In this document: positions 1 through 40,561 of the stretch, one piece after another
How the letters are laid out: each line of letters starts with the position of its first letter
Numbering within the stretch: position 1 is the stretch's first letter
DNA from: Candidatus Eiseniibacteriota bacterium
GTDB taxonomy: Bacteria > Eisenbacteria > RBG-16-71-46
Direction: 5' to 3'
NCBI GenBank assembly: GCA_016223045.1
Contig: JACRPT010000023.1
Coordinates: 1-40,561, forward strand
Length of the DNA stretch: 40,561 nt
The notes under the pieces: generated by a model
What the model was told of the DNA's origin: nothing
What the model saw: the letters and a program-made list of their open reading frames with translations, nothing else
The model's database searches: none
Position numbers and translations under genes: made by a program

Positions 1-150
1 GCTTGCGTCTGCGCACCCGACGGATGACACTGCCCATCTACGGCTCCTTTCTTCTGGGGGTGAGGACGACGTTCCATCGCCATCACACCACAGCGGTGGG
101 AGCCGCTTCAATTCACCAACTAAGAATCGCACACATTCTACTTCACGACC

Positions 151-1068
151 ATGGGTGGGCAGCCCCGCGGGCGGCTGGCCTCGTTCGACCTGACGACCGG
201 CGAGCTCACGAGCTGGAACCCCAATGCCGCGAGCGACGTGTACAGCCTCGCGGTGCGCGGGAACACTGCATACGCTGCCGGGTTCTTCTGGACCATCGGA
301 GGGGTGACTCGCAAAGGCATCGCGGCCGTCGATGCCACGACCGGGGCGATCTTGGACTGGGCCCCTCAAACAGACGACTACTGCAGGGCCGTTGCCGTCG
401 TTGGCAACACGGTGTTCGTTGGCGGGAGGTTCAACACGATCGGAGGCCAGCCACGGACTAACCTAGCCGCGGTCGATGCCACGACGGGCGAGGTAACGTC
501 ATGGGCGGCGAACACAAACTCTACCGTCAGCGCTCTCGCCATCATCGGCGACACGCTCTTGGTTGGCGGGAATTTCTTCAACATCGCTGGAGAGGCGCGG
601 CGCAACCTCGCCGCCGTCGACGTCTCGACCGGTTCCTTGCTGCCCTGGGACCCCTTGCTCGACGGGGGCGTGCTGTCCCTTACGGTATTTGATCACATGC
701 TGTACGTGGGAGGTGGATTCCGCAGGGCCGACGCCAGCCCCGCCAGCAACCTCGCGGCGATCTCGTTCGCTCCCCCTACTCCTGACCCCGATCCGATTCC
801 TCCCAGGGCGACCCTCGCCTGGATCGCACCCAATCCCGTACGCGCAAGCGCAAGAGTGCGGTTCGCCCTCCCATCGTCGAGCCATGTGACTCTTTCCGTG
901 TTCGACGTGCAGGGCCGACAGGTCTCCGCACTTCTTCACCGCGTGGAGGTTCCGGCCGGCACGCACGAGATCCAGCTGCGGGCCGACGGATGGTCCGAGG
1001 GCTTCTACTTCCTGCGGCTCGAAGCCAATGGGACGGTGGCGACGCGGAAGTTCGTAGTCCTCAAGTAG
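151..1068 (+). CDS. 5'-truncated secreted propeller-repeat protein with FlgD-like C-terminal domain
   Basis: The 305-residue frame holds four to five repeats of about 48 residues (pattern IAA-D-TTG-...-WNPN-...-VYAGG-FTTIGGQ), then a Pro-rich linker near residue 210 and an FlgD-like/Por-type C-terminal domain from about residue 222 ([14 protein letters not shown] ... [10 protein letters not shown]). It is a shorter, more diverged paralogue of the exported protein at 15134-17689. The ATG at 151 is not a natural start: it falls inside a repeat (FTT-M-GGQ), and in-frame repeat-like sequence continues back to a TAA at 121. No signal peptide or ribosome-binding site is seen, so the gene has lost its 5' part. 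Bases 1-120 look less GC-rich than the rest. It may be a pseudogene; the product, if made, could not be exported. Confidence 0.6.
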
Positions 1069-1082
1069 CACGCCGCCGCTCA

Positions 1083-1187
1083 ACCGCACTCGATGCGCCG
1101 GTCGCTTACGCGCCGAAGCTCGAAGACGCGATCCTGCCGCAGAAGGACGACGTGCTGCGCGCGATCCTCAAGATCGCGGCGTACTGA
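1083..1187 (+). pseudogene. C-terminal remnant of alpha-keto-acid dehydrogenase E1 beta subunit
   Basis: The reading frame ending in TGA at 1185-1187 gives about 34 residues, with [15 protein letters not shown] followed by [18 protein letters not shown]. This matches the typical end of transketolase-like E1-beta subunits of pyruvate or branched-chain 2-oxoacid dehydrogenases (a D-PVPYAP-LE-A-LPQ pattern, then a helix). No E1-beta sequence is recognisable upstream: from about 1070 leftward the DNA is the end of the propeller gene. I read it as the 3' stub of a gene whose body was lost in a rearrangement. Assignment rests on a short motif-rich stretch, so it is moderate. Confidence 0.5.
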
Positions 1188-1197
1188 GCCTCGGCGC

Positions 1198-3681
1198 TCA
1201 GCGCCCGCGCGGCGCGAGCGTGACCTCGCTCTCCTTGGCGGCCTCGATCCGTTCCCACGCCAGGTAGAGCGGCACGTAGCCGTGTCCCGCCCAGCGCTCG
1301 AGCTGGTCGCGTGCGTGCGGGCTCCTGAGGTCGCCCGAGTTCCCGGGCGGGATCACGATCCACGAGGAGTCGGTCAGCGCGAGGTCCACCAGGTGGCGGA
1401 AGACCGGCCCGTGCGTGACGAAGGGACTCCACGGCAGGCGCGAGGGGCCCACGCCCGGCGTGCTGTTGTCGCCGTCCACGGCCACCGGAGGCGGCGCCCA
1501 CGAAGGCTCCTTCAGGTCCTCGCCGAGCCGGTGCCGGAAGCGCGCGCGGTGGGCGCGATCGTACCGCCAGCGCGAGAGGTCGGGACCGAGCAGCTTCTCG
1601 AGCTCGGCGAGCGCCAGCTTCAGCGCCTCCGTCGCCGCCACCGCGGCGCGCTCGGGAGCCCCGCCGCGCGGCGCCTGAAGCTCTTCCGGTGCGCGGCCGT
1701 CGAGCGCGGCGAGCATCAGCCCGGGCACGCCGTCTAAGCCTGAGCGCCGCTGGAGCGCCCCTACCCACGCGCGGAACAGCGTGGGCGCCACGCGATCGCG
1801 CCGCGCCGTGAAGTCCCACTCCCGCAGCGTGTCGAGCGCGGCGCGGGCGCGGGCGTCGAGACGATCCGGAAGCGAGTCCGCGCACGCCAGCAGCACCGGC
1901 AGCACGCGCTGCGCGGCGCGCGAGGTGACGTCGTTCTGCACGCTCCGCAGGTCGGCGACCGTGACGCTCGCATCGCCTGACAGTCGTCCGGCGATGCGCA
2001 ACGCGCGGTCCTGCGCCCAGTCGAAGCCGGGCAGCGGCTCGAAGTAGGCGGGGCCGACCGGGCGGTTGTTCGCGTTCACGACGAAGTCGCCGGGCGGCGC
2101 CTCCCACGCCGGCATGCGGTCGGCGGGGATGAAGCCCTGCCACTCCCAGCGCCCGTCGCCGGGGAGCGCGCCGCGCGGCGGCAGGAAGCCGCGCCGCGGC
2201 ACCAGGCCGGCGGCCTGGTAGCGCACGTGCCCGTCGCGGTCGGCGGCCACGACGTTGAGCGTCGGCGTGACCAGCGCGCGGAACGCCGCACACGCTTCGG
2301 CAGCCGTGCGCGCCCGCTCGGTGCCGAGCAGCGGCGCCAGGTTCACGCTGTCGCTGAGCCCGGCCCAGCGCACGCTGAGGGCGACGCGGCGCCGGCGGTC
2401 GAGCGCCACCACCGGCCCGTGCGGCGAGTAGCGGCGCACCTGCCCGAACAGGCCGACCGGAACCGGGATGCCTAGCACGCGCGCGCAGAGATCGTAGGGC
2501 TTCTCGCGCAACGGCTCCCAGCGGCCGCGCCAGAGCACCCTGCGCCCGTCGCGCGAGAGCGAGTCGGCGTAGACGTCGAGCACGTCCATGCCGAGCGCGG
2601 TGATGCCCCACGCGACCCGCTGGTTGCGCCCGCTGACGATGGCCGGCCAGCCCGGCACGCAGGCGCCCGCGGCCTCGAGCACGCCGGGCACGCTCACGTG
2701 GATCAGCCAGAACGATCCGGGCGCGGTGAGCCCGAGGTGCGGATCGTTGGCGAGCAGCGCGGCGTGTCCGGCGCTGCGCCGCGGTCCCACCGCAAACACG
2801 TTGCTCGCGCGCAGGTCGGGATCGAACGCGGCGGGCGAAGCCCAGCGCGGCAGCGCCGCGCGCGCCGCGGCGAAGAGCCGCGGCGGCACGTCCGCCGCCG
2901 GGGCCTGCTCGAGCCGCGTGCCCACGGCGCCGGTCCCGAGGAGCCGCGGCGGCACGTCGGCCGCCGCGGCCTGCTCGAGCTGCGCGCCGGCCGCGCCGTC
3001 GCCGTAGAGCCGTCGCGCGGCGCTGTCGGGGATGGTGTCGTAGATCCACTGGCTCTCGAAGCGCCGGCGCCGCTCGACCCAGCCCGAGTCGTGCCGCGCG
3101 ATCGAATCGCGTTCCGCCAGCTCGGGCAGGGCCAGGTCGAGGAGCGCGCCCATGCCGAGCAGCACCGAGACCGCGTCGGCCGGGGACCAGTCCGCGGGCC
3201 GATGGCGGAGCCGCGCCAGCTCCACCGGCCACGGACGCGCGCCGCTCCTGCACAGGGCGAGGTAGGCGTTGACGCCCGCGGCGTAGCGCTCGAGCGGCAC
3301 CGCGACCGCCGGGTCGCGGCGTGAGCGCTCCCAGATGCGCTCGGCCACCGCGCGCATCTCGAAGAGCTGCGCGCCGCCGTCGTCCTGGAGCGTGCGGTTC
3401 CCGCACCAGCGCCACATCTGTCCCCTGACCGACTGGCGCATCGCGACCAGTTGCCAGAGCCGCTCGCGCGCGCTCACGAAACCCCAGGCGACGTAGAGGT
3501 CGGGCAGCGACTGCGCGCGCAGGTGCGGGATGCCGAAGCGGTCGGTGACGACGCGAACCGGCGCCGAGAGCGCGGGCAGGGCGAGAGTGGTGTCGGGCGC
3601 GGCGCCCGCGGCGCGCGGGAGCGCGAGCGCGGCGAAGAGCGCGAGCGTGCAGCGGAGGAACGATCGGCGGCGGGGGAACAT
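1198..3681 (-). CDS. Penicillin acylase family protein (Ntn hydrolase), exported
   Basis: A predicted periplasmic amidase of 827 residues, the normal size for penicillin/acyl-homoserine-lactone acylases, which mature by autoproteolysis into alpha and beta chains. Residues 1-28 form a signal peptide (arginines, then CTLALFAALALPRAAGA). The nucleophile is Ser293 in RASNVFAVG, at the expected start of the beta chain, followed by ANDPHLG, GRNQRVAWGI and a C-terminal PPGNSGD-SPH motif. The start at 3681 is chosen over an upstream frame opening at 3789 because AGGAGG lies about 12 bases before it and the signal peptide follows at once. Residues 229-269 contain a 22-residue tandem duplication in the likely excised spacer. 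The acyl substrate cannot be told from sequence. It is divergent from the ROK kinase. Confidence 0.88.
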   Translation of the reverse strand: MFPRRRSFLRCTLALFAALALPRAAGAAPDTTLALPALSAPVRVVTDRFGIPHLRAQSLPDLYVAWGFVSARERLWQLVAMRQSVRGQMWRWCGNRTLQDDGGAQLFEMRAVAERIWERSRRDPAVAVPLERYAAGVNAYLALCRSGARPWPVELARLRHRPADWSPADAVSVLLGMGALLDLALPELAERDSIARHDSGWVERRRRFESQWIYDTIPDSAARRLYGDGAAGAQLEQAAAADVPPRLLGTGAVGTRLEQAPAADVPPRLFAAARAALPRWASPAAFDPDLRASNVFAVGPRRSAGHAALLANDPHLGLTAPGSFWLIHVSVPGVLEAAGACVPGWPAIVSGRNQRVAWGITALGMDVLDVYADSLSRDGRRVLWRGRWEPLREKPYDLCARVLGIPVPVGLFGQVRRYSPHGPVVALDRRRRVALSVRWAGLSDSVNLAPLLGTERARTAAEACAAFRALVTPTLNVVAADRDGHVRYQAAGLVPRRGFLPPRGALPGDGRWEWQGFIPADRMPAWEAPPGDFVVNANNRPVGPAYFEPLPGFDWAQDRALRIAGRLSGDASVTVADLRSVQNDVTSRAAQRVLPVLLACADSLPDRLDARARAALDTLREWDFTARRDRVAPTLFRAWVGALQRRSGLDGVPGLMLAALDGRAPEELQAPRGGAPERAAVAATEALKLALAELEKLLGPDLSRWRYDRAHRARFRHRLGEDLKEPSWAPPPVAVDGDNSTPGVGPSRLPWSPFVTHGPVFRHLVDLALTDSSWIVIPPGNSGDLRSPHARDQLERWAGHGYVPLYLAWERIEAAKESEVTLAPRGR
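2875..3006 (-). repeat. 66-bp tandem duplication inside the acylase gene
   Basis: Two direct copies (2875-2940 and 2941-3006) differ at roughly a dozen positions and encode LEQA-AADVPPRL twice. The period is 66 bp, so the reading frame is kept. They sit just before the codon of the catalytic serine, in the region that becomes the spacer peptide. Confidence 0.85.
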
Positions 3682-3833
3682 GAGCGCGCGTCTCCCTCCT
3701 GGGACGGAGTGGCGGAAGCGGTCTTGACCTCGCCCGCGCTCCTCCCCGGTGCCGGCCAGTGTGAGGATGAGGCACCGGCGGGCGTTCAAGGTCAGCGTGC
3801 GGGTGTGCTACGGTCGCCGCATGTGGATAGCAG

Positions 3834-4757
3834 ATGAGTGAGCCGCGGGCAATCGGTCTCGACCTGGGCGGCACCGACCTCAAGGCCGCGCTGGTGGACG
3901 CGGGCGGCGGCATGAACGGCTTCCGGCGTTGCCCCGCGCGCGCCCGGGAGAGCGAGGCCGCTCCGCTCGAGGCGATCGCCGAGACCGTGATCGCGCTCGC
4001 GCGCGAGGCGGGCGGCGGCGTCGTGGCCCTGGGACTCGGGACGCCGGGCCGGGTGGATCCGGCGACCGGGGGTGTGGTGGGGAACACGCCGCACCTGCCG
4101 CACTGGGAATCGCCCCCGCTGCGCGACTGGCTGGCGGCGCGCGTGGCCTGGCCGGTGGTGGTGGACAACGATGCCAACTTGGCGGCGCTCGCCGAGCACC
4201 GGTTGGGGGCGGCATCCGGCGCGCGCGTCTCGATGACCGTCACGGTCGGCACCGGGGTGGGCTGCGGGGTCGTCAGCGAAGGCCGCCTGCTCCGCGGCGC
4301 GGGCGGCGGCGCCGGCGAGCTCGGGCACCTGCCGCTCGACGGTCGCGTGCCGTGCCGCTGCGGCGTGCCGGGCTGCGTCGAGCCCGAGTGCTCGGGCGCG
4401 GGGCTCGCCGCGCGCGCCCGCGAGGCGGGACTCGCGGCGGAGGATGCCGCCGCGGCGTTCGCGCTGGCCGCGCAGGGTGACGCCACGGCGGCCGCGCTGG
4501 TCGAGCGCATGACCGACCGGCTGGGGGCGCTGATCGCGGCCGGCGTGCAGCTCGTGAACCCGGACGTGGTGGTGCTGGGCGGCGGCGTGTCGGCGGCGGG
4601 CGAGGCGCTGCTGCTGCCGGTGCGCGCGGCGGTGATGCGCTACGCGCTCCCGTCCCACCGCCGGGACCTGCGGGTCGAGCTGGCGGTCTTCGGCGAGCGC
4701 GCGGGTGTGGTGGGGGCGGGGCTCGCGGCGTGGGACGTGGCGCGCGGCGCGGGTTGA
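3834..4757 (+). CDS. ROK family sugar kinase (glucokinase-like)
   Basis: ATP-dependent phosphorylation of a hexose, probably glucose or an amino sugar, in the cytoplasm. The 307-residue protein is family length. The phosphate-binding loop is DLGGTDLK (residues 10-17), the catalytic Asp is D113 in VVDNDAN, and the ROK zinc site is H165 (GELGH) with C174, C176 and C181 in the CRCGVPGC stretch. The next motif is E-xx-CSG rather than the usual ASG. A candidate sigma-70 promoter is TTCAAG (3785), 18 bases, TACGGT (3809), but the ribosome-binding site is weak. It is convergent with miaB, seven bases away. Glucokinase is the most common function, but ROK proteins also include N-acetylglucosamine and N-acetylmannosamine kinases, which sequence alone does not separate. 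Confidence 0.87.
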   Translation: MSEPRAIGLDLGGTDLKAALVDAGGGMNGFRRCPARARESEAAPLEAIAETVIALAREAGGGVVALGLGTPGRVDPATGGVVGNTPHLPHWESPPLRDWLAARVAWPVVVDNDANLAALAEHRLGAASGARVSMTVTVGTGVGCGVVSEGRLLRGAGGGAGELGHLPLDGRVPCRCGVPGCVEPECSGAGLAARAREAGLAAEDAAAAFALAAQGDATAAALVERMTDRLGALIAAGVQLVNPDVVVLGGGVSAAGEALLLPVRAAVMRYALPSHRRDLRVELAVFGERAGVVGAGLAAWDVARGAG

Positions 4758-4764
4758 GCGCCGC

Positions 4765-6095
<1,331 letters not shown>

Positions 6096-6099
<4 letters not shown>

Positions 6100-7346
6100 G
6101 GGCCCGCGGGGACCTCGCGGCCCGAGAAGGCGCGCGCGGCGTCCGCCACCGCCTCGACCAGGCGGTCGAGCGGGTTGCGGCGCAGCTCGGCAGCCAGCTC
6201 GGCGACGCGATCCAGCCCGAACGGCTGATCGGTGTTGCCGCGCGCGTCGAGCACGCCGTCGCTCGCCACCAGCACCACGTCGCCGGGCACGAGCCTCAGG
6301 CGCTCCTCCTCGTAGCCGGCCTGCGCCAGCGCGCCGGCCGGCGGGCCGCCGCGGTCGAGCCGCGTGACCTCGCCACCGTCGCGCGGCACCCAGAGTGCCG
6401 GGGCATGACCGGCGGCGCAGTAGGACAGTTCACCGTTCTTCTCGAGCTGCGCGATCCACAACGCGGCGAAGCGCTCGGCTCCCAGTCGCGTGTGCAGTTC
6501 GGCGTTCACGCGTGCCGCCATCCCGGCGGCGGAGCGCTCGGGCGAGGCCAGCGCCACGAACAGGCCCTGCACGAACGCTGCGGTGGCCACCGCCACCGCG
6601 CCGTCACCCACCGGGTCCAGCAGCAGCAGCGAGTGGCTGCCGTCGGGGTGCGGGACGCGCTCGCAGCGGTCGCCCGAGAGAAAGGCCGAGGGACGATGGC
6701 AGAGGGCCATCTCGTAGTGGCGCACCTCGAAGCCGCCGGGCGGCACCAGCGTGCTGCCCGATCCGGACGAGACGGCCTCGAGGCGGCGCCAGGCGCGGTC
6801 CGCGATGCGGGCGCGCAGCGCGCGCTCCAGCGACGCGGCCGCCGGGCCCAGCGCCTGCTCGAGCGCGGCCATCTCGGCATCGCCGAACATCGGCGCGGGG
6901 GAGAGACGCGCCAGGTTGAGCACGCCGATGGTCCCGGCGCCGCCGGCGAGCGGCAGGCAGAGCGCGGACTCGATGTGGTCGGCGACGGCGCTGGCCTCGA
7001 AGCGCTGGTCGCGCACGTCGCCATTCAGCACCAGGCCGCGGCGGTTGCGGAACACCCATTCCGAGATGCTGCGCGGGCGCGGCGGCGCGTCCTCGCCGAT
7101 CAGCTCGTCGCGCAGGCCGATCGCCGCGAGGATGGCCAGACGCCCGGTGGCGGGGTTCACGGCCATCAGCGAGCCGCGCGTGGCGCCGGTCTCGGCCACC
7201 AGCCGCTCGAGCAGCTGCCCGGCCACGGCGCGCACGTCGGGCGCCGGCGCGATCCACGCGCAGGCCGCGGCGAGGTCGGTCGCGAGGTTGAGGTCGGCAG
7301 CGCCGACGCGCGGGGCGGCCGCCCCCGCCGGTCCGTGGTCCTGCAT
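6096..7346 (-). CDS. GAF domain - SpoIIE-like (PP2C) protein, divergent phosphatase domain
   Basis: About 416 residues. A GAF-type sensory domain covers roughly residues 25-190, followed by a SpoIIE/RsbU-like PP2C domain. Metal-site motifs are recognisable but altered: SGDRCERV near residue 222 instead of [16 protein letters not shown] near 242 instead of [15 protein letters not shown], and SDGVLDARG near 364. The final DD-x-T motif of the family is absent; the protein ends in an Ala-rich helix. It may therefore be a weak phosphatase or a binding-only domain. The ATG at 7346 is preferred over GTG at 7364 because GGAGGG precedes it. No anti-sigma factor or antagonist gene is adjacent. The stop overlaps the miaB start. 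Confidence 0.75.
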
Positions 7347-7627
7347 GGGAACCCTCCGTGGCACGCCTCCGCCAGGGGAGGCGGAAGCGTTGCCGGGTTA
7401 TCGGCGGGGCGGCGCCGGGGCTGAAGCGGCTTCCGGGCCCGGGGGGCGCGGGGGGCATCCTCCGTCCGCCCGCTCGGCGGGGCAGCCTCTGCCGGGCACT
7501 CGAGCGACGCACGAGCCGCGCCGCGGGGTCGCGGGCGCAGGCCCGCGGGCGGCGCGTCCGGGGCCCGCGCGCCGACTTGACCCGGCTCCGGCGCGCCGAC
7601 ACACTGCGCCATCCGCACGGAGGATCC
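7347..7627. other. Divergent intergenic region between the GAF/SpoIIE-like gene and queF
   Basis: Holds leaders for both flanking genes. A 7-bp hairpin (CGCCTCC / GGAGGCG, 7364-7383) lies in the 5' leader of the minus-strand gene. A -10-like GATAAC for the minus strand lies near 7400, and the candidate queF promoter is at 7577-7605. No gene is seen. Confidence 0.4.
7577..7605 (+). promoter_or_regulatory. Candidate sigma-70 promoter of queF
   Basis: TTGACC, a 17-base spacer and CACACT lie 23 bases before the queF start. The -35 is good and the -10 weak (three of six consensus positions). No preQ1 riboswitch-like structure is evident in the short leader. Confidence 0.35.
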
Positions 7628-8020
7628 ATGCCCTCGAAGCCCGGCCGCGACCTCGTCACGTTCCCGAACCCGTCGCCCCGGCGGGACTACGTGATCCGCC
7701 ACGTGTGCCCCGAGTACACCGCGCTCTGCCCGGTGACCGGGCAGCCGGACTTCGGCACCATCGTCGTCTCCTACGTGCCGGACCGGCGCTGCGTCGAGCT
7801 CAAGTCGCTCAAGCTCTACCTGTGGGCGTTCCGCGACGAGGGGCACTACTTCGAGCAGGTCACGAACCGTATCCTCGAAGACCTGGTGCAGGCGGTGCGC
7901 CCGCGCCGCATGACGGTGACCGGGCGCTTCCGCGTGCGCGGCGGCATCCGCACCACGGTGGTGGTCCGCTATCCTGGCGGCGCGCGGCGCGCGGCGCCGC
8001 GGCGCCGGGGCGCGAAGTGA
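7628..8020 (+). CDS. queF: NADPH-dependent preQ0 reductase QueF
   Basis: Reduces the nitrile of 7-cyano-7-deazaguanine to preQ1 in queuosine biosynthesis. At 130 residues it is the short, single-domain QueF type (tunnelling fold). The catalytic Cys34 and Asp41 are in [11 protein letters not shown], and the family's substrate-binding motif is [13 protein letters not shown] (residues 57-69) with E57. A strong ribosome-binding site (GGAGGATCC) fixes the ATG at 7628. The last 15 residues are Arg/Ala-rich and probably disordered. The stop codon overlaps the GTG of the SIMPL gene (GTGA). No other queuosine gene is in the window. Confidence 0.95.
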
Positions 8021-8889
8021 ACGACCGGCGCGACGCGGGCAGGGCGCGGGCCGCGGGCGCCGTGAGCGATGCGGGCGCTGCGCACGATGGGGGCGCGGCG
8101 CGTGCATTGGGCACCTCGCCCGAAGCGAGCGGTGCGCGCGAGCCGGACGAGGCGTACCAGGGGGGCAGCGGAGCGCCGGTGCAGGCGCCGATCCTGATCG
8201 AGCGAGCGCGCACCCCGGCCGCCGTCATCCTGGCGCTCGGCCTGGTGGGGGCGGCGTGGCTGCTGGGGGCCTCGGCGGCGCGCATCGCGGATTCGCGCGG
8301 CACGCTCGCCGTCACCGGCTCGGCGCATCGCCAGGTGCGCGCCGACCTCGCGGTGTGGCGCGGCACCCTCAGCACCCAGGCGCCGACCCTGCGCGCGGCC
8401 TCGGCGCAGCTCGCCTGGTGCCGCGAACGGGTGCGCGAGTACCTGGTCGCGCGCGGCCTGGCGGCCGGAGACACGATGTTCAGCGCGGTCTCCACCGAGG
8501 CGGCGCGCGGCCGCGGCGCGGCGGGCGAGGGCGCCGCGGGAGGCTTCCGGCTCTCGCAGGGAGTGGAGGTGCGCAGCGCCGACGTGGCGCGGGTCGCGGC
8601 GGCGGAACGTGGCGCGGGCGCGCTGCTGGATCTAGGGGTGCCGTTCGAGTCGCAGGCGCCGGAGTTCCTGTGCGCGGGGTCCGCGGGGATGGAAGCCGAG
8701 GTGCTCGGGCTGGCGACTCGCGACGCGCGGGCGCGCGCGTTGGCGATGGCCAGGCAGGGCGGCGGGCGCCTCGGCCGCCTGCGCTCAGCGCGGATCGAGG
8801 CGTTCCGCATCACGCCGGCCGGCGGGCGCGGCGCGGCGCCCATGGTGGAAGTGACCGCTGCGGTCGCCGCCAGCTTCGAGGTCCGCTAG
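8017..8889 (+). CDS. SIMPL (DUF541) domain protein, membrane-anchored
   Basis: 290 residues from a GTG that overlaps the queF stop by four bases. About 60 N-terminal residues are low-complexity (Ala, Gly, Ser), then one hydrophobic segment ([16 protein letters not shown], near residues 68-83) and a SIMPL domain to the end. The domain opens with [20 protein letters not shown] and contains the family's long helix, then [12 protein letters not shown] and a closing [13 protein letters not shown] strand. The family is periplasmic in Gram-negatives and has no settled biochemical role. The coupling to queF looks like economy of space rather than a shared pathway. Confidence 0.75.
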
Positions 8890-9042
8890 CGCCGGTCAGA
8901 GGATCGCCACGGGCTGCGGTCGGAGCGCGCTCGCGGCAGCGGGGTCATGAATGGTGCGGGCCAGCCGGGAGGCGCCGCAACGAACGCCGCCGCCGGCACG
9001 TAGTGACGGGTGCACCGGCCCCGCGCCGGGATCCGGAGGCCG

Positions 9043-11337
9043 ATGAGCTCGTTTCTCCTGCTGTCCACGCTGAACCTGTCGCTGGGCGGGCTGGTATTCC
9101 TGCTCGGGTTCATCATCCTGCGCGAGAACCCCGGGCAGCGGCTGAACCGCACGGTCGCCATGATGCTGTTCTTCGGCGGCCTCGGCGCGGTGTTCGCGGC
9201 GCTCGCCTTCATGGCGGCGCATGGCGCGGGCGCCGCGGGGGCGCAGCGCGCACCCGGGATGCTCGAGGACATCTCCTACGTCTGGGAGCTGTTCTTCCCG
9301 ACGCTGTTCCTGTTCGCCAGCATCTTCCCGGAGGAGCGGCCCTTCACGCGCCGCCCGCTGTGGCGCACCCAGCGCTTCCGGCTGCCGGGGTTCGTGTGGC
9401 TCATCTTCGCCCCGCACGTCTTCCACTTCGTCTTCGTCTACGCCGCCTCGACCTGGAAGCCCGGGCTCGCGCTGCCGAAGCTCGGGCCGCTCCAGTACAT
9501 CACGCCGGTGTTCGACGTGTTCGGCGTGCTGCTCCGCGTGTTCCTGCTGGTCCACCGGGCGCTGTTCTCGCTCGTCAACCTGGGCTTCGGGCTCGCCACC
9601 ATGGCGCTGCTGTTCGGCAGCTACCGGCGCGCGCGGGTGCCGCGGCTGCGCCAGCAGCTCCGGGTCATCGCCATCGGGCTCTCGGCGAGCCTGGTGTGCT
9701 ACAGCCTCGCCACCTCGATCCCGACGCTGCTCAGCCTGCGGCTCTCGGAGAACCTGCGCTCCGGGCTGACCATCGCCGCGCTCACGCTGGGGCCCGGCTC
9801 GATCGCGTACTCGATCGTGCGCTACAAGTTCCTCGACACCCGGTTCCTGGCGCGGCGCGGCATCCTCTACGCCCTGGTCTCGGCGGCGCTGGTCGGCGTG
9901 TACCTGGCGGTGGTGAGCCGCCTCAACCATCTGCTGAGCACCGCGACGGGCGTGGACGCGCGCGTGTTCGAGCCGGTGTTCCTGATCATGGCGCTCGCAC
10001 TCTTCCAGCCCGCCGTCGCGCGGCTGGAGGAGATCCTGGACCGCACGTTCCTCAAGGACCCGGCGGACTACCGGAACGTCTTGCGCCGGCTGGGCCACGA
10101 GCTGCAGACGACCATTGATCTGGACGCGCTGCTCCAGCGCACCATCCGCACGCTGGCCGATGCGATGCTGCTGCGCACCGCGCACGTGGTGGTGCTGACC
10201 CCGGAGGGCGCGGTGGCGCGCAGCGGCGCCGGCGAGCCGCTGTCGGCCGCGGCGCTCGAGCGGCTGGCCGTGCTGCTGCCGAAACTCCCACCCCCGGCCA
10301 CGAGCTTCCGGCTCTCCGACCGCGTCGAGCGGCTGGCCCCCGCGGAGCAGGCCGAGCTGGGCGCGCTCGGGGTCACGCTGGTGGTGCCGCTGCGCTGGCG
10401 CGACGACCTGGTGGGTGCGCTGCTGCTGGGGGACAAGGTGACCCGGACCACGCACACCTCGGAGGACGTGGCGCTGCTCACCTCGCTGGCCGGGCAGGTG
10501 TCGGTGTCGCTGCAGAACGCGCTGCTGCTGCGGGACCGCGTGGCGGTGGCGCGCTTCGAGCAGGAGCTGAACCTGGCGCGCCAGATCCAGCGCACCTCGC
10601 TGCTCTCGGAGTTCCCGGCCCTGCCGCGCTGCGAAGTGCACGCGCTCTCGATCCCCTCGAAGCACGTGGGCGGGGACTTCTACGACGTGGTGGAGGCCGG
10701 CGACGGCAGCCACCTGGTGGCGATCGCCGACGTCTCCGGCAAGGGCGTCCCGGCGGCGCTGCTCTCGTCCATGCTGCAGGCCGCGCTGCGCACCCAGGCC
10801 GCCACGGTCTCGTCGCCCGCCGCGATCCTGCGCGGCATCAACACGCTGCTCTACCGCAGCACCGCGATCCACCAGTTCGCCACGTTCTTCCTGGCGCGGG
10901 TGGAAGGCGACCGGCTGCGGCTGTCGTTCTCGAACGCCGGGCACAACTGGCCGGTGCTGCTGCGCGCGGGTGGCGAGCGCCGTCACCTCGAGCGCGGTGG
11001 CCTCATCCTCGGCATCGTCGAGGGCACCGAGTTCGAGGAGGACCAGGTGACGCTGGCGCCCGGGGACGTGGTGGTGCTCTACACCGACGGCGTCACCGAG
11101 GCGACCAACGGCAGTGGCGAGCAGTTCGGCGAAGAGCGCGTGTGCCAGTTGGTGGGATCCCTGGCGCGCGGGCTCCCGGCCCGCGCGGTGGCGGAGCGCG
11201 TGCTCGCCGCGCTCCACCAGTTCCTGGACGGCGCCGAGCCGCAGGACGACGTGACGCTGCTGGTGCTGCGGGTGACGGAGCCGGTGGCGGACCAGGCGCT
11301 GCGCGCGCCGGTGGGCGAGGCGGTGGTCGCGGGCTAG
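9043..11337 (+). CDS. Membrane-bound GAF - SpoIIE phosphatase
   Basis: A 764-residue signalling protein, probably a PP2C-type serine/threonine phosphatase of the RsbU/SpoIIE kind. Residues 1 to about 330 contain eight or nine hydrophobic segments (for example GGLVFLLGFIILRENPG and FVWLIFAPHVFHFVFVYAAS), resembling a 7TM-type input domain. A GAF domain follows at about 375-510. The phosphatase domain is complete: HVGGDFYDVV near residue 543, IADVSGKGVPAALLSSML near 563, FSNAGHNWP near 632, YTDGVTEATNG near 682 and QDDVTLLVLRV at the end. The start at 9043 is preceded by GGAGG; a GTG at 9010 is less likely. Its substrate, usually a phosphorylated STAS-domain antagonist, is not encoded nearby. 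Confidence 0.88.
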   Translation: MSSFLLLSTLNLSLGGLVFLLGFIILRENPGQRLNRTVAMMLFFGGLGAVFAALAFMAAHGAGAAGAQRAPGMLEDISYVWELFFPTLFLFASIFPEERPFTRRPLWRTQRFRLPGFVWLIFAPHVFHFVFVYAASTWKPGLALPKLGPLQYITPVFDVFGVLLRVFLLVHRALFSLVNLGFGLATMALLFGSYRRARVPRLRQQLRVIAIGLSASLVCYSLATSIPTLLSLRLSENLRSGLTIAALTLGPGSIAYSIVRYKFLDTRFLARRGILYALVSAALVGVYLAVVSRLNHLLSTATGVDARVFEPVFLIMALALFQPAVARLEEILDRTFLKDPADYRNVLRRLGHELQTTIDLDALLQRTIRTLADAMLLRTAHVVVLTPEGAVARSGAGEPLSAAALERLAVLLPKLPPPATSFRLSDRVERLAPAEQAELGALGVTLVVPLRWRDDLVGALLLGDKVTRTTHTSEDVALLTSLAGQVSVSLQNALLLRDRVAVARFEQELNLARQIQRTSLLSEFPALPRCEVHALSIPSKHVGGDFYDVVEAGDGSHLVAIADVSGKGVPAALLSSMLQAALRTQAATVSSPAAILRGINTLLYRSTAIHQFATFFLARVEGDRLRLSFSNAGHNWPVLLRAGGERRHLERGGLILGIVEGTEFEEDQVTLAPGDVVVLYTDGVTEATNGSGEQFGEERVCQLVGSLARGLPARAVAERVLAALHQFLDGAEPQDDVTLLVLRVTEPVADQALRAPVGEAVVAG

Positions 11338-11855
11338 GGTCGCATCCCGAGCGCGCGCTCCTCGACCGGGATGCGCACGGCAAGCGCCAGCGCGTTGAAC
11401 GCCGAGAACGCGAGCGCGGTGCGCCACGCGCCGAACATCAGCGGCGCGGCCGCGAACTCCACGACCACCGCCAGGTAGTTCGGGTGGCGCAGGAACCGGT
11501 AGGGCCCGCGCGCGAGCGGCGGCTCCGCGGGCAGCGCCCACACCCGCACGCTCCAGCGTGTCCCAAGCGCGCGGATGGCGCTGTAGCGCAGCGCCTGCGC
11601 GGCGGCGAAGAGCCCGAGCCACAGCGGCCAGAGCGCGCCGTGGCGCGCGCCGAGCAGCGTCACCTCGCCCGCGAGCGCGAGCGGGAACAGGGCGTGGAGC
11701 CCCACCAGCAGCGGGAAGTGAGCGCGCCCGTGCTCGACCGCGCCGCGCGCGCGCAGCGTCCGCTCGTGGCGCGCCGAGAGCCGCAGCTCGGCGAGGCGCT
11801 GCATCACCAGGAATGCGAGGAAGAGCGCGAGCGGCACCAGCGGCGGCGCGCTCAA
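11334..11855 (-). CDS. Isoprenylcysteine carboxyl methyltransferase-like membrane protein
   Basis: 173 residues with about four hydrophobic segments and the SAM-binding signature of the ICMT family, GPYRFLRHPNYL (about residues 116-127), followed by a hydrophobic helix and an acidic VEERALG end. The start used is TTG at 11855; no in-frame ATG or GTG with a good ribosome-binding site was found. It follows the type III polyketide synthase by 28 bases. In Bacillus subtilis the equivalent pair bpsA-bpsB makes alkylpyrone methyl ethers, so O-methylation of the polyketide is the likely role (inference from context). Its stop codon overlaps the stop of the convergent phosphatase gene in a shared CTAG. 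Confidence 0.8.
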   Translation of the reverse strand: MSAPPLVPLALFLAFLVMQRLAELRLSARHERTLRARGAVEHGRAHFPLLVGLHALFPLALAGEVTLLGARHGALWPLWLGLFAAAQALRYSAIRALGTRWSVRVWALPAEPPLARGPYRFLRHPNYLAVVVEFAAAPLMFGAWRTALAFSAFNALALAVRIPVEERALGMRP

Positions 11856-11883
11856 CGGTGCACTCTGCGCATCCCGGTCGGCA

Positions 11884-13014
11884 TCACCCCGCGAGCCCCC
11901 GCAGCAGCACGTACTCGGAGGAGAAGCCGGGCCCGAGCGCCGCCAGCACCGCGGTCTGGCCCGGGCCGATGTCCTGCGCCTCCAACGCGCGCTCCAGCAC
12001 GAACAGGCAGGTCGGCGAGGACATGTTGCCGGCGTCGCGCATCACCTCCCGCGCGTGGCGGAAGCCCTCGGGCGGCAGCCCCAGCGCCTCGGCGTAGGCC
12101 GCCAGCACCTTCGGCCCGCCGGGGTGCGCCACCACGTGATCCAGGGTGCCGAGCGTGAGGCCCTGCGCGGCCAGGAACTCCTCCAGGCTCGCGCGCACAC
12201 GCTCGCGCACGAAAGTGGGGATGTCGCGCGAGAACACGACGTGAAGCCCGCGTTCGTCCACCTCCCAGCCCATGATGTCGAGGGTCTCGGGCCACAGCGT
12301 GCTGCGCGCGGCCACCAGCTCGAGCGGGCGGCGGCCGTTCACGGGCGGCGGTGGGACCGCGGCGCCGACCACCACCGCCGCGGCCGCGCCGTCCGAAAAC
12401 AGCGAGGCCGCGACCAGGTTGCGCACCGTCACGTCGCGCCGCTGGAAGGTGAGGCTGCACAGCTCGACCGCCACCAGCAGCACGCGCGCGCGCGGGTGCG
12501 CCAGCGCGAAGTCGCGCGCGCGCGCCAGTCCGGCGGCGCCGCCGGCGCAGCCCAGGCCCCAGATCGGCGTGCGGCAGAAGTCGCCGCGGAAGCCCATGCG
12601 GTTGGCCAGCCGCGCGTCGAGGCTGGGCGTGGCGACGCCGGTCGAGGAGACGAAGACCAGGTGGTCCACGTCGGCGGGGGAGAGCCCGGCGCGCGCCAGC
12701 GCGCGGCCGGCGGCCTCGCCGGCCAGCTCCAGCGCGCGCTCGACATAGCACGCGTTCATCTCGCCGAAGCTGCGCTCGGCGTCGTACCAGTCGAGCGGCA
12801 TGCAGAAGTGACGGGTCTCGATGCCGGTCGAGTCGAACACACCGAGCAGGCGCGCGCCGCCGGAGGGCAGCAGATCGCGGAACAGACGCTCCGCCTGGGC
12901 ACGCACCTCCGACTGACGCGTCATGTGCGGCGGCAACGCGGTGGCGAGCGCGGCCAGGCGCGGCAGGCGCGCGGGACTCGCGGGGCCAACGGGGCGATCG
13001 GGCACCGGGAACAT
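11884..13014 (-). CDS. Type III polyketide synthase (chalcone/stilbene synthase family)
   Basis: A 376-residue iterative condensing enzyme that would extend an acyl-CoA starter with malonyl-CoA and cyclise it to an alkylpyrone or alkylresorcinol. The catalytic triad is complete: Cys156 in WGLGCAGGA, His297 in VAHPGG and Asn330 in DAGNMSSPT. FVSSTGVATPSLDARL and ALGPGFSSEY are also family motifs. GAGGAG abuts the ATG at 13014, so the GTG three codons later (13005) has better spacing and may be the real start. Its operon partner is the ICMT-like methyltransferase. An imperfect inverted repeat at 13039-13066 lies just upstream. Products cannot be predicted from sequence; bacterial relatives use long fatty acyl starters. 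Confidence 0.92.
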   Translation of the reverse strand: MFPVPDRPVGPASPARLPRLAALATALPPHMTRQSEVRAQAERLFRDLLPSGGARLLGVFDSTGIETRHFCMPLDWYDAERSFGEMNACYVERALELAGEAAGRALARAGLSPADVDHLVFVSSTGVATPSLDARLANRMGFRGDFCRTPIWGLGCAGGAAGLARARDFALAHPRARVLLVAVELCSLTFQRRDVTVRNLVAASLFSDGAAAAVVVGAAVPPPPVNGRRPLELVAARSTLWPETLDIMGWEVDERGLHVVFSRDIPTFVRERVRASLEEFLAAQGLTLGTLDHVVAHPGGPKVLAAYAEALGLPPEGFRHAREVMRDAGNMSSPTCLFVLERALEAQDIGPGQTAVLAALGPGFSSEYVLLRGLAG

Positions 13015-13038
13015 CTCCTCGCGGCCCGGGAAGGGGTG

Positions 13039-13066
13039 AACGTCAGGGCGTACGTCCCTGTTGACG
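13039..13066. promoter_or_regulatory. Imperfect inverted repeat upstream of the polyketide synthase
   Basis: CGTCAGGG and CCCTGttGACG face each other around CGTACGT, broken by a two-base insertion, 25 bases before the synthase start. The position suits an operator for a dimeric regulator, but no regulator gene is adjacent. Confidence 0.25.
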
Positions 13067-13239
13067 CTCCAGCGCGCCCCGGGGTCCGAAGTATCGTGGC
13101 CCGGCGCAGGACGACGGGGTCAGCCGGGAGACACGCCACGGCCGCCGGCACGCACGGAGCCGGCCCGTGCCGTCCCCGCCGAACGGCGCGAGGCGGGCCC
13201 TTGCAGAGCTACGGTCGCCGCCGGCCGGCCGGGCGCCGC

Positions 13240-14766
13240 TCAGCGCCCCCGGGCGCCCGCGTTGGCGCGGATCAGCGAGTCCAGCTCTGCGGGCGTGGCC
13301 ACGCCCAGCTTCCCGTCCGGGCGGTAGACCGCGTAGCGGTACGGCTCGGGCGCCGGTCGGAAGGCGCGCACGAACTCGACGCCCCCGACCTGCGGGAGCA
13401 TCACGCGCACCGCGAGCCCGTCGAGCAGCGCGGCGCGTACGTTTCGCTCCCAGTAGCTCTCGCGTGGCGAAGGAGTGGCGCTCACACCGCCTTCGGCGAT
13501 GGGGGACCAGAAGAGCAGCCGCGCCCCCCTCGGCAGCCCCGCCGCGCGCAGGTCGGCGAGCGCGTTCGTGGCGATGCGGGCGCGGTCCACGGTTGGGTCG
13601 GCCCTCAGCCCGGTCGCGCCGAAGGGGAAGCTCTCGACCTTGCGCACCAGCGCCGCGCCATTGACGGCGAGTGCCGTCGCCAGCGCCGCGGCCGTCACCC
13701 ACGCGGCGGTCGGCCGCAGCCGCGCCAGCGCCGCATCCAGCGCCGCGGCCAGGCACCAGGCGATGCCCGGGAGCGGCGCGTAGAGGTAGTAGTGGTAGGT
13801 ATGGTGTTCGAGCGGGAGCACGGGCGCGAGGAAGGCGAGCGTGAGCGCGCCGGCCGCCAGCCAGCCGCGTGCGCGCAGCGCGCGCGAGCGCAGCCCCGCG
13901 AGCCACAGCAGCAGTGCCACCGCCCCCCACGGGTAGACCGCCGGATCGATCGCGTCGCTGAAGCTCCGCACCAGCGGCAGCGGGACGTTCAGGCTCCAGC
14001 CGAGGTAGGTTAGTGCGTTCCACGCGATGGCGGGCGAGAGGCCGGACCCGTAGGGACTGCCGCGCGTGCCGCCGACGTGCTGGCCCATCGCGTCGGCGGC
14101 GAGGTAGTAGACGAGGTAGGCGGCTGCGACCAGCGCCAGTGACAGCACGACCGGGTCGCGCCAGGCGCGGCGCCCGGCCGGCGTGCGGTCGGGATCCGAT
14201 CCGAGCACTGCGGCCGCGGCCACGGGCAGCAGGAGCACCGACTCCTTGCACAGCAGGGCGAGCGCGTAGAGCGGCAGCGCGGCCCAGCGCCAGCGGTCGC
14301 GGCGCAGCAGCGCGAGGAGCGCGGCGAGCGCGAACAGCAGCGCGCCCGGATCGCCGATCGCCGAGATCCAGTAGAGCGCGGTGTAGAGCGCCGGGTGAGC
14401 GGCGAAGAACACTGCGCCGGCGAGCGCCGCCGGCCCGTCAAGCCTGCGACGCAGGAAGACCCAGAGGAGGAGCGCGCAGGCCGCATGGAGCGCCAGGCTC
14501 GCCAGGTGGTAGGGGCGCGCGTCGAGCCCGGCGGTCGCGCGCATCACGTCGAAGAACGCCTGGTGCGAGAGGAAGCGCCACGGCTCGGCGAGCCGCGGCA
14601 GCAGCCCCGCGGCCCGCGCCAGGCCGGCGAAGTCGTCCTGCGAGAAGCCGTAGCCGAGCGCACCGCGGAACACCGGCACCGCGGCCGCGGCCACCGCCAG
14701 CCCCGGCAGCAGCGGGAGCGCCGCGCGGCGGCTCGCGGACTGGCGGGCGGGGGATGCAGTGAGCAT
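13240..14766 (-). CDS. Multi-spanning membrane protein, GT-C glycosyltransferase-like
   Basis: 508 residues, with roughly ten hydrophobic segments in the first 370 residues and a soluble C-terminal part. Near the N-terminus, YGFSQDDFAGL follows the first membrane segment and gives an acidic pair where GT-C enzymes carry their catalytic aspartate; YHLASLALHAACALLLW and AVFFAAHPALYTALYW follow, as in O-mannosyltransferase-like proteins. The soluble tail contains YRYAVYRPDGKLG. The likely role is transfer of a sugar from a polyprenyl-phosphate donor on the outer face of the membrane, but donor and acceptor are unknown. The assignment is by fold-like pattern, not by a specific subfamily. Confidence 0.55.
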   Translation of the reverse strand: MLTASPARQSASRRAALPLLPGLAVAAAAVPVFRGALGYGFSQDDFAGLARAAGLLPRLAEPWRFLSHQAFFDVMRATAGLDARPYHLASLALHAACALLLWVFLRRRLDGPAALAGAVFFAAHPALYTALYWISAIGDPGALLFALAALLALLRRDRWRWAALPLYALALLCKESVLLLPVAAAAVLGSDPDRTPAGRRAWRDPVVLSLALVAAAYLVYYLAADAMGQHVGGTRGSPYGSGLSPAIAWNALTYLGWSLNVPLPLVRSFSDAIDPAVYPWGAVALLLWLAGLRSRALRARGWLAAGALTLAFLAPVLPLEHHTYHYYLYAPLPGIAWCLAAALDAALARLRPTAAWVTAAALATALAVNGAALVRKVESFPFGATGLRADPTVDRARIATNALADLRAAGLPRGARLLFWSPIAEGGVSATPSPRESYWERNVRAALLDGLAVRVMLPQVGGVEFVRAFRPAPEPYRYAVYRPDGKLGVATPAELDSLIRANAGARGR

Positions 14767-15133
14767 GGCCGACGATGGTAGCAGCGCGCGCGGCGGTGGT
14801 CACAGGTTGGCCCATGGGCAGGCTCGGGCGTGGGCAACTTCGCGCGCAGGCACCGACGCCGGCGCAGGCGGGCGATGCACGGCGGCGGGGGGTCGCGCGT
14901 TGCCGGCCCGGCCGGCGCGCGGCGAGCTGCCAGACGCCCTTGCCTCGTTCGGCGATGCCGGGGTCAGGCAGAGATTGCACGGGGTGGGAATGTGCGCGGG
15001 CCGAGAATGTGCTGGTTCCCAGGCCGGACGGGCGCTAGCCTTCTGTCTGCGCGGGCGGACTTTCTCCCCGCGCTGCGGTCTCCTCACGACGCCGCGGTGG
15101 CCGCGGGGCACGACGGCGTCGCGCGAGGTCCCC
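14767..15133. other. Divergent intergenic region before the 12-repeat exported protein
   Basis: 367 bases between the starts of the membrane protein (minus) and the repeat protein (plus). I see no gene or tRNA and no convincing promoter hexamers. GAGG about 8 bases before 15134 may serve as a ribosome-binding site. Confidence 0.4.
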
Positions 15134-17689
15134 ATGGCCGCCATCGCAGCGCCTCACCCGTCGGTTTCTCGTGTCCGTTTCAGCACCCCGCCCGCGACGC
15201 GGGCCGCAGAGTCCCAACCGCCGCGCTCGAGCCGAGCGGCTCGCGGCGCGGCACTCCGCTCGTGCGCGAGGACCGGCCGTGGCTTCGGCCTCGGGCGCGG
15301 GCTCGCAGCCTGGCTCATCTCAGCCGCGCTGGCCCTCTGGGTGGCGCCCGCCGCGGCTCAGGTGGTGGACACCACCATGTGGATGACGAACGGCAGCGTC
15401 AACGCGGTGGTGCGCGATGGGAACACGATCTACATCGGCGGGGCTTTCACATACGTCGGACCGGCGACCGGCGGCGGCGCGCTCCTGAGCGCTGCGACCG
15501 GCGGGCTCGCCCAGCCGATTGCCAGGAAGGTGACGGGGTCGGTCTACGCGACGGTCTCGGACGGCGCGGGCGGCTGGTACATCGGGGGCCTCTTCAGCGC
15601 GGTCGGCGGGCTGCCGCGCTCGAACCTGGCCCACCTCCTGGCGGACGGCAGCGTTGCCGCCTGGAACCCGAACGCGAGTAGCTACGTCTATGCCCTGGCG
15701 GTGGGTGAGGGCACGGTCTACGCGGGCGGGAACTTCACCAGCATCGGCGGGCAGGCGCGCAACCGCATCGCGGCGCTGGATGCCGCGACCGGAACCGTCA
15801 CCGCCTGGAACCCGAGCGCGGGTGGCTCCGTGCCCTTCGTCTCTGCCCTGGCGGTGAGCGGGAGCACGGTCTACGCCAGCGGGGCCTTCAGCAGCATCGG
15901 CGGGCAGGTGCGCAACCGCATCGCCGCGCTGGATGCCGCGACCGGCACCGCGACCACCTGGAACCCGAACGGGGACAGCACGGTGTGGGCCCTGGTGGTG
16001 AGCGGGAGCACGGTCTACGCCGGCGGGGACTTCACCAGTATCGGCGGGCAGGCGCGCAACAAGATCGCCGCGCTGGATGCCACCACCGGGACCGCCACCG
16101 CCTGGAACCCGAACGGGAGCAACACCGTCCGTGCCCTGGCGGTGAGCGGGGACACGGTCTACGCCGGCGGGCTCTTCACCAGCATCGGCGGGCAGGCGCG
16201 CAACCGCATCGCCGCGCTGGATGCCGCGACCGGCACCGCCACCACCTGGAACCCGAACGCGGACAGCACGGTGTGGGCCCTGGCGGTGAGCGGGAGCACG
16301 GTCTACGCCGGCGGGGACTTCACCACCATCGGCGGGCAGGGCCGCAACCGCATCGCCGCGCTGAATGCCGCGACCGGGACCGCAACCGCCTGGAACCCCA
16401 ACTCGAACTTCATCGTCCGCGCCCTGGCGGTGAGCGGGGGCACGGTCTACGCCGGCGGGGACTTTCTCAGCATCGGCGGGCAGGCACGCAACAACATCGC
16501 CGCGCTGGATGCCGCGACCGGGACCGCCACCACCTGGAACCCCAACGCGAGCAGCACTGTCTTTGCCCTGGCGGTGAGCGGGAGCACGGTCTACGCCGCC
16601 GGGGCGTTCGCTAGCATCGGCGGGCAGGCGCGCAACCGCATCGCGGCGCTGGATGCCGCGACCGGCACCGCCACCGCCTGGAACCCGAACGCGAACAACT
16701 GGGTCTATGCCCTGGCTGTGAGCGGGGGCGCAGTCTACGCCGGCGGGATCTTCACCACCATTGACGGGCAGGTACGCAACAACATTGCCGCGCTGGATTC
16801 CGCGACCGGGACCGCTACCGCCTGGAACCCGAATGCGAGCGCCTACGTTTCTGCCCTGGCGGTGAGCGGGGGCACGGTCTACGCCGGCGGGGCGTTCGGT
16901 AGCATCGGCGGGCAGGCGCGCAATGGCATCGCCGCGCTGGATGCCGCGACCGGCAGCGCCACCGCCTGGAACCCGGACGCGAGCAGCTACGTCTCTGCCC
17001 TGGCGGTGAGCGGGGGCACGGTCTACGCCGGCGGGGACTTCACCACTATCGGCGGGCAGGTGCGCTACCGCATCGCCGCGCTGGATGCCGCGACCGGCAG
17101 CGCCACCGCCTGGGACCCGAACGCGAGCGGCACGGTCCGTGCCCTGGCGGTGAGCGGGGGCACGGTCTACGCCGGCGGGGACTTCACCAGCATCGGCGGA
17201 CAGGCACGCAACCGCATCGCCGCGCTGGACGCCACGACCGGACTCGCCACCGCCTGGAACCCGAACGCGAACTACGCGGTCTCTGCCCTGGTGGTGAGCG
17301 GGAGCACGGTCTGCGCCGGCGGGAACTTCACCAGCATCGGCGGACAGCCACAGCGCGGCATCGCCGCCCTGACACGCTCGTGGACCGATGCCGAAGTGGG
17401 CGTGGGGGACGGTCCGGCTTGGGTGCTTCTTTCCCTCGCACAGAACGCACCCAACCCTGCTAGCTCCAGTGCTGTGCTGCGCTTCACGCTGTCCGCCGCG
17501 CGGCCGGTGACGCTCGCGGTCCACGATCTCCAGGGCCGCCGGGTCGCGTCACTGCTCGATCACGAGCTGCGGCCGGCGGGCACGCACGAGGTGCAGGTGC
17601 GCACGGCAGGCTGGCCCGCGGGCTGCTACTTCTACCGGATCGAGGCCGGCGGGGAAAGGCTGACGCGGAAGATGGTGGTGCTTCAGTAG
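15134..17689 (+). CDS. Exported protein with twelve 48-residue propeller-like repeats and FlgD-like C-terminal domain
   Basis: 851 residues. A long basic N-region precedes the signal segment LAAWLISAALALWVAPAAAQ, with likely cleavage near residue 76. Two degenerate repeats follow, then twelve close copies of a 48-residue unit (IAALDAATGTATAWNPN, then VYAGGDFTSIGGQARNR). These resemble DUF5122/delta-60-type beta-propeller repeats. After residue 750 comes an FlgD-like domain (NAPNPASSSAVLRF ... TRKMVVLQ), the type used as a cell-surface sorting signal by type IX systems. The ATG at 15134 is the first in-frame start giving an intact signal peptide. It is probably a surface adhesin or scaffold; the repeats reveal no catalytic residues. 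The frame at 151-1068 is a truncated paralogue. Confidence 0.8.
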   Translation: MAAIAAPHPSVSRVRFSTPPATRAAESQPPRSSRAARGAALRSCARTGRGFGLGRGLAAWLISAALALWVAPAAAQVVDTTMWMTNGSVNAVVRDGNTIYIGGAFTYVGPATGGGALLSAATGGLAQPIARKVTGSVYATVSDGAGGWYIGGLFSAVGGLPRSNLAHLLADGSVAAWNPNASSYVYALAVGEGTVYAGGNFTSIGGQARNRIAALDAATGTVTAWNPSAGGSVPFVSALAVSGSTVYASGAFSSIGGQVRNRIAALDAATGTATTWNPNGDSTVWALVVSGSTVYAGGDFTSIGGQARNKIAALDATTGTATAWNPNGSNTVRALAVSGDTVYAGGLFTSIGGQARNRIAALDAATGTATTWNPNADSTVWALAVSGSTVYAGGDFTTIGGQGRNRIAALNAATGTATAWNPNSNFIVRALAVSGGTVYAGGDFLSIGGQARNNIAALDAATGTATTWNPNASSTVFALAVSGSTVYAAGAFASIGGQARNRIAALDAATGTATAWNPNANNWVYALAVSGGAVYAGGIFTTIDGQVRNNIAALDSATGTATAWNPNASAYVSALAVSGGTVYAGGAFGSIGGQARNGIAALDAATGSATAWNPDASSYVSALAVSGGTVYAGGDFTTIGGQVRYRIAALDAATGSATAWDPNASGTVRALAVSGGTVYAGGDFTSIGGQARNRIAALDATTGLATAWNPNANYAVSALVVSGSTVCAGGNFTSIGGQPQRGIAALTRSWTDAEVGVGDGPAWVLLSLAQNAPNPASSSAVLRFTLSAARPVTLAVHDLQGRRVASLLDHELRPAGTHEVQVRTAGWPAGCYFYRIEAGGERLTRKMVVLQ
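15650..17365 (+). repeat. 144-bp tandem repeat array (about 12 units)
   Basis: Successive occurrences of ACGGTCTACGCCGGCGGG recur every 144 bp from 15712 to 17305, with one 9-bp insertion in the second unit (extra Pro-Phe-Val). Neighbouring units are nearly identical at DNA level, including synonymous positions, which points to recent amplification or gene conversion. Unit boundaries are arbitrary. Confidence 0.9.
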
Positions 17690-17796
17690 TCGCGATGCGC
17701 CGGACTCCGCGGTGCCAGGGCGAGCCCCGATCGGCCCGGCCCGGGTCAGCGGCGCGCCGGAGCGCGCGTGTTGCTGACTCCCTGGAGGATGGTCGC

Positions 17797-17818
17797 CGAG
17801 CGGGTCCCTGACCGCTCG
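17797..17818 (-). terminator. Possible terminator hairpin after aceA
   Basis: A 7-bp stem (CGAGCGG / CCGCTCG) with an 8-base loop lies about 8 bases beyond the aceA stop. There is no T-tract, so intrinsic termination is uncertain. It lies in the convergent gap with the repeat-protein gene. Confidence 0.3.
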
Positions 17819-17825
17819 CGCTCGA

Positions 17826-19130
<1,305 letters not shown>

Positions 19131-19222
19131 CGAGTGCTCCTCGCGTCTGGGCGCCACCGGCTGGCGGGCCCGGGTCATCGGGCGCGGTCACGGCCGCGCT
19201 CCGTCATCGCCGGCCTGTCCTG

Positions 19223-20767
19223 CTACACGGGATCGAACCAGCCCTGGTGGATCATCTCCTCGCTCAGGCGCCGCGCCTCGGCGAGCGTCTCCGCGGTGCC
19301 TGCGTCCTTCCCACGGGGCAGCTCCGCCACCAGCCGCGCCAGCTCCTCGTCGAAGCAACGGCCGGTGAGGCCGGGCGTGTGGCGGACGGGGCGGCCCTCG
19401 CCGTCGCGGATCACGGCCGGATCGCGGTGGCGCAGGCGCTGCGCGATCATCAGCCGGTAGATGCGATCGGTGGCGAGGTCCTCCATGTAGCCGTCCAAGA
19501 GGCTCGCGCCCCGGCCGTTCAGCACGCCGTTGCGGTAGCGGATCACGGTGCGCACCGCGGCGCGCGTGCCCTCCAGCGAGCGGCGCCCCACGGCGCCGGG
19601 ATGCGGGCGCAGGTCGGGGTAGCGCAGCGCGCCCGCGGGGATGCGCTCGAGCTGGTTCGGCGCCGGGAACTGGGCGACGGCGATGGCGTTCTGGTCCGGA
19701 TGCCCGGTCCAGGCGCCGTCCATGAAGCAGGCCGCCTCGTTTCGCTTGTCCTGCTCGAGCACCGCGAGCGCGCGGGCGTTCAACCCCGGATCTTCCCGGC
19801 TCGGGTAGAGCGCGGTCATGCCGCCGATGGCGAGCGCGCCGCGGCGGTGGCAGATGCCCGCGAGCAGCAGGCGCAGGTTCTGGAAGAACGGCACGTCGTG
19901 CGGAATGGTGTTGCGGTCGGGCAGCACCCACGCGGGGTCGGCGGCGGTGAAGTGGATGAGGCTCGCCATGTAGTCCCAGCGCCCGAGGTTCAGTCCCAGG
20001 ATGTGGTCGCGCAGGTGGAAGAGGAACTCCTCCATCTGGAAGGCCAGCGGATGCGACTCGACCAGCACCATGCACTTGATCGCGCCGTCGGGCCAGCCGC
20101 GCGCGCGCGCGACCGCCTTGAACGCGTCGGCCCACCAGCGCGCCTCCGCGGCCGACTCGGACTTGGGGATGTAGATGCACAGCGGATGCCGCAGCCGCGC
20201 CGGCTCCACCTGGAAGGCGATCAGCGCCAGATCGAAGAGCGAGGCCGCGGTGACCGCGCCCGCGGGGAGCACTCCGGCCTGGCCGAGGTGGAGCCCGCGC
20301 ACCCGGCTCCAGATCACGGTGGCGCTCGGCTCGATGCCGACGGTGCGCCCGCGCTTCCGGTCCTCGTAGGTGAGCCTCCCCGCGAGCGCGGCGAGGATGT
20401 TGCGGGCGCCGCTCGCGAGGTTCGGCCACTGGTTCGCCATCGAGTCCTCGAGGTCGAGCATCACGCCCGGCGCCCCCGAGTTGAGCATCTTGACCACCAG
20501 CTCGGCGTCGTCCGCAGGGCCGGTCATCTGGTTGCGCTGGTCCGCGCACCAGGCGGGGAGCGCGATCCGCCACGCGCCGCGCGTGGCTTCGGAGGGCGGC
20601 AGGTGGTCCGGCAGGCGGCCTGCGTGGGCGGCGGCGAGCGCGGCCCGGCGGGCGGCCACCAGCGCGTCGCGCCGCGGCGTGAACTCGGCGTGGAGCGGGC
20701 GGTAGAAGTCGGGGAAGCCCGCGGGCAGATCGCGCTCCGGCCGGAAGTCCAGCGGAGCGTGGTTCAT
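19223..20767 (-). CDS. aceB: Malate synthase (A-type)
   Basis: Condenses glyoxylate with acetyl-CoA to malate. The protein has 514 residues, close to the usual 530. Family motifs are MLDLEDSMANQWPN, IYIPKSESAAEARWW, the ESHPLAFQMEEFLFHLRDHI stretch with GLNLGRWDYM after it, AIGGMTALYPSR and FMDGAWTGHP. Several core residues differ from the E. coli enzyme (for example VESHPL for IETLPA), so it is a divergent branch, but the fold-defining stretches are intact. I place the start at ATG 20767. An ATG at 20806 has a better AGGG ribosome-binding site but adds a Pro-rich stretch using codons rare here (CTA, CCT, CCA). It is first in an operon with aceA. Confidence 0.92.
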   Translation of the reverse strand: MNHAPLDFRPERDLPAGFPDFYRPLHAEFTPRRDALVAARRAALAAAHAGRLPDHLPPSEATRGAWRIALPAWCADQRNQMTGPADDAELVVKMLNSGAPGVMLDLEDSMANQWPNLASGARNILAALAGRLTYEDRKRGRTVGIEPSATVIWSRVRGLHLGQAGVLPAGAVTAASLFDLALIAFQVEPARLRHPLCIYIPKSESAAEARWWADAFKAVARARGWPDGAIKCMVLVESHPLAFQMEEFLFHLRDHILGLNLGRWDYMASLIHFTAADPAWVLPDRNTIPHDVPFFQNLRLLLAGICHRRGALAIGGMTALYPSREDPGLNARALAVLEQDKRNEAACFMDGAWTGHPDQNAIAVAQFPAPNQLERIPAGALRYPDLRPHPGAVGRRSLEGTRAAVRTVIRYRNGVLNGRGASLLDGYMEDLATDRIYRLMIAQRLRHRDPAVIRDGEGRPVRHTPGLTGRCFDEELARLVAELPRGKDAGTAETLAEARRLSEEMIHQGWFDPV

Positions 20768-21186
20768 GCGCGGCGCGAGGCCGGGTGGGGGAGGTAGAGG
20801 GGCCATGGAGCCCTGTCCATATGCACGTCCGATGCCCGCACGAGCCCCGCGCGGCAGATTCCCTGCGCCGCGCGCGCCGTGCGCCGAAGTCCCCGGCAGG
20901 ATGACGAGTTGGCGCCGTCTCACGAGGTTCTGCTTGAGATGGCGAAGGTGGGTGCCGGGGGCCGGAAAAAGTGGCGCCGCGGTCAAGCGCCCCGGGCGCG
21001 CTGGGGAAAATGACGGACCGGGCGGGGGCATCCGCCCGGTCCGCGAGCGCGAATCGGCAGGCGCCGGTCAGGCCCGCGCGGCACGACCGAACGCTCCGCG
21101 CCCGCGGGCGTGGGGCCGCGCCGCTCAGGCCCGTGCTGTGCGACCGCCCGGCGCCAGCCGGCTATGGACCAGCGTGGCCATCCCTC
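20768..21186. other. Intergenic region with decayed aquaporin 3' copies and a terminator
   Basis: From 21068 to 21186 it holds two degenerate copies of the 3' end of the neighbouring aquaporin gene, and at 21015-21042 a strong hairpin. The remainder (20768-21014) is the aceB upstream region. I find no gene there and no clear promoter hexamers. Confidence 0.6.
21015..21042 (-). terminator. Rho-independent-type terminator downstream of the aquaporin unit
   Basis: A perfect 11-bp stem (GGACCGGGCGG / CCGCCCGGTCC) with a 6-base loop. On the minus strand it is followed after three bases by ATTTT, a short T-tract. It lies beyond the two extra copies of the aquaporin 3' end, so these would be part of the same transcript. 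Confidence 0.65.
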
Positions 21187-21241
21187 TCAGGCCTGTGCGG
21201 TGCGACCTCCCAGCACCAGCCTGCCATACGCCAGCGCGGCC
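21068..21241 (-). repeat. Three tandem copies of the aquaporin 3' end
   Basis: Copy A (21187-21241) is the true gene end. Copy B (21125-21179) matches it at about 44 of 55 positions by my alignment. Copy C (from 21068) matches B at 18 of its first 22 positions, then degenerates. Periods are 62 and 57 bp. Read on the minus strand each copy ends in a related peptide and TGA: GRTAQA, GRTARA and GRAARA. Confidence 0.8.
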
Positions 21242-21866
21242 GCGCCGCCGCCCAGCAGCGGGGCGACCCAGTAGACCCAGTGCAGGTCCCAGGAGCCCGC
21301 GACCAGCGCGGGTCCGAAGGCGCGCGCCGGGTTCAGCGCGGCGGCGGTGAGCGGGCCGCCGGCCAGGTGACCGCCAGGCCGATGCCGAACCCGCCGATCG
21401 GCGGATGGCGCTCGTCCACCGCGGTGCCCCACACCGCGGTCACCAGGAAGAAGGTGAGCACGAACTCGACCAGCGCGGCGCCGAGCGGCGTGAGGCCGGG
21501 GCTCACTGCGGCGGCGCCCAGGTGCACCGCTTTCCACACTGCGTCGGGGAAGACGGCGGCGAGCGCGAAGCTCGCCACCACCGCGCCGAGCAACTGCGAG
21601 ACCCAGTAGGCCAGCGCCGAGGGCACGCTCTGGCGTCCGGTCACGAGGAAGCCGAAGGTCACCGCCGGGTTCAAGTGCCCGCCCGAGACGGCGCCGAAGG
21701 CCGAGATCATCACCGCCAGCGCGAGCCCGTGCGCCACCGCGATGCCGAGCAGCCCGAGGCCGGTCGGGCCCATCAGCTGCTGCGCGCAGATCGCGCCCTG
21801 CCCGGCGAAGCACAGGGTGAAGGTGCCGAGGAACTCCGCCCAGTACGACTTGATGCCCTGATCCAT
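21187..21866 (-). pseudogene. Aquaporin (MIP family), frameshifted
   Basis: A six-helix water/solute channel gene broken near 21364-21370. From ATG 21866 (good site GGAGGGAACC) one frame encodes helices 1-5 with the first NPA box ([12 protein letters not shown]), then runs out of frame after GIGLAVT and stops at 21333. The other frame continues with [19 protein letters not shown] (second NPA) and helix 6 ([18 protein letters not shown]) to TGA at 21187. Relatives have a few residues between these parts, so a loss of 3n+1 bases (perhaps ten) would explain it. The break is at the end of helix 5, which carries a selectivity-filter residue. Both halves otherwise look well conserved, so the mutation is recent or a sequencing error. 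Water versus glycerol specificity cannot be judged. Confidence 0.8.
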
Positions 21867-21930
21867 GGTTCCCTCCCTGAGTATCGGTCCGCCGACCCCG
21901 CGCTCCGCGGGCCGGCGTGTCCGGTGGCCG

Positions 21931-21959
21931 AGTATCCACGCGCGGGGCACCTGTGCCAA
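21931..21959 (-). promoter_or_regulatory. Sigma-70-type promoter of the aquaporin gene
   Basis: On the minus strand TTGGCA, exactly 17 bases, then GATACT: five of six and four of six consensus positions. The -10 lies about 65 bases before the ATG. It is one of the better sigma-70 matches in this GC-rich window. Confidence 0.55.
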
Positions 21960-22069
21960 CGGACTTCGCGCCCGGCGTCGGTGCGCCGGCGGGAGGGGCC
22001 GCGCTGCGGGCCGGCGGTGCCGGCGCGCATGGATGGCCGCACGGCCGGCACTTGTGGCAGAATCCGCCC

Positions 22070-23374
22070 ATGCCCCCTGACGTACCGACCTCCCCCCGCA
22101 AGGACGGGCGGCTTCTGCTGCTCGTCGTGCTCCTGGCCGTGCTCGTTCAGACGGTGCTGATCGTCCTCAAGGGCCAGCGCTACTACTTCGCCGACACCGC
22201 AGAGTACGACGCCGCGGCGCGCCGGATCCTGCGCGGGCTCGGCCCCGGCGCCGACTTCCCGCGCGCGCCGCTCTACCCGGCCTTCATGGCGCTCGGGTAC
22301 CTGCTCGGCGGAGTCGGGAACTTCCAGGCCGTGCGGCTGCTCCAGGCCGCATTCGGGATCGGGCTGGTGCTGCTCGTCGCCCGGCTGGGCCGGCGCATGG
22401 GGCAGCCGGTGGCGGGATTCCTCGGTGCGCTGGGCGTGGCGGTAGCGCCCACCCTCGCCTACACCACCTCGATGCTCTACCCGACCATGCTCTACACCGT
22501 CCTGCTCTTCGCCATCACGGCGCTGGCCTGGAGCCTCGCCGAACGACCGGGGCTTGGGCGGGCCGCGGGGCTCGGCGTGCTGATGGCGCTGGTCTGGCTC
22601 ACCGACGCGATCGTGGTGGCGCCGCTCGCCGCGGTGCTGGTCTGGCTGCTGCTCGCCGCGCGCGGCACGTTGGCGCGGCGGCTGGCCATCGTGGGGCTGG
22701 CGGTGGCGGTGGCGCTGCTGGCCGCGGGCTCGTGGACGCAGTACCACCGCCGCGCCAACGGTAGCCCCGCCGTGCCGCTGGCCAAGGCGCAGTACGTGCT
22801 CTACGTCGCGCGCCACGACCCGGAGGTGGTAGGAGGCCACACGGTCAGCGACACCACCGGGAAGGAGTTCCAACCGCTCCCGCTCGGCCGCTTCCTGCGC
22901 CGCGAGCTGGGCCTCATGCGCGAGCAGCCCGCGGCCTACATGCACGACTACGCCCTCGAGTTCGTGCACTTCTTCAAGCCAATGCCGGACCGCATCCAGA
23001 CGTCAAACCAGTACACCCGGACCGAGGTCCGGTGGCTGGTCGCGCTCTACTTCGCCGGCGTGCTGCTGTTCGCTCCGATCGGCCTGCTCTGGGGGGCGGC
23101 TCCGCTGCGCGCGAGGCTGCTGCTGGCGCTGGTCCCGCTGGCTACCGCGGCCGCCTATGCCCTCTTCTTCAGCCAGATGCGCTACCGCATCCCGACCGAA
23201 CCGCAGCTCCTGCTGCTGAGTTCCCTGGGCCTGCTGCGGCTCTTGCCGAGAGGGCGCGCCGGCCGTGCCGTGGCCGTACCCGGGGCAGGTGGCGGCGCCG
23301 GGCGGCCGCGGCCGGGCGCCGGCGGCACTGACAGACCGGCCGCTCGCCCTGACAGGATGACAGCGGGTGAATGA
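22070..23374 (+). CDS. GT-C/ArnT-like polytopic membrane glycosyltransferase
   Basis: 434 residues. A first membrane helix ([19 protein letters not shown]) is followed by [15 protein letters not shown], which places Asp and Glu in the first outer loop as in PMT/ArnT-type enzymes, and by [13 protein letters not shown]. About nine further hydrophobic segments follow. The last 45 residues are low-complexity (Gly, Arg, Pro). The likely role is lipid-linked sugar transfer outside the membrane; substrate unknown. The start at 22070 gives an N-terminus right before the first helix. A CAGAAT box six bases upstream could be a -10 for a nearly leaderless transcript, but no good -35 is present. The aquaporin gene diverges from it. 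Confidence 0.7.
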
Positions 23375-23483
23375 GGCGCTCGCGCTGACCCGCCCCGCGC
23401 CGCACGGCGCACGGACTCGTGGAATCCCAGCGCTCGCCCCGCGCCCGGTGACCGCGCGCGGACTGCCCGCCGGGGCGCGGCTC

Positions 23484-23499
23484 TGGCACGAAGCGTGCG
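23484..23499 (+). promoter_or_regulatory. Sigma-54 (RpoN) type promoter of the por operon
   Basis: TGGCACGaagcGTGC has the invariant GG (23485) and GC (23497) exactly ten bases apart, a perfect TGGCACG -24 element and one mismatch in the -12 (GTGC for TTGC). Transcription would start near 23510, leaving a leader of about 95 bases to the first gene. Confidence 0.5.
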
Positions 23500-23605
23500 G
23501 CACGAAGTCACCCCGATGGCAGAGAGTCACCCGGGCCCGGGGCATCGCGGCAGCAGCGGCTGGCGCCCGAGCCTGGCCATGGCGTTGCCCGGCGAGGAGC
23601 ATCTG

Positions 23606-24181
23606 ATGCGCGAACTCCGAATCCACGGCCGCGGCGGTCAGGGGGCGGTCGTCGCCTCCAAGCTCCTGGCCGCGGCGCTCTTTCGCGAGGGCAAGTCGGT
23701 CCAGGCCTTTCCCGCCTTCGGGGTGGAACGCCGCGGCGCTCCGGTCACCGCGTTCCTGCGCCTCTCGGACGGGCCGATCCTGCTGCGCTGCGAGGTCACG
23801 CACCCCGACGACCTCATCGTCCTGGACCCCACGCTGGTCCAGGCCGTGGACGTGACCGCGGGCCTCAAGCCGGGCGGGAGCATCCTGATCTGCTCCGAGC
23901 GTGACCCGGCTGGCTACCCCGAGCTGGCCGCCCGCTTCCGCGTCGCCACGGTGGACGCCGGCGACATCGCGCAGCGCCACGGACTCGGCTCCAGGACCCA
24001 GCCCATCGTCAACACCGCGATCCTCGGCGCCTTCGCCGCCTTCTCGGGGCTGGTGAGTCTCGAGTCCATCTGCGCGGCCATCGCCGAGGACGTCTCGTAC
24101 CGCACCGAGGCGAACATCGCCGCGGCCCGCGAGGCTGCCGCCGCGGTCAAGTCCCTGAACGGAGAGGCGCTCCATGCCTGA
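23606..24181 (+). CDS. 2-oxoacid:acceptor oxidoreductase gamma subunit (PorG type)
   Basis: 191 residues, the normal size of the gamma subunit of pyruvate/2-oxoacid:ferredoxin oxidoreductases, which binds part of the CoA site. Signature sequences are HGRGGQGAVVASKLLAAAL near the N-terminus, FPAFGVERRGAPV and a PTLVQ stretch. GAGGAG six bases upstream selects ATG 23606. It is the first gene of a tight four-gene operon: it overlaps the next gene by eight bases and all later junctions overlap by four. The exact substrate (pyruvate, 2-oxoglutarate, branched-chain) is not set by this subunit. Confidence 0.93.
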   Translation: MRELRIHGRGGQGAVVASKLLAAALFREGKSVQAFPAFGVERRGAPVTAFLRLSDGPILLRCEVTHPDDLIVLDPTLVQAVDVTAGLKPGGSILICSERDPAGYPELAARFRVATVDAGDIAQRHGLGSRTQPIVNTAILGAFAAFSGLVSLESICAAIAEDVSYRTEANIAAAREAAAAVKSLNGEALHA

Positions 24182-26138
24182 CGATCGTCCGATCGCCGGG
24201 CCGGCGCGCGGCGTGTCGCCGGCGGCCGCGAGCACCACACCCGGCGGGCGGCCGGTCGCCGGCACCGTGCAGGGCGCGCCGCGGGCCGCGGTGCAGGCCA
24301 CGCCGGTCGAGCGGCCGATCGCCGACACCGTGCACGGCGTGCCGCCGGTGGCGGTGAGCACCACCACGACGCTGGTCAACCGGACCGGCTCGTGGAAGTA
24401 CATCCGTCCGGTGTACCAGGACAAGGTGGCGCCGTGTAACCAGGGCTGCCCGGTCGGGATCGACATCGAGGGCTACATGAACCTGCTGCGCGAGGGGCGC
24501 ACGCAGGAGGCCATCGAGCTGCTGCTGCGCGAGAACCCGCTGCCGGCGGTGACCGGGCGGGTCTGCTACCACCCGTGCGAGGACGGCTGCAACCGCCGCG
24601 GCTTCGACGACGCGGTGGCGATCCACGCGGTGGAGCGCGTGCTCGGCGACCTCGCGCTCGCGTCGCCGCTGCCGCCGCCGGCGCCGCGCACCTGGCCCGA
24701 GACCGTGGCGGTGGTGGGCTCGGGGCCGGCGGGGCTGGCCTGCGCCTATCATCTGGCGCGGCTCGGCTACGGCGTGACGGTCTACGAGTCCGAGCTCGAG
24801 CCGGGGGGCGTGCTGCGCTACGGCATCCCCGAGTACCGGCTGCCGAAGCAGGTGCTGGCGCGCGAGCTGGAGCGGATCCGCGCGCTCGGCGTGAGCTTCC
24901 GCTGCGGCGTGCAGGTCGGCGGCGAGCTGCCGTGGAGCGCGCTGGCGGAGCACCACGCGGTGTTCCTCGCCACCGGCGTCCACCGCAGCCGCCCGCTCGG
25001 CGTGCCCGGCGAGGAGCTGCCCGGCGTGCGCGCCGGGCTCGACCTGCTCTCCGAGGTCAACCACGGGCTCAGGCCCGAGTTGGGACGGTGCGTGGTGGTG
25101 GTCGGCGGCGGCAACACCGCGATGGACTGCGCGCGCACCGCGGTGCGGCTGGGCGCCGAGGTCACGGTGCTCTACCGCCGCTCGCGCGCCGAGATGCCGG
25201 CCAACGAGGAGGAGGTGTTCGAGGCGCTGCGCGAGGGCGTGCACTTCGAGTTCCTCGCCGCGCCGGTCGAGGTGATGGGCGAGGAGCGCCGCCCCGAGGA
25301 GGAGGCGCTCGAGGCGATTCGCGCGAGCTTCGACGAGGAGGATGCGCGCCGCTCCGCGCTGCGCCTGGCCGGGCTGCGGTGCACGCGCATGGCGCTCGGC
25401 GAGCCCGACGCCTCGGGCCGCCGCCGGCCGGTGCCGATCCCGGGCAGCGAGTTCCTGGTGCCGGCCGACACCGTGCTCTGCGCGGTGGGCGAGGAGGCGG
25501 ACGCGGACGCGCTGCCCGAGGGGCTGCCTCGCGACGGGGGAGCGGTGGCGGTGGACGCGCTGGGGAGCACCGGTCTGCCCACCTTCTTCGCGGGCGGCGA
25601 CCTGGTGGACCAGCCGCACACCGTGGCGTACGCCATCGGCTCGGGCAAGCGCGCGGCGCTGGGCATCGACCGCTGGCTGCGGATCCGCGCCGGCGAGCTG
25701 GGCGACGGCACCGACCTGGCCGAGCTGCGCTACGGCCCGGCGGGCAACGTCAGCATGACGCGCTGGCGCGGGGACGACCCGGTGCAGCGCGTGGCGCCCC
25801 TGAACGAGGTGGTGACACCCGAGCGCATCAACACCGACCACTTCCGCCACGCCGAGCGCCACGCGGACCGCCAGCACCCGCTCGAGCAGGCGCTCGGCGG
25901 GTTCGACGAGGTGAACCAGGGGCTCGCCCCCGAGGAGGCGCTCGCGGAGTCGCGGCGCTGCTTCAACTGCGGGGTCTGCAACGCCTGCGAGCTGTGCCTG
26001 ATCTTCTGCCACGACATCGCCATCCGGCGGCGCGGCGACGGCCGCTTCGAGATCGACTACGAGTACTGCAAGGGCTGCGGGGTCTGCAGCGCCGAGTGCC
26101 CGCGGGGCGCGATGGCGATGACCCGGGAGGGCCTGTGA
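24174..26138 (+). CDS. GltD/NfnB-like flavoprotein fused to a PorD-type 4Fe-4S domain
   Basis: 654 residues; likely carries electrons between the oxidoreductase and NAD(P)H. Residues 5-65 are three 21-residue repeats (RPIAG, RPVAG and RPIAD starts), then a GltD-type Fe-S region with C88, C92, C131, C135 and C139, an FAD loop VVGSGPAGLACAYHL (about 180-194), a pyridine-nucleotide fold VVVVGGGNTAMDCARTAVR near 305-325 and a second FAD motif ending FFAGGDLVDQPHTV. The C-terminus is ferredoxin-like: CFNCGVCNACELCLIFC (C596, 599, 602, 605, 608, 612) and CKGCGVCSAEC (C632, 635, 638, 642). It sits between the gamma and alpha subunits, where a separate small PorD ferredoxin subunit is usual. Direct NAD(P)H coupling is inference. 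Confidence 0.88.
   Translation: MPDDRPIAGPARGVSPAAASTTPGGRPVAGTVQGAPRAAVQATPVERPIADTVHGVPPVAVSTTTTLVNRTGSWKYIRPVYQDKVAPCNQGCPVGIDIEGYMNLLREGRTQEAIELLLRENPLPAVTGRVCYHPCEDGCNRRGFDDAVAIHAVERVLGDLALASPLPPPAPRTWPETVAVVGSGPAGLACAYHLARLGYGVTVYESELEPGGVLRYGIPEYRLPKQVLARELERIRALGVSFRCGVQVGGELPWSALAEHHAVFLATGVHRSRPLGVPGEELPGVRAGLDLLSEVNHGLRPELGRCVVVVGGGNTAMDCARTAVRLGAEVTVLYRRSRAEMPANEEEVFEALREGVHFEFLAAPVEVMGEERRPEEEALEAIRASFDEEDARRSALRLAGLRCTRMALGEPDASGRRRPVPIPGSEFLVPADTVLCAVGEEADADALPEGLPRDGGAVAVDALGSTGLPTFFAGGDLVDQPHTVAYAIGSGKRAALGIDRWLRIRAGELGDGTDLAELRYGPAGNVSMTRWRGDDPVQRVAPLNEVVTPERINTDHFRHAERHADRQHPLEQALGGFDEVNQGLAPEEALAESRRCFNCGVCNACELCLIFCHDIAIRRRGDGRFEIDYEYCKGCGVCSAECPRGAMAMTREGL
24186..24371 (+). 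repeat. Three 63-bp tandem repeats at the flavoprotein N-terminus
   Basis: Units start at 24186, 24249 and 24312. They encode Pro/Ala/Val-rich 21-residue peptides (RP-I/V-A-...-G-P-A-V-T). They keep the reading frame and precede the first conserved domain. Confidence 0.8.
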
Positions 26139-27307
26139 AGAAGGTCATCGTCGGCAACCACGCGGTGTCCTGGGGCGTGCAGCTGGCGCGGGCCGAGGTC
26201 ATCTCGGCCTATCCGATCACGCCGCAGACCCAGATCGTCGAGGAGCTCTCCGAGATGTGCGCCGACGGGCGGCTCCCCGCACGCTTCATCAAGGTCGAGT
26301 CCGAGCACTCGGCGATGGCCGCCTGCATCGGCGCGTCGGTGGCCGGGGTCCGCACCTTCACCGCCACCTCGTCGCAGGGGCTGCTGCTCATGCACGAGAT
26401 GCTCCACTACGCGGCGGGCGGACGGCTGCCCGTGGTGATGGCGGACATCAACCGCGCGGTGGCGCCGGGCTGGAACATCTGGACCGACCAGAACGACTCG
26501 CTGTCCCAGCGCGACACCGGCTGGATCCAGCTCTACTGCGAGAACAACCAGGAGGTGCTCGACACCACGGTGCAGTCCTTCAAGCTGGCCGAGGCGGTGG
26601 ACCTCCCGGTGATGCTGGTGCTCGACGCGTTCTACCTCTCGCACACCTCGGAGCCGGTGGACATCCCCGATCAGGCCGACGTGGACACGTTCCTGCCGAA
26701 GCGCGAGGCCCGGCTCAAGCTCGACGTGAACGACCCGCGCGCCTTCGGCGCGCTCTCGCCGCCCGACATGTACATGGAGCTGCGGCTGCGCCAGCAGGAG
26801 GCGATGGAGCAGGCGCTCGAGGTGTTCGACGCGGTGGAGGCCGAGTGGGGCGAGCGCTTCGGCCGCCGCTACGGGGCGATCGAGCCCTACCGCACCGAGG
26901 ACGCCGAGATCGTGCTCGTCACCTCGGGCACCGTGACCTCGACCGCGCGCTACGTGGTGGACGAGCGGCGCGCGCGCGGCGAGAAGGTGGGGCTGGTCAA
27001 GATCAAGATGTTCCGCCCGTTCCCGACCGCGCGGCTGCGCCGGGCGCTGGCCGGCATCCCGCGCGTGGCGGTGCTCGACCGCAACCTCTCGCCCGGCCGC
27101 AGCGGCATCTTCGCCGAGGAGCTGCGCGCCGCGCTCTACGACCTCGAGCCGGCGCGGCGACCGGGGCTGGACGGCTACGTCATCGGGCTGGGCGGGCGCG
27201 ACGTGACGCCGGACACCATCGGCGAGTGCCTGGACCGCTCGCGCGCCGCGCTCGCTGCGGGGCGCGCGCCCGAGCGCGAGGACCTGTGGGTGGGGGTGAA
27301 GCCGTGA
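26135..27307 (+). CDS. porA: Pyruvate/2-oxoacid:ferredoxin oxidoreductase alpha subunit
   Basis: 390 residues starting at a GTG that overlaps the preceding stop (GTGA), with GGAGG just upstream. It has the PorA pyrimidine-binding domain I motif GNHAVSWGVQLARAEVISAY followed by PITPQTQIVEELSE, the VESEHSAMAACIGASVAG segment and TATSSQGLLLMHEML, then a domain II with IVLVTSGTVTSTARYVVDE. Together with PorB it decarboxylates a 2-oxoacid to acyl-CoA using thiamine pyrophosphate, reducing ferredoxin or, here, probably the fused flavoprotein. The motifs are closest to pyruvate enzymes; the reaction can also run toward pyruvate synthesis. Confidence 0.94.
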   Translation: MKKVIVGNHAVSWGVQLARAEVISAYPITPQTQIVEELSEMCADGRLPARFIKVESEHSAMAACIGASVAGVRTFTATSSQGLLLMHEMLHYAAGGRLPVVMADINRAVAPGWNIWTDQNDSLSQRDTGWIQLYCENNQEVLDTTVQSFKLAEAVDLPVMLVLDAFYLSHTSEPVDIPDQADVDTFLPKREARLKLDVNDPRAFGALSPPDMYMELRLRQQEAMEQALEVFDAVEAEWGERFGRRYGAIEPYRTEDAEIVLVTSGTVTSTARYVVDERRARGEKVGLVKIKMFRPFPTARLRRALAGIPRVAVLDRNLSPGRSGIFAEELRAALYDLEPARRPGLDGYVIGLGGRDVTPDTIGECLDRSRAALAAGRAPEREDLWVGVKP

Positions 27308-28200
27308 GCCAGATCCTTATCAAGGACCGGATCCCGCGGGAGGAGCTGCTCGACTCCGGCCACCTCGCCTGCCCGGGCTGCGGCGCGCCGATCGCGATGC
27401 GGCTGGTCCTGAAGGCGCTGGGCGAGAAGACCATGGTGGCGCTGCCGGCCTGCTGCTGGTCCATCATCGCCGGCCCGTGGCCGCAGTCGTCGCTGCGCGT
27501 GCCGCTGTTCCACAGCGCTTTCGAGACCGGCGCCGCGGTCGCCTCCGGCATCAAGGCCGCGCTCGAGATGCGCGGCGACCTGGAGACCACGGTGATCGCG
27601 TGGGCGGGCGACGGCGGCACGTTCGACATCGGGCTGCAGGCGCTCTCGGGGGCCGCGGAGCGCAACGAGGACATCATCTACTTCTGCTACGACAACGAGG
27701 CGTACATGAACACCGGCGTCCAGCGCTCGTCGGCCACGCCGTGGGGCGCCTGGACCACCACCACGCCCGCCGAGCATCCCGAGATGCGGCCCAAGAAGGA
27801 CATGCTCGCGATCATGGCGGCGCACCGCATCCCGTATGCCGCGTCGGCTTCGGTGGCGTACCCCGATGACCTGGTCGAGAAGGTGAAGAAGGCGAAGGGC
27901 ATCAAGGGCACGCGCTTCATCCACATCCTGTCACCCTGCCCGCCGGGCTGGAAGATCGCCGACGAGGAGTCCATCGCGCTCGCACGCCTGGCGGTGCGCA
28001 ACCGCGTGTTCCCGCTGATGGAGGTGGAGAACGGCGAGCGCTGGCGCTTCAGCGTGGACCACCCGGGCGAGCCGGTCGAGCCCTACATCCGGCGCCAGGG
28101 ACGGTTCCGCCACCTCGGCGACGCCGAGATCGCCGAGATTCAGAGAGCGGTGGACGAGCGCTGGAAGTCGCTCGAGCGCCGCGTCCAGCACGGCACGTAG
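27304..28200 (+). CDS. porB: Pyruvate/2-oxoacid:ferredoxin oxidoreductase beta subunit
   Basis: 298 residues from a GTG overlapping the porA stop by four bases. It binds thiamine pyrophosphate and one [4Fe-4S] cluster: CPGCG (C23, C26), ALPACCWS (C50/C51) and a later SPCPPGW cysteine. The TPP-binding stretch is AWAGDGGTFDIGLQALSGA (near residue 100) with YDNEAYMNTGVQRS, and SSATPWGAWTTTTP follows, as in pyruvate enzymes. It is the last gene of the operon; a GC-rich palindrome lies about 17 bases after the stop. Confidence 0.95.
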   Translation: MSQILIKDRIPREELLDSGHLACPGCGAPIAMRLVLKALGEKTMVALPACCWSIIAGPWPQSSLRVPLFHSAFETGAAVASGIKAALEMRGDLETTVIAWAGDGGTFDIGLQALSGAAERNEDIIYFCYDNEAYMNTGVQRSSATPWGAWTTTTPAEHPEMRPKKDMLAIMAAHRIPYAASASVAYPDDLVEKVKKAKGIKGTRFIHILSPCPPGWKIADEESIALARLAVRNRVFPLMEVENGERWRFSVDHPGEPVEPYIRRQGRFRHLGDAEIAEIQRAVDERWKSLERRVQHGT

Positions 28201-28216
28201 TCGGTTCTCACGAGAG

Positions 28217-28232
28217 CGCGGTCCGGACCGCG
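28217..28232 (+). terminator. Palindrome after the por operon, possible terminator
   Basis: CGCGGTCCGGACCGCG is a perfect 16-base palindrome 17 bases past the porB stop. It can form a 6-bp stem with a tight 4-base loop, but no proper T-tract follows, so its role as a terminator is weakly supported. Confidence 0.25.
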
Positions 28233-28287
28233 GGGTCGTTCCCGCGCGCCGGGTCGCCCGGCCACCGGGAGAAGGAGAGACCCCGCC

Positions 28288-28734
28288 ATGAAGCTGTCGC
28301 GACTCGTCCCCGCCGCCGTCCTCGCCTCCCTCCTCGCCGCCCTTCCCGCCGCCGCCGAGGAGCCGCCCGCGCCGCTCGCGCCGCTCGCGGTGGGCGCCGC
28401 GGTCACGGTCAAGAAGCCGGTCAACATCGCGAAGCTCGCGAAGAAGCCCGAGCGCTTCGCCGGTAAGACCGTGCGCCTGGAGGGCAAGGTCAAGGCGGTG
28501 TGCCAGGGTATGGGCTGCTGGGTCGAGGTCGAGGACGCGAAGGGCGCGTCGTTCATCGCGCGCAGCCTCGACGAGAGCGTGCTGCTCCCGAAGGACTGCG
28601 CCGGGCGCTGGATCGTGGTGCAGGGCAAGGTCACGACGCTGCCGCAGGCGGCGAAGGAAGAGGCCAGGCCCGAGGACCACGCCTGCCCGCGCCCCGAGTA
28701 CGTGGTCTCGACCGAGGGCGCCGAGCTGAAGTAG
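28288..28734 (+). CDS. DUF4920 domain exported protein
   Basis: 148 residues with a clear signal peptide (LSRLVPAAVLASLLAALPAA, cleavage after AAAE or nearby). The mature part contains the DUF4920 core: FAGKTVRLEGKVKAVCQGMG followed by CWVEVED, a small OB-like beta domain with a conserved Cys pair (CQGMGC), then FIARSLDESVLLPKDCAGR and WIVVQGKVTT. The family is uncharacterised; the Cys pair could bind metal or form a disulfide (inference). The ribosome-binding site is AAGGAGAG. It follows the por operon by 87 bases and precedes an unrelated glycosyltransferase, so the context gives no function. Confidence 0.8.
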   Translation: MKLSRLVPAAVLASLLAALPAAAEEPPAPLAPLAVGAAVTVKKPVNIAKLAKKPERFAGKTVRLEGKVKAVCQGMGCWVEVEDAKGASFIARSLDESVLLPKDCAGRWIVVQGKVTTLPQAAKEEARPEDHACPRPEYVVSTEGAELK

Positions 28735-28823
28735 GCGCCGCTCAGAGTGCGGGTGGACGGGCGCGCCGCGGTCCCCGCTCGGACGGAGGCGCCGCGGTGC
28801 GCCCGCGGTTCGGAGGTTCTCAG

Positions 28824-30329
28824 GTGTCCCGACCACCTGCCGCTGCTCGTCCCGCGAGCCGCACCGTCCTCTGGCTGCTGGCCGGAGTGATGGCGCTGGC
28901 GGCGGCGCTGCGGGTCGTCACCGCCCTGCGATCGCCGCTGTGGTTCGACGAGATCTACGTCGTGCTGGCGGCGCGGCGGTCGCTGCCCGAACTGCTCCGG
29001 CTCAGCGCGCTGGACATCCATCCGCCGCTCGTCCCCCTGCTGCGCCAGGTCTGGCAGCACCTGGGCGGCGAGGGCGTGCTGTGGATGAAGTCGCTCTCCA
29101 TCGCGCTCGCGCTCGGCGGCATCCTCGCGGGGTACGCGCTCGGACGCCGCATGTTCGGCCCGCGCGTCGGGCTGATCGCCGCGGCGCTCATGGCGGTGGA
29201 CGTGGTCCACGTCCGCTACTCGCAGGAGGTGCAGTTCCACTCGATGCTCTGGCTGCTGCTGATCGGCGCGGTGCACGCGGGGTGGTGCTGGGTCGAGGAC
29301 CGCCGCGGGCGCGACGCCGCGCGGCTGGTGGCGCTGGCCGCGCTGGCGCTCTACACCCACTACCTGGCGGGCGTGGCGCTGGCGGTGCTCCTGCTGTGGG
29401 GGCTGGTGGCGCTCCGGCGCGAGCCCGCGGCGGTCGGGCGCTGGCTGCTGGCATTCGCCGTGGTGGCGCTGCTGTTCCTGCCGCAGGCGCCGGTGTTCCT
29501 CGAACAGTTCCGGCGCGAGGGCTCGGCCTCGTGGTTCCGCTTCCCGCGCCCGCGCGACCTGCTCGACCTGTGGCGGCTGATGTCGCTCGGGCCGCGCTAC
29601 CTGGTCCCGCCGCTGCTGGCGCTCTCGCTGCTGCCGCTGTTCCGGCGCGGGCAGCGCCGCGCCGCGAGCCTGCTGTGGGCGCTCAGCACGCTGACCCTGC
29701 TCGCCACGCGCGTGCTGCCGGTGGTGGTGACGCGCGACCTGCTGTGCGTGCTGCCGTTCTGGCACCTGCTGGTGGCGATGGGGATCGCCGATCTCACCGT
29801 GCCCTGGCTGGTCGCGGCGGTCCCGGTGCTGCTGGTGGGCTTCGGCCTGCGCTCGTGGCTGCGCTATGGCGGCGGCCCGGAGGGGGTGCCGCTGGCGCGG
29901 GCGACCGTGGTGCTGGGGGAGCGCACGCGGCCCGGCGACCTGGTGGTGTGCGCCGAGACCCACGCCCTGCTGTTCCTGCGCTTCTACCTGCCCGACCGCG
30001 ACAGCCGCCTGCTGATGCCGGCGGGGTCGCGCGCCCCCTACTCCGATGGCGGGCTGGTGGTCGAGAACGCGTGGTATCTGGACGCCGGGCAGTGGGCCGC
30101 GGCCCGCGCGCGCGACGCCCGGTGGTGGGGCGTGCGCGTGGACCGCGCGGTGGTGACCCGCGGGGTGGCGCGCCGCGCCGGCAGCGCGGCGGCCGCGGCG
30201 TTCGACGCGGCCGCTCCGGCGCGCACCTGGGACTTCCCGCCGGTGCGGGTGTGGGAGGGGGCGGGCGCCGAGCGCTCTGCCGCGCCCGCGGCGCGCCCGC
30301 CCGCCGACCCGCGGCGGCGCGGGCCGTAG
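28824..30329 (+). CDS. Glycosyltransferase family 39-like (PMT/ArnT) membrane protein
   Basis: 501 residues with about ten hydrophobic segments and a soluble C-terminal part. The first outer loop has the family's catalytic context SPLWFDEIYVVLAARRS and then SALDIHPPLVPLL; a conserved YSQEVQFHSMLWLLL segment follows, as in GT-C enzymes using polyprenyl-phosphate sugars. GTG 28824 is chosen because GGAGG lies eight bases before it; upstream in-frame sequence is low-complexity. The C-terminal 50 residues are Ala/Arg/Pro-rich. Acceptor (lipid, protein or polysaccharide) unknown. It is one of three GT-C-like proteins in the window, none next to polysaccharide-assembly genes. Confidence 0.75.
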   Translation: MSRPPAAARPASRTVLWLLAGVMALAAALRVVTALRSPLWFDEIYVVLAARRSLPELLRLSALDIHPPLVPLLRQVWQHLGGEGVLWMKSLSIALALGGILAGYALGRRMFGPRVGLIAAALMAVDVVHVRYSQEVQFHSMLWLLLIGAVHAGWCWVEDRRGRDAARLVALAALALYTHYLAGVALAVLLLWGLVALRREPAAVGRWLLAFAVVALLFLPQAPVFLEQFRREGSASWFRFPRPRDLLDLWRLMSLGPRYLVPPLLALSLLPLFRRGQRRAASLLWALSTLTLLATRVLPVVVTRDLLCVLPFWHLLVAMGIADLTVPWLVAAVPVLLVGFGLRSWLRYGGGPEGVPLARATVVLGERTRPGDLVVCAETHALLFLRFYLPDRDSRLLMPAGSRAPYSDGGLVVENAWYLDAGQWAAARARDARWWGVRVDRAVVTRGVARRAGSAAAAAFDAAAPARTWDFPPVRVWEGAGAERSAAPAARPPADPRRRGP

Positions 30330-30483
30330 GCAACGGGCGCCCGGCCGGCGGCGGCGCCTCCAGCAGTGCCGCAGCAAGGCGCCCGCCGTGGGCACCGTCG
30401 CCGAGCGCGCACCGCACGCCCTGACTGTCGGGCTGGCGTCGCGCGGGCGGGCGGGTATCATGCGCGGGCGAAGGGAGGTCCGC

Positions 30484-31512
30484 ATGGAGCCGGCCGTCGC
30501 CGTGCAGGAGGTGGAACGCTTCGCCGAGATGGCGCTCGCCGCGATCCGGCGCGAGTACCCGAATCACGTCGTGCACCTGCTGCGCGGCGACGACGACGCG
30601 CGCCCGCCGCGCGAGCTGACGCCCGCGTTCTGCGGCGCGTTCGACTGGCACTCCGCGGTGCACGGGCACTGGTGCCTGGCGCGGCTCGCGCGCCTCTGCC
30701 CGGATGCGCCATTCGCCGGGCGCGCGGGCGAGGCGCTGGGGGCGAGCCTTACCGGAGAGCGCATGGCCGGCGAGGTCGCCTACCTGGGCGCGGCGGGGCG
30801 GGAGGGCTTCGAGCGGCCCTACGGGCTGGCGTGGCTGCTCCAGCTCGCCGCCGAGCTGCGCGAGTGGCGGCGCGCCATCGCCTACGACTGGCTGGGGGCG
30901 CTGCGCCCGCTCGAGGAGCTGGCGATGCGGCGGCTGGCCGACTGGCTGCCGAAGCTGCGCTGGCCCGTGCGCGGCGGCGAGCACTCGCAGACCGCGTTCG
31001 CGCTCGGGCTCGCACTCGACTGGGCGCGCAGCGCGCGCGAGCAGGGCTTCGCGCTGTTCGTGAAGGAGCGCGCGCGCGATCTCTACGGCGCCGACCGGGG
31101 CGCGCCGATCGCCTGGGAGCCCTCGGGCCACGACTTCCTCTCGCCGGCGCTCGGCGAGGCCGACCTGATGCGCCGCGTGCTGGCGCCGGCGGAGTTCGCC
31201 GCGTGGCTCGAGCGCTTCCTGCCCGACGTCGCCGGCGAGGAGGCCGCGCGCTGGCTCACGCCCGTGGAAGCCACCGACCGCGCCGACGGCAAGCTGGCGC
31301 ACCTGGACGGCCTGAACCTGAGCCGCGCCTGGATGCTCGAGGGCATCGTCTCCGCGCTCCCCGATGCCCACGCGCACCGCGGGCCGCTCGCCGCCGCGGG
31401 CGCACGCCACCGCGCGGCCGGGCTCGCGGGCGTGACCGGCGAGCACTATGCGGGCTCGCACTGGCTGGGGAGCTTCGCGGTCTACCTCGTCACCCGCCGC
31501 GGGCTCTCGTGA
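30484..31512 (+). CDS. DUF2891 family protein
   Basis: 342 residues with the DUF2891 signature pattern: IRREYPNHVVHLL near the start, TPAFCGAFDWHSAVHGHWCL (about residues 43-62), then RPYGLAWLLQLAAEL and a His-rich GEHSQTAFALGLAL. Near the C-terminus come AHLDGLNLSRAWMLEGI and GEHYAGSHWLGSFAVYL. The fold looks all-alpha (alpha/alpha barrel-like) and no signal peptide is present. The function is unknown. Conserved Asp, His and Trp residues would suit a glycan-active enzyme, but that is speculation. The start at ATG 30484 has GGAGG in front; a TATCAT box at 30456 may be its -10. Confidence 0.8.
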   Translation: MEPAVAVQEVERFAEMALAAIRREYPNHVVHLLRGDDDARPPRELTPAFCGAFDWHSAVHGHWCLARLARLCPDAPFAGRAGEALGASLTGERMAGEVAYLGAAGREGFERPYGLAWLLQLAAELREWRRAIAYDWLGALRPLEELAMRRLADWLPKLRWPVRGGEHSQTAFALGLALDWARSAREQGFALFVKERARDLYGADRGAPIAWEPSGHDFLSPALGEADLMRRVLAPAEFAAWLERFLPDVAGEEAARWLTPVEATDRADGKLAHLDGLNLSRAWMLEGIVSALPDAHAHRGPLAAAGARHRAAGLAGVTGEHYAGSHWLGSFAVYLVTRRGLS

Positions 31513-31563
31513 GGCCGCCGTGCCGCGCCCGTCGGCGCGAGGGCCGCGCTGACCGGGGCCCCG

Positions 31564-31592
31564 TTGACAGCGGTGCCCGGCGGCGTTCGAAT
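31564..31592 (+). promoter_or_regulatory. Sigma-70-type promoter of the S9-like hydrolase
   Basis: A perfect TTGACA -35, a 17-base spacer and TCGAAT (four of six consensus positions) end 45 bases before the gene start. It is the best -35 hexamer I found in an intergenic region here. Confidence 0.6.
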
Positions 31593-31637
31593 CGCCGCTC
31601 CGTGTTCCCCTCGACGACCCGCGACGGAGGTGAAGCC

Positions 31638-32702
31638 ATGAAGAAGAGGCTGCTGCTGAGACTCCTGCTGCTGCTCGCGCTGCTGCTCGGCGTTGCGGCG
31701 CGCGCACCCGCTCAGGACGCTCCCGCGGGCGCGGGCCTCGCCGACCAGGTCCGCCAGCTCAAGGAGGCGAACGACGACCTCCAGCACCGGCTGGACCAGC
31801 TGGCCAAGGCGATCGACGATGTCGCGTGGTCCCAGGCCGTGGGTGACGTCGCGGTGGTGGACAAGTGGCGCATCTGGGGTCCGCCGCCCGCGAACGTCAA
31901 GAACCCGAAGGGGCTCGGCGCCGGCAATCCGGTCAAGTTCTACACCTACACGTTCGTGCCCAGGGATCGGAAGCCCGGGCAGAAGCTGCCGATGCTCCTG
32001 CTGCCCCATGGCGGCGTCCACGCCGACATGGGCACCTACGCGGCGCACATCATCCGCGAGCTGATCCGGCAGGGCTACGTCGTGGTGGCGCCCGACTACC
32101 GCGGCTCGACCGGCTACGGCCGCGCCTTCTACGAGCTGATCGACTACGGCGGGCTCGAGGTGGACGACTGCCACGCCGCGAAGGAGTGGGCGCTCGAGAA
32201 CCTGGACTGCGTGGACCCGGCCCGCGTCGGCCTCGTCGGCTGGAGCCACGGCGGCCTGATCGTGCTGATGGAGGCCTTCGCGCATCCCCGGGACTACCAG
32301 TGCGTGTTCGCGGGCGTGCCGGTCTCGGACCTGGTGCAGCGCATGGGCTACTACGACGACGAGTACCGCGGGCTCTTCAGCGCCCCCTATCACATCGGCA
32401 AGACCGCCAACCAGGACCTCGCCGAGTACAAGCGCCGCTCTCCGGTCTGGAACGTCGAGAAGCTCGACACGCCGCTGCTCATCCACACCAACACCAACGA
32501 CGAGGACGTCAACTACGTCGAGGTCGAGCACCTGATCCAGGCGCTCAAGGCGGCGGGCAAGAAGTTCGAGTACAAGGTGTACGAGAACGCCCCCGGCGGC
32601 CACAGCATGGACCGCCTGGACACCGGGCTGGCGAAGGACGGGCGCCGGGAGATCTACGCGTTCCTCGCGAGGTACCTGAAGCCGCCGAAGCCGGGGATGT
32701 AG
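31638..32702 (+). CDS. Exported prolyl-oligopeptidase-like (S9) alpha/beta hydrolase
   Basis: 354 residues. A Leu-rich signal peptide (residues 1-26) is followed by a short coiled-coil-like segment (about 30-62, LADQVRQLKEANDDLQHRLD). An alpha/beta hydrolase domain then has LLLPHGGVHADMGTYAAHII (oxyanion-hole side), APDYRGSTGYGRAFYE, the nucleophile Ser203 in VGWSHGG, Asp288 in NTNDEDVNYVE and His322 in PGGHSMD. The triad order and the DYRGSTGYG motif are those of S9 peptidases. The usual N-terminal beta-propeller is missing, so substrates may not be limited to small peptides and an esterase activity is possible. Ribosome-binding site: CGGAGGTGAAGCC. Confidence 0.85.
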   Translation: MKKRLLLRLLLLLALLLGVAARAPAQDAPAGAGLADQVRQLKEANDDLQHRLDQLAKAIDDVAWSQAVGDVAVVDKWRIWGPPPANVKNPKGLGAGNPVKFYTYTFVPRDRKPGQKLPMLLLPHGGVHADMGTYAAHIIRELIRQGYVVVAPDYRGSTGYGRAFYELIDYGGLEVDDCHAAKEWALENLDCVDPARVGLVGWSHGGLIVLMEAFAHPRDYQCVFAGVPVSDLVQRMGYYDDEYRGLFSAPYHIGKTANQDLAEYKRRSPVWNVEKLDTPLLIHTNTNDEDVNYVEVEHLIQALKAAGKKFEYKVYENAPGGHSMDRLDTGLAKDGRREIYAFLARYLKPPKPGM

Positions 32703-32803
32703 GGCCGCGCTTCGCGGGCAGGCCGCGCCGGTGCGCCGGCTCTCACGCGCGTGCCGTGCCGGGCGGCCGCGGAGCTGGATCCCGTCGCGGGACCTGGAGC
32801 GGG

Positions 32804-33469
32804 TCAGCCCGCCGCGCCGCGCTCCTGCAGCAGCGCGGCGACGGCGGCCTGCTGCTTCTCCCGCGAGAGAGCCAGTGGGGTCACGCCCGAGTCCGTGCGA
32901 GCGTTCGGGTCCGCGCCGTGGTCGAGCAGCAGGCGCGCGATCTCGAGCTTCCCGCCCGCCGCCGCCTCGTGGAGCGCGGTGTGGCCCTGTGCGTATCGGT
33001 GATCCGGCCGCGCCCCGTGCGCGAGCAGCGCGGCGACGATGTCGCGATCCCCGCGCGCCACCGCGCCCGTGAGCGCCGTGTAGCCGGTCGCGTTCGTCGA
33101 GACGGCATTCACGTCAGTCCCGTGCGCGAGCAGCGCGTCCACCACCTCGCGACGGCCGAAGAACGCCGCGAGCCCGAGCGGGGTGAAGCCGTCGGGGGCG
33201 GTCGCGTCGGCGAGGGTGCGATCTTCCTCGAGCAGGGCCCGCACGCGGTCCACGCGCCCGGCCGCGCACGCCTCCGGCAGGTCCAGGGCGACGCCCGTCG
33301 CGAGCAATGCGGTCGCGATCTCCGCGTGGCCGTGGTAGAGCGCGAGCAGGATCGCGGAGATGCCGGAGCCGTCGCGGGTGGTGGCGAGTTGCGGGTTGGC
33401 GGCGAGGAGGGCGGAGACGGCGGCGGCGTCACCGCTCCGGATGGCGTCGAGGAACCGCTTCAGGACCAT
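32804..33469 (-). CDS. Ankyrin repeat protein
   Basis: 221 residues built almost wholly of about six ankyrin repeats; clear examples are GHTALHEAAAGGKLEIARLL followed by DHGADPN, and GFTPLGLAAFFGRREVVDAL. No signal peptide or transmembrane segment is seen, so it is likely a cytoplasmic protein-binding module. It is 34 bases downstream of the small exported protein at 33504-33896, in the same direction, and convergent with the hydrolase. Partner unknown. Confidence 0.85.
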   Translation of the reverse strand: MVLKRFLDAIRSGDAAAVSALLAANPQLATTRDGSGISAILLALYHGHAEIATALLATGVALDLPEACAAGRVDRVRALLEEDRTLADATAPDGFTPLGLAAFFGRREVVDALLAHGTDVNAVSTNATGYTALTGAVARGDRDIVAALLAHGARPDHRYAQGHTALHEAAAGGKLEIARLLLDHGADPNARTDSGVTPLALSREKQQAAVAALLQERGAAG

Positions 33470-33503
33470 GGCCGTTCGTGCGTCGGGCGACCGCGCCGCG
33501 CGC

Positions 33504-33896
33504 TCAGAACCTCACGGCGACCAGGCGCATGGTCATCCCGCGGCCGCGCTCGGGCACGGGCAGCGCCGCGTGCAGGCTCGGGGTTCCGCCCTGGAACTCC
33601 AGCAGCGCGGTCGGCTTCGGGCGGGTCGAGACGTGGTAGATGCCGTAGCCGAAGCCGAGGAAGGTGCCGCCCACGAACGACCACTTGATGATGCTGCCGT
33701 CGTTGGAGTCGGTGGCGAGAGCGAGCGCACTGCCCAGCACCAGCCCCGCCAGCCCGCCGTACACGGTGGACTTCGCCACCTCCTGCACCGGGTTCTCGGC
33801 GCCCTGCCGCTCGACGTTGACGGCGGCACGCGCGGCGGGGGAGAAGGCGGCCAGGGAGAGGGCAGCGATCGCGAGCGTCGAGAAGAGTCGCTTCAT
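33504..33896 (-). CDS. Small exported protein of unknown function
   Basis: 130 residues. The signal peptide MKRLFSTLAIAALSLAAFSP ends near ARAA, and GAGGAG sits just upstream of the ATG. Two Gly-rich hydrophobic stretches follow (STVYGGLAGLVLGSALALA and WSFVGGTFLGFGYGIYHV), resembling glycine-zipper membrane segments, then a basic beta-rich tail (GRGMTMRLVAVRF) that ends in Phe, as in outer-membrane barrel proteins. I do not recognise a family. It may form an operon with the ankyrin gene; it is divergent from the M1 peptidase gene. Confidence 0.65.
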   Translation of the reverse strand: MKRLFSTLAIAALSLAAFSPAARAAVNVERQGAENPVQEVAKSTVYGGLAGLVLGSALALATDSNDGSIIKWSFVGGTFLGFGYGIYHVSTRPKPTALLEFQGGTPSLHAALPVPERGRGMTMRLVAVRF

Positions 33897-34046
33897 GTCG
33901 GCTCCTCACTCCGGATCGGGTGACGGGGAAGTCATGACGCGCGCAGCATAGCACGCCGGCGAGATGCTAACCTTGTAGGGTGGGGTGGGGCAGCCGGGAC
34001 CCTCCGCGGCGCCCCGCTTCGAACCACTTCCCGCCGGAGAGTGTCC

Positions 34047-36800
34047 ATGATGATGTCGTGCCTCGCTTCCCGCTCGCCGCGCCCGGCTCGCGCCTGGACT
34101 CTGGTCCTGCTCGCCCTGCTGGCCCTGGCGCCCGCCGGCGCCGAAACCCGTCCCGTCCTCTTCCCGCCGACGCCGGACGGCGCGCCGCCGCAGGTGCGCG
34201 ACGAACGCGACGTGGCTCCCTACCTGGCCGCGTGGAAGGCCGCGGCCCTCCGCCGCAGCCGCGCGCTCCAGACCTCGGTCACGCCGAACCAGCTCGGCTA
34301 CGACGTCCACTTCTACGGTCTCGACCTGGCGCTGGATCCCGTGGCCCGCCTGCTGAGCGGCACGGTGAGCGTGAAGGCCTCGGTGGCGAGCGGCCCGCTG
34401 GCCACCCTGGAACTGGATCTCTCCGCCAGCATGACGGTGGACGCCGCCACCTCGGGCGGCTCCGCGGCCGCCTGGTCGCGCAGCGCGGACGTGCTGACGC
34501 TCTACCTCGATCGCGCCTACGCGACGGGCGAGACGATGAACGTCACGGTGACCTATCACGGCACGCCGAGCGGCGGCTACTTCGGCTTCGACACGAAGTA
34601 CGGCCGGAACCTGATCTGGAGCCTGTCCGAGCCCTTCGGCGCGCGGTCGTGGTGGCCCTGCAAGGACGCGCCGGAGGACAAGGCCGACTCGGTGGACGTC
34701 AGGGTCACGGTCCCGACCGGGCTCGTCACGGCATCGAACGGCACGCGCGTCGAGTCCTCGGACAACGGCACCGTGGCGGTGACCCGCTGGCAGGAGCGCC
34801 ACCCGATCGCGACCTACCTGGTGTCGGTGGCGAGCTATCCCTACGCCACCAGCGTGGACCACTACCGCTACGCGCCGGCCGACTCGATGCCGATCCAGTT
34901 CTACACGTTCCCCGAGGATGCAGCCGGGGCGGCGGCCGTGCACGCGAAGGTGAAGACGATGATCGGCGCCTTCGCCGCCCGCTTCGGCGAGTACCCGTTC
35001 CTCGACGAGAAGTACGGCGATGCCGAGTTCCTGTTCGGCGGCGGGATGGAGCACCAGACCTGCACCAGCCTGGGCACCTACCTGGAGTACGTCGTGGCCC
35101 ACGAGCTGGCGCACCAGTGGTGGGGCGACTGGATCACCTGCCGTGACTTCCACCACATCTGGCTCAACGAGGGCTTCGCCACCTACGGCGAGGCGCTGTG
35201 GGCGGAGGCCGTCTCGGGTCCCGCCGCGTACCATGATGACCTGAGCTTCAACAAGTACTTCGGCGCGGGCACCATCTACGTGCCCGACCTGACGAACGTG
35301 GGTCGCATCTTCAGCTCCGACCTCTCGTACAACAAGGCGTCGTGGGTGCTCCACATGTTGCGGCACGTCCTCGGGGACTCGAGCTTCTTCGCGGCCCTCG
35401 ACCAGTACTCGACGCTGCACGCCTATTCGGTGGCCACCACCGAGGACTTCCGCGACGCCTGCGAAGCGGTGTCCGGCCGGGACCTCCACGCGTTCTTCCA
35501 GCAGTGGATCTACGGTGAGTACTACCCGGCCTACCGCTACGCGTACACCGCCGCGCCGGCGGGAGGCGGCTACGACGTGGCGCTGACGCTCGACCAGACG
35601 CAGTCCGGGCAGCTCTTCAACATGCCGCTGGACGTCAGGGTCACGACCGCGCTGGGCGCGCAGACCTTCGTGATTGGCGACTCACTGGCGTCTCAGACGT
35701 TCGTGTTGCACGTGGATGCCGCGCCGACGGCGCTGGCCATAGACCCGGATGACTGGGTGCTCAAGACCGCGGTGACGCCGGTGGTCGCGCCGCCGTTCGA
35801 CAAGGGGATCCTGCTGGTCAACGGCGTGGAGTGGGCCGGCTACGGCAGCGAGATCACCGGGGCGTACGCCGACCGCGCGTTCTGGGGTGACTATACCGTG
35901 GACTTCTGGGACCACTTCGATGCGCCGCCCGCCGGCTACCCGGCGTCCCTGCCCGCGCCGCTCGGACACGGCGCCGTGCCGTCGGAAGTGCTCGGGCGCT
36001 ACCGGAACCTGATCTGGGTCGGCAACAACTACCACGGCGACCTGGCGTCGTGGCTCGGGACGCCGATCCTCTCCTACCTGCAGGCGGGCGGGAACGTGCT
36101 GCTCCTGACGCGCCAGGGCGACCAGTTCCTGACGGATTCGCTGCGCAGCTACCTCGGTATCAACTTCCTGAGTGGCACCACCCTCTACGACTGCGTCGCC
36201 ACGCGCCCGGGCCTCACCGACATCGCCCGCCTCGGCACCCAGAGCCTGTGTCCGGTGTTCGACACCGTGCGCACCCGCAGCGACACCCAGCTCCTCTACA
36301 AGGTGGACCTGAACTACACGCCCGACCGCGGCATCGGGGTGTTCCGGCGCCCGACCGGCGGCGGCGCCGAGCGGCCGAACGGGGCGCGCTTCATCTTCCT
36401 GTCGGGACGGCCCTACCGGTGGGATCACCTCCAGCTGCGGACCAACGTGATGACCATGCTGCTCGACTACTTCGAGGAGCCGCTCGACCCGACGGCGGTG
36501 ACGGATCCCACGGGCGCGCCGCGCCGCCTGGAGCTGTCGGCGCCGGTTCCCAATCCGTTCGGCGCCGCCACGGCGCTGCGCTTCACCCTGCCGCGGGCGG
36601 GCGTGGTCCGCATCGAGGTGGTGGACCCGGCGGGGCGCCGGGTGCGGAGCGTCCTCGCCGGACGGCTCGCCGCCGGACCTCACGAGGCGCGGTGGGACGG
36701 GCGCGACGACGCCGGCAACCCGGTCGCCGACGGCATCTACTGGGCCTTGCTGCGGAGCGAAGGCGAGCAGGTCGCGCGCAAGCTCGTGCGGATGCGGTAG
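34047..36800 (+). CDS. Exported M1 aminopeptidase fused to a GATase-like domain and FlgD-like C-terminus
   Basis: 917 residues. A signal peptide (WTLVLLALLALAPAGAE) leads into an M1 metallopeptidase (about 60-500): the exopeptidase motif is GGMEH (332-336) instead of GAMEN, and zinc ligands are H352, H356 and E375 in HELAHQWWGDW...NEGFAT, the exact HExxH-18-E spacing. Residues about 586-820 look like a class I glutamine-amidotransferase-like or ThuA-like Rossmann domain (KGILLVNGVEW, LIWVGNNYHGD, LQAGGNVLLLTRQG, FIFLSGRPYRW). From about 828 comes an FlgD-like domain (PVPNPFGAATALRF ... DGIYWALLRSEG). GGAGA favours ATG 34047; GTG 34041 is an alternative. It is likely secreted or surface-bound and trims peptides. 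Confidence 0.88.
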   Translation: MMMSCLASRSPRPARAWTLVLLALLALAPAGAETRPVLFPPTPDGAPPQVRDERDVAPYLAAWKAAALRRSRALQTSVTPNQLGYDVHFYGLDLALDPVARLLSGTVSVKASVASGPLATLELDLSASMTVDAATSGGSAAAWSRSADVLTLYLDRAYATGETMNVTVTYHGTPSGGYFGFDTKYGRNLIWSLSEPFGARSWWPCKDAPEDKADSVDVRVTVPTGLVTASNGTRVESSDNGTVAVTRWQERHPIATYLVSVASYPYATSVDHYRYAPADSMPIQFYTFPEDAAGAAAVHAKVKTMIGAFAARFGEYPFLDEKYGDAEFLFGGGMEHQTCTSLGTYLEYVVAHELAHQWWGDWITCRDFHHIWLNEGFATYGEALWAEAVSGPAAYHDDLSFNKYFGAGTIYVPDLTNVGRIFSSDLSYNKASWVLHMLRHVLGDSSFFAALDQYSTLHAYSVATTEDFRDACEAVSGRDLHAFFQQWIYGEYYPAYRYAYTAAPAGGGYDVALTLDQTQSGQLFNMPLDVRVTTALGAQTFVIGDSLASQTFVLHVDAAPTALAIDPDDWVLKTAVTPVVAPPFDKGILLVNGVEWAGYGSEITGAYADRAFWGDYTVDFWDHFDAPPAGYPASLPAPLGHGAVPSEVLGRYRNLIWVGNNYHGDLASWLGTPILSYLQAGGNVLLLTRQGDQFLTDSLRSYLGINFLSGTTLYDCVATRPGLTDIARLGTQSLCPVFDTVRTRSDTQLLYKVDLNYTPDRGIGVFRRPTGGGAERPNGARFIFLSGRPYRWDHLQLRTNVMTMLLDYFEEPLDPTAVTDPTGAPRRLELSAPVPNPFGAATALRFTLPRAGVVRIEVVDPAGRRVRSVLAGRLAAGPHEARWDGRDDAGNPVADGIYWALLRSEGEQVARKLVRMR

Positions 36801-37187
36801 TCATCCGGCTGCCGATGCAGGGCCGTGATGCGTCCCCAGGTCATGGTCCCGGCGGGGGTCGGGACATCACCGAACCCCTGGATGCGCATGTTCCGGGCTT
36901 GCGCCACGCAGGCGCTGCCGTCCGTGCTGTTGCGGCGCCGGACCGCCGCGGCTGTATGGCGCTGGCGCGGGCAGAGCCGGACTGCACCGCTCCGGGCGGG
37001 CGCGCCGCGCGGGTGTACGGCGCGGGACAGCCAGCGGGTCGCGCCGCACGCGACGCCGCCATCCCGACGGGACTCCCGAGGCCATTCGGCGCGGCCGCGG
37101 CGCACACGTCATCCGCGACGTCTTCATGGCACTTCGATTGCTGCGAGCGCCCGCGACACGCATGAATCCCCCACCCCGGAGGTCGCA
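36801..37187. other. Long intergenic region upstream of the Asp-box protein
   Basis: 387 bases. It carries a near-perfect sigma-54 promoter at 37127-37142 and, about 270 bases upstream, a 6-bp inverted repeat (GTCCCG / CGGGAC, 36846-36865) that could be a regulator site. Open frames on both strands have no recognisable features, so I see no gene. Confidence 0.5.
37127..37142 (+). promoter_or_regulatory. Near-perfect sigma-54 (RpoN) promoter
   Basis: TGGCACttcgaTTGCT matches the -24/-12 consensus TGGCAC-N5-TTGCW at every position, with GG and GC ten bases apart. Transcription would begin near 37153, about 35 bases before the ATG and upstream of the GGAGG ribosome-binding site. Confidence 0.7.
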
Positions 37188-38819
37188 ATGAGGCCCGGCA
37201 CCCTGCTCGCAGTGCTGGCGTTCGCCATCCCCTTTCAGGCCGTCGAAGTGGCGGCCGCAGTCCCGGTCCCGGTCCACACCCGCAACGTCTGTTCCGATGG
37301 CCGCGGCACGCGCCAGATGGAGCCGGCCGTCGCGACCAGGGACTCCGTGATCGTCGTCTCGTTCAACGACACGCGGGGGCTCCTGTGTCCGACGTCGGGC
37401 TACCAGACGTCGGGCTGGTCGTATTCGCTCGACGGCGGCGCCACGTTTCACGAAGGCGCCCCGCTTCCCGGAGGCAACCGCTGGTCAGCCGACCAGTGGC
37501 TCGCCGTGGGCCCGGACGGCGCCTTCTATCACTGCGCGCTGTCGATCGAGCCTTCGCGCCACGGTGTCATCCTCGATCGCGGCGTGGCCGGCGCCGGTGG
37601 CATCACCTGGAGCGAGCCGATCGTGTACGTGCCGCTCACCGGATCGTGCGACAAGCCGGCCATGGCCATCGATCCGGCGAGCGGGACGATCTACGTCGCG
37701 TACACCGTGTTCGCCGGCGCCACGAATCCGGGGAGCGGCCTGTGGCTGCTGCGCTCCACGGACGGCGCGCAGAGCTTCCTGCCACCGGTCAAGGTGGCGT
37801 CGAACGTGGCTACGTCCGGCGCCAACGCGGTATTCCCGGTCGTCGAGCCGGACGGCTCCCTCGCGCTCGCCTGGAAATCCGGCCGCAACACCGATTCGAC
37901 CGTGACGATCTACTTCGCCCGCTCGACCGACGGCGGCAGTGCGTTCAGCGCACCCATCATCGTCGGGACCGCGTGCCCGTTCAACGCTCCGGGAACCGAC
38001 GGTTCGCCGGTGTTCCCGCAGCTCGCGCAGGACCGCAGCTCGGGACCGGGCCGTGGCGCGCTCTACCTGGCCTGGCAGACCGCGTGTCCGCGCGCGGGCG
38101 TGAGCACTCCCGGCGACGTGGTCGTGACGCGCTCGGACGACCACGGCGCATCCTGGAGCGCGCCGGTGGTGGCCAACGGCGATTCCGGCTCGGCGATGCA
38201 CGTGCAGCCGACGCTGACCGTCGACCTCTACGGCCGTCCGTGGCTGTTCGTCTATCGCGTGATTCCCATGGGCGACAGCTCGCTCGCCACCCTGGTACGC
38301 ACGCGCTCGAGTGACGGCGGCGCCCACTTCGAGCCGCTGCAGGACGTCAGCGACGTCCCTTCGACCTGGGGCGTCACGACCGAAGCCGGACCGCAGAACT
38401 ACGGCGAGTACATCAGTGCGATCACGACCGGCGACCGCGTCGATGTCGTGTACTGCGACGCCCGCTTCCGGGACCCCGACGTCTACTGGACCGCGTTCAC
38501 GACTTCGGACGTCGCGGCCGCTCCCGCTCCGACCGGCCCCGCCCGCACTTTCCTGGATCCGATCGCGCCGAACCCGGGCACGAGCCGGGTGCGGCTGCGG
38601 TTCGGGCTCGAGCAACGGGCGGACATCACCCTGGCGATCTACGACGTCGGCGGCCGGCTCGTGCGCTCGCTCGAGCGCGGGACCCGCGATCCCGGGACGT
38701 TCTCGGCCGGGTGGGACCTGCGCGACGAGCGCGGACGCCCCGTCGCACCCGGGATCTACCTGGCGCGACTGCGCAGCGGAGCCGCGGCCGTGACGCGGAC
38801 GGTCGCGGTGTCACGGTAG
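37188..38819 (+). CDS. Exported sialidase-like (Asp-box) propeller protein with FlgD-like C-terminus
   Basis: 543 residues. The signal peptide is MRPGTLLAVLAFAIPFQAVE with cleavage near VAAA. The body has five Asp-box-like motifs typical of six-bladed sialidase/BNR propellers: SLDGGATF, STDGAQSF, STDGGSAF, SDDHGASW and SSDGGAHF. The arginine triad and other catalytic residues of true sialidases are not evident, so enzymatic activity is doubtful. From about residue 455 an FlgD-like domain follows (IAPNPGTSRVRLRF ... GIYLARLRSG). GGAGG precedes ATG 37188. It lies behind a sigma-54 promoter, implying activator-dependent expression. Confidence 0.8.
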   Translation: MRPGTLLAVLAFAIPFQAVEVAAAVPVPVHTRNVCSDGRGTRQMEPAVATRDSVIVVSFNDTRGLLCPTSGYQTSGWSYSLDGGATFHEGAPLPGGNRWSADQWLAVGPDGAFYHCALSIEPSRHGVILDRGVAGAGGITWSEPIVYVPLTGSCDKPAMAIDPASGTIYVAYTVFAGATNPGSGLWLLRSTDGAQSFLPPVKVASNVATSGANAVFPVVEPDGSLALAWKSGRNTDSTVTIYFARSTDGGSAFSAPIIVGTACPFNAPGTDGSPVFPQLAQDRSSGPGRGALYLAWQTACPRAGVSTPGDVVVTRSDDHGASWSAPVVANGDSGSAMHVQPTLTVDLYGRPWLFVYRVIPMGDSSLATLVRTRSSDGGAHFEPLQDVSDVPSTWGVTTEAGPQNYGEYISAITTGDRVDVVYCDARFRDPDVYWTAFTTSDVAAAPAPTGPARTFLDPIAPNPGTSRVRLRFGLEQRADITLAIYDVGGRLVRSLERGTRDPGTFSAGWDLRDERGRPVAPGIYLARLRSGAAAVTRTVAVSR

Positions 38820-39001
38820 GGGCGCTCGCTGCCTGCCGCTCTCCCTCGAGTGCGACAGAGCGTGGACCGCGGGTCCCTCGCCATGCTGTCACCGGGGTTG
38901 GGGGGACCGCCGCGCAGGATTCCGGTACCGAAGGCCTGCGGCGAGCATCTGAGGTGAGGCCGCTTTTCGACCTCGATCCCACCCCCGACAGGAGCAGCCC
39001 C

Positions 39002-39880
39002 ATGGTACTCCGCTTCGACAGGATCGCCGCCCTTGGCCTCGTATGCGGCGTGCTGATGGCCCCGACAGCCGCGCACGCCGTGAACCTGGTCCCCAACGGC
39101 AGCTTCGAGAGCTACGTGAGCTGCCCCACCAGCTTCACCCAGCTCTATCAGGCCGCGCCGTGGAATGCGCCGACCACCGGCACTTCGGACTACCTGAATG
39201 CCTGCGCGCCGGTGTCCTTCCCTTCGGTGAACGTGCCGCAGAACGAGCAGGGCTACCAGACCGCACTCAGCGGCGTGGGGTACGCCGGGCTCATCCCGCT
39301 GTCGGCTGCGGCGGACTACCGCGAGTACGTGCAGGCGCCGCTCACCTCGCCGCTCGTGGCGAACGCGTCGTACCTGGTGAAGTTCTACGTGTCGCTGGCG
39401 GACAGCTCGATCCTCGCGATCGACCGACTGGGCGCGTACCTGTCGGTGGGCCCGGTGGGCCCGGTAGGCAACTACGCGCCGCTCGCGGTGACGCCGCAGG
39501 TGGAGAGCCCCGCCAACGTGTACCTGACCAACTCCACCGCCTGGACGCTGGTGAGCGGTGTGGTGGTGGCGAGCGGTGGCGAGGACCACATCGTGATTGG
39601 CAGCTTCCGCGACGATGCGAGCACGGCGACGGTTCCGGGCCCGGGCCTGTGGCCGGGCGGCGCCTACTACTACGTTGACGACGTGAGCGTGGAGCTGGCG
39701 CTGCCCACCGAGCAGGCCTGCTGCATGTCGGACAACAGCTGCTCGATGCAGTTCCCCGGCGAGTGCACGCTGCTCGGTGGCACGCCGGGTGGGTCCGGGA
39801 CCACCTGCACGCCCAACCCGTGCGTGCCCACGAAGACGCACTTGAAGAGCTGGGGCGCGGTGAAGACGATCTATCGGTGA
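39002..39880 (+). CDS. Exported protein with Cys-rich C-terminal module and WG-K-YR tail
   Basis: 292 residues. The signal peptide is FDRIAALGLVCGVLMAPTAA (cleavage near AHA). The mature protein opens with VNLVPNGSFESYVSCPTSF, a jelly-roll-like (carbohydrate-binding-type) opening common in exported proteins of the Bacteroidetes side, and continues with beta-rich sequence to YYYVDDVSVEL (near residue 235). A Cys-rich module follows (ACCMSDNSCS, then GECTLLGG and CTPNPC), and the protein ends in KSWGAVKTIYR. There is no FlgD-like domain. The tail may be a different sorting or anchoring signal (inference). AGGAG lies seven bases before the ATG. It follows the Asp-box gene by 182 bases. Confidence 0.7.
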   Translation: MVLRFDRIAALGLVCGVLMAPTAAHAVNLVPNGSFESYVSCPTSFTQLYQAAPWNAPTTGTSDYLNACAPVSFPSVNVPQNEQGYQTALSGVGYAGLIPLSAAADYREYVQAPLTSPLVANASYLVKFYVSLADSSILAIDRLGAYLSVGPVGPVGNYAPLAVTPQVESPANVYLTNSTAWTLVSGVVVASGGEDHIVIGSFRDDASTATVPGPGLWPGGAYYYVDDVSVELALPTEQACCMSDNSCSMQFPGECTLLGGTPGGSGTTCTPNPCVPTKTHLKSWGAVKTIYR

Positions 39881-40025
39881 GTCGCCGGGGAAGCGCTGCG
39901 GGTGGGCGCGTGACCACCGCGGGTGCGGGTGACCGCTGGCGCCTGATTCGCTACCCGATTCCCGGAGCAGCGCGGCTCTCGTCTTGGGTTGTGCGCGGCA
40001 CTCGGAGGCCGCCGGAGACTCGCAA

Positions 40026-40059
40026 GCGGCGAGCGAGATCGCTTGACCTCGCTCGCCGC
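40026..40059. terminator. Hairpin between convergent genes, possible bidirectional terminator
   Basis: A perfect 12-bp stem (GCGGCGAGCGAG / CTCGCTCGCCGC) with a 10-base loop lies between the plus-strand Cys-rich protein gene and the minus-strand DUF4242 gene. No T-tract flanks it on either side. Confidence 0.5.
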
Positions 40060-40080
40060 CGGGTCGTGCCTGGACCTGGT

Positions 40081-40356
40081 TCAGGCTTCCGAGGTAACCG
40101 GCTCGATCACCGCGTGGACGCGCGCGACCAGATTGGCCGGGAAACCTCCCTGGGTCGCGTGCTCGCGGACTACGGCCTCGTTCGGCGCCACGTAGACACA
40201 GTAGATCTTGTCGTCCGTGACGTAGCTGTGGACCCACTGGATCTGGGGGCCCATGTTTCGGAGCACACTGCACGACTTCTGCGAGATCGCCTTGAGGTCG
40301 CTGGCGCTCAGCTTCCCTGCGCCCGGAATCTGCCGCTCGATGACGTACTTGGGCAT
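40081..40356 (-). CDS. DUF4242 family protein
   Basis: 91 residues. MPKYVIERQIPGAGKLSASD at the N-terminus, VHSYVTDDKIYCVYVAPNEA in the middle and an IREHA-like VREHATQGGFPAN stretch match the DUF4242 family of small ferredoxin-like-fold proteins; one Streptomyces member is reported to bind nickel. AGGAGG lies eight bases before the ATG. No signal peptide. The biological role is unknown and no neighbour helps. Confidence 0.85.
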   Translation of the reverse strand: MPKYVIERQIPGAGKLSASDLKAISQKSCSVLRNMGPQIQWVHSYVTDDKIYCVYVAPNEAVVREHATQGGFPANLVARVHAVIEPVTSEA

Positions 40357-40424
40357 CTCATCGCCTCCTGTGGATCGCCGATGCTGATCGCGTGCGGCGC
40401 GAGTGCGGCCAAGGAGAGGGAGGC

Positions 40425-40457
40425 TAAATCATTTCGCGTGATTCGGAGAAGTCGATA
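40425..40457. mobile_element. Possible end of an insertion sequence
   Basis: This AT-richer patch (TAAATCATTTCGCGTGATTC and onward) lies just outside the stop of the partial minus-strand frame at the window edge. It contains a short inverted repeat (AATCA / TGATT) and begins at a TA dinucleotide, the target type of IS630-like elements. The other end is outside the window. Confidence 0.3.
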
Positions 40458-40561
40458 TCAAGCTGCATGAGCATACTCCTGGGACTGCGTGAAGCGGGCC
40501 TCCAGCCAGCGCAGCGCGGCGGCCAGCAGCTCGTCGATCGTGCGGCAGCGGTGGTTGCGGG
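40458..40561 (-). CDS. C-terminal end of a partial gene, possibly an IS630-type transposase
   Basis: A minus-strand frame enters from the right edge and stops at 40458-40460. Its last 33 residues include RNHRCRTIDELLAAALRWLE, reminiscent of the helix that closes IS630/DDE transposases (a residue run, then T-x-x-ELLAAV-x-WL). Only the tail is visible, so the family call is tentative. The AT-rich patch next to it would be the element's end. Confidence 0.4.
   Translation of the reverse strand, partial: RNHRCRTIDELLAAALRWLEARFTQSQEYAHAA

Follow-up and report, generated by a model that had tools for sequence, protein, structure and literature searches.

A putative sigma-54 promoter upstream of a gene for a predicted secreted Asp-box/FlgD-tail protein in a Candidatus Eiseniibacteriota genome

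The element at positions 37127–37142 of the analyzed window (the whole 40,561-nt stretch of DNA, which is contig C14 in an assembly comprising 164 contigs and 3.88 Mb) very probably functions as a sigma-54 (RpoN) promoter for the downstream gene, which encodes a 543-aa protein (Table 1). The match to the sigma-54 consensus, its placement in front of the gene, the presence of rpoN and enhancer-binding protein (EBP) genes, and the use of the same motif at promoters across the genome were all established computationally, and from these observations we infer promoter activity, the transcription start, and dependence on an EBP.

Table 1. Features of the putative sigma-54 promoter and of the gene that it precedes (window coordinates).
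Feature	Position	Strand	Basis or comment
-24 element TGGCAC	37127..37132	+	Sequence match
-12 element TTGCT	37138..37142	+	Sequence match
Expected transcription start	37153	+	Predicted from the typical spacing of 11-13 nt after the -12 GC
Ribosome-binding site GGAGG	37178..37182	+	5 nt before ATG; starts 35 bases after the site
Non-coding gap holding the promoter	36801..37187	+	Gene calls, coding log-odds, scan
Dyad ACGTC-N6-GACGT	37106-37121		Seen by eye in the gap
Secreted Asp-box/FlgD-tail protein, 543 aa	37188..38819	+	Gene call, Pfam, fold search
Probable signal peptide MRPGTLLAVLAFAIPFQAVEVAAA	37188..37259	+	Hydrophobicity rule; end set by eye
C-terminal FlgD_ig domain	38577..38765	+	Pfam

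Promoter element and upstream non-coding region

Sigma-54 promoters share the consensus TGGCAC-N5-TTGCW, which comprises a GG at -24 and a GC at -12 with 10 bases between them. The plus-strand element TGGCACTTCGATTGCT matches this pattern exactly, as the initial annotation had stated for all defined positions, and its GG (37128–37129) and GC (37140–37141) are separated by the 10 bases characteristic of -24/-12 promoters. The site is located 45 nt upstream of the ATG, and the well-placed ribosome-binding site noted earlier was found at the reported distance. At the promoter on contig C113 and its 20 orthologous sites, the conserved 5' end of an RNA lies at approximately the same distance from the -12 GC as the start predicted here.

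The surrounding gap was described initially as one of the longest gene-free stretches of the window; with 387 bases, it is indeed the fourth longest according to a codon-usage gene caller, which was trained on this genome and may predict less exact starts in the relatives to which it was also applied. The open frame of the gene reaches upstream to position 36825. Nonetheless, the segment 36825–37187 read in this frame has a coding log-odds of -33 over 121 codons, whereas the gene itself scores approximately +16 per 100 codons, which favors the ATG at 37188 as the start. A crude consensus scan found no sigma-70-like promoter in the gap, which constitutes weak evidence because the DNA is 74% G+C, and a simple scan found no terminator there. 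Candidate activator-site dyads in the gap are limited to weak, GC-rich ones.

Genomic distribution of the motif

As a string, the motif is not enriched. Two exact matches were found in the 3.88-Mb genome (the window site and a site on contig C24), compared with 1.6 expected from composition and 3 for a reversed-pattern control. Allowing up to one mismatch, the genome contains 53 sites vs. 92 for the reversed pattern, and within the window 10 matches with up to two mismatches were observed vs. 12.6 expected. The positions of the sites do depart from chance. Both exact sites are located between 10 and 130 nt upstream of a same-strand start codon, compared with an expectation of 0.043, and the same holds for 21 of the 53 sites with up to one mismatch (1.4 expected; the background fraction, determined from 242,506 bases of the same genome, is 2.67% of positions). 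Thirty-five of the 53 sites fall into gaps between genes and 18 into genes, none of the latter being exact; the next called gene is on the same strand for 31 gap sites and on the other strand for one, whereas three have no called gene in the analyzed piece. Among the first 30 of the 92 control sites, only 5 are in gaps (Fisher P 1.3e-5 vs. 35/53). Thus, the earlier claim that chance occurrence at precisely this place is unlikely stands with respect to position and not with respect to string count alone. Since sigma-54 is described as binding widely inside genes in E. coli as well (PMC4591121), the motif alone is no proof of a promoter.

Sigma-54 machinery

The search for rpoN and EBP genes, proposed initially as a check, revealed both. 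The sigma-54 DNA-binding domain (PF04552) is encoded in all 19 genomes searched, including the studied one, where it scores 214.8 bits on contig C5; the corresponding protein carries the C-terminal RpoN box ARRTVAKYRE, whereas its N-terminal part extends beyond the contig end. The genome contains 24 matches to the EBP domain (PF00158), of which 19 are strong. The loops of the strong EBPs are of the GAFTGA type in 13 cases, GAFTDA in four, and neither in the remaining two. None of the PF00158 matches is located on the window's own contig.

Transcription by the sigma-54 holoenzyme requires an EBP. Given rpoN, the EBPs, and a motif that marks promoters, EBP dependence of the window gene follows from this established mechanism, and the gene probably stays silent unless an activator protein switches it on. 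In this scheme, the RpoN-containing polymerase would sit in a closed complex at the -24 and -12 elements until an NtrC-type EBP, attached to the non-coding DNA upstream, opens the complex by ATP hydrolysis; transcription would start near position 37153 only while the EBP is active, so that a surface or secreted protein would be produced on demand. The initial proposal of a surface protein under an NtrC-type activator is thereby supported with respect to rpoN, the EBPs, and the genome-wide promoter use of the motif, its activator part being derived from the mechanism.

Other sigma-54 sites in the genome and in relatives

Seven of the 19 strong EBP genes (on contigs C24, C32, C37, C66, C100, C113, and C158) are followed by a same-strand site in the gap directly behind them. 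On C100, the order is EBP, promoter, prepilin, which is a classic and well-known arrangement. Near or perfect dyads resembling activator sites are located 110–190 nt upstream of the sites on C24, C158, and C113; these dyads have no match in the window gap beyond shuffles at P below 0.09. A search for an activator site that the window promoter might share with other sigma-54 promoters yielded GC-rich chance matches only, and this possibility was rejected. Further targets include prepilins on C105, C161, and C164, as well as lipoprotein-like or secreted proteins. By a crude hydrophobicity test, 15 of the 30 distinct targets look exported; among background genes, the test was positive for 51 of 224 (P 0.002). 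One lipoprotein gene is preceded by two sigma-54-like sites located 37 bp apart (C142:56834 and 56871; L122:1501-1553).

In the class-wide search, exact sites were found in 42 of 47 genomes, 141 sites in total. Forty-six of the 49 sites examined are in gaps, and 35 of these precede a same-strand gene. The sites are located upstream of prepilin genes in three genomes of the family and upstream of genes for lipoproteins of approximately 150 residues in eight genomes. The sites described in this section serve as the motif's positive controls within the lineage.

Two small proteins were observed behind sites of this kind. On C66 (L073:2980-3200; L240; L193), a conserved EBP with a GAFTDA loop, 78–87% identical in most genomes of the family, is followed by a sigma-54 site, a 22-residue Lys/Ala protein MAKKKAAKKKATKKKGAAKKKK, and a hairpin, an arrangement that is repeated in genome G006. 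In genome G020, an exact sigma-54 site precedes a gene for a 138-residue Lys-rich protein.

Encoded protein and its homologs

The product had been described as a secreted Asp-box/FlgD-domain protein, and domain analysis bears this out: BNR_2 reaches 39.8 bits and FlgD_ig 34.8 bits, above the respective Pfam cut-offs of 31.4 and 27, the Asp-box pattern has four matches, and a signal peptide is probable. Foldseek searches with an AlphaFold2 model (mean pLDDT 73) returned sialidases as the best matches (E 5.8e-11, TM about 0.4), and no PDB chain matches the protein by sequence. The predicted structure is thus a sialidase-like propeller fold with Asp-boxes, for which we do not claim enzyme activity.

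The C-terminal tail scores just below the cut-off of the type IX secretion system (T9SS) model TIGR04183 (22.3 bits vs. 23) and at 16.7 bits vs. 27 with Por_Secre_tail. The genome encodes a SprA-like T9SS translocon (PF14349, 100.4 bits, C157:9346-10614), as do 14 of 18 relatives, and therefore the FlgD-like tail, which is of a type employed by this system, could serve type IX secretion.

No close ortholog of the protein was found in the 47 genomes of the class, the longer matches being 27–36% identical. Apart from the window gene itself, a start was called at 18 of the 29 homolog loci; the element was not found upstream of these distant homologs, and the best site there scores 12.7 bits (the sigma-54 weight matrix followed published consensus tables).

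A different C-terminal motif, similar to S/T-W-G-x-[VIL]-K-x-[ILM]-Y-R, was observed at the very end of 6 of 456 checked proteins, encoded at 39002-39880 of the window and at L012, L068, L078, L165, and L321. Most of them have a signal peptide, and the motif is possibly a further sorting tail.

FlgD-tail proteins and sigma-54

FlgD_ig domains have 98 matches in the genome, and 88 of the corresponding genes could be tested; the other ten lack a gene start, are open at a contig end, or were not called. It had been asked initially whether RpoN sites cluster before genes with this C-terminal domain, and they do not: sites of at least 15 bits precede 2 of the 88 genes (the window gene and a gene on C35), and sites of at least 13 bits precede 3, as many as for the reversed control. 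Thus, sigma-54 is not a general regulator of the FlgD-tail class.

Two EBP-linked operons nevertheless carry tail proteins. The C24 operon (L071) consists of an EBP gene, the exact site, a gene for a receiver-like 137-aa protein that lacks the usual Asp of receivers and has no Pfam match, and a gene for an FG-GAP propeller with a Por_Secre_tail score of 23.5 bits, under the cut-off of 27. The C158 operon (L079/L325) contains an EBP gene, a site, a receiver gene, and a gene for a 2653-aa protein with FlgD_ig at 33 bits. These cassettes, together with two further single genes on C35 and C148, would fit a reading in which the window site points to a sigma-54 regulon dedicated to FlgD/T9SS-tail proteins, analogous to the PEP-CTERM genes under PrsR. 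We regard such a regulon as unlikely, since a site of at least 15 bits precedes only 2 of 88 FlgD_ig genes, whereas 99 of 167 PEP-CTERM genes of proteobacteria are reported to carry a sigma-54 site (PMC1569441); moreover, the C35 case is doubtful, as the subtilase domain encoded there is truncated at its beginning and the site may be inside a broken gene. A less general scheme, an outer-surface sigma-54 program of the lineage in which dedicated EBPs with their own operators would switch single tail proteins, as in the C24 and C158 cassettes, and in which scattered single genes, the window gene among them, would answer to one of these EBPs in trans, is offered as a tentative and rather doubtful suggestion.

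Alternative explanations for the window site

The main alternative to a functional promoter is a chance match, the gene being read from another promoter, e.g., a housekeeping one missed by the consensus scan in GC-rich DNA. The composition-based expectation, the reversed-pattern count, and the absence of the element before distant homologs speak in favor of chance. However, at promoter distance the observed numbers exceed the expected ones for both the exact sites and those with up to one mismatch, and no exact site is located within a gene; hence, we consider a chance match highly unlikely. Alternatively, sigma-54 could be bound at the site for another purpose, the site being silent, regulating antisense transcription, or serving as the promoter of an untranslated RNA. 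A precedent exists elsewhere in the genome, with a sigma-54 site located upstream of a conserved non-coding RNA; at the window gene, however, the 45 nt to the ATG, with the ribosome-binding site in between, leave no room for an RNA except as the 5' end of the mRNA, and this alternative appears extremely improbable. A functional sigma-54 promoter of the 543-aa protein gene is therefore the preferred explanation.

Comparison with known sigma-54 systems

The window promoter resembles known -24/-12 promoters with NtrC-type EBPs in its consensus, its spacing, the long upstream gap, and the presence of rpoN and EBPs in the genome. A close parallel is provided by the PEP-CTERM proteins controlled by PrsK/PrsR and sigma-54, which, similarly to the window gene, are described as products of single secreted-protein genes with a sorting tail, long gaps, and a -24/-12 site (PMC1569441). 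The reported mean distance from the motif to the start of PEP-CTERM genes is 71 nt (PMC1569441), compared with 45 nt at the window gene. The two systems differ in the sorting tail and the secretion system, and also in coverage, since the majority of PEP-CTERM genes reported in that source have a site. The arrangement of a PilR-type EBP followed by a prepilin gene, represented here on C100, involves the same kind of promoter, whereas no EBP gene is located in the vicinity of the window gene.

Sigma-54 was proposed by Francke et al. to be a controller of the bacterial exterior (PMC3162934), a theme matched by the proportion of exported-looking targets in this genome. In that source, the theme is based on how surface polymers are synthesized and transported (PMC3162934), whereas prepilins, lipoproteins, and secreted proteins make up most of the targets found here. 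The window promoter is a case of ordinary sigma-54 regulation that fits the exterior theme and adds a member to it, not a new kind of control. Its significance is that sigma-54 control would reach FlgD/T9SS-tail secreted proteins in an uncultured lineage with RpoN, approximately 19 EBPs, and a SprA-type translocon; judging by titles and the opening parts of abstracts, none of the papers found on T9SS with RpoN is about such control. The practical yield of the analysis is a set of approximately 30 likely sigma-54 target genes in the genome and an unexpected structured RNA. The C24 and C158 cassettes and this RNA are more interesting than the window promoter itself.

A candidate structured RNA behind the C113 EBP

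On C113, from position 38052 on (L066:16053-16560; L363-L383), a gene for a TPR/GAF EBP is followed by a sigma-54 site and a structured RNA of approximately 450 nt. This stretch folds far better than its shuffles (z -6.7) and is conserved in all 20 genomes of the family, with a weak match in one additional genome. The best-scoring sigma-54 site is at the same place at 21 of 21 loci (11.7–15.8 bits), and the hairpin CGGAGGGGGGGACCUCC / GGAGGGGGGGACCUCC is located at the expected transcript start at all of them, with small variations. RNAalifold yielded 47 pairs; by raw count, both partners are changed in one or more sequences for 17 of them. The RNA has no Rfam match at the thresholds; with E up to 1, two matches appear far below the gathering scores. 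A lipoprotein gene lies approximately 560–860 nt after the site at 20 of 21 loci, and thus both a free RNA and a long leader are possible. We consider the stretch a candidate for a new non-coding RNA transcribed from an EBP-linked sigma-54 promoter or, alternatively, for a long lipoprotein-gene leader.

A second TPR-type EBP gene, on C32 (L077:6845-7435), is followed by dyads, a sigma-54 site, and approximately 570 nt with no called gene, downstream of which tRNA-Thr/Tyr/Gly/Thr and tuf are located. The C32 stretch has a folding z of -2.3 and is partly similar to the C113 RNA.
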